In this document: one piece after another, positions 1 through 64,000 of the stretch
Position numbering within the stretch: position 1 is the first letter of the stretch
How the letters are laid out: every line of letters begins with the position of its first letter
NCBI RefSeq assembly: GCF_021991835.1
Contig: NZ_JAHDAU010000005.1
Span: 62,001 to 126,000, forward strand
DNA length: 64,000 nucleotides
Source: Polaribacter sargassicola
GTDB taxonomy: Bacteria > Bacteroidota > Bacteroidia > Flavobacteriales > Flavobacteriaceae
Direction of reading: 5' to 3'
Position numbers and translations under genes: made by a program
The notes under the pieces: generated by a model
Database searches by the model: none
Told to the model about the DNA's origin: nothing
What the model saw: only the letters and a program-made list of their open reading frames with translations

Positions 1-1221
1 ATCGGAGGTATTAATTCGAATGTTTTAATCAAATTCAAAGAATTTACAAGTATAAAGCAATCTTTTGATGAGTTTTTGTGTAGTTTAGCAAAAATAGGGA
101 TGCCAAAAGGTTTATTATGTTATTCGGAACCTAATTTATTAATATCTAAACCAAAGCATGTTTTACCTAAATTTAAGAATAAAAAATATTTATTATTCAA
201 ATTTGTTAAAAAACATTATAAAGTACAATGGGTTTTTATATTGTTGTTAAATTATCTACTATACAACAAGCAATTTCCTTTTGTAGCTTTTGTTAAAAGC
301 TTATGGGGTAAAAAAGACAAAACTTTTTCTACTGATTTCTCTGATTTACAAGTCAAATCTATTAAAGAAAGTATTGTTAAAGATTCTTTCAAAGTAGATG
401 TTTTAATTCCTACTCTAGGACGTAAAGAACATTTGTTTAATGTATTAAAAGATTTATCTCAACAAACATTATTACCTAATAAAGTAATTATTGTAGAGCA
501 AAATGGATTGGAAGGTTCTGTATCCGAATTAAATTATCTAGTAGATAATGATTGGCCTTTTAAAATAGATCACACATTCATTCATCAATTAGGGGCTTGT
601 AATGCTAGAAACATAGCATTATCTAAAGTAACAGGTAACTGGGTGTTTTTTGCAGATGATGATGTTAGATTTGATAATGATTTATTAAAAAGTACATTTG
701 CTTATATACATAAGTATAAATTAACAAGTGTAACAATTAGTTGTTTACAAAGAGGGGAAATAGAAAAGAATAAAGAACTTTTTCAATGGGTGGGGTTTGG
801 TTCTGGAACTTCTATTGTAAAAAGTACATATGTACATAAATGCAGTTTTAAACCAGAACATGAGTTTGGGTATGGAGAAGATACAGATTATGGCATGCAA
901 TTAAAAAATTTAGGTTGTGATACTATTTATTTGCCTTTCGTAAAAATGTTACATTTAAAAGCTCCTATAGGTGGTTTTAGACATAAGTTTATGCCAAAAT
1001 GGAGTAATGATAAAATTCAGCCAAAACCATCACCAACAGTAATGGCATATCACTTAAAACATTTAACTAAAGAGCAATTAAACGGGTATAAAATAATACT
1101 TTTTATAAAATTTTATAAAAGACAATCTATTAAAAATCCAATAGTATATTTAAAAAGTTTTAATAAACGATGGAAGGTAAGTATAAATTGGGCTAAAAAA
1201 ATGATGGAAAATGAAGTTTAG
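1..1221 (+). CDS. Glycosyltransferase family 2, 5'-truncated by window edge
   Basis: The frame is open from base 1 to the stop, so the true start lies outside the window; an internal TTG at 76 is not needed as a start. The visible 406 residues hold an N-terminal region of about 130 residues that I do not recognise, then a GT-A fold beginning around VDVLIPTLGRKEHLF, with the metal-binding run ADDDVRFDND and a later GEDTDYG acceptor-site motif. It should transfer a sugar from a nucleotide donor onto a lipid-linked glycan at the inner membrane. It overlaps the next gene by 11 nt, so both belong to one operon. Donor and acceptor cannot be read from the sequence. Confidence 0.85.
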   Translation: MGGINSNVLIKFKEFTSIKQSFDEFLCSLAKIGMPKGLLCYSEPNLLISKPKHVLPKFKNKKYLLFKFVKKHYKVQWVFILLLNYLLYNKQFPFVAFVKSLWGKKDKTFSTDFSDLQVKSIKESIVKDSFKVDVLIPTLGRKEHLFNVLKDLSQQTLLPNKVIIVEQNGLEGSVSELNYLVDNDWPFKIDHTFIHQLGACNARNIALSKVTGNWVFFADDDVRFDNDLLKSTFAYIHKYKLTSVTISCLQRGEIEKNKELFQWVGFGSGTSIVKSTYVHKCSFKPEHEFGYGEDTDYGMQLKNLGCDTIYLPFVKMLHLKAPIGGFRHKFMPKWSNDKIQPKPSPTVMAYHLKHLTKEQLNGYKIILFIKFYKRQSIKNPIVYLKSFNKRWKVSINWAKKMMENEV

Positions 1222-2209
1222 CCTAATAATTTGTACATATATGCGACCTACAGCTTTGTTAAGGCTCTTAAAAACAGTGGCTACACAAAGTTTATATCCT
1301 GATGAAATTTTAATTATTGACGGTTCTATAGATAACGCTACACAAGAAATAATAGAAAAGAATAAGTTTAAAAACTTAATCTATTACAAAGTTGAAGCAG
1401 CACAAAGAGGCTTAACTAAACAAAGAAATTTAGGAGTTGAAAAGCTTAGAAAAGATATAGATTTTGTTTGTTTTTTAGACGATGATACGTTGTTGAGTAT
1501 AGATTATTTTAAAAATATACAAGAGGTTTTTATATCCGATGCTAATATTACAGGAGTAGGAGGCATAGCAACAAATGAAAACAATTGGAAATTGAACTCA
1601 TCAGATTATTATAATCAAAAAAAATATATTTCTATAGATGGATACCATGTTAAATTAGGTCAAAGACATGTTTTAAGAAATTATTTAGGTTTAGGAAGCA
1701 ACAAACCCCCAGGAATAATGCCAGAATTCTCTAATGGATTATCATGTGGTTATCCTTTAATAGGTAAAAATTATACAGTAGATTTGTTAATTGGAATGTC
1801 TATGTCTTTTAGAAGAAGTGTAGTTGATACTATTAAATTTTCTACCTACTTTGAAGGTTATGGATTGTATGAAGATGCAGATTTTTCATTAAGAGCCTTA
1901 CAATTTGGAAAAAATGTTTTAGCTACCAATGTACAGTTAGAACACCATCACGATGCTGCAGGTAGGCCCAATAAATTTAAGTATGGTAAAATGGTTACAA
2001 GGAATGGGTGGTATGTTTGGAGAGTTAAATATGCCAAACCAAAATTAAGAGCTCGTTTTAAATGGAATGCCATTGCCATTGTTCTAATTTTATTAAGGTT
2101 TGTAAACATATTTACTACTAAAAAAAAGTTAGAAGCTTTTACAGAAGCTTTAGGGAGATTTTATGGATTATTGAGTTTAATTTTTAATAAACCAAGTGTA
2201 CAAAGATGA
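1211..2209 (+). CDS. Glycosyltransferase family 2
   Basis: This 332-residue GT-A enzyme starts with a typical KFSLIICTYMRPTALLRLL nucleotide-binding strand, has the DDDT metal site near residue 92 and an EDADFSLRA motif near residue 220. A hydrophobic, basic C-terminus (about residues 280-310) suggests membrane association. The ATG lies inside the end of the preceding glycosyltransferase and the stop overlaps the next start as ATGA, so translation is probably coupled. Its role is assembly of the surface polysaccharide repeat unit; the sugar specificity is unknown. Confidence 0.86.
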   Translation: MKFSLIICTYMRPTALLRLLKTVATQSLYPDEILIIDGSIDNATQEIIEKNKFKNLIYYKVEAAQRGLTKQRNLGVEKLRKDIDFVCFLDDDTLLSIDYFKNIQEVFISDANITGVGGIATNENNWKLNSSDYYNQKKYISIDGYHVKLGQRHVLRNYLGLGSNKPPGIMPEFSNGLSCGYPLIGKNYTVDLLIGMSMSFRRSVVDTIKFSTYFEGYGLYEDADFSLRALQFGKNVLATNVQLEHHHDAAGRPNKFKYGKMVTRNGWYVWRVKYAKPKLRARFKWNAIAIVLILLRFVNIFTTKKKLEAFTEALGRFYGLLSLIFNKPSVQR

Positions 2210-3330
2210 AATTTGGAATTATAACTCATGCCATTCATAAAATAAAAGATGGACACGTATACGCCTATGAGCCTTATGTACGCGAAATGAATTTGTGGGG
2301 TAAATACGTTGATGAAATTATTATTATAGCTCCTGTTGCTAAGGAAGAAATTACAAGTATAGAATCTGCATACCAACATCTTAATATTAAGGTGATGGCT
2401 ATTCCAAACTTTGATATTACATCTGTAAAAAATCTATTTAAAGCATTGTTAGTAATTCCAAAAATATGCTGGATGATTTTTACAGTAATGAAAAATGTAG
2501 ATCACATTCATTTACGTTGCCCTGGAAATATTGGATTGTTAGGTTGTTTGGTTCAAATACTATTTCCATCAAAACAAAAAACAGCAAAATATGCAGGAAA
2601 TTGGGATCCTAAAAGTAAACAACCTGTTACCTATAAATTTCAGAAATGGTTGTTGGCAAATACTTTTTTAACTAAAAAAATAAAAGTTTTAGTTTATGGA
2701 GATTGGCCAAATCAATCCAAAAACATTTTACCGTTTTTCACGGCAAGTTATCATCAAACTGAAATTGTTGAGGTTCCAAACAAAGATTTAAAAGAACCAA
2801 TTAAGTTGATTTTTGTAGGAGGGTTAACCATTGGTAAACAACCCTTGTTAAGTGTTCAATCCGCTCACCAGTTAATAAAAAAAGGCTACAATATTAGCTT
2901 AGATATATATGGAGATGGAGTCAAAAGGTTAGAAATAGAAAATTATATAGCATCACATCAACTTAAAAAACATATTACTTTACATGGAAATGTAGATAAA
3001 GAAATAGTAAAAAAAGCTTTTCAGCAATCACATTTTCTTATTTTTATATCTAAATCTGAAGGTTGGCCTAAAGTTGTGGCAGAGGCTATGTTTTGGTCAT
3101 GTTTACCTATATCATCTAATGTTTCTTGTATTGATTATATGTTGGCAGATAATCAAAGAGGAAGTATTTTGAAACATAATGTTAAAATTGAAGATATAGT
3201 TATTGAAATAGAAAGCTATTTGAGGAATAAAGAAATATATAAAGATAAAGTATTGAAAGCTCAAAATTGGTCTCAAAAATATACCTTAGATAAATTTGAA
3301 AAAGAAATTCAAAAATTAGTTGATGTTTAA
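2206..3330 (+). CDS. Glycosyltransferase family 4-like (GT-B fold)
   Basis: This 374-residue protein has the two-domain GT-B layout. The C-terminal half carries the group 1 signature: LIFVGGLTIGKQPLLSV opens the donor domain and SKSEGWPKVVAEA gives the E-x7-E-type nucleotide-sugar contact, followed by PISS. The N-terminal half has no signal peptide. It overlaps the upstream gene by ATGA and the downstream gene by 8 nt. It is a retaining transferase of the glycan operon; the family is clear but the sugar is not. Confidence 0.85.
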   Translation: MKFGIITHAIHKIKDGHVYAYEPYVREMNLWGKYVDEIIIIAPVAKEEITSIESAYQHLNIKVMAIPNFDITSVKNLFKALLVIPKICWMIFTVMKNVDHIHLRCPGNIGLLGCLVQILFPSKQKTAKYAGNWDPKSKQPVTYKFQKWLLANTFLTKKIKVLVYGDWPNQSKNILPFFTASYHQTEIVEVPNKDLKEPIKLIFVGGLTIGKQPLLSVQSAHQLIKKGYNISLDIYGDGVKRLEIENYIASHQLKKHITLHGNVDKEIVKKAFQQSHFLIFISKSEGWPKVVAEAMFWSCLPISSNVSCIDYMLADNQRGSILKHNVKIEDIVIEIESYLRNKEIYKDKVLKAQNWSQKYTLDKFEKEIQKLVDV

Positions 3331-4399
3331 AACAGAAGGGATTATTCAAGTTATAGACTCTCTAAATGCAGGAGGTGCAGAGGTTTTGGCTGTAAATATA
3401 GCTAATGGATTAGCAGAAGAGGATTATAATTCTCACATATGTGCTACAAGAGAAGAAGGTATCTTAAATAAAAATATTGATAAAAAGGTTGGTTTTTTAT
3501 CTCTAAAAAGAAAAAAAACTATAGATATAGAAGCAATCTTCAAATTTATAAACTATATAAAAAACAATAACATATTAATTGTACATGCGCATTCTACATC
3601 TTATTTTTTTGTTTTTTGTGTAAAATTGTTTTATCCTAAAATAAATCTTATTTGGCATGACCATTATGGGAAAAGTCAAAATTTAGATTCTAGAAAGTTA
3701 TTTCCATTAAATATTTGTTCTTATTTTTTTAAATCTATTATTTCGGTTAATAATGACTTAAAAAAATGGGCAGAAAATAAACTAAATTGTAGTCAAGTTT
3801 ATTTTTTACATAATTTTGCAGAATTCACTAATAAAAGTTCTGTAACAGAATTAAAAGGCAATCAAGGAAAAAGAATAGTACATTTAGCTGCTTTTAGAGA
3901 ACAAAAAGATCATATTAATTTATTAAAAGCATTTAAAATAGTAATTAGAAAATACCCTGATTATAGCTTACATTTAATAGGTGAAATACACAAGAATGAT
4001 TATTCTGAAGAGATAAAAAGCTTTATTAAGAAAAATAATCTAACAAATAATGTTTATTTATACGGGGTTTGTAGTGATATAGAAAATATTCTTAAGCAAT
4101 CAGATATAGGTGTATTATCTTCTAAATCAGAAGGTTTACCTGTTTCATTATTAGAGTATGGCTTGGCAAAACTACCAGTACTAGTTACTAATGTTGGTGA
4201 TTGTAATAAAGTTGTGAATCATAAAAAAGCAATTGTTATTCCTGAGAACAGTAATGTTTTTGCAGAGTATTTAATTAAATTAATTGATAATGATCACTTA
4301 AGAGAAGATGTTTCTGCAGTTTTATACAAGTATGTGCATGATTTTTTCTCTAAAGAAAATTTTATTTATAAATTAAAAAAGATATATTTCAATATATGA
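3323..4399 (+). CDS. Glycosyltransferase family 4
   Basis: I place the start at the ATG at 3323; a TTG one codon upstream is the only alternative. The 358-residue product opens with IIQVIDSLNAGGAE, the GG acceptor-side loop typical of GT4 enzymes, and has the donor-domain motif SKSEGLPVSLLEYGLAKLPV followed by TNVGD near residues 270-295. It therefore looks like a retaining GT-B transferase working on lipid-linked glycan intermediates. It overlaps the genes on both sides (8 nt and ATGA), consistent with a single transcript. Confidence 0.86.
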   Translation: MFKTEGIIQVIDSLNAGGAEVLAVNIANGLAEEDYNSHICATREEGILNKNIDKKVGFLSLKRKKTIDIEAIFKFINYIKNNNILIVHAHSTSYFFVFCVKLFYPKINLIWHDHYGKSQNLDSRKLFPLNICSYFFKSIISVNNDLKKWAENKLNCSQVYFLHNFAEFTNKSSVTELKGNQGKRIVHLAAFREQKDHINLLKAFKIVIRKYPDYSLHLIGEIHKNDYSEEIKSFIKKNNLTNNVYLYGVCSDIENILKQSDIGVLSSKSEGLPVSLLEYGLAKLPVLVTNVGDCNKVVNHKKAIVIPENSNVFAEYLIKLIDNDHLREDVSAVLYKYVHDFFSKENFIYKLKKIYFNI

Positions 4400-5724
4400 T
4401 AGATCAAATTTTTAGAAATAAACTTTTATATATTGGTATTCATTTTTTCTTAGGTTTTATAGTTACTTTTCTACCTATATCTAAAATTTACCCTTTATTA
4501 ATTATAATAGTTGGTTTATTTATTATTTATAAATCTAAAAATATTAATGAAGAAGCATTATATTTTTCTGCATATTTAGTTGGTGCAGAAGTTTTTATTA
4601 GAATGTCTGGGGGGACTCTTTTATATGAGTTGGGTAAATATGGTATAATGCTATTTGTTTTACTAGGCTTATTTATTGGGCCAATAAAACAGAAGAACTC
4701 AATATCAATTTTGTTTTATATTTTATTAATATTAGTAGGTATTTTGTTTACAGAAGTACCTCCTGGTGAATCTATACGAAAAGCAATTATATTTAATTTA
4801 AGTGGTCCAATATCTTTAGGTGTTTTTGCTATTTATTGTTATAAGAGAATTATTACTATACCTCAATTAAACGAATTACTTTTTATGAGTTTATTGCCCA
4901 TTTTTTCTATTGTCAGTTATGTGTATTTTAGAACACCTAGTTTAGAAGAATTGGTTTTTAGTACAGGGTCTAATTTTGCTACATCAGGAGGCTTTGGTCC
5001 AAATCAAGTATCTACAATTATAGCCTTTGGAGCTTTTATTTTAGCTGTATTTTTGTTTATCAGAGTTAATTTATCTTTTTATATTTTTTTAGATGCATTT
5101 TTTTTAGCATACTTCACTTATAGAGTTTTACTGACTTTTTCAAGAGGAGGTTTAATTACTGGTTCAGTAGCTTTTATTTTATTTACTTTTTTTATGTTTT
5201 TAAATAATAAAGTTACATTAACTAAAATTACCAAATATATTTTTATTTCAATATTCCTATTTCTTGGAATATGGTTATACACTTCAAATATAACTGGAGG
5301 GATGATAGACAATAGGTATGCTGGTAAGAATTCCATAGGTAAAAAAAAGGAAGATGTATCATCAGGAAGGTTAGATATTATTAACATGCAATTAGAAAGT
5401 TTTTTAGAATCTCCTTTTTTTGGTATTGGTGTAGGTAATGGAAAGTATAAAAGACTGGAAAGTGGAGAACATGTTACAGCAGCTTCTCATAACGAAGTAG
5501 GTAGGTTAATTGAAGAACATGGAATAATGGGGATTTTTGCTTTAATTATACTTTTAACATTACCTTTAGAAAACATTTATTTTAGTAATAATTATCAAAG
5601 GGCTTTTTTAGTAGCTTTTTTTGTCTTTTGGTTTTTAACGATAAACCACACTGCAATGAGAATTGCTTTTCCTGCTTTTGCATATGGGCTGAGTTTAATT
5701 AGAATTACAAAAGATGATGAATAA
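4396..5724 (+). CDS. O-antigen polymerase/ligase-like membrane protein (Wzy type)
   Basis: This 442-residue protein is almost entirely hydrophobic, with about ten to twelve predicted membrane spans. It carries the Wzy_C/O-antigen ligase-type region: FSRGGLITG near residue 250, then a hydrophilic loop with ESPFFGIGVGNGKY and SHNEVGRLIEEHGIMG near residues 335-380. The single copy in a glycosyltransferase operon makes polymerase of undecaprenyl-linked repeat units on the periplasmic side the best guess; a ligase cannot be excluded. It overlaps both neighbours by a few bases. No Wzx flippase is in the visible part of the operon, so it is presumably upstream. Confidence 0.8.
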   Translation: MIDQIFRNKLLYIGIHFFLGFIVTFLPISKIYPLLIIIVGLFIIYKSKNINEEALYFSAYLVGAEVFIRMSGGTLLYELGKYGIMLFVLLGLFIGPIKQKNSISILFYILLILVGILFTEVPPGESIRKAIIFNLSGPISLGVFAIYCYKRIITIPQLNELLFMSLLPIFSIVSYVYFRTPSLEELVFSTGSNFATSGGFGPNQVSTIIAFGAFILAVFLFIRVNLSFYIFLDAFFLAYFTYRVLLTFSRGGLITGSVAFILFTFFMFLNNKVTLTKITKYIFISIFLFLGIWLYTSNITGGMIDNRYAGKNSIGKKKEDVSSGRLDIINMQLESFLESPFFGIGVGNGKYKRLESGEHVTAASHNEVGRLIEEHGIMGIFALIILLTLPLENIYFSNNYQRAFLVAFFVFWFLTINHTAMRIAFPAFAYGLSLIRITKDDE

Positions 5725-6727
5725 TAGAATATTGTATATTGGTAATAACTTAACAAAAAAAACAAAGTATAATTCTACTCTAACTGTATTATCTAACTTG
5801 TTAAAAGAAGAAGGTTATATTGTAACGGTTTCATCAGATAAAATAAATAAATTTTTAAGGTTATTGGATATGTGTTTTACTCTAATAAAGCACAGGAAAA
5901 AAGTAAATTACGTTTTGATAGATACATTCAGTACTATAAATTTCTATTACGCACTTATTATTTCTCAATTGGCAAGATTGTTTAATTTAAAGTATATACC
6001 TATTTTACATGGAGGGAATTTACCTAATAGACTAAATAGGAGTAAATTTTTTAGCGATTTAATTTTTAATAATTCTTACCAAAACATAGCACCTTCTAAT
6101 TATTTAAAATCTGCTTTTGAAAATAAAGGTTATAAAACAATGTTTATTCCTAATATTTTAGAAATTGAAAACTATAATTTTAAGAAAAGAACTTCTTATA
6201 AACCAAAGTTATTTTGGGTTAGGGCATTTAAGGAAATTTATAACCCAACATTAGCTATTAAGGTTTTAAATTTATTAAAAAAAGAATACCCTAAAGCAAC
6301 ACTTTGTATGGTTGGTCCTTTTGTAGATAATAGTTATAATGATTGTTTACAATTAGTATCAGAATTACAATTAGAAAACTCTGTAGAGTTCACAGGAGTG
6401 CTTTTAAAAGAAGAATGGCATAAAAAATCTGAAGAATTTGATGTTTTTATAAATACAACTAACGTTGATAATACACCGGTAAGTGTAATGGAGGCAATGG
6501 CTTTAGGGTTGCCAACGATTAATACAAATGTAGGAGGGATTCCTTTTTTAATAGAGGGTGAAGTTGATGGCTTATTGGTTACAAAATCAAATGAAAAAGA
6601 AATGACAAAAGCAATTATATCGATTCTTAAAGAAGAATATCCTAACTTAGTAATTAATGCAAGAGAAAAAGTTGAAAGTTTTAGTTGGAAAAAAAATAGA
6701 ATTAAATGGATTGAAATACTTAAATAA
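5714..6727 (+). CDS. Glycosyltransferase family 4
   Basis: This 337-residue GT-B transferase starts at tandem ATGs (5714 and 5717), both inside the end of the polymerase gene. The N-terminal domain includes the loop ILHGGNLPNRL, and the donor domain holds LFWVRAFKEIYNP, then NTTNVDNTPVSVMEAMALGLPTINTNVGG in two adjoining stretches near residues 250-280, the classic GT4 E-x7-E signature and following loop. Its stop and the next start share one base (TAATG). Role: addition of one sugar to the repeat unit; specificity unknown. Confidence 0.86.
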   Translation: MMNNRILYIGNNLTKKTKYNSTLTVLSNLLKEEGYIVTVSSDKINKFLRLLDMCFTLIKHRKKVNYVLIDTFSTINFYYALIISQLARLFNLKYIPILHGGNLPNRLNRSKFFSDLIFNNSYQNIAPSNYLKSAFENKGYKTMFIPNILEIENYNFKKRTSYKPKLFWVRAFKEIYNPTLAIKVLNLLKKEYPKATLCMVGPFVDNSYNDCLQLVSELQLENSVEFTGVLLKEEWHKKSEEFDVFINTTNVDNTPVSVMEAMALGLPTINTNVGGIPFLIEGEVDGLLVTKSNEKEMTKAIISILKEEYPNLVINAREKVESFSWKKNRIKWIEILK

Positions 6728-8016
6728 TGATTAAAAAAAATATATATTTAATAGGAAGTAGTGTTAGAAACCCTAGTTTGAAAACTAAATATAATTTTTT
6801 AAAAGAATCTGAAAAATGGTCTTTAAAAAAGTTAGAATCTTATCAATTAAAAAAGTTGAAAGAACTTTTACATATAGCATACCATCATTCTGAGTTTTAT
6901 AAAAATCAGTTTGATAAATTTAATTTAGATATTGATAAAGTTAAATCATTAGAAGATTTAAAGAAATTTCCTACTATAGAAAAAATAGATTTAATAAATC
7001 ATTCTTCTATGGTACATACTAATTTAAAATTTAAAAAAAAATTTCTAGCCGTAACATCTGGAACATCCGGACAGTCTTTAAAGTTTTATAGGAATGAAGA
7101 GTCAGATTCTTTTAATAGAGCAGCTATTCAAAGAGGGTATTCTTGGTACGATGTTAATATTTGGGAGAAGAATGGATATTTTTGGGGTTTTAATTTTTCT
7201 TTGTTAAAAAAAATTAAAAATAATATTCTAGATTTTTTACAAAATAGATATAGAATTTTTAGTTATGAAGATAAAATTTTTAAAAAATTTGTAAAAAAAT
7301 CTAAAGATTCAATCTATATTCATGGTTATTCATCAATGGTATACCATACTGCGGTTTTAATTAATAAACTGAAACTGCCTAAGCCACAGAGAATCAAAAT
7401 GGTGAAAGGAACTTCAGAAAAAATTTTTGAATCTTATCAAAAAGAAATTCAAAAAGCTTTTGGAGTAAGGATGATTAGTGAATATGGAGCAACAGAATCA
7501 GGTTTAATAGCCTTTGAATGTAGGCATGGATCTATGCATATTAATATGGAAGGAGTAATTGTTGAAGTTGAAGATAGTGAAATTCTAATAACAAATTTAC
7601 AAATGAAATCTTTTCCTATAATTAGATATAAACTGGGTGATTATATTTCTTTATCATCAAGAGATAAAAAATGTTCTTGTGGCATGAATCATCCAATTTT
7701 AGAAGAAGTCACAGGAAGGGTTGGGGTTAATGTCTATGGTAAATTAAAAATTTATCCCAGTTTTACATTTTATTATATTTTTAAAAATATATCAAAAACC
7801 TATGGAATAGATCTTATTTATCAAGTTATTCAAAATGAAAAGGGAAGTTTAATTTTTAATATAACCAATAAAATAGATATAAATACAGAACAATATATTA
7901 AAAATGAAATTATTAAATATTTTAAAGAAGATATGGATTTTTGTATAAATAGTAATGTGATTTTAAAAAAAGGCAAAGGGAAACTGAAAAGTTTTATTTC
8001 TAAAGTATATGAATAA
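6727..8016 (+). CDS. CapK/PaaK-like adenylate-forming enzyme
   Basis: This 429-residue protein belongs to the phenylacetate-CoA ligase/CapK branch of the ANL superfamily. The phosphate-binding loop reads TSGTSGQ at residues 110-116, and the second core motif EYGATESG lies near residues 252-259, followed by a CSCGMNHP cysteine cluster often seen in CapK proteins. Such proteins occur in capsule operons and probably activate a carboxylic acid for attachment to the glycan, but the substrate is not established for the family in general. It lies between two glycosyltransferases with overlapping ends, so it belongs to the polysaccharide pathway. Confidence 0.82.
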   Translation: MIKKNIYLIGSSVRNPSLKTKYNFLKESEKWSLKKLESYQLKKLKELLHIAYHHSEFYKNQFDKFNLDIDKVKSLEDLKKFPTIEKIDLINHSSMVHTNLKFKKKFLAVTSGTSGQSLKFYRNEESDSFNRAAIQRGYSWYDVNIWEKNGYFWGFNFSLLKKIKNNILDFLQNRYRIFSYEDKIFKKFVKKSKDSIYIHGYSSMVYHTAVLINKLKLPKPQRIKMVKGTSEKIFESYQKEIQKAFGVRMISEYGATESGLIAFECRHGSMHINMEGVIVEVEDSEILITNLQMKSFPIIRYKLGDYISLSSRDKKCSCGMNHPILEEVTGRVGVNVYGKLKIYPSFTFYYIFKNISKTYGIDLIYQVIQNEKGSLIFNITNKIDINTEQYIKNEIIKYFKEDMDFCINSNVILKKGKGKLKSFISKVYE

Positions 8017-8752
8017 ATTAGTATCAATTATTACACCTAATTATAATTCAGAAAAATTTATATCACAGACTATAAATAGTGTTTTAAATCAGACTTATCA
8101 AAATTGGGAAATGATAATTGTTGATGATGTTTCTACTGATAATAGTACTAAGATTATAGAGTCTTATTCTCTAAAAGATGATAGAATTATACTGCATAAA
8201 TTACAAAAAAATTCTGGTGCAGCTATAGCAAGAAACAAAGCAATATCTTTAGCAAAAGGTAATTTTATAGCTTTTTTAGATAGTGATGATTTATGGTTAC
8301 CCAAAAAGTTAGAAGTTCAGTTAGAATTTATGGAAACTAATAATTATCCGATTAGTTATTCTTCTTATGAAATTATAGATGAAAACGGAAAGCCAAAAAA
8401 TAAAATAATTGAATGTAAAGAGAAATTAGATTATAATAGGATGTTATATTCTAACGAAATAGGATGCTTAACAGCTATGTATAATTCAGATGTTTTAGGT
8501 AAAGTTTATATGCCAAATGTTAGAAAAAGACAAGATTATGGTTTATGGTTAAAAATTTTAAAGATGGAGAAATACGCTTTTGGTATACCAAAAGTTTTAG
8601 CTAAATATAGAGATAGAAGTCTTTCAATTTCTAATAATAAAGTAGAAATGCTTAAGTGGAATTGGAATTTATATAAGAATGTTGAAAAAAAATCTTATTT
8701 TGAGGCTTTTTATTATACATTGTGCAATGTTATTAATAAATTACTAAAATGA
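8009..8752 (+). CDS. Glycosyltransferase family 2
   Basis: This compact 247-residue GT-A enzyme begins with LVSIITPNYNSEKFISQTI, has the nucleotide-binding IIVDDVSTDNS near residue 40, and the DSDD metal site near residue 93. The length is at the short end of family 2, with only a small C-terminal tail. The RKRQDYGLWLKIL stretch is the usual acceptor-side element. It overlaps the CapK-like gene by 8 nt and the next gene by ATGA. It adds one sugar to the repeat unit at the cytoplasmic face; which sugar is unknown. Confidence 0.88.
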   Translation: MNKLVSIITPNYNSEKFISQTINSVLNQTYQNWEMIIVDDVSTDNSTKIIESYSLKDDRIILHKLQKNSGAAIARNKAISLAKGNFIAFLDSDDLWLPKKLEVQLEFMETNNYPISYSSYEIIDENGKPKNKIIECKEKLDYNRMLYSNEIGCLTAMYNSDVLGKVYMPNVRKRQDYGLWLKILKMEKYAFGIPKVLAKYRDRSLSISNNKVEMLKWNWNLYKNVEKKSYFEAFYYTLCNVINKLLK

Positions 8753-10128
8753 ATTCAAAATCACATTATGATATATCGGAAAGAAGAGTATTGTTACGTA
8801 TTTTTGATATACTGTTTATAGTTTTTTCTTTGTTTTTTACTTATAATTTTCTAAGTTTTACGTACATTAATTTTCTTGATGTTCGTATTATTAGATGGCT
8901 TTTCTTACTTTCTTTTTATTATCTATTATTTGGAGAAATTTTTCAGTTATACGATTTAAATATTTCTAATAATAAATATACTGTTTTAAGGAGTATCAGC
9001 TTAACCGCTACTATAACTACTGTTTTTTATATTTTTACTCCATTTATTGCTCCTGTTTTACCAGAAAACAGGTTGCAAATTGTATACTTTTTATTGATAC
9101 TAATTATACCTGTACTTTTTTGGAGGTTTATGTATATGTGGCTAATAGTTTCACCTAAATTCTTTAAAAGTGTCGTATTTATTGGTCAATCAGATTTTAT
9201 TGAAAGCTTGATAAAAGAAGTTCGAAAAGACAATATTCATAACTTAAGAGGTTACATTACAGAGAAAAAGTTGAATGATATTGATGGTTTTCATGATATT
9301 TCTAAAGTAAATTTAAATACTGTAATATCTAAAAACCATATAACAGAAGTAGTAGTATCATTAAAAGGTTTATCACCTGAAATTATAAAAAAAATAAATA
9401 GCGAATTAATTGAATTATTCGAACACGGGATTAATATTGTTACTTATGAAACGTTTTATGAAAATTTAATTGAAAGAATACCAAAAGAATATTTAAGTAG
9501 TAGTTTTTATAAATATATTAATTTCAGCAAAAATAATAGTAACAGATTTTACTTATTAGGTTTAAGAATTTCTGATATTATAATTGGAGTTATTGGACTT
9601 ATTATTTTTACAGGATTAATTCCTTTTTTGTTGATAGGTAATTGTTTAGGTAATAGAGGAGGCCTTTTTTACACTCAAAAAAGAGTTGGCCAATATGGTA
9701 AAGTTTTTAGTATATACAAATTAAGGTCTATGGTAACAAATGCAGAATCTAACGGAGCAGTTTGGGCTAAAAAAAATGATAGCAGAATTACTAGTTTTGG
9801 TATGTTTTTAAGAAAAACAAGGTTAGATGAGTTACCACAATTTTTAAATATTTTAAAAGGAGAAATGAGTATTATTGGTCCTAGACCAGAAAGGCCAGAG
9901 TTTGTAAAAGACTTAACTGAAAAAATTCCTTTTTATTCTATTAGAAATGTAGTAAGACCAGGTTTAACAGGTTGGGCACAAGTTAATTATCCGTATGCTA
10001 ATACTATAGAAGAGCAAGAAATTAAGTTGCGTTACGATTTATATTATATAAAAGAAAGAAGTACTTTTTTAGACTTTAAAATTTTGATTAAAACAATTAC
10101 TACTGTTCTATTTTTTAAAGGTCAATAA
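8749..10128 (+). CDS. Exopolysaccharide polyprenyl glycosylphosphotransferase (WcaJ/PglC superfamily)
   Basis: This 459-residue protein should start glycan assembly by transferring a sugar-1-phosphate to undecaprenyl phosphate. Four to five membrane helices fill about residues 15-140, a CoA-binding-like Rossmann domain follows, another membrane segment lies near residue 275, and the C-terminal catalytic domain has YTQKRVGQYG, YKLRSM, the basic-acidic RLDELPQ, GPRPERPEF and RPGLTGWAQV. The architecture fits WcaJ-like initiating transferases. It is the last gene of the operon, and its end overlaps the opposing DUF4105 gene by 21 nt. Initial sugar unknown (glucose, galactose or a HexNAc are possible). 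Confidence 0.9.
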   Translation: MNSKSHYDISERRVLLRIFDILFIVFSLFFTYNFLSFTYINFLDVRIIRWLFLLSFYYLLFGEIFQLYDLNISNNKYTVLRSISLTATITTVFYIFTPFIAPVLPENRLQIVYFLLILIIPVLFWRFMYMWLIVSPKFFKSVVFIGQSDFIESLIKEVRKDNIHNLRGYITEKKLNDIDGFHDISKVNLNTVISKNHITEVVVSLKGLSPEIIKKINSELIELFEHGINIVTYETFYENLIERIPKEYLSSSFYKYINFSKNNSNRFYLLGLRISDIIIGVIGLIIFTGLIPFLLIGNCLGNRGGLFYTQKRVGQYGKVFSIYKLRSMVTNAESNGAVWAKKNDSRITSFGMFLRKTRLDELPQFLNILKGEMSIIGPRPERPEFVKDLTEKIPFYSIRNVVRPGLTGWAQVNYPYANTIEEQEIKLRYDLYYIKERSTFLDFKILIKTITTVLFFKGQ

Positions 10129-11289
10129 TTTTTTAGATAAAAAGTAATATCTAAAAAATAAAAGGATTATAATAGGTAATAAAACGATAGGAAATTGTTG
10201 AACCTTAGCAATCCATAAGAAAGGAATAGATATTAAGAGCAGTGTTAGAAATAACAAATAACTTTTTAACCATTTAGGTGGTTGTGTTTTTAGTAATAAG
10301 AAAGCAACTATAAAATTGGGTCCAAATGCCCATAAAATATTAAAGTTGTTTGGTGCTGTAGAATGTGTAGAAAATAACCAAAGAAAAAGTAATACGCATC
10401 CAATTAAACCTGATATAAAAAATAAAATAAAATCTAAATATTTAGTTCTTTTATTTTTTTTGATATCTTTAATTGTAACAAAGATTACTAAAATTGCAAT
10501 TAAAATAAAAATAAGCAAAGGATTTGAAACGGATATTTTAGGTTCTTTTTCTTTAAATTTTAAAAGATTATTCTCTTGCTTTATTAGTTTATCTGGTTGG
10601 TTCTTTATAAATAAACTAGCATCTTTAAAAGAAAGGTATACATAGTCTGGTAAAAACATGTATTGTTTAAAGGTTGCTTTTTTATCTAAAATTGTACCAG
10701 CAATTAGATTTAAGCCAAAGCTGCCCCAAGTATTCCAATGAATTTCATTATTAGTTAATTGTCTTAGTGTTTGTTTTTCTTCTAAATTATCTTCATTAAA
10801 AGTAACTTTATTACCTAAAATTAATTCTGTTATATCTCTTAATTTGGTAGCACAGTTATCAAAAAAAGGATCGTACAAATATTCACTATTTTCTGGTAAC
10901 GCATTATCTTCTAGAAAAACAAAAAAAGCTTGTTTTTCTTGCTTGTTTAAATTTAATACTTGTTCTTTTAACCAGCGTTTATCTCTTCTATAGCTTGCTA
11001 TAAAGTATTTAAAATCATAGCGTGCTAAACTATAAATCATATTTCCCTTGGCAAAATTGGTATAGAAATTAGGTTGATTGAAATCGAACATTCCATAGTT
11101 GTAAATTAAATCAAAATTTAAAACAGGATCTTTAACTCTTATAGCAGAGTGACCAAAAGCTTCATATAATTCTTCTCCAGGACCTGCTGTAATGATACTA
11201 ACTTCTGCATATTTAGAAAGCTGTAGTTGAGCTTTTAAAGGAGAATAAACTGAAATTAGAAATAATAAAAAAAAGTATTTTTTTTTCAT
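10108..11289 (-). CDS. DUF4105 (Lnb N-terminal periplasmic domain) membrane protein
   Basis: The 393-residue product has a signal peptide ending SPLKAQ, then a periplasmic domain starting YAEVSIITAGPGEELYEAFGH, with SAIRV and a later FFDNCATKLRD stretch. These histidine- and cysteine-containing motifs match DUF4105, a papain-like/NlpC-resembling fold of uncertain function. About five membrane helices follow in the last 140 residues. The gene is read leftward, right behind the PorV/PorQ-like gene (5 nt gap), and converges on the polysaccharide operon with a 21-nt overlap. Catalytic function is inferred only from the fold. Confidence 0.85.
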   Translation of the reverse strand: MKKKYFFLLFLISVYSPLKAQLQLSKYAEVSIITAGPGEELYEAFGHSAIRVKDPVLNFDLIYNYGMFDFNQPNFYTNFAKGNMIYSLARYDFKYFIASYRRDKRWLKEQVLNLNKQEKQAFFVFLEDNALPENSEYLYDPFFDNCATKLRDITELILGNKVTFNEDNLEEKQTLRQLTNNEIHWNTWGSFGLNLIAGTILDKKATFKQYMFLPDYVYLSFKDASLFIKNQPDKLIKQENNLLKFKEKEPKISVSNPLLIFILIAILVIFVTIKDIKKNKRTKYLDFILFFISGLIGCVLLFLWLFSTHSTAPNNFNILWAFGPNFIVAFLLLKTQPPKWLKSYLLFLTLLLISIPFLWIAKVQQFPIVLLPIIILLFFRYYFLSKKLLTFKK

Positions 11290-11294
11290 AAGAA

Positions 11295-12365
11295 TTAATG
11301 TCTAAAAAAACTATAATCTATTGTGATAGAAAAAATGTTAGAATAAAGCGCATTACCAACACTACCAATATTAGTTAATGCATAATCAATTTTAATTCCA
11401 TTATAATTAAAACCAACACCAAAGTTTGGTTGCATAGAAAGAGATTTTGAGTTGTCAAACTCGGTTATGTATTGAAAATTACCAACACCAGCTCTTAAAT
11501 AAACAATTTTGTCATAATCTAATTGAAAACCCATTGCTGGGTCTACACTCATAACTTCAGAAGCAAAAACATCATTTGTTTCTGTAAAACGAATATTTGC
11601 GTTTATTTCTGTAAGTAAATTAAAAAAATGATTAATATCCCAATATTTAGCAACACCTAGTTGTATTTTAGGCTTGGTTATTTCTGTTGTTTCTGGTAAG
11701 TCTTCATTTTGTCCAGGAATTGCGTCCTTAATTTTATTAAACTCATCTTCATTAATAGCCCAACTATTAAAAGTTGTTGTAACATCTCTAGCCATTAAAC
11801 CAAAGTTCCAAGAGTTTCTTTCAAATTGAATTCCGGCATCAAAGCCAAATCCCCAAGAAGAAGCAAAATCACCAATAATTCTTCTTACAATTTTTGCATT
11901 TATACCAAATTTAAGATCTTTAAAAATTAGTTTTTTGGCATATGCAAAATTAAAAGCATAATCTACAGAAGAAAAAAGTTGAATTCTATTAAAATCGATA
12001 TTTCCTTCATTATCAATTAACTCTGTTGTGTTTAAAATATCATCAACACCAAATCTAATTAAAGAAATAGCAAATGTACTTTCTTTATCTATTGGCATTG
12101 CAAAACTAGCATGATTATAGCTAGCAATACCTGCAAAATAAGAGGCATGCATTAAAGAACCTTGATAATCTTCTATACCAACTAAACCGGCAGGATTCCA
12201 ATAAATAGAATTTACATCGTTAGTTGTAGCAACAACACTTTTACTCATACCTAAACCAGCAGCATCAACACCTATAGACAAAAATTCATTAGAATAATTT
12301 CTAAAAGCTTGTGCTGATAAAAATAAAGGAATAATTAAAAAAATAAGTAATAATTTGTGTTTCAA
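11295..12365 (-). CDS. PorV/PorQ-family outer membrane beta-barrel protein
   Basis: There is no ATG near the start. I prefer the TTG at 12365, which gives a signal peptide beginning MKHKLLLIFLIIPLFLSAQ; a TTG at 12389 would add eight residues before it. The mature protein has the family opening FLSIGVDAAGLGMSKSVVA and NSIYWNPAGL, then alternating amphipathic strands ending in an aromatic-rich C-terminus (DYSFFRH). PorV and PorQ are outer-membrane parts of the type IX secretion system, but this protein differs from the core members and no other T9SS gene is near, so a T9SS role is unproven. Confidence 0.8.
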   Translation of the reverse strand: MKHKLLLIFLIIPLFLSAQAFRNYSNEFLSIGVDAAGLGMSKSVVATTNDVNSIYWNPAGLVGIEDYQGSLMHASYFAGIASYNHASFAMPIDKESTFAISLIRFGVDDILNTTELIDNEGNIDFNRIQLFSSVDYAFNFAYAKKLIFKDLKFGINAKIVRRIIGDFASSWGFGFDAGIQFERNSWNFGLMARDVTTTFNSWAINEDEFNKIKDAIPGQNEDLPETTEITKPKIQLGVAKYWDINHFFNLLTEINANIRFTETNDVFASEVMSVDPAMGFQLDYDKIVYLRAGVGNFQYITEFDNSKSLSMQPNFGVGFNYNGIKIDYALTNIGSVGNALYSNIFSITIDYSFFRH

Positions 12366-12436
12366 ATGTCGAAATATTATTAGTAACAAATATCTAAAAA
12401 CCTACTAAAATAACAGCAGTTTTTTTAAGTTATTGT

Positions 12437-13420
12437 TTACAATATAGAAATCTGAATGTTTTCTTTAATAAACCTTTCTAATCTATTTTCTAACCATTTA
12501 TTTTTAGATGAATTAAATGAAGAAATAAAACCGCAATGACCTCCATAATTTGTGGTTTCAAAAAAGAAATTTTTTGATGCATTGGCTTCTTCATAAGGAA
12601 AACATTCTTTAGATAAAAAAGAATCGTCTTTAGAGTTTATAAGTAAAGTAGGTATTTTAATTTTTGATAAATAAGGTTTAGAACTTGCTTTGGTCCAATA
12701 ATCTTCTGGATTCTTAAAACCAAAAACCGGAACAGTGTATAAATTTTCTAAGTCTTTAAAGCGCTTTGCTTTAATTACTTTGTTTTTATCTAAATAAAAT
12801 TCAGGAAACTTTTTCGATTTTTTTAGAATTTTAATTTTCATACTTTTTAAAAATCTATTCAAATACAATTTGTTTTTAGATTTTTCTAATTCAATTTCTC
12901 CTGTAGCAATATCAATAGGAACAGAAACAGCCATTGCACTTTTTATTTTTGGCGATACATTTTCCGCTTTTTCTCCAATATATTTTAAAGTTAAATTACC
13001 ACCTAAACTAAAACCTAAAAGAACTATATTCTTATAATCATAATTTTTTAAAAGATGATTTATTACAAAATCTACATCTTCCGTTTTTCCACTGTGATAG
13101 GTTCCTAAAAGTAGATTGTCATCACCAGAACAACCTCTTAAATTAAAACAAACAGCATCTAATCCTTTTTTATTTAGATGGTTAGTGGTTGATATTATGT
13201 AGTTAGATTTAGAGCTTCCTTCTAAACCATGAATTAATAAAACCAATGTTTGTGAGCCAATTAAAGAAAAATCTAGATCTATAAAATCGTTATCCCAAGT
13301 AGTAATTCTTTTTCTTGAATAATTGTCAAATTCTTTTGTAAAAACAGACCTATAAATAGTATTTAAGTGAGCGTTTTTAAAAAGAAAAGAAGGAGAAAAA
13401 TCGGATACTAATACTGGCAT
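12437..13420 (-). CDS. YheT-like alpha/beta-fold hydrolase
   Basis: This 327-residue cytosolic hydrolase has the YheT/UPF0017 features: SFLFKNAHLNTIYRS near the start, the oxyanion region LIHGLEGSSKSNYI, NLRGCSG and the nucleophile elbow LGFSLGGN with the catalytic serine near residue 145. The catalytic acid is probably in INSKDDSFL and the histidine in GGHCGF near residue 300. The YheT family contains esterases and proteins of unknown substrate. It starts at an ATG and is followed, after 71 nt, by the PorV/PorQ-like gene on the same strand. Confidence 0.87.
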   Translation of the reverse strand: MPVLVSDFSPSFLFKNAHLNTIYRSVFTKEFDNYSRKRITTWDNDFIDLDFSLIGSQTLVLLIHGLEGSSKSNYIISTTNHLNKKGLDAVCFNLRGCSGDDNLLLGTYHSGKTEDVDFVINHLLKNYDYKNIVLLGFSLGGNLTLKYIGEKAENVSPKIKSAMAVSVPIDIATGEIELEKSKNKLYLNRFLKSMKIKILKKSKKFPEFYLDKNKVIKAKRFKDLENLYTVPVFGFKNPEDYWTKASSKPYLSKIKIPTLLINSKDDSFLSKECFPYEEANASKNFFFETTNYGGHCGFISSFNSSKNKWLENRLERFIKENIQISIL

Positions 13421-13489
13421 ATAAAAATATAATTAAGGCAAATGTCTTAAAAAAAAGTTTATTATCGTCTCCTTGAATAACTGATTTCT

Positions 13490-13497
13490 TATTTTTG
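13490..13497 (+). promoter_or_regulatory. Candidate -7 element for pssA
   Basis: TATTTTTG matches the Bacteroidota -7 consensus TAnnTTTG and lies 22 nt before the pssA ATG. A good -33 TTTG at 19 nt spacing is not present; the nearest TTG is 14 nt upstream, so this is a moderate candidate. Confidence 0.4.
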
Positions 13498-13519
13498 CTT
13501 TTAAATTAATTATTTAAAT

Positions 13520-14251
13520 ATGACATTAAAAAAACACATTCCTAATTTAATAACACTTGGCAATCTTTTCTGTGGTACAGTTGCAACTATTTTTGCTGTA
13601 GAAAGTAATTTTGTAGGTGCTGGTTTATTTGTTGTTTTAGGAATTTTATTCGATTTTTTTGATGGATTTGCTGCACGATTATTAAATGTTTCTGGAGAGC
13701 TAGGTAAACAATTAGATTCTTTGGCAGATATGGTAACAAGTGGAGTAGTACCCGGAATTGTTATGTTTCAATTGTTATCTAGTAAAAACATAAGTTCTTT
13801 TTCTGATATAACTGATAAAATATTTTTGACTGGTTTTAATTTTGAATTGATTCAATTATTAGGGCTATTATTAACTTTAGGTGCTTGTTATAGATTAGCT
13901 AAATTTAATATAGATACAAGGCAATCTGATTCTTTTATAGGATTACCAACGCCTGCAATGAGTTTGTTTGTAATTTCGTTACCTTTAATACAAGAATATT
14001 CTACAATAGAGTTTGTACAAAATTTATTATCTAATAATTATTTTTTAATATTAATTACATTATTGTTAACTTATGTGATGAATGCAGAATTGCCTTTGTT
14101 TTCTCTAAAGTTTAAAGATTATTCTTTTAAGAAAAACATGGTAGTATATATTTTTCTTTTAACATCATTAATATTAATTATAGCTTTTAACTTTCTTTCT
14201 ATTCCAATAATTATTATATTGTACATTCTATTATCAATATTAAAAAAATAA
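13520..14251 (+). CDS. pssA: CDP-diacylglycerol-serine O-phosphatidyltransferase
   Basis: The 243-residue membrane enzyme condenses CDP-diacylglycerol with serine to phosphatidylserine, the precursor of phosphatidylethanolamine. The CDP-alcohol phosphatidyltransferase signature DG-x2-AR-x8-G-x3-D-x3-D is complete: D48, G49, A52, R53, G62, D66 and D70. Six to eight membrane helices surround it. The opening KKHIPNLITLGNLFCG is typical of PssA rather than of phosphatidylglycerophosphate synthase. The gene is followed after 19 nt by a histidine kinase on the same strand, which may be cotranscribed. Confidence 0.92.
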   Translation: MTLKKHIPNLITLGNLFCGTVATIFAVESNFVGAGLFVVLGILFDFFDGFAARLLNVSGELGKQLDSLADMVTSGVVPGIVMFQLLSSKNISSFSDITDKIFLTGFNFELIQLLGLLLTLGACYRLAKFNIDTRQSDSFIGLPTPAMSLFVISLPLIQEYSTIEFVQNLLSNNYFLILITLLLTYVMNAELPLFSLKFKDYSFKKNMVVYIFLLTSLILIIAFNFLSIPIIIILYILLSILKK

Positions 14252-14270
14252 TTATTTAAAGCTATATTTT

Positions 14271-15503
14271 ATGGAGACCCCTCGAATTCCCGAAAATGAA
14301 AATATAAGATTAGAAGTTTTAAAAAATTATAGCATTTTAGATTCTTTACCAGAAAAAGAATATGATGCAATTACAAAAATTGCTTCTAGTATATGTAATA
14401 CATCTATAGCACTTGTTTCTATAGTTGATAAAGATAGGCAATGGTTTAAATCTACATTTGGTATAGAAGCTACAGAAACACCAAGAGAAATTTCTTTTTG
14501 TGCACACAGTATATTAAATCCGGATGAGTTATTTGTTGTTAATGATGCCACAAAAGATGAACGATTTTTTGATAATCCTTTAACAGTAAATGCACCTAAT
14601 GTAATTTTTTATGCCGGAGCTCCTTTAAACTCATCAGAAGGATATCCTTTAGGTACTTTATGTGTTATTGATAATAAACCACACGAGCTAAATGAAAACC
14701 AAAGAGAGGCTCTTTTATTATTATCTAAACAGGTAGTAGCTCTTTTAGAACTTAGAAAAAAGAATAAAGAACTAGAAGCATCAAAAAATAAAGTAGTAAA
14801 GCTAAATGAGCAATTAAATAACTTTGCCAATAGATTAACACACGATTTAAAATCGCCAATTAATGGTATAAGTTTTTTGTTAGATGTTTTAAAACAAGAC
14901 TATACTTCTATTTTTGAAAACACCGAAGCAGAAGAATACCTTACATTAATTGCAGATAGAATTGTATATGTTGATAGCTTAATTACTGAGATATTAAACT
15001 ACTCTAAAGTTACAAGTGAAAATATTGTATACGAAAATGTAAATCTAAAAGAATTATTAGATAAGATTGTAAATAATATAGATTTTGAAAATAAGATTCT
15101 TTTAGATACTACTGATTTAAATTTTGAAATTATTTGTTCTAAAATCGGATTAGTACAAGTTTTTCAAAACTTGATTTCTAATTCAAGAAAATTTTATGAT
15201 GAAGATAAATCAGAAATTACTGTAAGTTTTAAAGAAGATCAAGATTATTATTACTTTACTTATGAAGATAATGGCCCAGGTATTGAAGAAAAATACTGGA
15301 CTAAGGTATTTGATATGTTTGAAACATTAGGGACAAAAAATAACAATAGTACAGGTATAGGGCTAGCTACCGTAAAGTCTATTATAAAAAGACTTGGTGG
15401 TAAAATAGAATTAAAGAAAAGAGATGATAATAAAAAAGGAGTTTGTTTCTATTTTTATATATCAAAAAAAGAAAATCATTTATTAGAAGAAATTAAAGAT
15501 TAA
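14271..15503 (+). CDS. GAF-domain sensor histidine kinase
   Basis: The 410-residue protein has no membrane segment. An N-terminal GAF domain fills about residues 20-165 (FCAHSIL and GYPLGTLCVID are typical), a short coiled coil follows, then the HisKA box RLTHDLKSPINGI with the phospho-accepting H191, and a HATPase with N-box NSRKF, G1 DNGPGIEE and G2 GTGIGLATV. It is thus a soluble kinase sensing a small intracellular signal. No response regulator is adjacent, so the partner is unknown. Its end overlaps the opposing lptB by 4 nt. Confidence 0.9.
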   Translation: METPRIPENENIRLEVLKNYSILDSLPEKEYDAITKIASSICNTSIALVSIVDKDRQWFKSTFGIEATETPREISFCAHSILNPDELFVVNDATKDERFFDNPLTVNAPNVIFYAGAPLNSSEGYPLGTLCVIDNKPHELNENQREALLLLSKQVVALLELRKKNKELEASKNKVVKLNEQLNNFANRLTHDLKSPINGISFLLDVLKQDYTSIFENTEAEEYLTLIADRIVYVDSLITEILNYSKVTSENIVYENVNLKELLDKIVNNIDFENKILLDTTDLNFEIICSKIGLVQVFQNLISNSRKFYDEDKSEITVSFKEDQDYYYFTYEDNGPGIEEKYWTKVFDMFETLGTKNNNSTGIGLATVKSIIKRLGGKIELKKRDDNKKGVCFYFYISKKENHLLEEIKD

Positions 15504-16237
15504 GAAAATTTTCTCTTTTTTAATTCAAAATCTTTACCAAGATATACTTTTCTTACCATTTCATCAGCAGCTAAATCTTCTGGTGTTCCACTTTTTAGTA
15601 TACTTCCTTGGTACATTAAATACGTTTTATCTGTAATAGCCAAGGTTGCTTGTACATCATGATCGGTAATTAATATTCCTATATTTCTATCTTTTAAATG
15701 GGCAACAATACTTTGTATATCTTCTACAGCAATAGGGTCTACACCCGCAAAAGGTTCATCTAATAAAATAAATTTAGGGTCAGAGGCCAAACAACGTGCA
15801 ATTTCTGTTCTTCTTCTTTCTCCTCCAGAAAGTAAATCTCCTCTATTTTTTCGAACATGACCAATATTAAATTCTTCAATTAGAGATTCTAACTTTAATT
15901 TTTGTTCTTTTTTAGATAACCCAGTAAATTGTAAAACAGACATTATATTATCTTCTACAGATAATTTTCTAAAAACAGATGCTTCTTGCGCTAAATAACC
16001 AATCCCTTTTTGAGCTCTTTTGTACATTGCATCTTCAGTAATTTCTTCATCATCTAAAAAGATTTTACCAAAGTTAGGTTTAACCATTCCTACAATCATA
16101 TAAAAAGAAGTTGTTTTACCAGCTCCGTTAGGTCCTAAAAGTCCAATAATTTCACCTTGTTGAACTTCTAAAGAAATCCCTGTAACAACTTTTCTACTTC
16201 CGTAGATTTTTTCTATATTCTCTGCTCTTAAAATCAT
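15500..16237 (-). CDS. lptB: LPS export ABC transporter ATP-binding protein
   Basis: This 245-residue ATPase powers the LptB2FG extraction of lipopolysaccharide from the inner membrane. Walker A is GPNGAGKTT at residues 35-43, the signature LSGGE at 136-140, and Walker B ends in DE at 160-161. The sequence EPFAGVDPIAVEDIQ is characteristic of LptB. LptF/G and LptC are not in the window, as usual for Bacteroidota where lpt genes are scattered. It is the last gene of a leftward group containing kdsD, which makes a precursor of the LPS core sugar Kdo. Confidence 0.95.
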   Translation of the reverse strand: MILRAENIEKIYGSRKVVTGISLEVQQGEIIGLLGPNGAGKTTSFYMIVGMVKPNFGKIFLDDEEITEDAMYKRAQKGIGYLAQEASVFRKLSVEDNIMSVLQFTGLSKKEQKLKLESLIEEFNIGHVRKNRGDLLSGGERRRTEIARCLASDPKFILLDEPFAGVDPIAVEDIQSIVAHLKDRNIGILITDHDVQATLAITDKTYLMYQGSILKSGTPEDLAADEMVRKVYLGKDFELKKRKFS

Positions 16238-16370
16238 ATTTTATTTAAATATGTATAATTGTTTAATTGATAAAATGCATTATTGTAGGTTGAGTAAAAG
16301 TAATAAATTATGTTTTTTTTAATCTTAATAGATTCTTAACATTCATTTTTTATTACGTTTTAATTATTAT

Positions 16371-16715
16371 TTACTCTGTTTCTAATGCTTCCCAATATTC
16401 TACGGCTCTTCTTAAGTGAGGTATTACAATTGTACCACCTACTAAAGTTGCAATAGACATTGTTTCCATCATTTCTTCTTTAGTAACCCCACTTTTCATT
16501 GCAGCTTCTAAATGGTATTGTACACAATCATCGCATCTTAAAACAGCAGAGGCTACTAAACCTAAAAGCTCTTTTGTTTTAACAGGTAAGTGACCTTCTT
16601 TAAAAGTGTTTGTATCTAAATTAAAAATTCTTTTTATTACTTTATTATCAGAATTTAAAATTTTACCATTCATTTTTTCACGGTAATCATTAAATTCTTT
16701 TACTTTTTTATGCAT
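16371..16715 (-). CDS. Carboxymuconolactone decarboxylase (AhpD-like) family protein
   Basis: The 114-residue protein is a single CMD domain with the redox motif C61-D-D-C64 followed by H68 three residues later, the arrangement of AhpD-type alkylhydroperoxidases. This suggests a thiol-disulfide or peroxide-reducing role, not true decarboxylation, though no substrate is known. Its start overlaps the end of tatC by 8 nt, so it belongs to the kdsD-tatC transcript. There is no AhpC gene nearby. Confidence 0.87.
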   Translation of the reverse strand: MHKKVKEFNDYREKMNGKILNSDNKVIKRIFNLDTNTFKEGHLPVKTKELLGLVASAVLRCDDCVQYHLEAAMKSGVTKEEMMETMSIATLVGGTIVIPHLRRAVEYWEALETE

Positions 16716-17517
16716 CTTTCTGTTCTTTTTTAATTACAAATTTAGAAACCTTTATACTTATCTCATACAATATAAGAATAGGAATTGCTACAATAACTTG
16801 GCTAGCAATATCTGGTGGTGTTATAATAGCAGCAAGAATTAATACAACTACTAAAGCATGTTTTCTGTATTTTTTTAAAAATTCTGGAGTAACTAAACCT
16901 ATTTTAGTTAAAAAATAAATTAAAACAGGTAATTCAAATAATATAGATATACCCAATAACATATTGGTAACAAGACCTATATGAGAATCCATTGTAAAGT
17001 TATTTTGGATTAAATCTGTAATTTGATAGTTGTATAAAAAATGTATAGATATAGGTGCTATTACATAAAAACTAAAGGCAATTCCTATAAAAAAAAGTAG
17101 CGATGCAATAAATATAAAACCTTTAGATTTACTGGCTTCTTTTTTTGTTAAACCTGGTGCTATAAAACGCCAAGCTTCCCATAAGATATATGGAAAAGAT
17201 AAAATTATACCTAAAATTAATGAAGACCAAATAGCGTTCATTAACTGTTGAGTTGGTTTTAAACTAATTAAATTATCTTTAAAACTAACATTACAAAAAT
17301 CACTATCTACTCCTAAAAAAGTAAAAAAATCACAGAATAATTGATAGGTAATAAAATCTGGTTTTCTATGTGCTAATAAAAAACTTTCATAAACTTGTTT
17401 TTGAAATATAAAAAGTACTACTCCAATAATAAAAATTGCAGTTACGCTTCTTACAAGGTGCCATCTTAATTCTTCTAAATGACCTAAAAAGGACATTTCT
17501 TTTTGTTGTTCTGCCAT
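16708..17517 (-). CDS. tatC: Twin-arginine translocase subunit TatC
   Basis: The 269-residue inner membrane protein has six predicted helices and the diagnostic N-terminus EMSFLGHLEELRWHLVRS, with the conserved glutamate of the LEELR motif that contacts the twin-arginine signal. AWRFIAPGLTKKE and the later ITPPDIASQ are also TatC hallmarks. An insert between the first two helices (about residues 45-90, with two cysteines) is longer than in E. coli and is common in Bacteroidota. TatA is not in the window. Its ATG shares one base with the kdsD stop. Confidence 0.96.
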   Translation of the reverse strand: MAEQQKEMSFLGHLEELRWHLVRSVTAIFIIGVVLFIFQKQVYESFLLAHRKPDFITYQLFCDFFTFLGVDSDFCNVSFKDNLISLKPTQQLMNAIWSSLILGIILSFPYILWEAWRFIAPGLTKKEASKSKGFIFIASLLFFIGIAFSFYVIAPISIHFLYNYQITDLIQNNFTMDSHIGLVTNMLLGISILFELPVLIYFLTKIGLVTPEFLKKYRKHALVVVLILAAIITPPDIASQVIVAIPILILYEISIKVSKFVIKKEQKDA

Positions 17518-18485
17518 TAGAAAATTCCTTCTTTAATTAAATCATGTAAATGTACAATACCAATGTAATTGTCTTTTTTATCTAATACTAACATTTGAGA
17601 AATGCTATTATCTTCCATAATATGCAATGCATCAATAGCCATAGCGTTTTCTAAAATTGTTTTTGGTGTTTTACCCATTATATCTTTTGCTGTAAATTTA
17701 GAAATCTCTGTGGTTTTAGAAAGCATTCTTCTAATATCACCATCAGTTATAATACCTGTTAAATTATTGTTATTTAATACAGCAGTAACACCTAATCTTT
17801 TTTCAGAAATTTCAACAATTACTTTAGCAATGCTGTCTGTTTCTTCTACTTTAGGTATTTCATTCTTTTTTATAAGATCAGAAACTCTTAAATATAAACG
17901 TTTTCCTAGTGCTCCTCCAGGATGATATTTTGCAAAATCTCTGCTAGTAAAACCTCTTAAGTTTAACAAACAAATAGCTAATGCATCTCCTAAAACCAAC
18001 TGAGCGGTAGTACTTGTTGTAGGGGCTAAATTATTAGGACAAGCTTCTTTTTCTACAAATGCATTTAGAGTAAAGTCTGCATGTTTTCCTAAATAAGAAT
18101 CTACATTGCTTGTAATAGCTACTATTTTATTGCCGTAATTTTTAATAAACGGAACTAAAACTTTAATTTCTGGTGTATTACCACTTTTAGACAAACATAT
18201 AACAACATCATCTTTTTGTACGTTACCTAAATCTCCATGTATAGCGTCTGCTGCGTGCATAAAAATAGCAGGTGTACCTGTAGAATTTAACGTTGCTACA
18301 ATTTTAGTGGCAATATTTGCACTTTTACCAATACCTGTTACAATAACTCTTCCGTTAGAATTTAAAATAAATTTAACGGCTTCTTCAAAATTTACATCAA
18401 TTAAATTAGCTAAATTAGCAATGGCATTGCTTTCTGTTAATATAGTTTCTTTAGCAGTTTTAATAATTGTATTTATATTTTTCAA
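17517..18485 (-). CDS. kdsD: Arabinose-5-phosphate isomerase, KpsF/GutQ family
   Basis: The enzyme interconverts ribulose-5-phosphate and arabinose-5-phosphate, the first step to Kdo for lipopolysaccharide. The start is TTG at 18485: an in-frame stop lies four codons upstream, no ATG fits, and the resulting N-terminus matches the family. In order are a SIS domain (GIGKSANIATKIVATL, HGDLGNV, LSKSGNTPEI) at about residues 35-170, and two CBS domains to the C-terminus at 322. The gene heads a leftward group with tatC, the AhpD-like gene and lptB. Confidence 0.93.
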   Translation of the reverse strand: MKNINTIIKTAKETILTESNAIANLANLIDVNFEEAVKFILNSNGRVIVTGIGKSANIATKIVATLNSTGTPAIFMHAADAIHGDLGNVQKDDVVICLSKSGNTPEIKVLVPFIKNYGNKIVAITSNVDSYLGKHADFTLNAFVEKEACPNNLAPTTSTTAQLVLGDALAICLLNLRGFTSRDFAKYHPGGALGKRLYLRVSDLIKKNEIPKVEETDSIAKVIVEISEKRLGVTAVLNNNNLTGIITDGDIRRMLSKTTEISKFTAKDIMGKTPKTILENAMAIDALHIMEDNSISQMLVLDKKDNYIGIVHLHDLIKEGIF

Positions 18486-18625
18486 TAGTTTTGCGTTTTA
18501 TCAGTAAAAAAAAAAGTTATATCTTTAGATTAAGAAATGGGCAAATTTACTATAAAAAACAGTTAGTGCAAATATTAATAGTATGTTTGTGTATTGATTT
18601 TAAGGTTAAATAAATATTTAAGTAA

Positions 18626-20809
18626 ATGGATTTATATACTCCTCTAAAAAAATTCTTTGGTTTTAATAAGTTTAAAGGGTTGCAAGAGCAAGTAATTAAA
18701 AGTATTGTAGAGAATAATAATACTTTTGTAATAATGCCAACAGGTGGTGGTAAATCACTTTGTTATCAGTTGCCTGCCTTAATGGCAGAAGGAACTGCAA
18801 TAGTAGTTTCTCCATTAATTGCCTTGATGAAAAATCAAGTAGATGCTATTAGAGGTATTTCTGAAAATAATGGTGTAGCTCATGTTTTAAACTCATCATT
18901 AAATAAAACAGAAGTAGCTCAAGTTAAAGAAGATATTACTAACGGAATTACTAAATTATTATATGTTGCCCCAGAATCTTTGATTAAAGAAGAATATGTG
19001 GCTTTTTTAAGAACTCAAAAAATTTCTTTTGTAGCTATTGATGAAGCACATTGTATTTCTGAGTGGGGACATGATTTTAGACCAGAGTACAGAAATTTAA
19101 AGCACATTATTAAAGCTATAGATAATGTGCCTGTTATTTGTTTAACGGCTACAGCCACAGAAAAAGTACAAGAAGATATTTTAAAAACTTTAGGCATTAC
19201 AGATGCAAACAGATTTAAAGCTTCTTTTAATAGAGCTAACTTGTTTTATGAAGTTAGGCCAAAAACTAAAGAAGTAGAAAAAGATATTATTCGTTTTGTA
19301 AAACAAAGACCAGGTAAATCTGGTATTATTTATTGCTTAAGTAGAAAAAAGGTAGAAGAGATCGCACAAATTTTACAAGTAAACGGTATTAAAGCAGTTC
19401 CTTATCATGCTGGTTTAGATGCTAAAACACGTGTAAAACATCAAGATATGTTTTTGATGGAAGAATGTGATGTTGTTGTTGCAACTATTGCTTTTGGTAT
19501 GGGAATAGACAAACCAGATGTGCGTTTTGTAATTCATCATGATATTCCAAAAAGTCTAGAAAGTTATTATCAAGAAACAGGTAGGGCAGGTAGAGATGAT
19601 GGAGAAGGATATTGTTTAGCTTTTTATGCATATAAAGACATAGAAAAGTTAGAAAAATTTATGGCAAGTAAGCCTATTGCAGAACAAGAAATTGGCCATG
19701 CATTACTACAAGAAGTTGTTGGTTATGCAGAAACATCTATGAACAGGCGTAAATATTTATTACATTATTTTGGAGAAGAGTTTGATGAAGTGAATGGGGA
19801 AGGAGCTGATATGGATGACAATTCTAGAAACCCAAAGAAAAAGCATGAAGCTAAAGAAGATGTAGTAACTTTATTAAAAGTAATAAAAGAATCTTTACAA
19901 AAATATAAAGCCAAAGAGATTGTTAATACTTTAATTGGTAAAGAAAATGCACTTTTAACATCGCATAAAACTCATTTACAACCATTTTTTGGCAGTGGAA
20001 AAGATAAACCTTCACTTTATTGGATGGCTTTGATAAGACAGGTTTTGGTAATTAATTTGATTAAAAAAGAGATAGAACAATACGGAGTTATAAAATTAAC
20101 AGAAGAAGGAGAAGAATTTATTAAAAAACCAACTTCTTTTATGATGACGGAAGATCATACGTATGATGAAGAGCATGATAACGCAATAATTACGAATTCT
20201 AAATCTTCTGGTAACTCTACAGATGAAAAGCTAATAAAGTTATTAAAAGATTTACGTAAAAAAGTTGCTACAAAACAAGGCGTTCCTCCATTTGCAGTTT
20301 TTCAAGATCCATCTTTAGATGATATGGCTTTAAAATACCCAATTACTTTAGCAGAATTATCTACAGTACATGGTGTTGGAGAAGGTAAAGCAAGAAAATT
20401 TGGTAAAGAATTTGTAAAGTTAATTGCTACTTATGTAGAAGAAAACGATATTTTAAGACCAGATGATTTAATAGTAAAAAGTACAGGTACAAATTCTGGA
20501 TTAAAACTTTTTATTATTCAAAATACAGATAAGAAGTTGCCTTTAGAAGACATTGCAAAGTCAAAAGGACTTGAAATGAGTGAGTTAATAAAAGCAATGG
20601 AAGGAATTATTTTCTCTGGTACTAAGTTAAATATTGATTATTCTTTAGATGATTTATTAGATGAAGATCAGCAAGAAGAAATTCATGATTATTTTATGGA
20701 AGCAGATACAGATAATATACAAGAAGCTTTAAACGAGTTTGATGGTGATTATGATGAAGAAGAATTACGTTTAATGCGTATTAAATTTATAAACGAAGTA
20801 GCTAATTAA
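18626..20809 (+). CDS. recQ: ATP-dependent DNA helicase RecQ
   Basis: This 727-residue 3'-5' helicase acts in recombination and replication fork repair. Walker A (MPTGGGKS) is at residues 38-45, the DEAH box at 139-142 with the RecQ aromatic loop CISEWGHDFRPEYR, and motif VI YQETGRAGRD follows. A RecQ-CT winged-helix region and an HRDC domain (about residues 520-600) complete it. The zinc-binding cysteines usual in RecQ are not evident: the corresponding stretch reads RRKYLLHYFGEEF, followed by an acidic insert. The acidic C-terminal tail is typical of the Bacteroidota form. Confidence 0.95.
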   Translation: MDLYTPLKKFFGFNKFKGLQEQVIKSIVENNNTFVIMPTGGGKSLCYQLPALMAEGTAIVVSPLIALMKNQVDAIRGISENNGVAHVLNSSLNKTEVAQVKEDITNGITKLLYVAPESLIKEEYVAFLRTQKISFVAIDEAHCISEWGHDFRPEYRNLKHIIKAIDNVPVICLTATATEKVQEDILKTLGITDANRFKASFNRANLFYEVRPKTKEVEKDIIRFVKQRPGKSGIIYCLSRKKVEEIAQILQVNGIKAVPYHAGLDAKTRVKHQDMFLMEECDVVVATIAFGMGIDKPDVRFVIHHDIPKSLESYYQETGRAGRDDGEGYCLAFYAYKDIEKLEKFMASKPIAEQEIGHALLQEVVGYAETSMNRRKYLLHYFGEEFDEVNGEGADMDDNSRNPKKKHEAKEDVVTLLKVIKESLQKYKAKEIVNTLIGKENALLTSHKTHLQPFFGSGKDKPSLYWMALIRQVLVINLIKKEIEQYGVIKLTEEGEEFIKKPTSFMMTEDHTYDEEHDNAIITNSKSSGNSTDEKLIKLLKDLRKKVATKQGVPPFAVFQDPSLDDMALKYPITLAELSTVHGVGEGKARKFGKEFVKLIATYVEENDILRPDDLIVKSTGTNSGLKLFIIQNTDKKLPLEDIAKSKGLEMSELIKAMEGIIFSGTKLNIDYSLDDLLDEDQQEEIHDYFMEADTDNIQEALNEFDGDYDEEELRLMRIKFINEVAN

Positions 20810-20829
20810 GTTTTAAATAAAATAAATTT

Positions 20830-20877
20830 TAAAAAAGAGGTTTGATAATTTAATTATCTAAATCTCTTTTTTTTTTT
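20830..20877. terminator. Bidirectional terminator between recQ and the response regulator
   Basis: An A-rich arm ending in AAAAAAGAG pairs with CTCTTTTTT, with an inner TTTGATAAT/ATTATCTAAA stem containing one bulge. T-runs lie on both strands, so it can serve recQ and the converging regulator gene. Confidence 0.7.
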
Positions 20878-20885
20878 GAAAAAAA

Positions 20886-21527
20886 TTAAAATTTATATTT
20901 CATATCAATAGCATATTTTAACAATTCGCTACCAGAAGATAAATTAAGTTTTTTTATCATATTTTTTCTATGAGTATCTACAGTTGTCTTGGCAATAAAT
21001 AATTTTTCAGCAATTTCTTTAGAAGTTTTTCCGTTTGCAATTAAATTTAAAATTTCTTTTTCTCTATTTGATAAGGTTATTTTTTCTGATGTTCCGATGG
21101 TAACATTATCATCTATATAATTATTCATAAAATTAAAAGCAACATTAGGATCAAAAAAAGTTTCTCCTTTGGCAACAGAAATAATTGCTTTTGATAACAT
21201 TTTAATCCCCGAGTTTTTTAAAATATAACCGGTAGCTCCTGCATCTATCATTTGTTTTATGGCATCTGGCTGATCAAACATTGTCATCGCTAAAACATTT
21301 GTGTTTGGGTTATTTTGTTTGATTATTTTGGTAGCTTCAATACCATCCATTTTAGGCATCCTAATATCTGTAATAACTAATTTAGGTTGTTTTAATTTAA
21401 CAGCATTTACAAGGGCTTCTCCGTCATTTACAGAATCAATAATATTGATATTATCATCAAGTTCAAAAAAAGATTTTACTCCGTCTATTAATATTTGATG
21501 ATCTTCTGCTATTATAATTGTAATCAT
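20886..21527 (-). CDS. NarL/FixJ-family response regulator
   Basis: The 213-residue regulator has a receiver domain with acidic pocket E8-D9, phospho-acceptor D54 (ITDIRMPKMDG) and a conserved threonine/lysine switch, then a LuxR-type helix-turn-helix at about 145-205 (LSNREKEILNLIANGKTSKEIA, split here as one domain). It lies 16 nt downstream of the first TPR histidine kinase and is its evident partner; the second kinase upstream shares the same catalytic half and probably signals to it too. Two 22-bp palindromes upstream of the small genes match NarL-type 7-2-7 sites, suggesting autoregulation. Confidence 0.93.
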   Translation of the reverse strand: MITIIIAEDHQILIDGVKSFFELDDNINIIDSVNDGEALVNAVKLKQPKLVITDIRMPKMDGIEATKIIKQNNPNTNVLAMTMFDQPDAIKQMIDAGATGYILKNSGIKMLSKAIISVAKGETFFDPNVAFNFMNNYIDDNVTIGTSEKITLSNREKEILNLIANGKTSKEIAEKLFIAKTTVDTHRKNMIKKLNLSSGSELLKYAIDMKYKF

Positions 21528-21543
21528 ATTTTATTTTTTTAAG

Positions 21544-23235
21544 TTAATCAACCGGAATATCAATAATGACAGAGCTTCCTTTTCCTATAGTAGAATCAAT
21601 TTCAAATGTTCCGTTAAGATGTTTAATTCTTGTTTTTATAGAGCTAATTCCCATTCCATTTTTTAAATTTACGTTATTAATATCAAACCCTTTTCCATTA
21701 TCTTCTATAATAATATTTAGATTCTGGTCGTAAAAAGATAAATTTATGGTTGCATTTTTAGCATCTGCATGTTTTATGATATTGGTTGTTAATTCTTGAA
21801 CAATTCTAAAAATACCAATTTCTAAACTATTTTCTAAGCGTTTATTTAACCCAAAATCTACAACATCAATTTTTATTTTATCTGCAGATGATATTTTTTC
21901 AGCCATCATTTTTATTGCAACTAGCAGTCCTTGGTTTGCAATAACACCTGCATTTTTAGCATGTGCAATACTGCGTACTTTTAAATAAGCTTCATCAATT
22001 AAACCTTCTGTTTTGTTAAATAAAGTTTCTTGATCTATTTTTTTCTTTGTGTGATTTATTTTTAAATTATCAAAATGTAATTTTAAAGTAGCTAAGATAG
22101 AACCCAAATTGTCATGTAAATCTTCTGCAATTTGTTTACGTTCTTTCTCTTGACCATTAATTATTGCATTAATGGTTGTTAACTCTTGTTCTTTTAAAAG
22201 AGTTAGGTTTTTTTGCTTTTCTAGTTCTTTTTGTTGTTCTGCAACTTTTCTTTTCTTATTAGAGTTTTTTATCAATAATGTGCCTATTACACTAATTAAA
22301 ATAAGTGATAATAATGTAGCTATTAAAAAGTTTTGGCTTTTTTTCTTATCAATTTCTAATTGAAGGTTTAATTTATCCTTTTTTTCAGTTTCGTATTTTA
22401 TATTTAAATCTGAAATTGCAATATTTTGTGCAGTAATATTTAAACTATCTTTTATAATATCATATTTTTCGTAATACTCGTAGGCTTTTTTGTAATTTCC
22501 AGTTTCTTTATAACAATCAGCAAATTTTTTATATAGTATTTTGTTATATTTTTGTTGGTAATCTGCAATTTTTATTTTTTCTGCTTTTTCTAGCAATAAT
22601 ATTGCCTGTTTAAATTTTTTTTGACTTTGAAAAAAATTACAATAGTTTATGTAGGTATCTAATAATTGTTTTTTATCGAGCTTATCAATTGATTTGAGGG
22701 TTTTATCAAAATAATATTTAGCTGAATCTTTTTGATTTAAGGAATAAAGATGTGCTAAGTTAGAGTAAATAGTCGATCTATATTTTTGTAGTTCTTTTTT
22801 TTGTGTAATTAAAATAGATTTATCGTAAAATTTCCTGCTTTTATATGGATGTTTAGAATCCCAAAAATAAGCAGCATAAGCATTATTAGATATCAATAGC
22901 ATTAAAGAATCTCTTTTTTCTTTTGCGTATTCTGTATAATTATCTAAAAATAGTATAGGGTTTTCATTTAAGTTGTTCTGAGATTGGATTAAATAAAATA
23001 AGTTGATATTACATTTTGCTAAACTATCTTTATTGTTAAGACTTAGATATAAATTTCTAGATGTTATATAATTTTCATAGGCATCAAACGTTCTATTATT
23101 CACTTCAAATTTTTGGGCTTTTTTAAAATAGAAATAGGCTGAGTCTAATCTTGATTTTTGTGCATAAGAAAAACTACAAATTAAATAAAAGATAATTTGT
23201 AGTTTTAATATTTTATGTTCTTTGTAAAGCTTCAA
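21544..23235 (-). CDS. TPR-sensor histidine kinase, copy 1
   Basis: The 563-residue kinase starts at a TTG directly after the stop of the preceding small gene. A signal peptide ends near SFSYAQ, TPR-like helices fill about residues 27-265 in the periplasm, a membrane helix spans about 303-323, a coiled coil follows, then HisKA_3 with H374 in AEDLHDNLGS, and a HATPase with DNGKGFD and GMGISSIKTR. From about residue 264 to the end it is nearly identical to the kinase at 23866-25557, with about 15 base differences in roughly 900, whereas the TPR part is only about half identical. The response regulator follows after 16 nt. Confidence 0.9.
   Translation of the reverse strand: MKLYKEHKILKLQIIFYLICSFSYAQKSRLDSAYFYFKKAQKFEVNNRTFDAYENYITSRNLYLSLNNKDSLAKCNINLFYLIQSQNNLNENPILFLDNYTEYAKEKRDSLMLLISNNAYAAYFWDSKHPYKSRKFYDKSILITQKKELQKYRSTIYSNLAHLYSLNQKDSAKYYFDKTLKSIDKLDKKQLLDTYINYCNFFQSQKKFKQAILLLEKAEKIKIADYQQKYNKILYKKFADCYKETGNYKKAYEYYEKYDIIKDSLNITAQNIAISDLNIKYETEKKDKLNLQLEIDKKKSQNFLIATLLSLILISVIGTLLIKNSNKKRKVAEQQKELEKQKNLTLLKEQELTTINAIINGQEKERKQIAEDLHDNLGSILATLKLHFDNLKINHTKKKIDQETLFNKTEGLIDEAYLKVRSIAHAKNAGVIANQGLLVAIKMMAEKISSADKIKIDVVDFGLNKRLENSLEIGIFRIVQELTTNIIKHADAKNATINLSFYDQNLNIIIEDNGKGFDINNVNLKNGMGISSIKTRIKHLNGTFEIDSTIGKGSSVIIDIPVD
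21549..22455 (-). repeat. Kinase-half repeat, copy 1 (mate at 23871-24777)
   Basis: This segment, encoding membrane helix, HisKA_3 and HATPase domains, matches 23871-24777 with about 15 substitutions that I can count and no indel. Similarity falls abruptly at the boundary with the TPR-coding part. Confidence 0.9.
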
Positions 23236-23706
23236 TTATGGGTTTCTGGATATTACACCACCACCAGCTTCTGTAGGCATAACACCTTTAAATGAAGGAG
23301 AAAAGTGACCTTCTTTTAAAGAGGGATTATAATTTTTCTTATCATTAAATATTGTAATATTAATGTTATCAGTTATACTAATATCAAATTGATTATCAGT
23401 GTTATGAATAATATCATCAAAATGAAAACTAGTTTCCGCAATGTAATTTTTGTTTTGTGGTTTTGCTTGGTCTTCAGTATTATCAGATATAAATATTGTA
23501 ACAGATGGTTTACCGTCTTTGATTGTGTTTTCAATTGAAAATATATGATAATTTGTATTTGGTAAAGTAGTTCTTATTGTAAAAACACCTAGTTTTGAGT
23601 GAAAAAAACTATGTTTATGGTTTTCATCTGCGATGTCTAAATTTTCTTTTTTTTCTAGAATAGCCAATTCACTTTTAGAAGGTTTTCTATAACTAAATTT
23701 TTTCAT
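23236..23706 (-). CDS. Unknown 156-aa protein coupled to TPR kinase 1
   Basis: I do not recognise this protein. It has no signal peptide or membrane helix, is hydrophilic with several beta-like stretches (FTIRTTL, PSVTIFISD, FDISITDNINITIF) and ends in TEAGGGVISRNP. Its stop abuts the kinase start with no gap, which strongly suggests translational coupling and a shared job. The gene at 25559-26038 occupies the same place before kinase 2, has similar length, weak similarity through the body (both have a TIF-x-ND stretch) and a matching tail GNGGGVIIEGP. A ligand, inhibitor or secreted signal of the kinase is possible, but nothing in the sequence proves it. Confidence 0.75.
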   Translation of the reverse strand: MKKFSYRKPSKSELAILEKKENLDIADENHKHSFFHSKLGVFTIRTTLPNTNYHIFSIENTIKDGKPSVTIFISDNTEDQAKPQNKNYIAETSFHFDDIIHNTDNQFDISITDNINITIFNDKKNYNPSLKEGHFSPSFKGVMPTEAGGGVISRNP

Positions 23707-23731
23707 TGTTTTTTATTTATACTCAAAGAAC

Positions 23732-23739
23732 CAAAATTA
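23732..23739 (-). promoter_or_regulatory. Candidate -7 element for small gene/kinase copy 1
   Basis: Read leftward the bases give TAATTTTG, matching TAnnTTTG, 25 nt before the ATG at 23706. The NarL-type palindrome ends 12 nt upstream, about where an activator would contact polymerase. The equivalent position in the second copy is AAATTTTA, so the element is not conserved and may not be the true one. Confidence 0.4.
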
Positions 23740-23751
23740 ATACGAATTTTC

Positions 23752-23773
23752 ATATACCTATATATAGGTATAT
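23752..23773. promoter_or_regulatory. Perfect 22-bp palindrome, NarL-type 7-2-7 operator candidate
   Basis: The core TACCTAT-AT-ATAGGTA is two inverted heptamers separated by 2 bp; the heptamer fits the NarL consensus TACYYMT, and the flanking bases extend the symmetry to 22 bp. It lies upstream of the first small gene in the duplicated cassette. Because the linked regulator is a NarL-family protein, it is the likely binding site, which is an inference. Confidence 0.65.
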
Positions 23774-23800
23774 TGATAGCTCTAAAAATAAATAAAAAAA

Positions 23801-23863
23801 TTATAAAGTAAAGATAGTAAGTAAAATACCTAAAAGAATGGCAATAAATTTTTGTAAATTAAA
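23801..23863 (-). pseudogene. 63-nt relic of the 3' end of the zip gene
   Basis: These 63 bases are identical to 26150-26212, the stop codon and last 20 codons of the ZIP transporter gene. They stand here without the rest of the gene, immediately after the stop of kinase 2, and mark the junction of a tandem duplication about 2.35 kb long. The bases before it (palindrome and A-rich stretch) are also shared with the region behind the intact zip gene. Confidence 0.9.
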
Positions 23864-23865
23864 AG

Positions 23866-25557
23866 TTATTTAATGGGAATATCAATAATAACAGAGCTTC
23901 CTTTCCCTATAGTAGAATCAATTTCAAATGTTCCGTTAAGATGTTCAATTCTTGTTTTTATAGAGCTAATTCCCATTCCATTTTTTAAATTTACGTTATT
24001 AATATCAAACCCTTTTCCATTATCTTCTATAATAATATTTAGATTCTGGTCGTAAAAAGATAAATTTATGGTTGCATTTTTAGCATCTGCATGTTTTATG
24101 ATATTGGTTGTTAATTCTTGAACAATTCTAAAAACACCAATTTCTAAACTATTTTCTAAGCGTTTATTTAACCCAAAATCTACAACATCAATTTTTATTT
24201 TATCTGCAGATGATATTTTTTCAGCCATCATTTTTATTGCAACTAGCAGTCCTTGGTTTGCAATAACACCAGCATTTTTAGCATGTGCAATACTGCGTAC
24301 TTTTAAATAAGCTTCATTAATTAAACCTTCTGTTTTGTTAAATAAAATTTCTTGATCTATTTTTTTCTTTGTGTGATTTATTTTTAAATTATCAAAATGT
24401 AATTTTAAGGTAGCTAAGATAGAACCCAAATTGTCATGTAAATCTTCTGCAATTTGTTTACGTTCTTTTTCTTGACCATTAATTATTGCATTAATGGTTG
24501 TTAATTCTTGTTCTTTTAAAAGTGTTAGATTTTTTTGCTTTTCTAGTTCTTTTTGTTGTTCTGCAACTTTTCTTTTCTTGTTAGAGTTTTTTATAAATAA
24601 TGTACCTATTACACTAATTAAAATAAGTGTTAATAATGTAGCTATTAAAAAGTTTTGGCTTTTTTCTTTATCAATTTCTAATTGAAGGTTTAATTTATCC
24701 TTTTTTTCAGTTTCGTATTTTATATTTAAATCTGAAATTGCAATATTTTGTGCAGTAATATTTATACTATCTTTTACCAAGTTATATTTTTCAAAATATT
24801 GATAAGCTTCTTTATAGTTTTTTGAAAGTTTGTAATAATTAGCTAAATTTCTATATATAATTTTATTAAATTTTAAGTGAAAAGCATCAATTTCTATTTT
24901 TTCAGCTAGTTTTAATTGATTTATAGCTTCTATATATTTTTCTTGATTTTTTAGATGTATTGCATAGTTGATATAGGTACCTAAAAGTTGAGTTTTATTT
25001 AATTGATCAGAATTTTTAAGTGTTTTTTCGTAGTAATAATTAGCAGAATCTGGTTTAGATTTAGTGTATAAGTATGCTAAATTTGCATAAATAGTAACTT
25101 TATACTTTTTTAATTCGCTTTTATTAGTTAATCTTAGAGATTCTTTATAGTGATTTCTAGACCTCTCAATAGAATCTGAATTCCAAAAATAACTAGCATA
25201 ACTATTACTTGCTTTTAAAAGCATTAAAGTATCATTTTTTTTTAAACCATAGTTGTAGTAATCATCTAAATAGAATTTAGCATCTTTATCTAAATTTTTT
25301 TGAGAATCTAATAAATTAAACAATTCTAAATTACATTTAGAAATACTGTCATATTCAAATAGTGTTTCATAGATTCTTTTTGCCTTTAAATAGTCTCTAT
25401 AAGCTTCACTAAGTTTATTATTTTTTTCAAATTTTTGTGCGTTTGCAAAATAAAAATAAGCAGAGTCTAATTTTGAGGTCTGAGAATATGAAATGCAAGA
25501 AATTAAGAAGATTAAAATTTTTATTTTTTGTGATTTTAAAAAAATATATTTTAACAT
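23866..25557 (-). CDS. TPR-sensor histidine kinase, copy 2
   Basis: The start is the ATG at 25557, one base past the stop of the upstream small gene; a TTG at 25572 inside that gene is less likely. The 563-residue protein has a signal peptide ending SCISYSQ, a periplasmic TPR-like region to about residue 265, a membrane helix near 303-323, HisKA_3 with H374 and a HATPase domain. It aligns without gaps to the kinase at 21544-23235. The catalytic half is nearly identical, the sensor half about 50% identical. It has no regulator of its own and probably feeds the NarL-type regulator at 20886-21527. Confidence 0.9.
   Translation of the reverse strand: MLKYIFLKSQKIKILIFLISCISYSQTSKLDSAYFYFANAQKFEKNNKLSEAYRDYLKAKRIYETLFEYDSISKCNLELFNLLDSQKNLDKDAKFYLDDYYNYGLKKNDTLMLLKASNSYASYFWNSDSIERSRNHYKESLRLTNKSELKKYKVTIYANLAYLYTKSKPDSANYYYEKTLKNSDQLNKTQLLGTYINYAIHLKNQEKYIEAINQLKLAEKIEIDAFHLKFNKIIYRNLANYYKLSKNYKEAYQYFEKYNLVKDSINITAQNIAISDLNIKYETEKKDKLNLQLEIDKEKSQNFLIATLLTLILISVIGTLFIKNSNKKRKVAEQQKELEKQKNLTLLKEQELTTINAIINGQEKERKQIAEDLHDNLGSILATLKLHFDNLKINHTKKKIDQEILFNKTEGLINEAYLKVRSIAHAKNAGVIANQGLLVAIKMMAEKISSADKIKIDVVDFGLNKRLENSLEIGVFRIVQELTTNIIKHADAKNATINLSFYDQNLNIIIEDNGKGFDINNVNLKNGMGISSIKTRIEHLNGTFEIDSTIGKGSSVIIDIPIK
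23871..24777 (-). repeat. Kinase-half repeat, copy 2 (mate at 21549-22455)
   Basis: This is the second copy of the nearly identical kinase-coding block, offset by 2,322 nt from the first. Its sharp edge at the TPR boundary contrasts with the diverged sensor and small-protein genes. Confidence 0.9.
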
Positions 25558-25558
25558 T

Positions 25559-26038
25559 CTATGGTCCTTCAATAATTACTCCACCACCATTTCCTTCTTT
25601 GGGTCTTAACATAGATTTTTCTGTATTAGTAGAACATAAAGAATCTTCTGGGAATGACTTACTATTGTCATTGTATATAAAAATAGTTAGTTTTTCTAAA
25701 AGCGTAATATCTATTTCACCTATTACATTTTTAATTTCTGAAGCAGCTATGTCTAAAGAAATAATTCTCTTTTTGGGTTTTTTTCTTTCCTCATTATCAT
25801 CAATTGAAATATGAATCACTAAAATTTTACCAATTAATAAGTCATAAAAATAATATCCATTTATTTCTGTCTTATCCTTTTCTGCTACAGGAAAAATGAT
25901 ATGAATAGATTTATCTTTAATGTTAATATAACTATCATATTGTATGACATCTAGATTCTTATGATATTGATCTTTTTCTCTTATGTTAATATCTCGTTCA
26001 TCTTTTGGTTTAAAAGGGATAAAATCTATTTCTTTCAT
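25559..26038 (-). CDS. Unknown 159-aa protein coupled to TPR kinase 2
   Basis: This is the positional counterpart of the 156-residue protein at 23236-23706. I do not recognise it. There is no signal peptide; the charged N-terminus (KPKDERDINIREKDQY) is followed by beta-like stretches (SIHIIFPVA, ILVIHISIDDN, KLTIFIYND), and the C-terminus reads PKEGNGGGVIIEGP. Outside the GGGVI-x3-P tail, similarity to the other copy is faint, although both genes sit one or no bases before a near-identical kinase. Candidate roles are ligand or accessory sensor of the TPR kinase; the tail could be a functional peptide, which is speculation. Confidence 0.75.
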   Translation of the reverse strand: MKEIDFIPFKPKDERDINIREKDQYHKNLDVIQYDSYINIKDKSIHIIFPVAEKDKTEINGYYFYDLLIGKILVIHISIDDNEERKKPKKRIISLDIAASEIKNVIGEIDITLLEKLTIFIYNDNSKSFPEDSLCSTNTEKSMLRPKEGNGGGVIIEGP

Positions 26039-26099
26039 TTAGGGTTGATTTAAAGGTTATTTTACTATTTTCAAATATCTAAAATTTGTACTAAGCATC

Positions 26100-26121
26100 A
26101 TATACCTATAAATAGGGATAT
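26100..26121. promoter_or_regulatory. Imperfect 22-bp palindrome, NarL-type 7-2-7 operator candidate
   Basis: This is the second-copy counterpart of the palindrome at 23752-23773. One heptamer is intact (TACCTAT) and the other has one change (ATAGGGA instead of ATAGGTA) with the 2-bp spacing kept. It lies about 62 nt before the start of the 159-residue gene and 29 nt from the zip stop codon. Confidence 0.55.
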
Positions 26122-26149
26122 TAATTGCATTAAAAATAAATAAAAAAAA

Positions 26150-26827
26150 TTATAAAGTAAAGATAGTAAGTAAAATACCTAAAAGAATGGCAATAAATTT
26201 TTGTAAATTAAATTTATGATTTTCAGATCCTTCAAATAAAATGATGGTAGAAATATGTAAGAAAACACCAATTATTAAAGCTGTTATTTCGGTTTCGTAA
26301 GTAGAAAAAAAGATAATTTTATCGCCTAATAAAAAACCTAAAGGACTCATTAAAGCAAAAGCAGATAAAGAAAGGAAAGTAGTTTTTTTAGAATACTCGG
26401 TATTAATTAAAAATGTAGTTAAAACAACAGCAATAGGTATTTTATGTACAATAATTGCCCAAAGTAAATTGTTGTCTGAATGATGTATTGGCAAACCTTC
26501 AGAAAATGCATGCAAACATAAACTAACAAACAATAAAGTAGGAAATTTTTTTCCGTTAGAATGTATGTGAATGTGACCATGTTCTGCGCCTTTAGAAAAA
26601 GATTCTAAAACAGACTGAATTAAAAGCCCAACTAAAATAAATATACCAATTTTTTTATACTCATTAGTTTCTGTGTAAACTTCTGGCAATAAATGTAAAA
26701 TAGTTACAGACAATAAATAAGCACCACTAAAAGCCAATAATAAGCGGATTATTTTATTGGTAGGTTTTAAAATAAAAACTAAGATTGCACCAACAAAAAC
26801 AGCAGCAATTAAAAGAAAGTAACTCAT
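26150..26827 (-). CDS. ZIP-family metal transporter
   Basis: The 225-residue inner membrane protein has about seven to eight helices and the ZIP metal-site motifs HLLPEVY near residue 46, then HAFSEGLPIHHSD near residue 107 and HKIPIAV near residue 130. ZIP proteins import zinc, iron or manganese; the substrate is not decidable here. A histidine-rich loop (EHGHIHIH) near residue 84 may bind metal. Its start overlaps the upstream methyltransferase end by 4 nt. The last 63 nt are duplicated at 23801-23863. Confidence 0.88.
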   Translation of the reverse strand: MSYFLLIAAVFVGAILVFILKPTNKIIRLLLAFSGAYLLSVTILHLLPEVYTETNEYKKIGIFILVGLLIQSVLESFSKGAEHGHIHIHSNGKKFPTLLFVSLCLHAFSEGLPIHHSDNNLLWAIIVHKIPIAVVLTTFLINTEYSKKTTFLSLSAFALMSPLGFLLGDKIIFFSTYETEITALIIGVFLHISTIILFEGSENHKFNLQKFIAILLGILLTIFTL

Positions 26828-27549
26828 TTTGCAACTAAAATTAATCTATTAGAAGTTTCTATATTAAAGTCAGTTAGGTTGTAATCGCCAAAAATATTGG
26901 TAATTGTAAAACCTACTTTATCAAAATAAGTTTTCATTTTATCAATATCTAAATATTTTACTCTTTCTGTATAAGAATGTTTTTCTCCATCAGCAAAAAA
27001 CGAGATGTTTTTAAGGATAAAACCATTTGTAATTTCTCTTGTAATATAAAAAGTAATATCGTCTACAATTTTTGTTTCTTTAGCAACTAAATTTGCTTTT
27101 ACATAAGCAGCATTTAAAAAATCGAACACAAAAACACCCTCTTTTTTCAATCCATTTTTTATATTCTGTAAGATTAAAATATCTTCTTTATCTTCATCAA
27201 AATAACCAAAGCTTGTAAACAAATTAAAAACAGCATTGTATTGATTATTAAAAGGTTTACGCATGTCGTGCACTCTAAATTTTAGAGAGTCATTTTCAAA
27301 TTTTTGGGCATTTTTTATACTATTTTCAGCTAAATCTCCACCAGTAACAGTATAACCTAAAGAATTTAAAAAAACAGAATGACGGCCCTTTCCACAAGGT
27401 AAATCTAAAATATGAGTAGATTTAGGTAAATTTAAAAAAGCAGTTATATTTTTCATAAATAACTGTGCTTCTTCATCATTTCTGTCTTTGTATAAAATAT
27501 GATAATAAGGTGTGTTAAACCAATCTGTAAACCAATCTTTTTTCTTCAT
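26824..27549 (-). CDS. Class I SAM-dependent methyltransferase
   Basis: The 241-residue cytosolic enzyme has the SAM-binding motif I HILDLPCGKGRHSVFL near residue 45 and a second conserved acidic strand, VTGGDLAENSI. The motif IV region reads FNLFTSFGYF. Substrate cannot be told; the family includes methyltransferases acting on small molecules, proteins or RNA. The start ATG at 27549 is supported by 110 nt of intergenic DNA before the divergent THUMP methyltransferase gene. The downstream zip gene overlaps it by ATGA, suggesting a shared transcript. Confidence 0.85.
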   Translation of the reverse strand: MKKKDWFTDWFNTPYYHILYKDRNDEEAQLFMKNITAFLNLPKSTHILDLPCGKGRHSVFLNSLGYTVTGGDLAENSIKNAQKFENDSLKFRVHDMRKPFNNQYNAVFNLFTSFGYFDEDKEDILILQNIKNGLKKEGVFVFDFLNAAYVKANLVAKETKIVDDITFYITREITNGFILKNISFFADGEKHSYTERVKYLDIDKMKTYFDKVGFTITNIFGDYNLTDFNIETSNRLILVAK

Positions 27550-27634
27550 ATGGCAAATAAGTCTACAAAAGTAACTAAATCTTACTTCAGAAAAAATGAA
27601 TTTCGTAATTAGTATATTTCCTATTTATAAATAG

Positions 27635-27642
27635 TATTTTTG
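27635..27642 (+). promoter_or_regulatory. Candidate -7 element for the THUMP methyltransferase gene
   Basis: TATTTTTG matches TAnnTTTG and ends 17 nt before the ATG at 27660. No clear -33 TTTG lies at 19 nt. Confidence 0.4.
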
Positions 27643-27659
27643 CAGTCAATTTTATAAGT

Positions 27660-28841
27660 ATGAATAGAGATTTTAAAATGACGGCAACAACACTTTTTGG
27701 TTTAGAAGGTGTTTTAGCAGAAGAATTAAGAAAATTAGGTGCCCAAGATATAAAAGAAGGTATTAGAAGTGTTTCTTTTAGAGGAGATAAAGGCTTTATG
27801 TATAAAGCAAATATTGCCTTAAGAACTGCTGTTAGAATTTTAAAACCTATTAAAGTTTGTAAAGTTTATGATGAAGAAGATTTGTATGAGGCAATACAGA
27901 AAATTAAATGGGAAAACTATTTAGATGCAGAAGGTACTTTTGCAATTGGTGCAGTTGTAAACTCTAAGAATTTTACTTCTAATTCTCACTATATTTCGTT
28001 AAAATCTAAAGATGCTGTGGCAGATTATTTTCGCCATAAATACCATAAAAGACCTAATGTAGATTTAAAATATCCAGATGTTAAAATACATGTTCACATT
28101 CATAAAGAATGGTTAACAATTTCTTTAGATTCTTCTGGTGATTCTTTGCATAAAAGAGGTTATAGAACAGCAACCAACATCGCACCAATTAACGAGGTTT
28201 TAGCTGCAGGAATGGTTTTATTATCTGGTTACACAGGTGATGAAAATTTTATAGATCCAATGTGTGGTTCAGGTACTATTTTAATAGAAGCAGCAATGAT
28301 TGCCAATAATATTCCGGCAAATATTAACAGAAAACTTTTTGCTTTTGAGCATTGGAAGGATTATGATGAAGACTTATATTTTACAATACAAGACGCTTTA
28401 TTAAGTAAAATTAAAAGTTCGCATTTTAAAATTATGGGGTTTGATAAAGCACCATCTGCTGTACAAAAAGCTAAAGACAATATAGAAAGTGCCAATTTAG
28501 ATGAGTTTATTGGTGTACATCACGTAAACTTTTTTAACTCTACAAAAGAAGTTTTTGGTAACACTACAATTTTATTTAATCCGCCTTACGGAGAGCGTTT
28601 AAACATAGATACAGAAGAGTTTTACAAAAAAATTGGCGATACACTAAAGCATAATTATCCAGGTTCTACAGCTTGGTTAATTACATCAGACGTACAAGCT
28701 TTAAAGTGTGTAGGTTTGCGTACCTCTAAAAGAATTGCGCTTAAAAACGGAGATTTAGACTGTAAATTTGTTAAGTACGAGTTGTACGAAGGAACACGTA
28801 AGTTTAAAAACCGTAAAGAAATCACAGATTCTGAAGATTAA
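27660..28841 (+). CDS. THUMP-domain RNA methyltransferase (RlmL/YcbY N-terminal family)
   Basis: The 393-residue protein has an N-terminal THUMP RNA-binding domain (about residues 1-160) and a C-terminal SAM methyltransferase of the COG0116 type, with DPMCGSGTILIEAA near residue 200 and the catalytic NPPYGERL near residue 305, the target-amino motif of N2-guanine methylases. It resembles the RlmL half of E. coli RlmKL, which modifies 23S rRNA G2445; the exact target is inferred. There is no fused RlmK domain. It is transcribed alone, divergent from the class I methyltransferase gene. Confidence 0.9.
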   Translation: MNRDFKMTATTLFGLEGVLAEELRKLGAQDIKEGIRSVSFRGDKGFMYKANIALRTAVRILKPIKVCKVYDEEDLYEAIQKIKWENYLDAEGTFAIGAVVNSKNFTSNSHYISLKSKDAVADYFRHKYHKRPNVDLKYPDVKIHVHIHKEWLTISLDSSGDSLHKRGYRTATNIAPINEVLAAGMVLLSGYTGDENFIDPMCGSGTILIEAAMIANNIPANINRKLFAFEHWKDYDEDLYFTIQDALLSKIKSSHFKIMGFDKAPSAVQKAKDNIESANLDEFIGVHHVNFFNSTKEVFGNTTILFNPPYGERLNIDTEEFYKKIGDTLKHNYPGSTAWLITSDVQALKCVGLRTSKRIALKNGDLDCKFVKYELYEGTRKFKNRKEITDSED

Positions 28842-28850
28842 TTTTTTTTA

Positions 28851-28936
28851 GAAGCTATTTCCTGCTTTCCGTTATATCTTTTTGTGAAAAACAAAAAGGA
28901 TGTCACTACAATCAGGGCTAAACTTGTTTGCAAGTT
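28851..28936. repeat. Putative dispersed intergenic repeat, copy A
   Basis: The region includes a hairpin (ATCTTTTTGT / ACAAAAAGGAT with one bulge), the tract AAAAAGGATGTCACTACAAT, a CAGGGCTAA block and a second perfect hairpin AACTTG-TTTG-CAAGTT. The GGATG-to-CTAA part recurs, inverted and diverged, at 50061-50100. From memory similar tracts recur between genes in Flavobacteriaceae genomes; I cannot verify that here. Confidence 0.5.
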
Positions 28937-29020
28937 AAAGTCTGTTTTTAAAGTTATTTTAAAATTTAAGGTAAAATTTTGTAAAATTGACTAAATTGCA
29001 CGGTTAAAAATTAGAATATT

Positions 29021-29491
29021 ATGACTAATTGTGAATTGTTAAAAAAGTTTTACACAGCATTTTCTAATGGAAATTCTTTAGAAATGGTAGAATGTTATCA
29101 TGAAGATATAGTATTTAAAGATCCCGTTTTTGGAGAATTAAAAGGAGAAAAAGCCATTAATATGTGGAAAATGTTGTTGTCTAATAGAAATGAAACAACA
29201 GAAATATTTTTTAAAAGTGTAAAAGCAAATCAAGAAGAAGGATCAGCTATTTGGATAGCCAAATATCTTTATGGAGAAAACAAACGCAAAGTAACTAATA
29301 TTGTTGATGCTAGTTTTAAATTTAAAGATGGTAAAATTATAGAACACATAGATTCTTTTAGTGTTTGGACATGGTCTAGACAAGCTCTTGGTTTTACAGG
29401 TTTTTTATTAGGTTGGTCAGATTTTATGAAAAATAAAATTCAAAAAACAACAAATAAAAAATTAGAAGATTTTATGAGTAAAAGCAACTAA
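29021..29491 (+). CDS. NTF2-like / SnoaL-like family protein
   Basis: The 156-residue protein has the cone-shaped NTF2-like fold signature: LKKFYTAFSNGNSLEMVECYHEDIVFKDP opens it in two stretches, then GEKAINMWKMLL and a C-terminal strand KIIEHIDSFSVWTWSRQALG. Such proteins bind or isomerise small ligands, often in stress response; no active-site conclusion is possible. It stands alone with 179 nt before and 215 nt after it, so it is probably monocistronic. Confidence 0.85.
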   Translation: MTNCELLKKFYTAFSNGNSLEMVECYHEDIVFKDPVFGELKGEKAINMWKMLLSNRNETTEIFFKSVKANQEEGSAIWIAKYLYGENKRKVTNIVDASFKFKDGKIIEHIDSFSVWTWSRQALGFTGFLLGWSDFMKNKIQKTTNKKLEDFMSKSN

Positions 29492-29706
29492 TCTAAAATA
29501 GTAGACTTTTTATATTTTAAACTTCATTCTTAATAGCATTTTATATTTTAAATGTTAACATAAAAATATAATAATGTACCTTTTTTTATCACTTTAATAA
29601 CTGTGTTGTTATTTAATTTTATTATCGTAAATTTATGGCTTTTTGAAAAAGAAATTCATAAATTAAGAAAGCGTTATTAATTAAATTATTTTAGTAAAAC
29701 ATCATT

Positions 29707-31020
29707 ATGTCTAAAAACAAGTCTTATAAAAGTGCATTTATATTTTTAACTACATTATTTTTTCTTTGGGGATTTATAACCGTTTTAGTAGATAGTTTAG
29801 TACCAAGATTAAAAGATGTTTTTGAAATGTCTTACGCAAAAACAGTTTTGGTTCAGTTTGCTTTTTTTGTGGCATTTTTTGTTTTTTCTTTACCATCTGG
29901 TTTTATTTTGTCTAAAATAGGTTACAAAAAAGGAATTGTTTTAGGCTTATTAACCATGGCTTTAGGTTGTTTGTTATTTTATCCAGCGGCAGCTTTTAGA
30001 TCGTTTCCAGTGTTTTTAATTGGTTATTTTACACTTGCTGGTGGAATTACTGTTTTACAAGTAGCAGCAAACCCTTATGTAGCATTATTAGGTAGTGAAG
30101 AAGGAGCAAGTAGTCGTTTAAATTTATCGCAAGCATTTAATGCTTTAGGTACTACTATTGCGCCTGTTGTGGGTGCGTTATTTTTGCTAAGTGACTCTGT
30201 AAAAACATCAGAAGAAATTGCTTTATTAAGTGAAATAGAAAGAAAAGATTATTACATATCAGAAGCATCTACAGTACAAATACCTTTTTTATTTATCGCA
30301 ATTTCTATAGCTGTTTTAGCCTTCATCTTTGCTTTTATAAAATTACCATCTGTAATGCAAGAAAGCCCAAGAGGAGGATATTTAACATTACTAAAAAACA
30401 AATTAATGTTAATGGGTGCATTGGGTATTTTTGTTTATGTAGGTGCAGAAGTTACTATAGGTAGCTTTTTGGTAAATTATTTTTCTGATATGAAATTGGC
30501 TCCAATTATTTTAGAAAGTACAACAATGATGAATATTGCTAATACAATTGCAAGTACATTTAATAAAACTTTTTCTGGTTCAGACCCAAAATCTTTATTA
30601 GGTATTTTTGTTATTTTTTATTGGGGTGGTGCAATGATAGGTCGTTTTATTGGTGCTTATTTAACAAAAGTTTTAGCACCAGCTAAAGTGTTAAGTATTT
30701 TTGCTTTTTTGGCTATTTCTATGATTCTAATATCAATTAATACAACAGGTTTAATTTCTATGTGGTCTATTTTGTCTGTTGGTTTGTTTAACTCTATTAT
30801 GTTTCCTACAATTTTTTCACTAAGCTTAGAAGGTTTAGGAGATTTAAAGGCACAAGCTTCTGGTTTGTTATGTATGGCAATTGTTGGTGGAGCTGTTATT
30901 CCATTTATTTTTGGAGGTTTAATAGATAGTTTTGGATTTAAAATAGCATTTATTTTGGCTATTTTATGTTATGGATATATTTTGTTTTTTGGAAGATTTA
31001 AAACAAAAAGTAACATTTAG
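29707..31020 (+). CDS. FHS-type sugar MFS transporter (FucP-like)
   Basis: The 437-residue protein has twelve predicted membrane helices and the fucose permease family features FFLWGFITVLVDSLVPRLKD near residue 20, FVFSLPSGFILSKIGYKKG, and LQVAANPYVALLG near residue 120. It should import a hexose or deoxyhexose by proton symport across the inner membrane. The QVAANPYV motif is shared by fucose and glucose/galactose members, so the sugar cannot be fixed. No sugar-degrading gene is adjacent. It converges on the Gdx/SugE gene with a 1-nt gap. Confidence 0.92.
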   Translation: MSKNKSYKSAFIFLTTLFFLWGFITVLVDSLVPRLKDVFEMSYAKTVLVQFAFFVAFFVFSLPSGFILSKIGYKKGIVLGLLTMALGCLLFYPAAAFRSFPVFLIGYFTLAGGITVLQVAANPYVALLGSEEGASSRLNLSQAFNALGTTIAPVVGALFLLSDSVKTSEEIALLSEIERKDYYISEASTVQIPFLFIAISIAVLAFIFAFIKLPSVMQESPRGGYLTLLKNKLMLMGALGIFVYVGAEVTIGSFLVNYFSDMKLAPIILESTTMMNIANTIASTFNKTFSGSDPKSLLGIFVIFYWGGAMIGRFIGAYLTKVLAPAKVLSIFAFLAISMILISINTTGLISMWSILSVGLFNSIMFPTIFSLSLEGLGDLKAQASGLLCMAIVGGAVIPFIFGGLIDSFGFKIAFILAILCYGYILFFGRFKTKSNI

Positions 31021-31021
31021 T

Positions 31022-31351
31022 TTATTGGTGAGAAACAATTTTTAAGCCAATTATTGATGCAATTAAAGTTGTTAAAAAAAACAATCGCCATAAAGTTGCA
31101 GGTTCTTTAAAAACAAATATTCCAACCAAAACAGTTCCTACAGCTCCAATACCTGTCCAAACTGCGTAAGCAGTTCCAATAGGTAATTCTTGTGTTACTT
31201 TTACTAAAAGTATCATACTAATACTTAAACAAATTAAGAAACCTACGTACCAATAAGTTGCAGTTATTCCTGTAGCATCTTTTGCTTTACCTAAACATGC
31301 AGCAAATGCAACTTCAAAAAGACCAGCTATTATTAAAAGAATCCAATTCAT
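31022..31351 (-). CDS. sugE: Small multidrug resistance transporter, SugE/Gdx type
   Basis: The 109-residue protein has four membrane helices. The essential glutamate lies in AGLFEVAFA (residue 13), and LPIGTAYAVWTGIGAVGT near residue 60 is the signature of the SugE/Gdx guanidinium exporter branch rather than of EmrE. The family acts as an antiparallel dimer in the inner membrane. No second SMR gene adjoins and I see no guanidine riboswitch in the short 5' region, which the yidC terminator follows. Confidence 0.9.
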   Translation of the reverse strand: MNWILLIIAGLFEVAFAACLGKAKDATGITATYWYVGFLICLSISMILLVKVTQELPIGTAYAVWTGIGAVGTVLVGIFVFKEPATLWRLFFLTTLIASIIGLKIVSHQ

Positions 31352-31388
31352 TTTTTTAATTGTAATTTAAAGATTTTAGATTTCATAA

Positions 31389-31421
31389 AAAAACCGAAAC
31401 TATAATTAAGTTTCGGTTTTA
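31389..31421 (-). terminator. Terminator downstream of yidC
   Basis: The 12-bp arms AAAACCGAAACT and AGTTTCGGTTTT are perfectly complementary, separated by 7 nt, with T-runs on both strands. The position 20 nt beyond the yidC stop makes yidC the main client. Confidence 0.85.
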
Positions 31422-31442
31422 TATTTATTTATAAAGCGTTAT

Positions 31443-33332
31443 TTATTTTTTCTTTTTTTGTTTTTGCTGAATAGCTTGTTGTTCTTGAGCTTGTTTCATT
31501 GCATCGTCTATACGCTGTCTAAACTTGCTCTTTTTCTTTTCTGGTTTCTTTTTGTTTTCTTCTATTTTTGCATGAATTTTTTCTTCATCAATAACAAAAT
31601 TCTTAATAACCAACATAATTGCAATAGTAAGTAAGTTAGATATAAAGTAGTATAAACTTAAAGAACTTGCGTAGTTGTTAAAGAAAAATAACATCATAAT
31701 AGGAGAGAAGTATATCATATACTTCATCATTTTGCTCATATCAGGCATACCTTCTTGTGTAGGTGCTTGCATATTTGCTTGTTGACTTTGATTCATTTTC
31801 ATGTAAAAGAAAATTGCAACAGAAGCTAAAATAGGAAATAAACTTACATGATCTCCGTAAAAAGGAATGCTAAAAGGAAGTTTAAAAACCGTATCATAAG
31901 AAGATAAATCATTTGCCCATAAAAAGCTTTCTTGTCTTAAAGATAAATTTGTTGGAAAAAACTTAAATAAGGCAAAGAAAACAGGCATTTGTAATAAAGC
32001 TGGTATACAACCAGATAACATGCTGACACCGGCTTTACGTTGTATTGCCATTGTTTCTTGCTGACGTTTCATTGCATTTTCTTTACCAGGGTATTTTTCA
32101 TTTAATGCATTTAATTCTGGTCTAATTACCTTCATTTTTGCACTAGATAGATAAGATTTATACACCAGAGGAGACATTAATATTCTAACAACTATTGTCA
32201 TTAAAATGATAATTAATCCATAGTTAGATAAAAATCCTTTTAATAAATTAAATACAGGATAAAAAACAGTTCTGTTTAAGAAACCAAAAATTCCCCAACC
32301 TAAATCTGCAGTTTGGTCTAAATCTGTATCTTCATAAGTTTTTAATAAGTTATAATCACTTGGTCCGTAAAACCATTTCATATTATAATTCAATTCTCCG
32401 GCAGTTAAAGCTAAAGGAGTTTGCAATTCGTAGCGTTTAGTAAAAACAGTATCAATTTCTTCGTTTTTTACTAAGTCTGTAGAAGTTATAGTTGCATTAT
32501 TAAAAGGGGTATCAGACAACAAATTAGATGTAAAAAAGTGCTGTTTATATGCTACCCAGTTTAAATCATTTAAAACTTCACTTTTATTAGGACTTAAATC
32601 ATCTACGTCATCTTCTGATTTGTAGTAAAGTTTAGAATACATAGTGTTTTCTGTTTTTAAACTTTTTTCATGTCTGTATCCATTTAAAGACCAATTTAAA
32701 TTAATTGGAGTAGAAGAGTTGATAACATTACTTAAACCTTGAGAACGAACAGCAAAATCAACCATATAATCATTTGGTTTTATTTCGTATCTATATTCTA
32801 AGAATTGAGTTTCAGAAACTTTTAACTTCATAGAAACAATTGTATTGTTTCCGTTTTTTGTTATTGATGGAGTAAAAAATAAATCTTTAGTGTTTAAAGT
32901 TCTATTGTCTGTAGTACCAAAATTAATATTAAAAGAAGCATTTTTGTCCTTTATCATATATAATGGTAAAGAATCGTATGTTTTATAATTTTTAATTTGA
33001 GCTTCAGTAATTTGTCCTCCTTTATTGTTAATAGTTAATTTAACAACTTCATTTTCTAAAACCGAAGTCCCTTCAGAACCATTAATTGCACTAAGAGCAA
33101 AAGCGCCTAATTTAGTTTTAGCTGCAATTTGTTTTAAAGAATCATTCTCAAAAGTGTTATTTTCTGTTAAAACGTTTTTATTAGTAGTAGAATCATTATT
33201 AACTACTTGTTCTGTATTAGTAGAAGTGTTAGTAGTTTCATCTGGTTTTTGAGTATTAATCCAGTATAATAAAATACCTCCTAATAAAACCATTCCTATA
33301 AAAGAATTGACATCGAATTTTTTTTGTTCCAT
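31443..33332 (-). CDS. yidC: Membrane protein insertase YidC
   Basis: The 629-residue insertase integrates and folds inner membrane proteins with or without SecYEG. It has an N-terminal membrane anchor (residues 10-25), a long periplasmic domain of the Gram-negative type (about 80-350), then five helices with the conserved core (IRPELNALNEKYP, GCIPALLQMPVFFALF). The positively charged tail (KKSKFRQRIDD, then glutamine/lysine-rich) can contact ribosomes. It follows pyrG on the same strand with 143 nt between, an arrangement common in Flavobacteriia. Confidence 0.96.
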   Translation of the reverse strand: MEQKKFDVNSFIGMVLLGGILLYWINTQKPDETTNTSTNTEQVVNNDSTTNKNVLTENNTFENDSLKQIAAKTKLGAFALSAINGSEGTSVLENEVVKLTINNKGGQITEAQIKNYKTYDSLPLYMIKDKNASFNINFGTTDNRTLNTKDLFFTPSITKNGNNTIVSMKLKVSETQFLEYRYEIKPNDYMVDFAVRSQGLSNVINSSTPINLNWSLNGYRHEKSLKTENTMYSKLYYKSEDDVDDLSPNKSEVLNDLNWVAYKQHFFTSNLLSDTPFNNATITSTDLVKNEEIDTVFTKRYELQTPLALTAGELNYNMKWFYGPSDYNLLKTYEDTDLDQTADLGWGIFGFLNRTVFYPVFNLLKGFLSNYGLIIILMTIVVRILMSPLVYKSYLSSAKMKVIRPELNALNEKYPGKENAMKRQQETMAIQRKAGVSMLSGCIPALLQMPVFFALFKFFPTNLSLRQESFLWANDLSSYDTVFKLPFSIPFYGDHVSLFPILASVAIFFYMKMNQSQQANMQAPTQEGMPDMSKMMKYMIYFSPIMMLFFFNNYASSLSLYYFISNLLTIAIMLVIKNFVIDEEKIHAKIEENKKKPEKKKSKFRQRIDDAMKQAQEQQAIQQKQKKKK

Positions 33333-33475
33333 ATGTTATTTAAAATGTCATTTTGTCACTAGAGCAAATAATATATTTGATAAAAATGCGACAAATGTTG
33401 TGAAAAAGCAGTTTTTTATCTTTTATGCTGCCTAATAATTTATATGCGTTATATAGTTCAATAAATGTTCCGTAA

Positions 33476-35173
<1,698 letters not shown>

Positions 35174-35214
35174 TTATAGCTTTAAAAAATATTTTAATTT
35201 TTTTTCAAATACTA

Positions 35215-35245
35215 TTTGTCATAAATAAAAACAGTTGTATATTTG
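35215..35245 (+). promoter_or_regulatory. rpmH promoter
   Basis: TTTG at 35215-35218 and TATATTTG at 35238-35245 are separated by 19 nt, matching the Bacteroidota consensus and mirroring the divergent pyrG promoter. The leader to the rpmH start would be about 65 nt. Confidence 0.75.
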
Positions 35246-35316
35246 CACACGCTTTTAATAAGGTGTAAATTGTTGAGCAATAAAAAAATAATACAAGACT
35301 TTTAAAAAAATATATA

Positions 35317-35478
35317 ATGCCAAAAAGAACTTACCAACCGTCAAAGAGAAAGAGAAGAAACAAACATGGTTTCATGGAGAGAATGGCTTCTGCTAATGGT
35401 AGAAAAGTTTTAGCTCGTAGAAGAGCAAAGGGAAGAAAGAAGATTTCTGTTTCATCTGAAACTAGACATAAAAAATAA
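35317..35478 (+). CDS. rpmH: 50S ribosomal protein L34
   Basis: This 53-codon gene is easily missed because of its length. The product starts [20 protein letters not shown] and is extremely basic, with the L34 motif [20 protein letters not shown]; it binds 23S rRNA in the large subunit. A consensus promoter lies upstream and a strong hairpin terminator downstream, so it is transcribed as a single gene. No rnpA or dnaA neighbour is present, so this is not the classic oriC-type rpmH cluster. Confidence 0.97.
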
Positions 35479-35510
35479 ATGATTAACATTTGTTAATATA
35501 TTGTTAGTAT

Positions 35511-35545
35511 AAGGTGTTGCTTTTTGTTAGTAACACCTTTTTTTA
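35511..35545 (+). terminator. Terminator after rpmH
   Basis: The arms AAGGTGTT and AACACCTT enclose a 13-nt loop and are followed by a T-run, 32 nt past the rpmH stop. Confidence 0.85.
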
Positions 35546-35595
35546 TACCCAAAAGCTAACTATTTTTGTAAAACTAAATAACACAATAACTTACA

Positions 35596-38451
35596 ATGCC
35601 AAAAAGAAAAGACCTAAAATCAGTATTAATTATCGGATCTGGACCTATTGTTATTGGTCAAGCGTGTGAATTTGATTATTCTGGTTCACAATCTTTACGC
35701 TCTTTAAGAGAAGATGGGATAGAAACTATCTTAATAAATTCTAACCCAGCAACAATTATGACAGACCCTTCTATGGCTGATCATGTTTACTTGTTGCCTT
35801 TAACAACAAAATCTATAATACAAATTTTAAAAGAACATCCTCAAATTGATGCTGTTTTACCTACAATGGGAGGGCAAACTGCATTAAATTTATGTATTGA
35901 AGCGGATGATAAAGGAATTTGGAAAGATTTTGATGTACAATTAATAGGAGTAGATATTGATGCTATTAATATTACAGAAGATAGAGAGCAATTTAGAGAG
36001 TTAATGTTAAAAATTGATGTGCCAATGGCGCCTCAAGCAACAGCAACTTCATTTTTAAAAGGAAAAGAAATTGCTCAAGAATTTGGTTTTCCATTAGTAA
36101 TTCGTTCTTCTTATACCTTAGGAGGAGCAGGTGCGTCTATTGTTTATGATCCAAAAGATTTTGATGAATTATTAAGTCGCGGTTTAGAAGCGTCACCAAT
36201 ACATGAGGTGATGATTGATAAAGCAATGATGGGATGGAAAGAATACGAATTAGAATTACTACGTGATAAAAACGATAATGTTGTTATTATCTGTTCTATC
36301 GAAAATATGGATCCGATGGGGATTCATACAGGAGATTCTATTACGGTAGCACCAGCCATGACACTTTCTGATAAAACTTATCAGAAAATGCGTGATATGG
36401 CAATAAAAATGATGCGCTCTATTGGAGATTTTGAAGGAGGATGTAATGTGCAGTTTGCTGTTTCTCCAGACGAAAAAGAAGATATAATTGCTATTGAAAT
36501 TAATCCACGTGTTTCTCGTTCATCAGCTTTAGCTTCTAAAGCAACAGGTTATCCTATTGCAAAAGTAGCAACAAAATTAGCTATAGGTTATTCTTTAGAT
36601 GAATTAGAAAACGGAATTACAAAATCTACATCAGCATTATTTGAGCCAACGTTAGATTATGTAATTGTAAAAATACCACGTTGGAATTTTGATAAATTTG
36701 AAGGTTCTGATAGAACTTTAGGTTTACAAATGAAAGCTGTAGGAGAGGTAATGGGTATTGGTCGTTCTTTTCAAGAAGCATTACATAAGGCAACTCAATC
36801 TTTAGAAATAAAGAGAAATGGTTTAGGTGCAGATGGTAAAGGATACACAGATTATAATCAAATTATAGATAAATTAACCAATGCAAGTTGGGATCGTGTT
36901 TTTGCTATTTACGATGCAATTGCAATGGGAATTCCTTTAAGTAAGATTTATGATATCACAAAAATTGATATGTGGTATTTAAAACAATATGAAGAATTGT
37001 TTCAATTAGAAAAGTTAATTTCTACTTATTCTATAGACACTATTCAAAGAGATTTATTACTTGAAGCAAAACAAAAAGGTTATGGTGATAGACAAATAGC
37101 ACATATGCTAAGTTGTTTAGAAAGTGAAGTTTACACCAAAAGAGAAGAGTTAAAGGTACAACGTGTATTTAAATTAGTAGACACTTGTGCCGCAGAATTT
37201 AAAGCAAAAACGCCTTATTATTACTCTACTTTTGAAAACGAAATTGAAACTGCCAATGGAGAAATTGTAATAGCAAACGAAAGTGTTGTTACAGATAAAA
37301 AGAAAATAATTGTTTTAGGTTCTGGTCCAAATAGAATAGGACAAGGAATTGAGTTTGATTATTGTTGTGTTCATGGAGTTTTAGCTGCATCAGAATGTGG
37401 TTACGAAACAATTATGATTAACTGTAATCCAGAAACGGTTTCTACAGATTTTGATACTGCAGACAAATTATATTTTGAACCTGTTTTTTGGGAACATATT
37501 TATGATATTATTCGTCATGAAAAACCAGAAGGTGTTATTGTACAATTAGGAGGGCAAACAGCTTTAAAATTAGCAGAAAAACTTACTAAATACGGAGTTA
37601 AAATTATAGGAACTTCTTTTGAGGCTTTAGATTTGGCAGAAGATAGAGGTAGTTTTTCATCTTTATTAAAAGATAATAACATTCCTTATCCAGAATTTGG
37701 TATTGCAGAAACTGCAGACGAAGCTTTGGCTTTGGCAGATCAATTAAATTTTCCAATATTGGTAAGACCTTCTTATGTTTTAGGAGGGCAAGGAATGAAA
37801 ATTGTTATCAATAAAGAAGAATTAGTATCACATGTTGTAGATTTATTACATAAAATACCAAATAATAAATTATTATTAGATCATTATTTAGATGGTGCAA
37901 TAGAAGCAGAAGCAGATGCTATTTGTGATGCTGATGGAAATGTATACATTATAGGTATTATGGAGCATATAGAACCTTGTGGAATACATTCTGGTGATTC
38001 TAATGCAACTTTACCTGCCTTTAATTTAGGTGAATTTGTGTTGCAACAAATTAAAGATCATACACATACAATTGCAAGAGAATTAAAAACTGTAGGTTTA
38101 ATAAATGTTCAGTTTGCTATTAAAGATGATGTTGTGTACATAATAGAAGCAAACCCAAGAGCGTCTAGAACTGTACCTTTTATAGCAAAAGCATACAAAG
38201 AACCGTATGTAAATTATGCTACAAAAGTAATGTTAGGTCATAATAAAGTTACAGATTTTGATTTTAATCCACAATTAGAAGGTTTTGCAATTAAGCAACC
38301 AGTATTTTCTTTTAATAAGTTTCCTAATGTAAATAAGAAACTAGGACCAGAAATGAAATCTACAGGAGAGAGTATCTTATTTATTGATAGTTTAAAAGAT
38401 GATGAATTTTATAACTTATATTCTAGACGTAAAATGTATTTGAATAAATAA
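35596..38451 (+). CDS. carB: Carbamoyl-phosphate synthase large subunit without MGS domain
   Basis: The 951-residue subunit makes carbamoyl phosphate for pyrimidines and arginine. Two homologous ATP-grasp synthetase halves are visible: the first opens VLIIGSGPIVIGQACEFDYSG, the second IIVLGSGPNRIGQGIEFDY near residue 575, with GGQTALN and GGQTALK in each. The protein stops after GPEMKSTGESILFIDSL, where E. coli CarB continues about 130 residues into the allosteric MGS domain. The domain is absent, so ornithine/UMP regulation through it is not expected. carA is not adjacent. Confidence 0.96.
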   Translation: MPKRKDLKSVLIIGSGPIVIGQACEFDYSGSQSLRSLREDGIETILINSNPATIMTDPSMADHVYLLPLTTKSIIQILKEHPQIDAVLPTMGGQTALNLCIEADDKGIWKDFDVQLIGVDIDAINITEDREQFRELMLKIDVPMAPQATATSFLKGKEIAQEFGFPLVIRSSYTLGGAGASIVYDPKDFDELLSRGLEASPIHEVMIDKAMMGWKEYELELLRDKNDNVVIICSIENMDPMGIHTGDSITVAPAMTLSDKTYQKMRDMAIKMMRSIGDFEGGCNVQFAVSPDEKEDIIAIEINPRVSRSSALASKATGYPIAKVATKLAIGYSLDELENGITKSTSALFEPTLDYVIVKIPRWNFDKFEGSDRTLGLQMKAVGEVMGIGRSFQEALHKATQSLEIKRNGLGADGKGYTDYNQIIDKLTNASWDRVFAIYDAIAMGIPLSKIYDITKIDMWYLKQYEELFQLEKLISTYSIDTIQRDLLLEAKQKGYGDRQIAHMLSCLESEVYTKREELKVQRVFKLVDTCAAEFKAKTPYYYSTFENEIETANGEIVIANESVVTDKKKIIVLGSGPNRIGQGIEFDYCCVHGVLAASECGYETIMINCNPETVSTDFDTADKLYFEPVFWEHIYDIIRHEKPEGVIVQLGGQTALKLAEKLTKYGVKIIGTSFEALDLAEDRGSFSSLLKDNNIPYPEFGIAETADEALALADQLNFPILVRPSYVLGGQGMKIVINKEELVSHVVDLLHKIPNNKLLLDHYLDGAIEAEADAICDADGNVYIIGIMEHIEPCGIHSGDSNATLPAFNLGEFVLQQIKDHTHTIARELKTVGLINVQFAIKDDVVYIIEANPRASRTVPFIAKAYKEPYVNYATKVMLGHNKVTDFDFNPQLEGFAIKQPVFSFNKFPNVNKKLGPEMKSTGESILFIDSLKDDEFYNLYSRRKMYLNK

Positions 38452-38470
38452 AATTTGATAATTATAAATA

Positions 38471-38504
38471 AAAAAGCATCTAATTAATTTTAGATGCTTT
38501 TTTT
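38471..38504 (+). terminator. Terminator after carB
   Basis: AAAAAGCATCTA pairs with TAGATGCTTTTT around a short AT loop and runs into further T residues, 20 nt after the carB stop. Confidence 0.85.
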
Positions 38505-38517
38505 ATGCGTAATAAAA

Positions 38518-38655
38518 TTAATAGATTTTATATTTTAATTGTAGTTTATTAATTTCTGATTGAAAGTTGAAGTTAACTTTAGAAATGGCTATTTGATATT
38601 CACTTTGTATCACTGAAAATTGATGTTCATATTCAGTATTAAGAAGATTAACTTC
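38518..38655 (-). other. In-frame continuation of the interrupted 88-aa gene
   Basis: After the TAA at 38656-38658, the same frame stays open for 45 more codons to a stop at 38518-38520. The translated part is hydrophilic and helix-like (EYEHQFSVIQSEYQI) with the same character as the N-terminal part, suggesting one original coiled-coil protein of about 133 residues. It is either a nonsense-mutated gene or a chance open frame. Confidence 0.5.
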
Positions 38656-38922
38656 TTATTGATATTTATTTTTGTATAAAATCTTTTTTAAATCATTAGA
38701 AGCATATTTGCTTTTTAAAACGTTTAATGATTTTTTTAAATTATAGGATAATCTATTTATTTTTTTGTTTGTAATATAGCTTAAACTATCTGTTTCGTTT
38801 TTTATTTTAAATTCTAGAGCATTATAGTCCTTTCTATATTTAATTATTTTTTTAGATTGAGAATATCCAAGCGAAGAAACTAAAATACCTATAACTAATA
38901 AAATATTTTGTAATTTTTTCAT
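38656..38922 (-). CDS. Small secreted helical protein, probably truncated
   Basis: I do not recognise the family. The 88-residue product has a clear signal peptide (LLVIGILVSSLGYSQ) and a lysine-rich, coiled-coil-like body, so it is probably periplasmic or outer-membrane associated. The TAA stop is followed by 45 further codons in the same frame, giving the look of a single nonsense mutation in a gene of about 134 codons. It stands alone between the carB terminator and the secA terminator. Confidence 0.6.
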   Translation of the reverse strand: MKKLQNILLVIGILVSSLGYSQSKKIIKYRKDYNALEFKIKNETDSLSYITNKKINRLSYNLKKSLNVLKSKYASNDLKKILYKNKYQ

Positions 38923-38953
38923 AGTTAGTAATTTATGTTAGGTCTAAAATACA

Positions 38954-38986
38954 AAAATCTGTTTAGAAAATATCTAAACAGATTTT
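38954..38986 (-). terminator. Terminator after secA
   Basis: The arms AAAATCTGTTTAGA and TCTAAACAGATTTT form a perfect 14-bp stem with a 5-nt loop; read leftward a T-run follows. It lies 32 nt beyond the secA stop. Confidence 0.85.
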
Positions 38987-39017
38987 ATTTTTAATTTCTA
39001 TAAAAATAAGTTTTATT

Positions 39018-42000
39018 TTAATTGTTCACTAAAACCCATTCTCCTTTTTCAATTAAAGGAATTGCTTGTTTAAATTTAACTTCTTTTTCTTCACCACTCA
39101 TTACATTTTTAATTGTAACTCGTTCGTTTCTTCCAATTTTTGGTTGATCACGTACAATTGTTTCTACTGTTTCTGCTTTTTGTTGTTGACGAGAATTTTC
39201 AATAGCTTGTTCTGTAGAGTTTTGTACATCTTCTTTACTTGTATTTAAACGCTCTCTTTTTTGTTGTTGAGCTTCAGATATTTGTGTTCTGTCTTGCGCA
39301 GGTAGTTCTCCTTTAAATAAGAAAGATAAAACTTCTTTATTTATTTCATCTACGGTTTGCTTAAATAATTCAAAAGCTTCAAATTTATAGATTAATAAAG
39401 GATCTTTTTGTTCATAAGAAGCATTTTGTACAGATTGTTTTAAATCATCCATTTTACGTAAATGATTTTTCCAATTTTCATCAATAATAGCTAAAGTAAT
39501 ATTTTTTTCAAAATCTGTAATTAAGCTTTTTCCTTCACTTTCATAAGCATCTTTTAGGTTTGTAACAACTTGTAAAGATTTAATTCCATCTGTAAAAGGC
39601 ACTACAATTCTTTCGTATCTATCACCTTCATTTTCATAAACTTCTTTAATTACAGGATAAGCTAAAATAGCATTTCTTTCTATTCTGTTCTTATAATGTT
39701 CTGCAACAAAATCATAGAGTTTATCTATTAATTCTTTTTCTGATAATTTATTAAATTCATCTTCAGAAAAAGGAGAAGTCATAGAAGAGAAGCGAATCAA
39801 TTCAAACTCAAAGTTCTGAAAATCTTTTGAAGCTTTATTTGTATTAATTATAGATTCGCAAGTATCATAAATCATATTTGCAATATCTACTTTTAAACGT
39901 TTACCATCTAAAGCATGACGTCTTCTTTTGTATACAAACTCACGTTGAGAGTTCATAATATCATCATATTCTAATAATCGTTTACGAATACCAAAGTTAT
40001 TTTCTTCTACCTTTTTTTGAGCTCTTTCAATAGATTTGGTAATCATAGAATGCTGAATTACTTCACCTTCTTTTAATCCCATTTTATCCATCATTTTGGC
40101 AATTCTATCAGAACCAAATAGACGCATTAAATTATCGTCTAATGCTACGTAAAATTGACTAGAACCAACATCACCTTGTCTACCAGCACGACCTCTTAAC
40201 TGTCTATCTACACGTCTAGAATCATGACGTTCTGTACCTATAATTGCTAAACCACCGGCTTTTTTAACTTCGTCGGATAATTTAATATCTGTACCACGAC
40301 CAGCCATATTTGTTGCAATAGTAACAACACCAGGTTTACCAGCTTCTGCAACTACATCTGCCTCTCGTTTGTGTAATTTTGCATTTAATATATTATGAGG
40401 TATTTTACGCATTTGTAACATTCTACCTAATAATTCTGATATTTCTACAGAAGTTGTACCAACCAAAACAGGTCGGTTTTGAGCAACTAATTTTACAATA
40501 TCTTCTATAACAGCATTGTATTTTTCTCTAGCTGTTTTATAAACTAAATCTTCTTTATCGTCTCTTTGAATTGGTTTGTTAGTAGGTATTTCTACAACAT
40601 CTAATTTGTAAATTTCCCATAACTCACCAGCTTCTGTAATCGCAGTACCTGTCATACCAGAAAGTTTGCGATACATTCTAAAATAGTTTTGTAATGTAAC
40701 AGTAGCAAAAGTTTGAGTAGCATCTTCAATTTTTACATTTTCTTTTGCTTCAATTGCTTGGTGTAATCCATCAGAATAACGACGACCATCCATAATACGT
40801 CCCGTTTGTTCATCAACAATCATAACTTTATTATCCATAACAACATACTCAACATCTTTTTCAAAAACAGTGTATGCTTTTAATAGTTGATTCATTGTAT
40901 GAATACGCTCGCTCTTTATGCTAAAATCTTTGTAAAGTTCTTCTTTTTGAGATGTTTTTTCTTCAGCAGTTGCATCAGAATTGTCAATTTCTCCAATTTT
41001 TACACCAATATCAGGTAAAACAAAGAAAGTATCATTTTGTGTTTTTTCAGATAAATGAGCAATTCCTTTATCAGTTAAATCTATCTGATTATTTTTTTCT
41101 TCTACAACAAACCATAAATCTTGGTCTACCTCTGGCATTAACTTATTGTTATCTGCCATGTAATAGTTTTCTGTTTTTTGTAAAATTTGTTTGATACCTT
41201 CTTGAGATAAAAATTTAATTAAGGCTTTATTTTTAGGTAAACCTCTATAAACTCTTAGTAATAAAAAGCTACCTTCTTTTTCATTACCTTCTGCAATTAA
41301 TTTTTTTGCATCAGCTAAAACACCTACTAAATGTTTTTTTTGTAGAGATACAATATCTGCTACTAATGGTTTTAATTCTGTAAACTCATGTCTGTCTCCC
41401 TGTGGTACAGGACCAGAAATAATTAAAGGAGTTCTGGCATCATCTATTAAAACAGAATCAACTTCATCAATAATAGCGTAATTTGGTGCTCTTTGCACTA
41501 AATCATCTTTAGAGTTTGCCATATTATCACGTAAATAATCGAAACCAAACTCATTATTTGTACCGTAAGTAATGTCTGCATTGTATGCTTTTCTTCTTGC
41601 ATCAGAATTAGGTTGATGATAATCTATACAATCTGTAGAAAGACCGTGAAACTCAAAAATTGGTCCCATCCAAGCTTTATCACGTTTTGCTAAATAATCA
41701 TTTACAGTTACAACATGTACACCGTTACCGGTTAAGGCATTTAAATAAACTGGTAAGGTAGATACTAGAGTTTTTCCTTCACCAGTCATCATTTCTGCTA
41801 CTTTACCTTGATGTAAAACAGATCCACCTATTAACTGAACATCATAATGTACCATATCCCAAGTAACAGGTTTACCTGCTGCATCCCAAGAATTAGCCCA
41901 ATAAGCTTTGTCGTTTTCTAAAGTAACATTATCTCTTTCGGCAGAAATTTCTCTATCAAAAGGCGTTGCAGTAACTTCAATTTCTTTATTTTTTACAAAA

Positions 42001-42362
42001 CGCTTTGCTGTTTCTTTTACAACGGCAAAAGCTTCTGGCATTATTTGTAGTAATGTTTCTTCAGATATTTTATAAGCTTCATCTTTAAGAGTGTCTATTT
42101 CTGAATAAATATCTTCTTGACGATCAATATCTGCATTTTTTGCTTCGTCTTCTAAAGCTGTAATTTTATCGTTAAGCTCTTTAGTAGCTGTTTTAATTCT
42201 ATTTTTAAAATCTATTGTTTTTGCTCTTAACTCGTCGTTTGTAAGTTTAGAGAATGCTTGTTCAAACTTTTTAACATCTTCTACTACAGGTTGTAATCCT
42301 TTTAAATCTTTTTGCTGTTTATCACCTACAAAAAGTTTAATTACTGAATTTAAAATATTCAT
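39018..42362 (-). CDS. secA: Preprotein translocase ATPase SecA
   Basis: The 1,114-residue motor drives proteins through SecYEG. Walker A ([11 protein letters not shown]) is near residue 190, DEVDSVLID near 300, and the C-terminal NBD2 has [16 protein letters not shown] and [23 protein letters not shown] in adjoining stretches. It is about 210 residues longer than E. coli SecA because of an insertion in the first half (about residues 320-470), typical of Bacteroidota. The tail ends in a conserved [16 protein letters not shown] instead of the zinc-binding cysteine motif. Confidence 0.97.
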
Positions 42363-42464
42363 TTATATGTGTGTTTTTCAGTTATTTATATAACTGTGTT
42401 AATTTAATTAAAAATCAAGTTTTATCAACTAAAATAAAATACTTTCTTAATTAAGAGAAAAACA

Positions 42465-42489
42465 AAAAAAAAGCCTCCTTAGAGACTTT
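42465..42489 (-). terminator. Terminator after the DUF2795 gene
   Basis: Read leftward, AAAGTCTC and GAGGCTTT pair with one G-T wobble around TAAG, followed by a long T-run. It lies 21 nt past the stop. Confidence 0.75.
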
Positions 42490-42509
42490 GTATTTAGTGT
42501 TTTATTTAT

Positions 42510-42731
42510 TTAGTATTCATCCTCATTCCAAAGATAATCATCTTCGGTAGGATAATCTGGCCAAATTTCAACAATTGAGTCATATGCATCACCTTCATCT
42601 TCTATGTCCTGTAGGTTTTCTACAACTTCTAAAGGAGCTCCAGTTCTAATAGCATAATCAATTAATTCGTCTTTACTTGCTGGCCAAGGCGCGTCTGCTA
42701 AATATGATGCTAATTCTAATGTCCAATACAT
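42510..42731 (-). CDS. DUF2795 domain-containing small acidic protein
   Basis: The 73-residue protein matches DUF2795: YWTLELASYLADAPWPASKDELIDYA and the repeated pattern TGAPLEVVENLQDI, with an acidic C-terminus (DEGDAYDSIVEIWPDYP). Function of the family is unknown; some members occur near DNA-related genes. It is one gene, transcribed alone with its own terminator, upstream of secA. Confidence 0.88.
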   Translation of the reverse strand: MYWTLELASYLADAPWPASKDELIDYAIRTGAPLEVVENLQDIEDEGDAYDSIVEIWPDYPTEDDYLWNEDEY

Positions 42732-42902
42732 TTCTTAATGTTTAATTTTGTGCAAAAATAATTTTTTTACTGAATTATACAAGTCTTTTTTAAGAAATTT
42801 ACTATTAAGTAAAATTTAAAATTTAAAATAGCCTGTAAACTAATGTTTTATATGGATGTTTTAAATTTAATTTTTAGTTTAAATCGATAAAAAAAGAACG
42901 TG

Positions 42903-43475
42903 TTATTTTTTTTGAGGAATCCATTTAATCTCCTCTACTGATAAGTCTTTAGACAACTTTCGTGCCAATACAAAAAGAAAGTCAGAAAGTCTGTTTAAAT
43001 ATATTATAATAGTATCATTTATTGTTTCAAGATCGTTTAGTTTAACAGAAAGACGCTCAGCACGTCTGCAAATACATCTTGCAAGATGACAGAATGACAC
43101 TGTTTGATGCCCACCAGGAAGAATAAAATGAGTCATTTTAGGAAGCTCTTGCTCCATTTTATCAATTTTTTCTTCTAAAACAGAAATAGATTCAGTATCA
43201 ATTTTAGGAATGTTTAATCTTTCTTTTCCATTTTTTAAAATTTCTTTTTCTGTAGGTGTAGCTAATATTGCGCCAAGTGTAAACAAATCATTTTGAATTT
43301 TTAAAATTGTTTTTTTTATAGATTCATCAATTTCTTGATCCTTAATTAATCCAAGATAAGAGTTTAATTCGTCTATGGTACCATAAGTTTCTATACGTAA
43401 ATTGTATTTTTTTACTCTAGTACCTCCATATAAAGAGGTTAAACCCTTATCGCCGGTTTTTGTATAAATTTTCAT
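42903..43475 (-). CDS. Cob(I)alamin adenosyltransferase, PduO type
   Basis: The 190-residue enzyme transfers adenosyl from ATP to cob(I)alamin to make adenosylcobalamin. The N-terminal ATP-binding loop TKTGDKGLTSLYGGTRVKK (residues 4-22) and the helix CHLARCICRRAERLSV near 125-140 are PduO/ATR hallmarks. It is a standalone gene; no cobalamin biosynthesis cluster is near. Its product is the cofactor form that CarH-type regulators, such as that at 60111-61004, bind. Confidence 0.94.
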   Translation of the reverse strand: MKIYTKTGDKGLTSLYGGTRVKKYNLRIETYGTIDELNSYLGLIKDQEIDESIKKTILKIQNDLFTLGAILATPTEKEILKNGKERLNIPKIDTESISVLEEKIDKMEQELPKMTHFILPGGHQTVSFCHLARCICRRAERLSVKLNDLETINDTIIIYLNRLSDFLFVLARKLSKDLSVEEIKWIPQKK

Positions 43476-43529
43476 GTAAAAGAGATATAATATTTAACAA
43501 ATTTACAAAGTTTAATATTTGGTAAAATA

Positions 43530-44306
43530 TTAAACTCTAATTTTAAAATGTTCTTTAGCTTGTTCTTTCCTAAAAAAAACAATTCCGAAATGAAAAACAT
43601 CTACTGTAACAGTTACTTTATTATGTTTTTTTATTTCTATCCATGCTTGTTTCATTTCATCACTCCAATAAATATCATCAAAAATCCAAACAGAATTATT
43701 ATTGGTTGTTTCTAAACAAGTTTCAAAATAATGTAATGTTGATGTTTTGGTATGATTACCATCAAAATAAATAAAATCAAACTTATTATTTTTTACTGTT
43801 TGAGGAAGTGTTGTTTTAAAACCTCCAGTTATAATATTTATTTTATCAAATTTATTGTTGATAAATAAATCATTAGCGATTTTACTTGTTTCAGTACAAC
43901 CTTCTAGAGTTGTAATTAAGGCATTCTTATTTGCAATTTTTATAGCAGAAGTTCCTAAACCTATAGAAGTACCAATTTCTAAAATATTAGTAGGTTTAAA
44001 ATAATCTACTATTTTAATTAAAGTTTTTGCTTTCTTACTACTTATACCTGCTATTTTGGCAATTTTAGATACTTTTCTTTTATTTGATTTAAAAACTTTT
44101 GAACCAGAACCAAAATCAGTGACTTTTATTACTTTTTTGTTTTCTAATAATTGTTGTTTTACTTTTTTAAAACGATCCCAAAGTTTATGGTTCTGTTTAG
44201 TATAAAAACATTTAGTAGTTAAATTATAAATAAAAGGGGAGTGAACTCCGTGTTGGTTGGTCGATTTTAAAAGAAAGTATAGATATTCTATTATGGGATG
44301 ATTCAT
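43530..44306 (-). CDS. Class I SAM-dependent methyltransferase (O-methyltransferase-like)
   Basis: I choose the ATG at 44306 (258 residues); a start at 44351 would add 15 residues with no clear family match. The N-terminal QHGVHSPFIYNL is typical of a Bacteroidota methyltransferase family, the SAM motif LEIGTSIGLGTSAI lies near residue 110, and FDFIYFDGNH near 175 resembles catechol O-methyltransferases. Target unknown. It is 54 nt upstream of the adenosyltransferase on the same strand, so both may share a transcript, and is divergent from wza. Confidence 0.85.
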   Translation of the reverse strand: MNHPIIEYLYFLLKSTNQHGVHSPFIYNLTTKCFYTKQNHKLWDRFKKVKQQLLENKKVIKVTDFGSGSKVFKSNKRKVSKIAKIAGISSKKAKTLIKIVDYFKPTNILEIGTSIGLGTSAIKIANKNALITTLEGCTETSKIANDLFINNKFDKINIITGGFKTTLPQTVKNNKFDFIYFDGNHTKTSTLHYFETCLETTNNNSVWIFDDIYWSDEMKQAWIEIKKHNKVTVTVDVFHFGIVFFRKEQAKEHFKIRV

Positions 44307-44397
44307 ACATATTAAAAAAAACGAAAGTAAAATATTATTATAAGAAATCACTTTTAAAAAAGTATATTTGTCACTATTTCAAAGATTATTTTAAAAA

Positions 44398-45198
44398 ATG
44401 AAAAAATACCTTTTGTTATTATTCGCTATGTTTTTAGTTTTTTCTTGTGTTCCTAATAAGGATTTAATTTATTTACAAGGTAATCCCATAAAAAAAAATG
44501 AGATTAAGAGAATTAACAATATACCCTATAAATTACAAGTAGATGATATGTTAAATATTGATATTAAGTCTGATGATATGGAACTTGTATCAATATTTCA
44601 AAAACAAGTTAGTAGTAGTACTAACTTACAGCAAAATATAAGTCAAGGTTTTGAATCTGGATCAAGTTATTTTTTTGATTACAGTATTGATAGTTATGGA
44701 AATATAAGGATGCCAACTCTTGGAGAAATTAATGTTTTAGGATACACTATTTTAGAGGTTCGAAAAAAAATAGAAAATGAACTTAAAAAATATATAAAAT
44801 CAGAAAAAAATGTTTTTGTATCTGTAAAATTATCAGGGATAAAATATACAATAATTGGAGAAATAAATAATCCAGGCCCAAAAATTATTGCACAAAATAA
44901 AGTTTCTATTATTGATGCTATTGCTAACTCGGGTGATATTACAACTGTAGGTAATAGAAGAAAAGTAGAAATTATTAGAAATTCAGTTACAGGAACAGAA
45001 AAATTCTACATAGATTTAACAAATGTAAATGCATTTAATTCAGAAGTGTTTTATATTAAACCTAACGATATTATAAATATAATTCCTTTAAAACAAAAGT
45101 CTTGGGGTGTTGGTACAACAGGGCTTCAAACTTTTTCTGCAATAATATCTGCTTTTACATTATTAACTTCTACTTTTATTCTAGCTAAAAGTTTATAA
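44398..45198 (+). CDS. Polysaccharide export outer membrane lipoprotein (Wza-type)
   Basis: The 266-residue protein is a lipoprotein: signal peptide ends LVFSC, with Cys17 as the lipid anchor. A Poly_export domain (about 45-145, with YKLQVDDMLNIDI) is followed by a SLBB domain (YTIIGEINNPGP near residue 150) and a C-terminal hydrophobic helix, ISAFTLLTSTFILA, which would form the outer-membrane pore helix. It is 8 nt ahead of the Wzc-like kinase gene. Together they form the export channel for a capsule or exopolysaccharide. Confidence 0.93.
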   Translation: MKKYLLLLFAMFLVFSCVPNKDLIYLQGNPIKKNEIKRINNIPYKLQVDDMLNIDIKSDDMELVSIFQKQVSSSTNLQQNISQGFESGSSYFFDYSIDSYGNIRMPTLGEINVLGYTILEVRKKIENELKKYIKSEKNVFVSVKLSGIKYTIIGEINNPGPKIIAQNKVSIIDAIANSGDITTVGNRRKVEIIRNSVTGTEKFYIDLTNVNAFNSEVFYIKPNDIINIIPLKQKSWGVGTTGLQTFSAIISAFTLLTSTFILAKSL

Positions 45199-45206
45199 TT
45201 ATTTAT

Positions 45207-47663
45207 ATGGAAAACAAAGAAAAAAGTAACTTTAATACTACACACAATACATTTAATTTTAAAGCATATGTGTTTAAGGTAATATCTCATTGGAAACTTT
45301 TTTTTGTAACTATTATAATTGCTTTAGTTATAGCTAACTTTATGAATGGTTATAAACAAAAAAGATACAGTTTAGATACAGTAATTTCAGTAAAAAAAGA
45401 AAATAACCCTCTATTTTCAACAGGAACAAATATTGCATTCAATTGGGGTGGATCCAGTAATGAGGTAGAAACTATAAAAGTAATTTTAGGTTCTAGGTCT
45501 CATAATGAAAAAGTAGTAAAAAAATTAAATTTTTTTATAAATTATTTAAAAGAAGGAAGATATAGAAAAGAAGATGTATATGGGTATACACCATTTATAG
45601 TAGACCTTAATACTAGTAAACCTCAATTATTTAATAAGCTTTTAAAAATTGAAATTACAGGATCAGATACTTATAATTTATCATTTGATTTTGGTGATTC
45701 TAATGATTTGATTGTTTATGATAGCAATACAAAAAGTCAATTTATTTCTAAAGAAATAAATTTCTCTAAAGAGTTTAAAGTTAATGAATTGGTAGATACT
45801 CCGTGTTTAAATTTTACAATAAATAAAGTTAATAATTTTACGATAGGAGAAGTATATTTTATTAGTTTTAGTAGTTTTGATGGAACAGTTGCTTCTTATA
45901 GAAATGTTAGTGTAAGAGATTTAGTTGATGGAGCGTCTTTAATAAATTTGTCTTTAAAAGGTTCAAACAAAAAAAGAATAGAAACTTACTTAAATACTAC
46001 TGTAGAAGTTTTAGAACAAGACAAACAAGAACAGAAAATTTTATACGCTAGAAAAACTAAAGAATATATAGATGATTTATTTTTAAAAGAACAGGATAGT
46101 CTTACTAGAATAGAGCAAGAATTAGGTATATATAAAGAAAGTAATAATATTTTTGACTTATCAACCGAGGGATCGCAAGTATATGAACAAATTTTAGAGT
46201 TAGAAAAAGAAAAAAAAGTAATTTTAGAGTATAATGATTATTTAGATAATTTAAAAACATACATATTATCACATGAAGAATATTCAGAAGGAATTCCTAT
46301 TCCTGCTTTAATTACAATCCAAGACCCAAAGATTGTTTCAGAAATTACAATACTTATTGAAAAAGCTACTTTAAGAGAAAATTTAAAAAGAACAGTCACC
46401 GATAATTATCCTGGGTTAGTTAAATTAAACTCAGAAATTTCGATTGCAAAAAATAATTTATTAGAAAATATTTTAAATTTAAAAACAATAAATAATAGTA
46501 AATTAAAAAAAATTAATAATAGTTTATTAGACTCTAATAATAAATTAAAGAAATTTCCAAAGAAAGAGCAAGGTCTTATAAAATATCAAAGAAATTATGA
46601 AATTTCAGAAGCTAATTATAATTATTTAAAGCAAAAAAGTTACGAAGCAGGAACTGCTATTGCTGCAAACGTTTCTGATATTAAAATTATTGATAAAGCT
46701 AAAGATTTAGGGCAAAGTCCTAATTATCCGGTACCTAAATTTAATTATTTGGTAGGTTTAATGATGGGGATTGTCATTCCTTTATTTTATATAATAATTA
46801 AAGAGGTTTTAGATAATAAAATTCATACAACAGAAGATATTCAAAATAATTATGCAATACCTATTCTTGGGGTTGTTGGTAGAAACGAAAGTAAAAATAA
46901 TTTAGTCGTTTTTGATAGACCAAAATCTTCTGTAGCTGAATCTTTTAGAGCTTTAAGATCTAATATTCAATTTTTATTTAAAAACTTAGAAACAGATAAA
47001 TCAAAAACTTTAGTAGTAACATCTTCCGTTAGTGGAGAAGGTAAAACAATGATGTCTATTAATATGGCAACTGTTTTTGCTATGAGTGGTAAGAAAACAA
47101 TTCTTGTAGGTTTAGATCTAAGAAAACCAAAAATTTATGATGATTTTAATTTTACTAACGAGATAGGTGTTGTAAATCATTTAATTAATCAAAAAACTTT
47201 AGATGAAATTATATTACCTACTGAAATTCCAAATTTGGATTTAATTTTATCAGGTCCAATTCCACCAAATCCTTCAGAATTATTATTAAATGATACTGCC
47301 GATAAAATGATTAAAGATTTACAACAGAAATATGATTATGTAGTTTTTGATACACCTCCGGTTGGGCTTGTTTCTGATGCTTTAGAGTTGTTTAAATATG
47401 CAGATGCTATTATGTATGTTATTCGCCAAGGTTATTCAGAAAAAGGTATGATGAGAATGATTGATAATAAGTATAAAAATAAAGAAGTTTCTAATATTAG
47501 TTATGTTTTGAACGATTTTTCAGTTAAAAACAAATATGGCTATGGTTATGGATACGGTTATGGCTATGGTTATGGATACGGCTATGGAAAGTATACTAAT
47601 GGTTATCATGAAAATGAAAAAAAGAAGAATATTTTTTATAGAATAAAAAAAGTGTTTAGGTAA
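45207..47663 (+). CDS. Polysaccharide co-polymerase tyrosine kinase (Wzc-type)
   Basis: The 818-residue inner membrane kinase controls polysaccharide length and export. A Wzz domain with an N-terminal helix near residue 32 is followed by a long coiled-coil periplasmic region, a second helix near 520, and a BY-kinase domain with Walker A SSVSGEGKTMMS near 608, the A' motif VGLDLRKPKIY and Walker B FDTPPVG. The tail has nine Tyr-Gly pairs, encoded by 24-nt direct repeats at 47535-47582, as autophosphorylation sites. No Wzb-like phosphatase is adjacent. The gene ends before a strong bidirectional terminator. Confidence 0.95.
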   Translation: MENKEKSNFNTTHNTFNFKAYVFKVISHWKLFFVTIIIALVIANFMNGYKQKRYSLDTVISVKKENNPLFSTGTNIAFNWGGSSNEVETIKVILGSRSHNEKVVKKLNFFINYLKEGRYRKEDVYGYTPFIVDLNTSKPQLFNKLLKIEITGSDTYNLSFDFGDSNDLIVYDSNTKSQFISKEINFSKEFKVNELVDTPCLNFTINKVNNFTIGEVYFISFSSFDGTVASYRNVSVRDLVDGASLINLSLKGSNKKRIETYLNTTVEVLEQDKQEQKILYARKTKEYIDDLFLKEQDSLTRIEQELGIYKESNNIFDLSTEGSQVYEQILELEKEKKVILEYNDYLDNLKTYILSHEEYSEGIPIPALITIQDPKIVSEITILIEKATLRENLKRTVTDNYPGLVKLNSEISIAKNNLLENILNLKTINNSKLKKINNSLLDSNNKLKKFPKKEQGLIKYQRNYEISEANYNYLKQKSYEAGTAIAANVSDIKIIDKAKDLGQSPNYPVPKFNYLVGLMMGIVIPLFYIIIKEVLDNKIHTTEDIQNNYAIPILGVVGRNESKNNLVVFDRPKSSVAESFRALRSNIQFLFKNLETDKSKTLVVTSSVSGEGKTMMSINMATVFAMSGKKTILVGLDLRKPKIYDDFNFTNEIGVVNHLINQKTLDEIILPTEIPNLDLILSGPIPPNPSELLLNDTADKMIKDLQQKYDYVVFDTPPVGLVSDALELFKYADAIMYVIRQGYSEKGMMRMIDNKYKNKEVSNISYVLNDFSVKNKYGYGYGYGYGYGYGYGYGKYTNGYHENEKKKNIFYRIKKVFR
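47535..47582 (+). repeat. Two tandem 24-nt repeats coding for (Tyr-Gly)4
   Basis: The units 47535-47558 and 47559-47582 differ at only one base (third position of the last glycine codon), and a further Tyr-Gly pair follows at 47583-47588. Identical codon order within both units suggests recent duplication by slippage rather than codon preference. Confidence 0.9.
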
Positions 47664-47664
47664 T

Positions 47665-47703
47665 AAAAAAAACGTGTATCAGTATTTGATACACGTTTTT
47701 TTT
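47665..47703. terminator. Bidirectional terminator between wzc and the deaminase gene
   Basis: Arms with core ACGTGTATCA and TGATACACGT, flanked by eight A and eight T, form a stem of about 16 bp with a short loop. T-runs occur on both strands. Confidence 0.9.
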
Positions 47704-47723
47704 ACTTTTTAATTCTAAAATAC

Positions 47724-48197
47724 TTAATATTGAATTTTATCTTGCTTTTCAGTCCATTTATTAAATGATTCTAAAGCAATATTTCTACCTATTTGTTGAA
47801 AAGGAATACTTCGTTTTTCATAAGGTAATGGAATTTCTTTGTATATAAATTGATCATCAAAACCGATATTAGCAGCATCTTGTTGGTTACTGCCATAAAA
47901 GACTCTATCTGGTCTAGCCCAATAAATAGCACCTAAACACATAGGGCAAGGCTCACAAGATGTGTAAATGATACAACCATCTAATTGAAATGAATTAATA
48001 TTGTTACAGGCATCTCTTATTGCAGTAACTTCTGCATGTGCAGTTGGATCATTTGTAGATGTTACTTTGTTATTTCCACGACCAATTATTTCTCCATCTT
48101 TTACAACGATACAACCAAAAGGGCCTCCTTCATTATTACTCATACCTTCTAAAGCTGCTTTTACAGCTTCACTCATAAATTTTTCGTGTTTGTTCAT
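47724..48197 (-). CDS. Guanine deaminase-like nucleoside/nucleobase deaminase
   Basis: The ATG at 48197 gives 157 residues, the usual length for the GuaD type; a TTG at 48218 would extend into the fumC terminator palindrome. The zinc-binding CDA signature is complete: H54-A-E56 and C81-x-x-C84 in TSCEPCPMC. The C-terminal PLPYEKRSIPF resembles bacterial GuaD, which deaminates guanine to xanthine, more than tRNA-specific TadA. It may be cotranscribed weakly with fumC upstream, but a terminator lies between. Confidence 0.85.
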   Translation of the reverse strand: MNKHEKFMSEAVKAALEGMSNNEGGPFGCIVVKDGEIIGRGNNKVTSTNDPTAHAEVTAIRDACNNINSFQLDGCIIYTSCEPCPMCLGAIYWARPDRVFYGSNQQDAANIGFDDQFIYKEIPLPYEKRSIPFQQIGRNIALESFNKWTEKQDKIQY

Positions 48198-48220
48198 TTT
48201 ATTATTTAATTTAAGCAAAA

Positions 48221-48248
48221 AAAAGCTGCATAATATTATGCAGCTTTT
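48221..48248 (-). terminator. Perfect palindromic terminator after fumC
   Basis: The 28-nt palindrome with half AAAAGCTGCATAAT lies 22 nt past the fumC stop and is followed leftward by a run of T. Confidence 0.85.
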
Positions 48249-48269
48249 AAATTTTTGATGCTAATATTT

Positions 48270-49667
48270 TTATTTTAAACTGCCAGTCATTTCTTCTGGT
48301 TTAACCCATTCATCATATTCTTCTGGAGTAACATATCCTAAACGTACAGCTTCTTCTTTTAAAGTTGTTCCGTTTGCATGTGCTGTATTTGCAATTTCAG
48401 CTGCTTTATAATAACCTATTTTAGTGTTTAAAGCAGTAACTAACATTAAAGAATTATTTACCAATTCTGTAATTCTTGTATGATTTGGTTCTATACCTGA
48501 AGCACAATGTTCATCAAACGATTTACAAACATCTCCTATTAATTGGGCAGATTGTAAAACATTTGCAGCCATAGCAGGTTTAAATACGTTCAATTCATAA
48601 TGTCCTTGTGCACCACCAACTGTAACAGCAACATCATTACCCATAACTTGTGCACAAACCATTGTCATAGCTTCACATTGTGTAGGGTTAACTTTACCAG
48701 GCATAATAGAAGAACCAGGTTCATTGGCAGGAATAATAATTTCACCAATACCAGATCTTGGTCCAGAAGCCATTAAACGAATATCATTTGCAATTTTATT
48801 TAAAGAAACCGCAATTTGTTTTAAAGCGCCATGAGTTTCTACTAAAGCATCATGTGCAGCTAGAGCTTCAAATTTATTTTCTGCAGTAACAAAAGGTAAA
48901 CCAGTAAACTCTGCAATGTATTTTGCAACTAAAACATCATAACCAGCAGGTGTATTTAAACCTGTACCAACAGCTGTACCACCTAAAGCTAATTGAGATA
49001 AATGCTCTAATGTATTATTTAAAGCTTTTAAACCAAAATTTAATTGCGCCACATAACCAGAAAATTCTTGACCTAAAGTAAGTGGAGTAGCATCCATTAG
49101 ATGTGTACGGCCAATTTTAACAACATCTTTAAATGCTTCTGATTTTGCTTTTAAAGTATCTCTTAATTGTGTAATACCAGGAATTGTAGTTTCTATAATT
49201 TTCTTGTAAGCAGCAATGTGCATACCTGTAGGAAAAGTATCGTTTGATGATTGAGATTTGTTTACATCATCATTTGGTTGTATCGTCTTTTCTCCTTCTC
49301 CTATAACTTTACCAGCAATTTCATGAGCTCTGTTTGCAATTACTTCATTAACATTCATGTTAGATTGTGTACCAGAACCAGTTTGCCAAATTACTAAAGG
49401 AAACTGATCGTCTAGTTTTCCTTCTAAAATTTCATCACAAACTTGTGCGATTAAATCTCTTTTTTCTGTAGATAAAACACCTAATTCACAATTTGTATAA
49501 GCTGCCGCTTTTTTTAAATAAGCAAAACCATATACAATTTCTAAAGGCATAGAAGCAGGAGCGCCAATTTTAAAGTTGTTTCTAGATCTTTCTGTCTGTG
49601 CTCCCCAATATTTATCTGCAGGAACTTCTACGTTCCCCATAGTATCTTTTTCTATTCGATATTTCAT
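48270..49667 (-). CDS. fumC: Class II fumarate hydratase
   Basis: The 465-residue enzyme hydrates fumarate to malate in the TCA cycle. It has the N-terminal [19 protein letters not shown], the region [18 protein letters not shown], and the family signature [16 protein letters not shown] near residue 320, in which the serine is catalytic. The length and motifs separate it from aspartase and argininosuccinate lyase in the same superfamily. It is transcribed alone, divergent from a small membrane protein gene. Confidence 0.96.
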
Positions 49668-49790
49668 AATTAGTGTGTAAATTTTAGATTAACAAATTTA
49701 CAAAAAACAATGATTACTCTTGGTTGATAATTATCATTTTTAGTTGATAAAAAAAATATATTTTGATGCGTTATTATTAAAAATAAATAT

Positions 49791-49798
49791 TATTTTTG
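49791..49798 (+). promoter_or_regulatory. Candidate -7 element for the 57-aa membrane protein gene
   Basis: TATTTTTG fits TAnnTTTG and ends 26 nt before the ATG at 49825. A TTTG is 25 nt upstream, longer than the usual spacing. The position supports the ATG at 49825 over the TTG at 49744, which would lie upstream of the transcript. Confidence 0.45.
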
Positions 49799-49824
49799 TG
49801 ATTATAATTTTTCAAAATATACAA

Positions 49825-49998
49825 ATGTTAGATTTTTCAGAATTTTCAGGATTGGTTTTATTCATGTTTATTTTTACAGCTGGTTTTTGGTTGTTATTAT
49901 TCTTATTAACATTTGTAGTTCCTTATTGGATTGGTGGAACTATTTGGGAGAACATGAAATTAAAAAAAGAAGCTAAAAAAGCTGCTGAAGGTAAGTAG
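49825..49998 (+). CDS. Small single-span membrane protein (57 aa)
   Basis: I do not recognise a named family. The preferred ATG at 49825 gives a 57-residue protein starting MLDFSEFSGLVLFMF, with one long hydrophobic segment (residues 9-34, containing FTAGFWLLLFLLTFVV), a PYWIGGTIWE turn, and a basic tail (KLKKEAKKAAEGK). A TTG at 49744 would lengthen it to 84 residues but precedes the likely promoter. The reading frame, promoter and terminator together support a real gene. Confidence 0.65.
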   Translation: MLDFSEFSGLVLFMFIFTAGFWLLLFLLTFVVPYWIGGTIWENMKLKKEAKKAAEGK

Positions 49999-50020
49999 TC
50001 TTTTTTTACATAATTTATAT

Positions 50021-50055
50021 AAACTCGCTTAAATAAAATTTGAGCGAGTTTTTTT
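50021..50055 (+). terminator. Terminator after the 57-aa membrane protein gene
   Basis: AAACTCGCT and AGCGAGTTT pair around a 13-nt loop, followed by T residues, 22 nt beyond the stop. Confidence 0.8.
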
Positions 50056-50060
50056 GTGTG

Positions 50061-50100
50061 CAAGAGTGAGCGCGTTAGGGATTGCAATGGCATCCTTTTT
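50061..50100. repeat. Putative dispersed intergenic repeat, copy B
   Basis: In the reverse direction this tract reads AAAAAGGATGCCATTGCAAT followed by CCCTAACGCGCTC and CTTGC, matching the order of the tract at 28897-28936 (GGATG, CAATC, CTAA, CTTG). It lies between two terminator hairpins in a 241-nt intergenic space. Confidence 0.5.
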
Positions 50101-50104
50101 ATGT

Positions 50105-50159
50105 AAAAACCTCATTAACTAAATTAAGTATTATCTTAAATATAGTTAATGAGGTTTTT
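50105..50159. terminator. Long hairpin, probable terminator downstream of the TonB receptor gene
   Basis: Arms of 17 nt with core ACCTCATTAACTA / TAGTTAATGAGGT enclose a 21-nt AT loop, with T-runs on both strands. It lies 80 nt past the leftward receptor gene, so it could terminate that transcript or back up the rightward one. Confidence 0.65.
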
Positions 50160-50239
50160 TATTATTTAATGACTTTTATTGTCATAAAAAGATATAATGG
50201 AAAGCCTGTTAAAACGCCCATATAAATCTTGCTAGATTT

Positions 50240-52696
50240 TTAGAAATCTCCATCTCCTTCATTATCTTCTCTATCTTCTAAATTACCTTTTTTCTCGGCT
50301 TTCTTTTGTTGATTAAATCTATAGTTAAAGGTTAAAGAAATCTGACGCATTCTTCTTTGAAATATTTGGTTAGAAATATTTGAAGGATCTTCTCTACTAG
50401 GTGAATAAGCAGAAACTTCGTACTTTCTAGAGTTAAAAAGATCATTTACATTAAGTACAAGAGTTCCTTTTTCTTTTAAGATATCTTTACTAAAAGCCAA
50501 GTTTGCAGATAAGATTCCTTTAGTATCATTTTGTGCGTCATTTTTAGGACCTCTGTAGAATACTCTTGTTTGAGATTGAATATCCCAAGGTAACGTTATT
50601 TTAGCATCGAAACGTGTAAACCAAGAATCACTTTTTGTGTCAAAATTTTGTAAAACACTTGTAACTTCTCCTGTTGTAAGATCTGTTAAGTTATATGTAT
50701 ATTCTCCGTTTGTTTCAAATTGAAAGTAGTTAAAACTACCAGATAATTTTATTTTTTGAGTGGCATTATAGTTGGCTGTAAACTCAAAACCTGCTCTATC
50801 TTCTGAGGCTAAATTTATAGGTTGTCTTATTAAAACGTTGGTAATTTCATCATTGATAATTCTTGTTTCTTGTCTGTTTACCCTTTCTATATTATTAATA
50901 GAGTGTTGGTAGTAAATTGAAGAGTTTAATGTGAATTTTCCCCATTTATTTAAGTACCCTAAATCAAATGAGTTTGTGTAGGTAGGGTCTAAATCTACAT
51001 TACCTTTAGAGAAAATAACTTCACTTTCTCTACTTTCAAAAGGATTTAAGTATCTAGAATTTGGTCTTCTTAGTCTTCTGCTATAACCTAATGTAAAGCT
51101 TTGATCTTCATTTAATTCATATCCAAAGTTTAAAGTAGGAAATAAATCTGTATAATTTTTGTTATAGTTTTCGTTAGTGTTAATTAACTTAACATCAATA
51201 TTTGTAATTTCTGTACGTAAACCTAATAAATAAGAAAACTTATTAATTTTACTACCAAATTGTGTGTAAAAAGCGTTTACTTTTTGATCGAACTCTAAGT
51301 TATTAGAAGGATTATATTCTGGGTCTAAATTAGGCGCTACTACAATATAATCTGAAGTTAATTCTTGAAAATTACCACGATAACCTGCTTCAAATTGAGA
51401 GTTTTCTCCAAGAGGTAAAACATAATCTACTTGAATAAGGTTGTCATAAGAAATTTCATCTGTTGTGTTTGTTTCTGGGTTTACATCTATAATATTAGCA
51501 GATTCATACTCTTCGCTTTTACTATGTTGTAAGTCTATAGATAATTTATGTCCTTTATCATTAAAATTATTTATGTAATTTAAAGAAAATTGTAAGGTTT
51601 TGTCTTCTTCATCTTCGTCTTGTATACGAATAGAATTGTACAAATTATTTCCGCTAGGATCAAAAGAGCTTATATTATTGGTAGAAATGTTATCACCATC
51701 AGAATCTCTTGCAAAAATGGTTCCTGTAATAGAACTTTTATCATTAATAAAATATTCTAAACCAATATTACCATTAATTCCTTTTTGGTATCTATCATTA
51801 TCTCTATTTTCAATTCTAACACTATCAATACTTCCGTCTGTTAAATAGGTAATATCAGAATCATAAACACCAGGGCTACCTGTATCTCTATAACCTAAGT
51901 TAGAAAAAAGGTTTATTTTGTTAGTACGTAAATTTAAATTTACACCTGCTTGATAATTTTTAGGATCACCAACGGTAGCATTTACAGAACCATTAAAACC
52001 ATTTGCTTGTCCTTTTCTTAAAATAATGTTTAAGATTCCTGCTGTTCCTTCAGAGTCATACCTTGCAGAGGGAGAGGTGATTACTTCAACTCTTTCAATA
52101 GCATCTGAAGGTAATTGTCTTAATGCATCTGCACCACTTAAACCTACTAAAGCAGAAGGTTTACCGTCTATTAAAATTCTAACATTTTCACTACCTCTTA
52201 AGCTTACTGCTCCTTCGGCATCTACATCTACAGATGGTACGTTATCTAAAACGTCTGAAGCAGAACCACCTTTAACAGTCATGTCTTTACCAACATTGTA
52301 TATTTTTTTATCTAAACGAATATCTACAGTAGATTTTTCTGCTATTAAAACAACTTCATCTAAACTACTAGAATCTTCTACAAGTTTTATAACTCCTAAA
52401 TCTTTATTGCTTGTTATAGATTGTGTAGGAATTTTTTGTGTTTTAAAAGAAATAAATTCAATACTTATTTCATAATTTCCTTTATCTATAGATACTTTAA
52501 AAGCACCTTGCATGTCTGTAATACCTCCAGAAACTACTTGTGTTTCTGTGTTTTTTATAACAACAGTAGCGTATTCTAAAGGTTGGTTTGTATTAGCATC
52601 AATTACTTTACCAGAAATGGAAACTTTATCTCCTGTTTGGGCTAATAAAAAAGTTGATGTTAATAAGAAAAATAATAAAAGTGTAATTTTTTTCAT
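50240..52696 (-). CDS. TonB-dependent outer membrane receptor with carboxypeptidase-regulatory-like domain
   Basis: The 818-residue protein has a signal peptide ending STFLLAQ, an N-terminal carboxypeptidase-regulatory-like beta domain (about 27-105, SGKVIDANTNQPLEYATVVI), a plug region (about 125-225, with RLDKKIYNVGKDM, ILIDGKPSAL and RVEVITSPSARYDSEG) and a C-terminal beta-barrel of the OMP_b-brl_3 type. No SusD partner follows, so this is a SusD-less receptor, perhaps for metal, peptide or another small ligand. The C-terminus is charged (EKKGNLEDREDNEGDGDF) after the barrel's last aromatic strand, which is unusual but seen in this family. Confidence 0.88.
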   Translation of the reverse strand: MKKITLLLFFLLTSTFLLAQTGDKVSISGKVIDANTNQPLEYATVVIKNTETQVVSGGITDMQGAFKVSIDKGNYEISIEFISFKTQKIPTQSITSNKDLGVIKLVEDSSSLDEVVLIAEKSTVDIRLDKKIYNVGKDMTVKGGSASDVLDNVPSVDVDAEGAVSLRGSENVRILIDGKPSALVGLSGADALRQLPSDAIERVEVITSPSARYDSEGTAGILNIILRKGQANGFNGSVNATVGDPKNYQAGVNLNLRTNKINLFSNLGYRDTGSPGVYDSDITYLTDGSIDSVRIENRDNDRYQKGINGNIGLEYFINDKSSITGTIFARDSDGDNISTNNISSFDPSGNNLYNSIRIQDEDEEDKTLQFSLNYINNFNDKGHKLSIDLQHSKSEEYESANIIDVNPETNTTDEISYDNLIQVDYVLPLGENSQFEAGYRGNFQELTSDYIVVAPNLDPEYNPSNNLEFDQKVNAFYTQFGSKINKFSYLLGLRTEITNIDVKLINTNENYNKNYTDLFPTLNFGYELNEDQSFTLGYSRRLRRPNSRYLNPFESRESEVIFSKGNVDLDPTYTNSFDLGYLNKWGKFTLNSSIYYQHSINNIERVNRQETRIINDEITNVLIRQPINLASEDRAGFEFTANYNATQKIKLSGSFNYFQFETNGEYTYNLTDLTTGEVTSVLQNFDTKSDSWFTRFDAKITLPWDIQSQTRVFYRGPKNDAQNDTKGILSANLAFSKDILKEKGTLVLNVNDLFNSRKYEVSAYSPSREDPSNISNQIFQRRMRQISLTFNYRFNQQKKAEKKGNLEDREDNEGDGDF

Positions 52697-52800
52697 TTGT
52701 GTCTTTTGGCTGATTATATCTAGTTAAGACAGCAAAGTTCTTGTTAAGTTTAATCTTTATTAGTTAAATAAAAGTTAAAGAAAATTTAAAAAAGTTAAAT

Positions 52801-53142
52801 CTAAATTATAGATTCAATATTTTCAGTAGGTCTACCTACAACTGCTTTATTATTATTGATAATAATAGGGCGTTCTATTAATTTAGGATTTTCTACCATA
52901 GCTGTAATAATCTCATCATCAGATAAATCTTTTCCTTTATAATTTTCTTTCCATATTTTTTCTGTCTTTCTAACCAGTTGAATAGGAGTAAAGCCTAGTT
53001 TTTCTATAATTTCTGATAATTCTTTTTCTGACGGAATTACATCTAAGTATTTAATAATTTCGAATTCTTTACCAGCATTTTCTAAAAAAGCAACACCTTG
53101 TCTAGATTTAGTACAACGTGGATTGTGATATATTTTGATCAT
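52801..53142 (-). CDS. arsC: ArsC-family arsenate reductase (glutaredoxin-dependent type)
   Basis: The 113-residue thioredoxin-fold protein starts KIYHNPRCTKSRQG, with the catalytic cysteine C10 and RPI...VGRPTENI near residues 91-108, the arginine region of plasmid-type ArsC. Family members reduce arsenate with glutathione/glutaredoxin, but many short ArsC-like proteins (Spx/YffB) have other roles and no ars operon is near, so arsenate is not certain. It follows prfB with a 22-nt gap and probably shares its transcript. Confidence 0.82.
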   Translation of the reverse strand: MIKIYHNPRCTKSRQGVAFLENAGKEFEIIKYLDVIPSEKELSEIIEKLGFTPIQLVRKTEKIWKENYKGKDLSDDEIITAMVENPKLIERPIIINNNKAVVGRPTENIESII

Positions 53143-53164
53143 TTTTTCTTAAATTTTAGTGTTT

Positions 53165-54268
53165 TTAATTTTGATTGCTAGTTTTTTGACCATTTAACAT
53201 AAGATAAGCTTTTAGAAAAGGATTTATATTTCCATCCATTACTGAATCTACATTACCTGTTTCATGTGCTGTTCTTACGTCTTTTACTAATTTATAAGGA
53301 TGCATCACATAATTACGAATTTGGCTTCCCCATTCGTTTTTCATCTTATTAGCTTCTATGTCGTTTCTGGCAGCTTGTTGTTTTTGTAGCTCAATTTCGT
53401 ACAATTGAGATTTTAACATTTGTAAAGCAGTTGCTCTATTATCATGCTGAGAACGAGAATTAGAACATTGAATTTGAATACCTGATGGTTTATGATGTAA
53501 TTGAACTTTTGTTTCTACTTTGTTTACATTTTGTCCACCAGCACCACTAGATCTAGCAGTTGTTATTTCTATATCTGCAGGGTTTATTTCAATTTCTATA
53601 GAATCATCTGCAACCGGATATACATAAACAGAAGCAAAACTTGTATGACGTTTAGCGTTAGAATCAAAAGGAGAAATACGTACCAATCTATGTACACCAT
53701 TTTCACCTTTTAACCACCCAAAAGCATAATCACCATCAACCTCTACAGTAACTGTTTTTATACCGGCTGCATCACCAGCTTGGTAGTTTAATGTTTTTAA
53801 TTTAAAACCTTGTTTTTCTGCCCACATAGTGTACATTCTAAACAACATTTCTGCCCAATCGCAACTTTCTGTACCTCCAGCGCCAGCTGTAATTTGAATA
53901 ACTGCTGATAAAGCATCACCTTCTTCGGAAAGCATGTTTTTAAATTCTATATCTTCTAAAAAGGTACTTAATTTTTCAAATTGCTCTTCAATTTCACTTT
54001 CTTCAACTTCACCTTCTTTATAAAAATCATATAAAACAACAACATCTTCATTAAGGGTAACAGCTTTATTATAATCTTCTACCCATTTTTTCTTAAAACG
54101 TAATTCTTTCATTACTAACTCTGCAGCTTTTGGGTCATTCCAAAAATCTGGATTTGCAGTTTTTTCTTCTTCGTTAGCAATTTCAATTAGTTTTTTATCA
54201 ATCTCTAAATAAGATTTAAGTTTATCTATTCTGATAGCAATATCTTTAATTTGGTCTTGTGTAATCAT
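53165..54268 (-). CDS. prfB: Peptide chain release factor 2, no programmed frameshift
   Basis: The 367-residue factor recognises UGA and UAA and releases the nascent chain. [14 protein letters not shown] contains the SPF tripeptide of RF2 codon recognition, and GAGGQNVNK holds the catalytic GGQ near residue 245. Where E. coli prfB needs a +1 shift over an in-frame UGA after the KSYL-equivalent, this gene reads straight through as KSYLEIDKK, so RF2 autoregulation by frameshift is absent. A TATTTTTG -7 box lies just upstream. Confidence 0.95.
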
Positions 54269-54276
54269 AGATTTAC

Positions 54277-54304
54277 AAAAATAAATGAAATTTTAAGATT
54301 TCAA
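54277..54304 (-). promoter_or_regulatory. Candidate prfB promoter
   Basis: Read leftward, TTG (54304-54302), 17 nt, then TATTTTTG (54284-54277), followed after 8 nt by the prfB ATG, so the leader would be nearly absent. Confidence 0.5.
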
Positions 54305-54356
54305 GTTTTAAAACCTAATAGTTATTTTATAGTTTTATGCAAAATATAATTTAAAT

Positions 54357-56777
54357 ATGAAAAAAATACTACTTGCCTTATTTATTATAACCGTTTCTAT
54401 GGATGGTTTTTCACAGTTTTTTACAGAAAAAACAGGTAATAAATTACAAAAAGGAATTACCAAATACGAAGGTTATTTTACTTTTTATTATGATGACAAT
54501 TCTGATAAATTATTTTTAGAAATTGATGATTTAGAAACAGAATTCCTATACGTAAGATCGCTTTCTGAAGGAGTAGGCTCTAATGATATTGGTTTAGATA
54601 GAGGACAGCTAGGTGGTGGCGTTGTTGTATCTTTAAAAAAAGCAGGTAACAAATTATTGTTAATTCAGCCAAATTTAAATTATAGAGCAATTACAGATAA
54701 TAAAGAAGAAAAGCAATCTGTAAAAGAAGCTTTTGCAAAATCGGTTTTGCATGGTTTTAAAATTAAAGAAACTAAAAAAGGTAAGTATTTAGTAGATGCA
54801 ACTGATTTTTTTATGAGAGATGCGCATGGAGTTGCTGCAAAATTAGCTAGAAATAAACAAGGTAGTTATAGTTTAGATAAGAGTAAATCTGCTTTTAATT
54901 TAGAAAGAACAAAAGCATTTCCTAAAAATGTAGAATTTGATGTTTTATTAACTTTTAAAGGATCTGCAAAAGGTTCTTACATAAGAAGTGTAACGCCTAA
55001 TTCTAGTTTAGTAACTGTACATCAACATCATTCTTTTGTAGAATTACCAGATGATAATTACAAACCAAGAAAATTCGACCCTCGTTCTGGTGGTTTTTCA
55101 ATGTCTTATTTAGATTATGCAACACCAGTAAATGAATCTATAAAAAAACAATTTATTCGTCGTCATCGATTAGAAAAGAAAAATCCTGACGCAGCAATAT
55201 CAGAAGCAAAAGAACCAATTATTTATTATTTAGATAGAGGTACACCAGAACCAGTTAGATCTGCATTGTTAGAAGGTGGTCGTTGGTGGAATCAAGCTTT
55301 TGAGGCTATTGGTTATAAAGATGCTTTTCAAATGAAAATGTTACCAGAAGGTGCAGATCCGTTAGATGTGCGTTACAATATGGTACAATGGGTACACAGA
55401 TCTACACGTGGTTGGAGCTATGGTTCTAGTATTTCAGACCCAAGAACTGGCGAAATTATTAAAGGCCATGTTAGTTTAGGAAGTTTAAGAATTCGTCAAG
55501 ATTTTTTAATTGCACAAGCATTGCAAGCACCTTATGCAAATAATAATACAGATGATGATTTTGCTTTGCAAATGGCAGTTGCAAGAATTAGACAATTATC
55601 TGCTCATGAAATAGGACATACTTTAGGTTTTGCTCATAATTTTGCTGCAAGTACAAATGGTAGAGCATCGGTAATGGATTATCCTCATCCAAAATTTACT
55701 TTAAAAAACGGTAAAATAGATTTTTCGAATGCTTATGATGATAAAATTGGAGATTGGGATAAAATAACGGTTTCTTACTTTTATCAAGATTTTAAATCGG
55801 ATGAAGAAAATCAATTAAATAAAATTTTAGAAGATGCCGCAGTAAAGGGATTTAAATATTTGTCAGATTCAGACGCTAGACCACAAGGAAGTGCAAGCGC
55901 ATCTGCACATTTATGGGATAACGGAGACAATATTTATAAAGAATTATATAATTTATTAGAGATAAGAAAAACGGCTATTGGTAATTTTTCTACAGATAAT
56001 ATTAAAACAAATCAACCATATTCTGTTTTAGAAGATGTTTTTGTTCCTTTATATTTTTTACATAGATTTCAAACAGAAGCAACAGTAAAAATAATTGGTG
56101 GTTTAGAATATAGTTATGCTGTAAAAGGAGGTAAAGAAACAATTGTAGAAAGAGTTTCTGGTACAGAAGAAAGAAATGCTTTGCAAGCAATATTAAAAAC
56201 AATTGCTGTAGATGAAATTGCCATTCCTAAAGAAAAATTGGCTTTGTTTCCGCCAAGGGCGATAGGATTTAACAGAACTAGAGAGTCTTTTAAAAGTGAT
56301 TTAGGTGTAGAGTTTGATGCTTTTGGAGCAGTAGAAACTGCAAGTGAAATGACGTTGAGTTTATTATTAAATCCGCAAAGAGCATCAAGATTAATTGCAC
56401 ATAAAAGTTTAGATAAAAAACAACTAGGTTTAGATGAGTTAATTGATGAATTAGTTGCAAAAACAATTAGTAAATCACACAAAAACACATACTATCAAGA
56501 GCTACAGAATGTAATTAATACAAAAGTTTTAGAAAACTTATTTTATTTAGCTTCATATCAAAATCAATACAAACAAGTAAATGCAATTGTGTTGTTTAAG
56601 TTAGATGAAATAAAATCGATCATTCAAAATAAAAAATCATCAGGTATTCAAAAAATTTATGATGCTTCAATGATTAAAATGATTGAAGGTTTTATTAAAA
56701 ATCCAACAAAGTTTCAAAAGTCTGATGCACCAACAATCCCTGATGGTTCTCCGATAGGAAATGATTATCAGTATTAA
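54357..56777 (+). CDS. Zinc-dependent metalloprotease (DUF5117/DUF5118 family)
   Basis: The 806-residue protein has a signal peptide ending DGFSQ, so it acts in the periplasm or at the cell surface. N-terminal DUF5118/DUF5117 regions precede a metzincin-like zinc site HEIGHTLGFAHNF near residues 416-428, HExxHxxGxxH in form, with VMDYPHP as a possible Met-turn downstream. Family members are probably peptidases, although targets are unknown. There is no T9SS C-terminal sorting domain evident. The stop shares a base with the start of the next gene, so both are coupled. Confidence 0.87.
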   Translation: MKKILLALFIITVSMDGFSQFFTEKTGNKLQKGITKYEGYFTFYYDDNSDKLFLEIDDLETEFLYVRSLSEGVGSNDIGLDRGQLGGGVVVSLKKAGNKLLLIQPNLNYRAITDNKEEKQSVKEAFAKSVLHGFKIKETKKGKYLVDATDFFMRDAHGVAAKLARNKQGSYSLDKSKSAFNLERTKAFPKNVEFDVLLTFKGSAKGSYIRSVTPNSSLVTVHQHHSFVELPDDNYKPRKFDPRSGGFSMSYLDYATPVNESIKKQFIRRHRLEKKNPDAAISEAKEPIIYYLDRGTPEPVRSALLEGGRWWNQAFEAIGYKDAFQMKMLPEGADPLDVRYNMVQWVHRSTRGWSYGSSISDPRTGEIIKGHVSLGSLRIRQDFLIAQALQAPYANNNTDDDFALQMAVARIRQLSAHEIGHTLGFAHNFAASTNGRASVMDYPHPKFTLKNGKIDFSNAYDDKIGDWDKITVSYFYQDFKSDEENQLNKILEDAAVKGFKYLSDSDARPQGSASASAHLWDNGDNIYKELYNLLEIRKTAIGNFSTDNIKTNQPYSVLEDVFVPLYFLHRFQTEATVKIIGGLEYSYAVKGGKETIVERVSGTEERNALQAILKTIAVDEIAIPKEKLALFPPRAIGFNRTRESFKSDLGVEFDAFGAVETASEMTLSLLLNPQRASRLIAHKSLDKKQLGLDELIDELVAKTISKSHKNTYYQELQNVINTKVLENLFYLASYQNQYKQVNAIVLFKLDEIKSIIQNKKSSGIQKIYDASMIKMIEGFIKNPTKFQKSDAPTIPDGSPIGNDYQY

Positions 56778-57310
56778 TGATAAAAAAAATAATTATAACT
56801 GGTACAACTTGTACGGGAAAAACAACTTTAGGTAAGAAATTATCTAAAGAATTTTTCTTACAACAAATCGATTTAGATGATATTCATTTTTTGCCTAATT
56901 GGGTAGAAAAAGAGAAAACTCTTTTTGTAAAAGAAGTAAGTGAAGAGTTGAATAAGTATAAAGAATGGATTGTGTCTGGGAGTTATCAATCTTTATTAAA
57001 AGATACACTTTGGCAAGAAGCTAATATAATTATTTGGTTAGATTATCCTTTAAATTTAATTCTTAGAAGATACTTTATAAGGACTTACAAAAGGATTGTT
57101 TTAAAAGAAAAATGTTGTGGAGAAAATTATGAGACTTTAAGCAAAACTTTTTCAAAAGAGAGTTTATTTCTATGGATTTTTAAAACTTATTGGAAAAGAA
57201 AGAAAAGAATGCATCACTGGAAAGAAAACTTATTTCCTCATAAAAAATGGGTTGTTTTAAATAATCCAAGAGATGAAAAAATGTTAAAGAGTTTATTGTC
57301 TGTAGAATAA
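56777..57310 (+). CDS. P-loop nucleotide kinase-like protein (FlaR/topology-modulation-like)
   Basis: The 177-residue cytosolic protein has Walker A GTTCTGKTT (residues 9-17) and the adenylate kinase-like stretch QIDLDDIHFLPNW, WIVSGSYQSLL and IIWLDYPLNLILRRY, typical of the AAA-like 'DNA topology modulation protein' FlaR family. The substrate is unknown; the name is historical. It is translationally coupled (TAATG) to the metalloprotease, an odd partner for a cytosolic kinase. The last residues are lysine-rich with no extra domain. Confidence 0.78.
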   Translation: MIKKIIITGTTCTGKTTLGKKLSKEFFLQQIDLDDIHFLPNWVEKEKTLFVKEVSEELNKYKEWIVSGSYQSLLKDTLWQEANIIIWLDYPLNLILRRYFIRTYKRIVLKEKCCGENYETLSKTFSKESLFLWIFKTYWKRKKRMHHWKENLFPHKKWVVLNNPRDEKMLKSLLSVE

Positions 57311-57368
57311 ATTTTCTCAGAATTAGTAAAATTAAGAAACGAGTTTTATAGTTAAAGATAAAAAATAA

Positions 57369-58388
57369 ATGATCATAGATTTAATTTCTGATACTGTTAC
57401 CAAGCCAACAAAAGAAATGTTAGCGGCAATGATAAATGCTAAAGTTGGTGATGATGTTTTTAAAATGGATGCCACAACAATAGAGTTGCAAGAAAAAGCA
57501 GCAAAACTATTTGGTATGGAAGATGCTTTATTTTTCCCTTCTGGTACCATGGCAAACCAAACAGCAATAAAATTACACACCCAACCTGGTGATAAGTTGT
57601 TTTGTGATAAATATGCACACGTTTATAATTACGAAGGAGGAGGAGCAGCCTTTAACTCTGGCGTTACTTGTAAATTAATAGATGGAGAAAGAGGGATGTT
57701 TACTGCCGAACAATTAGAAGAAGCTATTGCTGGCGGATTTGATATTCACACGCCTTTTGCAAGTTTAGTTTGTATAGAAAATACAGCAAATAAAGGAGGT
57801 GGTGCTTGTTGGGATTTTACTGAGTTAGAAAAATTACAAAAAGTTTCAAAACAAAATAATTTAGCTTTTCATTTAGATGGTGCACGTTTGTTTAATGCAT
57901 TAGTTGCTAAAAATGAAACACCAAAGCAATACGGAAAACTTTTTGATACAATTTCTATTTGTTTATCAAAAGGATTAGGAGCGCCAATTGGTTCTATTTT
58001 ATTAGGTTCTAAAGAGCATATTGCAAAAGCATTACGAATTAGAAAATTATTAGGTGGTGCAATGCGTCAAGTTGGTTATTTAGCAGCAGCAGGTATTTAT
58101 GCACTAGATAATCATGTACAAAGATTGGCAGAAGATCATCAAAAAGCAAAAGAAATAGGTAAAGTTTTAGAATCTGTTTCTTATGTTACAAAAGTAGAAC
58201 CAATAGAAACTAATATTGTTATTTTTTATGTTGATGAAAAAATAGGTGCTAACAATTTTATAACAAAAATGAAAGAAAAAAATATTCTATTAACTCCTAT
58301 GGGAGAAGGTAGAATTAGAATTGTAACTCATTTAGATTATACAGATAAAATGCATGAAATCTTAATAAAAGAATTGCAAAGTTTTTAG
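57369..58388 (+). CDS. ltaE: Low-specificity L-threonine aldolase
   Basis: The 339-residue PLP enzyme cleaves threonine or allo-threonine to glycine and acetaldehyde. The start matches the family (IIDLISDTVTKPTKEML), GDDVFKMDATTIELQ and FFPSGTMANQTA follow, HLDGARLFNA near residue 170 binds PLP, and the Schiff-base lysine is in LSKGLGAPIGS near residue 200. The gene stands apart from the coupled pair upstream (58 nt) and its end overlaps the opposing barrel gene by 4 nt. Confidence 0.93.
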   Translation: MIIDLISDTVTKPTKEMLAAMINAKVGDDVFKMDATTIELQEKAAKLFGMEDALFFPSGTMANQTAIKLHTQPGDKLFCDKYAHVYNYEGGGAAFNSGVTCKLIDGERGMFTAEQLEEAIAGGFDIHTPFASLVCIENTANKGGGACWDFTELEKLQKVSKQNNLAFHLDGARLFNALVAKNETPKQYGKLFDTISICLSKGLGAPIGSILLGSKEHIAKALRIRKLLGGAMRQVGYLAAAGIYALDNHVQRLAEDHQKAKEIGKVLESVSYVTKVEPIETNIVIFYVDEKIGANNFITKMKEKNILLTPMGEGRIRIVTHLDYTDKMHEILIKELQSF

Positions 58389-58870
58389 AAATAAAAACGA
58401 ACTATAGGAGAAAATGGTGATGCATAAATACTTTTATTATCATCATATAAAACATCATATCTAAAACCTACAGCAAAATTACCTTTGTTGTAGGCAGCTC
58501 CTAAATACAAGGCAGGAAAACTTCTGCTTTCAGATCCAAAATTATTAGTTTGTTTGGCAAAAGATTGTTCAAATTCTCCAGAAAGTTGAATTTCTACTTT
58601 AGGAATTTGGTATAAAGAAATAATGCTAGCACCATAAACATTGGTTTTAGAATCATTTATTTTACTATAAATGTAAGTTACACCAGTACCTAAAGAAAGA
58701 CCATTATCAAAATCATAAATTGCACTTGGCGAAATACCAATAGTAGTTTCTGATCCAAATGCCATGGTAAAACCTCCACCAAACCTTACATCTTTCCAAA
58801 ATTCAGAAGATTGTTGAGAGAATAAAGAAACAGAAAAAAATATAAATATTAAAAAGCTATTTTTTTTCAT
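58385..58870 (-). CDS. Small outer membrane beta-barrel protein (OmpW/Ail-like fold)
   Basis: The 161-residue protein has a signal peptide ending SVSLFSQ and about eight amphipathic strands with aromatic residues, ending SPIVRFYF, a typical C-terminal barrel strand terminating in phenylalanine. The mid-part (GGGFTMAFGSETTIGISPSA) resembles proteins annotated as outer membrane beta-barrel in Bacteroidota. Function unknown. It is the last gene of the sigma factor operon, with 5 nt between it and the membrane protein gene, suggesting an envelope-stress link. Confidence 0.8.
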   Translation of the reverse strand: MKKNSFLIFIFFSVSLFSQQSSEFWKDVRFGGGFTMAFGSETTIGISPSAIYDFDNGLSLGTGVTYIYSKINDSKTNVYGASIISLYQIPKVEIQLSGEFEQSFAKQTNNFGSESRSFPALYLGAAYNKGNFAVGFRYDVLYDDNKSIYASPFSPIVRFYF

Positions 58871-58875
58871 AAATA

Positions 58876-59493
58876 TTAAGAATTAATGCTGTCTAATTTA
58901 GCCAATTCTATATGGTTTTTGTATAGTTTTTTTAATAAAATACCATATAATAATTGATAAAATAGCCATAAAACACCTAAAAAAACAAGAGTTATTACAA
59001 ATGTTAAAAGAATGATTAATAGTATTTGTTTAATGTTTAAATCTTCAAAATTAAAATTAATTTCTGCAATCATAACAGTAAACATTAATAAGGCCATATA
59101 TCCTAAATTAAACAATACATAATTACGTACAGTTTTTCTGGTTTTTACAATTTTTTTCATCAACTTTTTAGTTGAATCAACTGTAGAAATACTTTTATAG
59201 TTGATATAAAACATCCCTAGAAAATAAAATAGTATAATGTAAGCCAATATTTGTGTACAATATACAAAATTCATTAATCCTAATTTTTCATATTCTGCAT
59301 AAGCAGAATCCATATCAAAAACAAAATATAGAGAATTTAATAAAACAAACTCTAATATACCAATGATAAAAATCCATTTTACAATAGATGATGATCTTGA
59401 TTTTGCCATTTTATAAATCTCTACTGCAGAAAACTTGTTGTTTTCTTCAGGTTGATTCTCCCAGGCTTTTTTATAATTTTCTAATAAATCCAT
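58876..59493 (-). CDS. Membrane protein downstream of an ECF sigma factor (putative anti-sigma-like)
   Basis: I do not recognise a named family. The 205-residue protein has a cytosolic N-terminal region (LLENYKKAWENQP, NKFSAVEIYKMAKSRSSSIVKW) followed by about four membrane helices. Its start is 3 nt from the end of the sigma factor gene. Such genes in Bacteroidota are often anti-sigma-like regulators or part of the regulon, but no recognisable zinc-type or FecR-type anti-sigma motif is present. The anti-sigma function is an inference from position. Confidence 0.65.
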   Translation of the reverse strand: MDLLENYKKAWENQPEENNKFSAVEIYKMAKSRSSSIVKWIFIIGILEFVLLNSLYFVFDMDSAYAEYEKLGLMNFVYCTQILAYIILFYFLGMFYINYKSISTVDSTKKLMKKIVKTRKTVRNYVLFNLGYMALLMFTVMIAEINFNFEDLNIKQILLIILLTFVITLVFLGVLWLFYQLLYGILLKKLYKNHIELAKLDSINS

Positions 59494-59496
59494 AAG

Positions 59497-59991
59497 TTAT
59501 GGGTTTAAAATATTCTTTAACTTTTCTTTTGCTCTATTCATTTTAACTCTTGCATTAACAGAAGATATTCCTAATGTTTCAGAAATTTCTTTATAAGGTT
59601 TATCTTCTAAATACAAGAAAATAAGAGCTTTGTCAATGTCATTTAATTTATGAATCGCTTTGTACAAGGCTTTTAATTGAATTTCTTCAGTATCGTCATA
59701 GTCAGTAGATTTAATTTTGTACGCAAAATCACTAATATCTTGGGTTTTAACTGTTCTTGTCGATTTTCTGTATAAAGAAATTGCTGTATTTAAAGCCACT
59801 CTATACATCCAGGTACTAAATTTTGCATCGCCTCTAAACTTTGGATAATTTTTCCAGAGTTGGATGGTAATTTCCTGAAACAAATCATTATGATCACTCT
59901 GGTTTGTAGTATATACTCTACAAATTTTATGAGCTATATTTTGATTTGTTTCAAAGTCTAATAAAAATTTAGTCTCTAAATCTTTTTGCAC
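59497..59991 (-). CDS. ECF RNA polymerase sigma factor
   Basis: The 164-residue protein has sigma region 2 (DLFQEITIQLWKNYPKFRGDAKFSTWMYRVALNTA in adjacent stretches) and region 4 (LEDKPYKEISETLGISSVNARVKMNRAKEKLK) with a helix-turn-helix. The start is GTG, directly after an in-frame stop. Promoter specificity unknown. The gene is followed by a membrane protein and a barrel, and it is divergent from the CarH-like regulator with 119 nt between. Whether these neighbours share control is unclear. Confidence 0.93.
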   Translation of the reverse strand: MQKDLETKFLLDFETNQNIAHKICRVYTTNQSDHNDLFQEITIQLWKNYPKFRGDAKFSTWMYRVALNTAISLYRKSTRTVKTQDISDFAYKIKSTDYDDTEEIQLKALYKAIHKLNDIDKALIFLYLEDKPYKEISETLGISSVNARVKMNRAKEKLKNILNP

Positions 59992-60081
59992 TTAGTTAGT
60001 TTGGTTGGTTACTTATTAGTTGTTTAAAAGTATAAAATGTTACAAATTTTTTTAAAAAATAATTAATTATATATTTTTTCA

Positions 60082-60118
60082 TAAATTTGTTCAATAAAAA
60101 ATAAAATAAATTGAACAA
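60082..60118 (+). promoter_or_regulatory. carH-like gene promoter and overlapping inverted repeat
   Basis: TAAATTTG (60082-60089) is a -7 match. An inverted repeat TTGTTCAAT (60087-60095) and ATTGAACAA (60110-60118), 14 nt apart, spans from the -7 element into the TTG start codon at 60111. It looks like an autoregulatory operator. A similar motif TTTGTT-A-AACAAA is in front of crtI. Confidence 0.55.
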
Positions 60119-61004
60119 TATTAAGCGAGATTTTACTATCAAAGACCTAGAAAATATTTCTGGTATTAAAGCTCATACAATACGTATCTGGGAAAAAAGA
60201 TACAATTTATTACATCCAAAAAGAACAGACACAAATATCCGTTTTTATTCTAATGATAATTTACAAAAATTATTAAATATTGTTTTATTAAATAACAACA
60301 ATTTTAAAATATCTAAGATTGCTAAAATGACAGATGAAGAGTTGTTGTTGCAATCTAGAGAAGTTGCATTTAGTACAGCTATAAATGACGAAGCAATAAA
60401 CTCTTTTAAACTATGCATGTTTCAGTTTGATAAAGTTTTATTTAATAATACATACAACAAGCTTTTACATAAAAAAACTTTTAGAGAAATCTTTAAAGAT
60501 GTTTTTATGCCTTTTTTAAATCATATTGGTTTATTGTGGCAAACAGACACATTGTTGCCGGCTCACGAACATTTTATATCTAATTTAATTGCTCAAAAAA
60601 TTCAAATTAATACAGAAAAATTAGAATATAATATTGCTAGTACAAATAAAACTTATGTGTTGTTTTTACCAGAAAATGAAATACATGAGCTAGGTTTATT
60701 ATATTTAAATTACGAATTAGTTTTAAGAGGCCATCATACAATTTATTTAGGACAAAGTTTACCACTAAATAATTTAGATTATTTTTTTAAAAATACTAGA
60801 GATATTTGCTTTATAACTTCTATGACAGTAATGCCGTATGATGATAAAGTTAAAGAATATTTTAATGAAATTGAGTCTGTATTAGAAGGTACAAATCATC
60901 AACTAATAGCATTAGGAAGAAAAACGCAATTAATAAATGAAGATAATTTTAAATCAAAAATATCCCTTTATAATTCTGTTTCAGATTTGTTAAAAGAGTT
61001 ATAA
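60111..61004 (+). CDS. carH: CarH-like MerR-family cobalamin-dependent transcriptional regulator
   Basis: The 297-residue protein (TTG start) has a MerR-type helix-turn-helix at about residues 8-75 (FTIKDLENISGIKAHTIRIWEKRYN) and a C-terminal cobalamin-binding half. Both photoreceptor signatures occur: W143-x9-E153-H154 of the helical bundle and E190-x-H192-xx-G195 of the B12-binding Rossmann domain. In CarH such proteins bind adenosylcobalamin in the dark, form tetramers and repress carotenoid genes until light disrupts them. It lies 60 nt before crtI in the same direction. A light role here is inferred from motif and context. Confidence 0.88.
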   Translation: MNNIKRDFTIKDLENISGIKAHTIRIWEKRYNLLHPKRTDTNIRFYSNDNLQKLLNIVLLNNNNFKISKIAKMTDEELLLQSREVAFSTAINDEAINSFKLCMFQFDKVLFNNTYNKLLHKKTFREIFKDVFMPFLNHIGLLWQTDTLLPAHEHFISNLIAQKIQINTEKLEYNIASTNKTYVLFLPENEIHELGLLYLNYELVLRGHHTIYLGQSLPLNNLDYFFKNTRDICFITSMTVMPYDDKVKEYFNEIESVLEGTNHQLIALGRKTQLINEDNFKSKISLYNSVSDLLKEL

Positions 61005-61040
61005 TATTTTTTATTTTATTCTTTTTGTTTATTAATTTTA

Positions 61041-61057
61041 TATATTTGTTAAACAAA
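61041..61057 (+). promoter_or_regulatory. crtI promoter -7 box with overlapping palindrome
   Basis: TATATTTG (61041-61048) fits TAnnTTTG and overlaps the 13-nt palindrome TTTGTT-A-AACAAA (61045-61057), a plausible repressor operator. The -33 TTTG at 19 nt is missing. The crtI ATG is 16 nt past the -7 element. Confidence 0.55.
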
Positions 61058-61064
61058 ATAAAAT

Positions 61065-62528
61065 ATGAATAAAAAAATATACATTATAGGATCTGGTTTT
61101 TCTGCACTGGCAGCTTCTTGTTATTTGGCAAAAGATGGTTTTAAGGTAACTGTTTTAGAAAAAAATGAAACTTTAGGAGGAAGAGCAAGACAATTTAAAA
61201 AAGATGGATTTACTTTTGATATTGGTCCGTCTTGGTATTGGATGCCTGATGTGTTTGAACGTTTTTTTGCAGATTTTGATAAAAAGCCATCAGATTATTA
61301 CACGCTAGATAAATTAAACCCAGGTTACGAAGTATATTTTGGAGAAAAAGATTCACTAAAAATATCAAGTCAATTAGAAGAAATTTATCAACTTTTTGAA
61401 AAAACAGAAAAAGGTAGTGCAAAACATTTAAAAACATTTTTAGATTCTGCCAAAGCAAATTACGATACTGCAATTAAAGATTTAGTATATCAACCAGGAG
61501 TTTCTCCTTTAGAGTTAGTTAATACTACCACAATAGCAAGAGTATCTCAGTTTTTTTCAACCATTAAAAATCAGGTAAGAAAAAATATAAAGAATTCTAA
61601 ATTAATTCAAATTTTAGAATTTCCTGTATTATTTTTAGGAGCAAAACCAAGTAATACGCCAGCTTTTTATAATTTTATGAATTATGCCGATTTCGGTTTA
61701 GGTACTTGGCATCCTAGAGGCGGAATGTATAAAGTTATTGAAGGAATGATTTCTTTAGCAGAAAGTTTAGGAGTACATTTTGAAACCAATGCCAATGTTG
61801 AAAAAATTATTACCGATAACTCAAAAAAAGTTACAGGTTTATTGGTAAATGGTAAAGAAATTAAAACGGATTTAGTTTTAAGTGGCGCAGATTATCATCA
61901 TACAGAAACCTTATTAGATGAAGAAGTAAAACAATATTCAGAAAAATATTGGGATAAAAAGACTTTTGCTCCATCATCATTATTATTTTATGTTGGTTTT
62001 GATAAGAAAATAGAAAATGTAAGTCATCATACTTTATTTTTCGATTCAGATTTTGAATTGCATGCAAAAGAAATTTATGACAATCCTAAATGGCCAACAG
62101 ATCCTTTGTTTTATGCAAATTTTACTTCTATAACAGATAGAACATCTGCTCCAGAAGGTAAAGAAGCTGGTTTTTTCTTAATTCCGTTAGCACCAGGAAT
62201 AGAAGATACAGAAGAACTTAGAGAAGCTTATTTTCATAAAATTTTAGATAGATTTGAGAAATTAACAAACCAAGAGGTTAAAAAATACGTATTATTTAGT
62301 AAGTCCTTTTGTGTAAACGATTTTAAGAGCGAATACAACTCTTATAAAGGAAATGCTTACGGAATGGCAAATACACTTTTACAAACTGCTTTTTTAAGAC
62401 CAAAAATAAAAAGTAGTAAAGTAAAAAATTTGTATTTTACAGGACAGTTAACTGTTCCAGGACCTGGAGTTCCGCCAGCATTAATTTCAGGAAAATTAGC
62501 ATCAGAATTAATCATTAAAAATCAGTAA
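61065..62528 (+). CDS. crtI: Phytoene desaturase
   Basis: The 487-residue FAD enzyme introduces double bonds into phytoene to give lycopene or neurosporene. The dinucleotide-binding motif is IIGSGFSALAASCYLAKDG with GGRARQFKKDG and GPSWYWMPD following, and the C-terminal signature YFTGQLTVPGPGVPPALISGK is divided over the last 30 residues, as in CrtI. It opens a rightward crt operon with crtB (4 nt gap), crtZ and a lycopene cyclase. The putative operator lies just before it. Confidence 0.95.
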   Translation: MNKKIYIIGSGFSALAASCYLAKDGFKVTVLEKNETLGGRARQFKKDGFTFDIGPSWYWMPDVFERFFADFDKKPSDYYTLDKLNPGYEVYFGEKDSLKISSQLEEIYQLFEKTEKGSAKHLKTFLDSAKANYDTAIKDLVYQPGVSPLELVNTTTIARVSQFFSTIKNQVRKNIKNSKLIQILEFPVLFLGAKPSNTPAFYNFMNYADFGLGTWHPRGGMYKVIEGMISLAESLGVHFETNANVEKIITDNSKKVTGLLVNGKEIKTDLVLSGADYHHTETLLDEEVKQYSEKYWDKKTFAPSSLLFYVGFDKKIENVSHHTLFFDSDFELHAKEIYDNPKWPTDPLFYANFTSITDRTSAPEGKEAGFFLIPLAPGIEDTEELREAYFHKILDRFEKLTNQEVKKYVLFSKSFCVNDFKSEYNSYKGNAYGMANTLLQTAFLRPKIKSSKVKNLYFTGQLTVPGPGVPPALISGKLASELIIKNQ

Positions 62529-62532
62529 TGGT

Positions 62533-63375
62533 ATGAAAGAATTATTTGATAGTGTTTCTAATGATTGTAGCAAATTAGTTACAAAAAAATACAGTACTTC
62601 TTTTTCTTTGGCAGTTAACATGTTATCACCAAAGATTAGAAAAGACATTTATAATATTTATGGTTTTGTTCGCTTTGCGGATGAAATTGTAGATAGTTTT
62701 CATGATTATGATAAAGAAGTATTGATGCAGCATTTTGAGAGAGATTATTATATTTCTAAAGAAAATGGTATCAGTTTAAATCCTATATTAAATTCTTTTC
62801 AGCAAACTGTAAAAACTTATAAAATTCCTGATGATATGGTACAAGCTTTCTTAAAAAGTATGAAAGCAGATTTGTACAAAGCAGAGTATAAAACCAAAGC
62901 AGAGTATGATGCTTATATTTATGGTTCTGCTGATGTTGTTGGTTTAATGTGCTTAAAAGTTTTTGTTGATGGAGATGAAAAAAAATATAATGAACTAAAA
63001 GATGCAGCAATGCGTTTAGGTTCTGCTTTTCAAAAAGTAAACTTTTTACGTGATTTAAAAGATGATTTTGAAGTATTAAATCGTTCTTATTTTCCCAATA
63101 TAAACTTAGGAGAATTAAACGCAGAATCAAAACAGTTGATTATTGATGAAATTGAAGCCGATTTTGATTATGCATATACAAACGGAATTCTTAAATTGCC
63201 AGTAGAAGCTAAATTTGGAGTTTATATGGCTTTTAGGTATTATAGAAGATTGCTAAAAAAATTAAAAGATGTTCCTTCAGAAAAAATTATGGATACTAGA
63301 ATTCGTATTTCTGATTCTATGAAAATAAATTTATTAGCAAGAAGTTATGTAAAATATAAATTGAATATTATTTAG
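62533..63375 (+). CDS. crtB: Phytoene synthase
   Basis: The 280-residue enzyme condenses two geranylgeranyl diphosphates to phytoene. The two aspartate-rich motifs needed for Mg-diphosphate binding are visible: DEIVD at about residue 51 within YGFVRFADEIVDSF, and DLKDD at about 175 in NFLRDLKDDFEVLN. Conserved YGSADVVGLM also fits. It follows crtI closely and precedes crtZ by 1 nt, so translation is coupled. The length is normal for flavobacterial CrtB. Confidence 0.95.
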   Translation: MKELFDSVSNDCSKLVTKKYSTSFSLAVNMLSPKIRKDIYNIYGFVRFADEIVDSFHDYDKEVLMQHFERDYYISKENGISLNPILNSFQQTVKTYKIPDDMVQAFLKSMKADLYKAEYKTKAEYDAYIYGSADVVGLMCLKVFVDGDEKKYNELKDAAMRLGSAFQKVNFLRDLKDDFEVLNRSYFPNINLGELNAESKQLIIDEIEADFDYAYTNGILKLPVEAKFGVYMAFRYYRRLLKKLKDVPSEKIMDTRIRISDSMKINLLARSYVKYKLNII

Positions 63376-63376
63376 A

Positions 63377-63823
63377 ATGTATTTTTTAATAACCTTAGGA
63401 GTTTTTATTATTATGGAAGGTGTAACTTGGTGTACACACAAATATGTAATGCATGGTTTTGGGTGGTTTTTGCATGAAGATCATCATGAACCTGGATATC
63501 CACATGTATTTGAAAAAAATGATGCTTTTTTTGTAGTTTTTGCAATACCAAGTATGGCATTATTTTATTTTGGTACTTATACAGAACATACCTATTTATT
63601 TTTTATAGGATTAGGTATTTTGTTATACGGAATCGCTTATTTTATGATTCATGATGTTTTAATTCATCAACGTTTTAAATGGTTTAAAAATACGAATAAT
63701 AGATATTTAAAAGGTTTGCGTAAAGCCCACAAAATTCATCATAAAAATATGGGTAAAGAAGATAGCCAATGTTTTGGAATGTTGTTTGTTCCTTTAAAAT
63801 ATTTTAAAAAACCAAAAATTTAG
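63377..63823 (+). CDS. crtZ: Beta-carotene hydroxylase
   Basis: The 148-residue di-iron membrane enzyme hydroxylates beta-ionone rings toward zeaxanthin. Four histidine clusters of the family are present: HKYVMHG, HEDHHEPG, HDVLIHQR and HKIHHK. Several membrane helices surround them. The start is 2 nt after the crtB stop, and its TAG overlaps the GTG start of the next gene. Zeaxanthin as the operon product fits the combination of crtZ and a lycopene cyclase. Confidence 0.93.
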   Translation: MYFLITLGVFIIMEGVTWCTHKYVMHGFGWFLHEDHHEPGYPHVFEKNDAFFVVFAIPSMALFYFGTYTEHTYLFFIGLGILLYGIAYFMIHDVLIHQRFKWFKNTNNRYLKGLRKAHKIHHKNMGKEDSQCFGMLFVPLKYFKKPKI

Positions 63824-64000
63824 TGTTTTTATATTTGATTTTAAATCTAGGCTCTATTAGCATTCCGTTTTTATACTCTTTTGAGAAAAAGATGCGATTT
63901 ATAAAACATTGGAAAGCCGTTTTTTTATCATTAGTTATTGTAGCAACTTTTTTTTTAATTTGGGATGCCATTTTTACAGCTAATAGTGTTTGGGGTTTTA
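63823..64000 (+). CDS. Lycopene cyclase (heterodimer-type domain), 3'-truncated by window edge
   Basis: A GTG overlapping the crtZ stop opens a frame without stops to the window end (59 codons). The visible residues (YLILNLGSISIPFLYSF, then WKAVFLSLVIVATFFLIWDAIFT) match the N-terminal repeat of the CrtYc/CrtYd-type lycopene cyclase domain, a membrane protein that closes the rings of lycopene to beta-carotene. In Bacteroidota both repeats are usually fused in one gene of about 230 residues. The remainder lies outside the window. Confidence 0.85.
   Translation, partial: MFLYLILNLGSISIPFLYSFEKKMRFIKHWKAVFLSLVIVATFFLIWDAIFTANSVWGF

Follow-up and report, generated by a model that had tools for sequence, protein, structure and literature searches.

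The window, a 64,000-nt stretch of Polaribacter sargassicola, contains two tandem cassettes, each composed of a small partner gene and a TPR sensor histidine kinase gene. A ZIP metal transporter gene (26150..26827, minus strand; Pfam Zip 4.2e-18) is the conserved flank that anchors the locus. Next to it lies an ORF named methyltransferase-like by resemblance (26824..27549, minus strand), a conserved flank that is the same neighbour in related loci. Cassette 1 comprises partner 1 (25559..26038, minus strand; 159 aa) and kinase 1 (23866..25572, minus strand), and cassette 2 comprises partner 2 (23236..23706, minus strand; 156 aa) and kinase 2 (21544..23235, minus strand). Both partners belong to class A. 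Partner 1 has the tail NGGGVIIEGP, with no signal peptide seen and no Pfam match, and partner 2 has the tail AGGGVISRNP and a Peptidase_M9 match below the cut-off (E 0.0089). A single-copy NarL/LuxR-type response regulator gene (20886..21527, minus strand; Response_reg 5.2e-26, GerE 5.1e-20) lies behind both cassettes, followed by a recQ-like helicase ORF (18626..20809, plus strand), which is the far flank in many loci. Each kinase carries the Pfam domains HATPase_c (3.1e-12), HisKA_3 and TPR_12. As in other two-component systems, HisKA_3 and HATPase_c in the kinases and REC and GerE in the regulator were all above the Pfam cut-off. In the ORF list, kinase 1 begins with a TTG inside the partner 1 gene; an ATG at about 25557, one base past the partner 1 stop, appears to be the likelier true start.

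A 16-bp palindrome precedes each cassette. The one before cassette 1 (26103..26118) has one mismatch to TACCTAnnnnTAGGTA and is a candidate regulator site, and the one before cassette 2 (23755..23770) is a perfect TACCTATATATAGGTA. The repeat unit begins within the ZIP gene: its last 63 nt recur between the cassettes (23801..23863, minus strand; 100% identical to 26150-26212), and the unit spacing is 2322 nt. When the two kinase genes were compared in 60-nt bins, DNA identity was 55–71% in 13 bins, 90% in the next and 95–100% thereafter; the 3' ends are 97% identical over the 300-nt reference copy. The first-pass annotation had described tandem cassettes with one regulator, near-constant kinase halves, TPR halves of about 50% identity and poorly alignable small proteins. 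The ORFs were found at these positions, all on the minus strand, and the protein identities between the cassettes agreed: 97% for the kinase domain, 52% for the sensor and 25% for the partner (over the shorter protein).

The survey covered 141 loci next to the ZIP gene in the Polaribacter/Tenacibaculum group, with one genome per species. An operon of one or two partner–TPR kinase cassettes followed by a NarL-type regulator was found in 58 of them, and six loci of the set carried tandem pairs of different alleles. Another 42 were empty sites, so that presence and absence differ between species; together with broken kinases, these sites indicate a turnover of the locus. Of 166 genomes of the genus, 155 contained a match to the ZIP gene and 63 an ortholog of the regulator (a single match each at E ≤ 1e-60). 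Matches to the window partners in 11 other genus genomes (146 searched) all lay beside ZIP. The gap between partner and kinase was ≤60 nt in 60 of 63 cases, and a window kinase had no match on plasmids at 1e-30.

The same arrangement was seen outside the genus. A related kinase adjoined the partner in all four readable class A matches (three genera) and in all 19 class B loci opened, 14 further class B matches being left out. The order of partner, kinase and regulator was kept in 19 of 19 loci read. One class A match (L264/L291) stops at a contig end, and one match with three stops (L268, E 9.1e-4) was taken as chance. Partner genes lacking a kinase were found neither in the 11 genus genomes nor in the readable or opened loci outside (4/4 and 19/19), in a search that a solitary partner gene under the profile threshold would escape.

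Four of the 64 cassettes were left out of the identity, Mantel and class tests: L026.1 and L142.1 (in which the kinase is truncated and the called partner is a piece of kinase), L118.1 (partner without tail) and L143.1 (no called partner). For the remaining 60, the median identity between loci was 0.18 for the partner, 0.26 for the sensor, 0.75 for the kinase domain, 0.83 for the regulator and 0.72 for ZIP. Kinase similarity correlated with ZIP similarity (r 0.69, 0 of 2000 Mantel permutations as high), whereas the correlation with ZIP was low for the sensor (r 0.11, 69/2000) and the partner (r 0.07, 45/2000). In these sequence comparisons, the kinase tracks the species, and partner and sensor scarcely do. 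Partner and sensor correlated with each other given kinase and ZIP (r 0.40, 0/2000), species relatedness being controlled through the similarity of these two only. The correlation also appeared inside class B (r 0.354, 0/2000).

The partner class was predicted in a leave-one-out test that also omitted the singletons L131.1, L134.1, L148.1 and L161.1. The sensor gave the right class in 52 of 56 cases, the kinase in 22, the regulator in 21.5 and ZIP in 24, with 23 of 56 for the commonest class alone. Outside the genus, the sensor was right in 19 of 19 cases and the kinase in 12 of 19, a test in which only three class A loci were informative because the other 16 belong to class B. Kinase length went with partner class (561–575 aa with class A, 613–647 aa with class B). 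In one pair (L073/L093), the sensors were 83% identical and the partners just 28%.

Three near-sister pairs, with ZIP protein identities of 98.7, 97.8 and 94.8%, located the boundaries. Alignable DNA stopped 46–247 nt past ZIP and resumed 91–210 nt before the kinase domain, and none was found between these blocks in the three pairs. Judged from these alignments, the promoter region through to the sensor end is replaced as a whole. Among ten close pairs, no sign of positive selection was obtained: dN was lower than dS in all ten for partner, sensor and kinase. The highest dN was in the partner in eight pairs and in the sensor in two (L042/L044 and L037/L058); for L060/L068, dN/dS values were 0.15/0.61 in the partner and 0.02/0.61 in the kinase. 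These values are rough because dS exceeded 1 in many pairs.

The proposal made from the window was that partner and sensor had diverged jointly on a constant signalling half. The joint variation stood over the whole set, as the 52 of 56 correct assignments show, but not within class A alone, where the correlation did not reach significance (r 0.135; 244 of the 2000 permutations gave a value as high). Simple co-divergence was not upheld: for the most part, entire modules have been exchanged, and the partner families involved are unrelated to one another. Identity plotted along the locus in related genomes gave the expected picture of a variable partner and sensor against a constant kinase; uniform divergence was ruled out by the identity medians, the binned identity and the near-sister pairs. 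Further copies of the small protein, a search for which had been suggested, lay next to such a kinase in every readable locus outside the window's species. Over the whole set, none of the three outcomes named beforehand as contrary to the proposal (uniform divergence, partners without TPR kinases, no covariation) appeared.

The partners fall into two large and several small families, each with a private C-terminal tail that is conserved in its class. The called length was 141–363 aa, besides one miscalled fragment of 123 aa. A start resembling a signal peptide was present in 15 of 63 called partners (one of them, L026.1, being the miscalled kinase fragment) and absent in 48. The hydrophobic start of L135 may come from an over-long ORF. 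For the rest of the partners, the sequences offer no visible route to the periplasmic TPR domain, and export of the partners lacking a signal peptide is the main gap. Protease-like genes (trypsin-, subtilase- and papain-like) lay beside the partner in 11 of 64 cassettes. Although clustering at E 1e-3 places L140 in class A, it was assigned here to the GN[VI]I tail group, and with this assignment no protease occurs in class A.

No known family or fold was recovered for the partners. A Pfam scan of 13 partners gave none at the cut-off, and an NCBIfam scan gave nothing near it. The best E values were 0.67 and 0.45 in the PDB sequence search and 0.30 and 0.51 with Foldseek. AlphaFold models had a mean pLDDT of 77.6 (partner 2, class A) and 73.0 (class B). 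The best VIA-align Z was 4.9 for class A (NigD-like 4pqx, rmsd 3.8, 93 aligned) and 2.6 for class B, scores within the range of chance. The lack of a match should not be taken to mean that the fold is new.

Hydropathy shows a membrane segment ahead of the kinase in 63 of 64 cassettes and an N-terminal hydrophobic segment in 56 of 64, with the TPR part between the two. The palindrome, with at most one mismatch, occurred in 60 of 64 regions upstream of cassettes. Genomes with the operon (n=58) had a mean of 3.21 perfect forward sites, including those of their own cassettes (reversed control 0.10), and other genomes (n=83) a mean of 0.73 (reversed control 0.05); five of the 58 had none. Perfect palindromes also occurred at conserved spots (spoU-, yebC-, gyrB-, asnS- and apbE-like genes) in genomes free of the regulator. 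The idea of a private regulator site thus held only partly, and the palindrome is claimed only as a candidate operator because these extra sites at housekeeping-like genes recur where the regulator is absent. NarL and NarP recognise TACYYMT heptamers (PMC4886647), a pattern that TACCTAT and TACCCAT of the candidate palindromes fit; a nitrate link was not seen for this operon.

Several known systems share parts of this layout. ComQXPA of Bacillus likewise has an adjoining small variable protein, kinase and regulator with receiver and GerE domains, and ComX and the N-terminal half of ComP are described as markedly variable, with a conserved cytoplasmic half (PMC4008528); the census there reports none outside the phylum Firmicutes. 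The differences are that the window cassettes consist of one partner and one kinase ORF each, with no ComQ-like gene and no Pfam transferase match, that the sensor is a TPR domain instead of many membrane helices, and that the partners are 141–363 aa long and of several unrelated families. Agr consists of a membrane peptidase, AgrB, and a short AgrD peptide; the window cassettes have no third gene and the called partners are longer proteins of the above range. RRNPP receptors (Rap/NprR-type) bind an imported peptide with a cytoplasmic TPR domain, whereas the TPR part here lies, by hydropathy only, between the hydrophobic and the membrane segment. FimS of Porphyromonas gingivalis, also from Bacteroidota, has such a periplasmic TPR-motif domain between two membrane segments, and a polypeptide signal was suggested for it; the available text of PMC11053733 describes neither a variable operon partner nor an exchangeable sensor half. 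One window kinase matched the FimS model weakly (E 6.7e-5, 21.3 bits, cut-off 600). In VtrA/VtrC and ToxR/ToxS, too, a fast-evolving small partner accompanies a membrane signalling protein; it pairs there with the periplasmic part of that protein, as the partners here may do. They are membrane transcription factors instead of a kinase–regulator pair, with lipocalin-like partners from which those here may differ, and a constant/variable swap at one locus is not described in the available text of PMC9214523.

We consider it probable that cognate partner–sensor modules are swapped on a constant kinase and that the partner serves the periplasmic TPR domain as protein ligand or co-sensor. The locus would be a three-gene signalling operon with a swappable recognition cassette. 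The periplasmic TPR domain would bind the partner of its own operon, a small, mostly beta-stranded protein, probably via the conserved C-terminal tail. Binding would control how active the constant HisKA_3 kinase is; this kinase would in turn act on the constant NarL-type regulator, and the latter may bind the palindrome before the cassette and perhaps other sites. New specificities would enter by homologous recombination between the ZIP 3' end and promoter at one edge and the kinase domain at the opposite edge; an incoming cassette would replace the resident one or leave a tandem pair on one regulator, as in the window. Against this reading stand the many partners with no evident path to the TPR domain, the non-significant correlation inside class A, the L073/L093 pair with its similar sensors and dissimilar partners, and the perfect palindromes in genomes that lack the regulator. 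As to what periplasmic TPR kinases of Bacteroidota sense, FimS being a published case (PMC11053733), the cassettes exchanged in nature suggest that the TPR domain reads the protein encoded beside it. Exchange also supplies dozens of pairs, matched as well as mismatched, that share a chassis, and the sharp modular boundary may give building blocks that can go straight into sensor studies in laboratory strains.

These features suggest an undescribed system that recognises specific partners, possibly kin. A literature search, with subscription papers and preprints outside its coverage, found no paper describing this operon. It might be a polymorphic, pherotype-like system of self-recognition, and the first of this kind among the two-component systems of Bacteroidota. 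Partners of many unrelated families, each with its own conserved C-terminal tail and some with their own protease, would act like exchangeable keys, with the TPR domains as locks, on one kinase–regulator chassis reloaded by recombination across the family; we hold this tentatively, with somewhat less than even confidence. Cell–cell signalling by the partner is possible, and if it acts between cells, a common marine group would have a recognition system. In this stronger form, which overlaps with the exchange of cognate modules, cells would release or display the partner or a tail peptide cut from it, and same-type neighbours would read it with their TPR sensor, in the manner of ComQXPA and Agr pherotypes; autoinduction would run through the palindrome. 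Consistent with it are the swapping of modules at one locus while kinase and NarL-type regulator stay constant, the six tandem pairs of different alleles, the 42 of 141 empty sites, the protease-like genes and the private tails. We nevertheless regard it as rather doubtful: the window's cassettes hold no exporter gene, a start resembling a signal peptide is missing in 48 of the 63 called partners, the data, with one genome per species, show variation only between species, and with tails conserved within classes, specificity would have to sit in the partner body.

Alternatively, partner and TPR domain could combine within one envelope into a single receptor that detects something from outside (envelope damage, a host or prey molecule, a bacteriocin or phage), and cassette variety would mirror ligand variety. 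VtrA/VtrC and ToxR/ToxS are precedents, being two-gene cassettes that evolve fast and encode a periplasmic partner (PMC9214523); the start of 15 of the 63 called partners resembles that of secreted proteins or lipoproteins, and the class A model weakly resembles the NigD-like lipoprotein fold. Most called partners lack such a start, though, the fold scores lie in the range of chance arrangements, and the protease-like genes and conserved tails are left unexplained; we find this reading unlikely. A conflict or self/non-self system, with the cassette as a guard sensing attack, proteases as triggers and diversifying selection, appears improbable. Its output would be a transcription regulator, dN stayed below dS in all ten close pairs, and of the ten proteins scanned, eight (five partners, the kinase from the window, one papain-like and one small membrane protein) had no PADLOC match up to E 0.1; a trypsin-like protein had two weak ones (0.021 and 0.085). 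On the other side, empty sites and broken kinases show turnover, the combination of hypervariable parts with genes resembling trypsin, subtilase and papain is reminiscent of the conflict systems described in PMC7159879, and the subtilase of L048 matched the PADLOC subtilase model at 6.7e-23.

The window comes from a 3.7-Mb draft genome, and its locus lies on the minus strand, flanked by the ZIP transporter gene and recQ: partner 1, TPR kinase 1, partner 2, TPR kinase 2 and one NarL-type regulator. A partner is the small variable protein encoded before each TPR sensor histidine kinase, and the two together form a cassette. The first-pass annotation had described a near-constant kinase half joined to diverged sensor halves and small proteins. 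This was borne out at the protein level, where the two kinase domains were 97% identical, the two periplasmic TPR halves (sensors) 52% and the two partners 25%. Along the two kinase genes, DNA identity jumped from 55–71% to 90–100%.

Polaribacter and Tenacibaculum were taken together as the genus. Among named loci with relatives of the window regulator, 42 of 45 belonged to these two, and the other three were named to family or class. A regulator ortholog was found in 63 of 166 genus genomes (a single match per genome) and ZIP in 155 of 166. Stretches from 140 of these 155 genomes and the window gave 141 loci; the remainder were mostly incomplete or at a contig edge. Kinase and regulator lay beside ZIP in 58 loci, ZIP was followed by recQ within 1.4 kb in 42, the contig end was reached in three, and 38 showed other or broken arrangements. 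Broken kinases or regulator remnants (L047/L259, L261, L026, L142 and L143) are signs of repeated loss at the locus.

The 58 operon loci yielded 64 cassettes. Six loci were tandem: the window, L026 (first kinase truncated), L040, L058, L060 and L068. In the window, the last 63 nt of ZIP recur unchanged between the cassettes, so the repeat unit extends from inside ZIP to the kinase end. L058 had a decayed ZIP tail at the corresponding place (105 nt, 79%) and L040 a weak one between its cassettes; in L026, L060 and L068, none was found there above shuffles. A tandem may have arisen when a resident and an incoming allele recombined via shared ends, and ZIP-tail copies would be the expected trace.

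Identity along the locus had been expected to be non-uniform in related genomes, and this was the case in the three species pairs with the most similar ZIP proteins (98.7, 97.8 and 94.8% identity). Their kinase domains were 92–98% and their regulators 95–99% identical, with sensors at 24–25% and partners at 2–19%. With blastn (E 1e-5), each pair had two alignable blocks, one covering ZIP and the next 46, 247 and 55 nt, respectively, the other starting 210, 91 and 183 nt ahead of the kinase domain and ending with the regulator. No alignment was found between these blocks.

All-against-all comparison of partners (E 1e-3) gave two families with 23 members each (classes A and B; both window partners are class A), five smaller groups with two or three members, and seven singletons, three of which (L026.1, L142.1 and L143.1) were wrong or missing partner calls. 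The class A body was poorly conserved (mean column identity 26%), and the tail G-[GS](0-1)-G-[VI]-I-x(2-3)-P, e.g. EAGGGVIVEGP, was present in all 21 partners used. A cysteine in the last 20 residues occurred in 23/23 class B and 0/21 class A partners. Most class B partners shared YGTF-like motifs, and tails of other classes were GGSTDPI-like, PEYPP-like or G[ND][VI]I-like. A Pfam scan of 13 partners gave nothing above cut-off. AlphaFold models of one class A partner (mean pLDDT 77.6, pTM 0.76) and one class B partner (73.0 and 0.75) consisted mostly of strands, with low-confidence stretches and then a terminal tail strand.

Kinase similarity tracked ZIP (r 0.69; 0 of 2000 permutations as high); sensor (r 0.11; 69 of 2000) and partner (r 0.07; 45 of 2000) hardly did. 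The claim that partner and sensor diverged together stood overall, with kinase and ZIP removed (r 0.40; 0 of 2000), and inside class B (r 0.354; 0 of 2000), but not inside class A alone (r 0.135; 244 of 2000). In a nearest-neighbour test on 56 cassettes, where always choosing the commonest class scores 23, partner class was correctly predicted for 52 from the sensor, 22 from the kinase, 21.5 from the regulator and 24 from ZIP. Of 300 label shuffles, none reached the sensor score, 26 reached that of the kinase and 15 that of ZIP. Kinase length also differed, with 561–575 aa for class A versus 613–647 aa for class B. The pair L073/L093 is an exception, with class A partners at 28% identity and sensors at 83%. 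This leaves two readings: a swap of the partner without its sensor, or recognition through the tail that both partners have in common.

Outside the genus, the class A profile matched 6 of 397 family genomes (5/237 genera) and the class B profile 34 (28/237 genera). Twenty loci were fetched, one of which ends with its contig. In all 19 readable loci (three class A, 16 class B), the small protein adjoined a TPR kinase, an association that the first-pass annotation had suggested searching for, and the order was partner, TPR kinase, regulator. Kinase domains were 53–63% and regulators 50–61% identical to their best genus-set match. The nearest genus-set relative of the sensor had the right partner class in 19/19 loci and that of the kinase in 12/19; as most of these loci (16) are class B, the informative part of the former is three of three class A. 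The partner-sensor operon is real and extends well beyond the window's genome. By resemblance of the genes, 11 of the 19 loci adjoin a common aminotransferase-like and/or 128-aa gene, and L300, like the window's locus, adjoins genes resembling those for the methyltransferase and ZIP. L305 carries a second related kinase after the regulator (6623–8494).

Since the partner varies with the periplasmic and not the cytoplasmic kinase half, a partner that contacts the TPR domain would be the simplest explanation of the sequence pattern. The constant kinase and regulator would then give a single output, whichever key (partner) is present. Just 15 of the 63 called partners had an export-like start, so the partner would need to be exported, set free when cells lyse, or moved by a route not yet recognised. 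We file the operon as a variant form of polymorphic partner-sensor two-component signalling; a literature search, with subscription papers and preprints outside its scope, found no description of it. Membership in ComQXPA, Agr or RRNPP was rejected, on one defining feature each. The window's cassettes have no ComQ isoprenyl transferase gene, unlike ComQXPA, and no third gene for an AgrB-like membrane peptidase; called partners are 141–363 aa, apart from one miscalled 123-aa fragment, against the short AgrD peptide of Agr. Hydropathy places the TPR part between an N-terminal hydrophobic segment (56 of 64) and a membrane segment (63 of 64), whereas the RRNPP TPR receptor is cytoplasmic.

A 16-bp palindrome, TACCTAnnnnTAGGTA, was found upstream of the cassette, exactly in 50 of 64 and with ≤1 mismatch in 60 of 64. 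Stretches drawn from other parts of the same loci equalled the cassette upstreams in an average of 2.6% of draws. The palindrome was also present in four of the 83 loci that lack the full operon: the remnants L047 and L064, L138 (with an N run) and L154 (a short contig). A related form, TMCCY-N6-RGGKA, lay within 250 nt in 16/19 operons outside the genus versus 0.49 expected, a form chosen from these sequences and thus not an independent test. The NarL heptamer is given as TACYYMT (PMC4886647). NarL-like palindromes also recur at corresponding places across several genomes, whether or not these carry the operon's regulator (L162–L164, L177–L213). One such place separates a SpoU-like methyltransferase gene from an amidohydrolase-like gene; the others precede yebC-, asnS-, gyrB- and apbE-like genes (named by resemblance). 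The presence of these palindromes in genomes lacking the operon's regulator argues that other regulators use such sites too.

A protease-like gene preceded the partner in 11 of 64 cassettes (class A: 0/21). In a Pfam scan of seven, four were above cut-offs (two subtilases, a trypsin and a DUF31 peptidase); a papain-like protein (C39_2, 23.0 bits vs 24) and two trypsin-like proteins were below. The remaining four (L040, L086, L136 and L140) carry the label by resemblance. One locus group (L118, L130, L131, L134 and L250) had related membrane-type proteins of ~200 aa between kinase and regulator; the L130 copy had no Pfam match above cut-off. A small membrane-type protein (103–112 aa) lay upstream of the partner in L027, L040, L086 and L303. 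It ends in an ASG..AVFVLVYLFNP-like stretch and accompanies some cassettes, also outside the genus.
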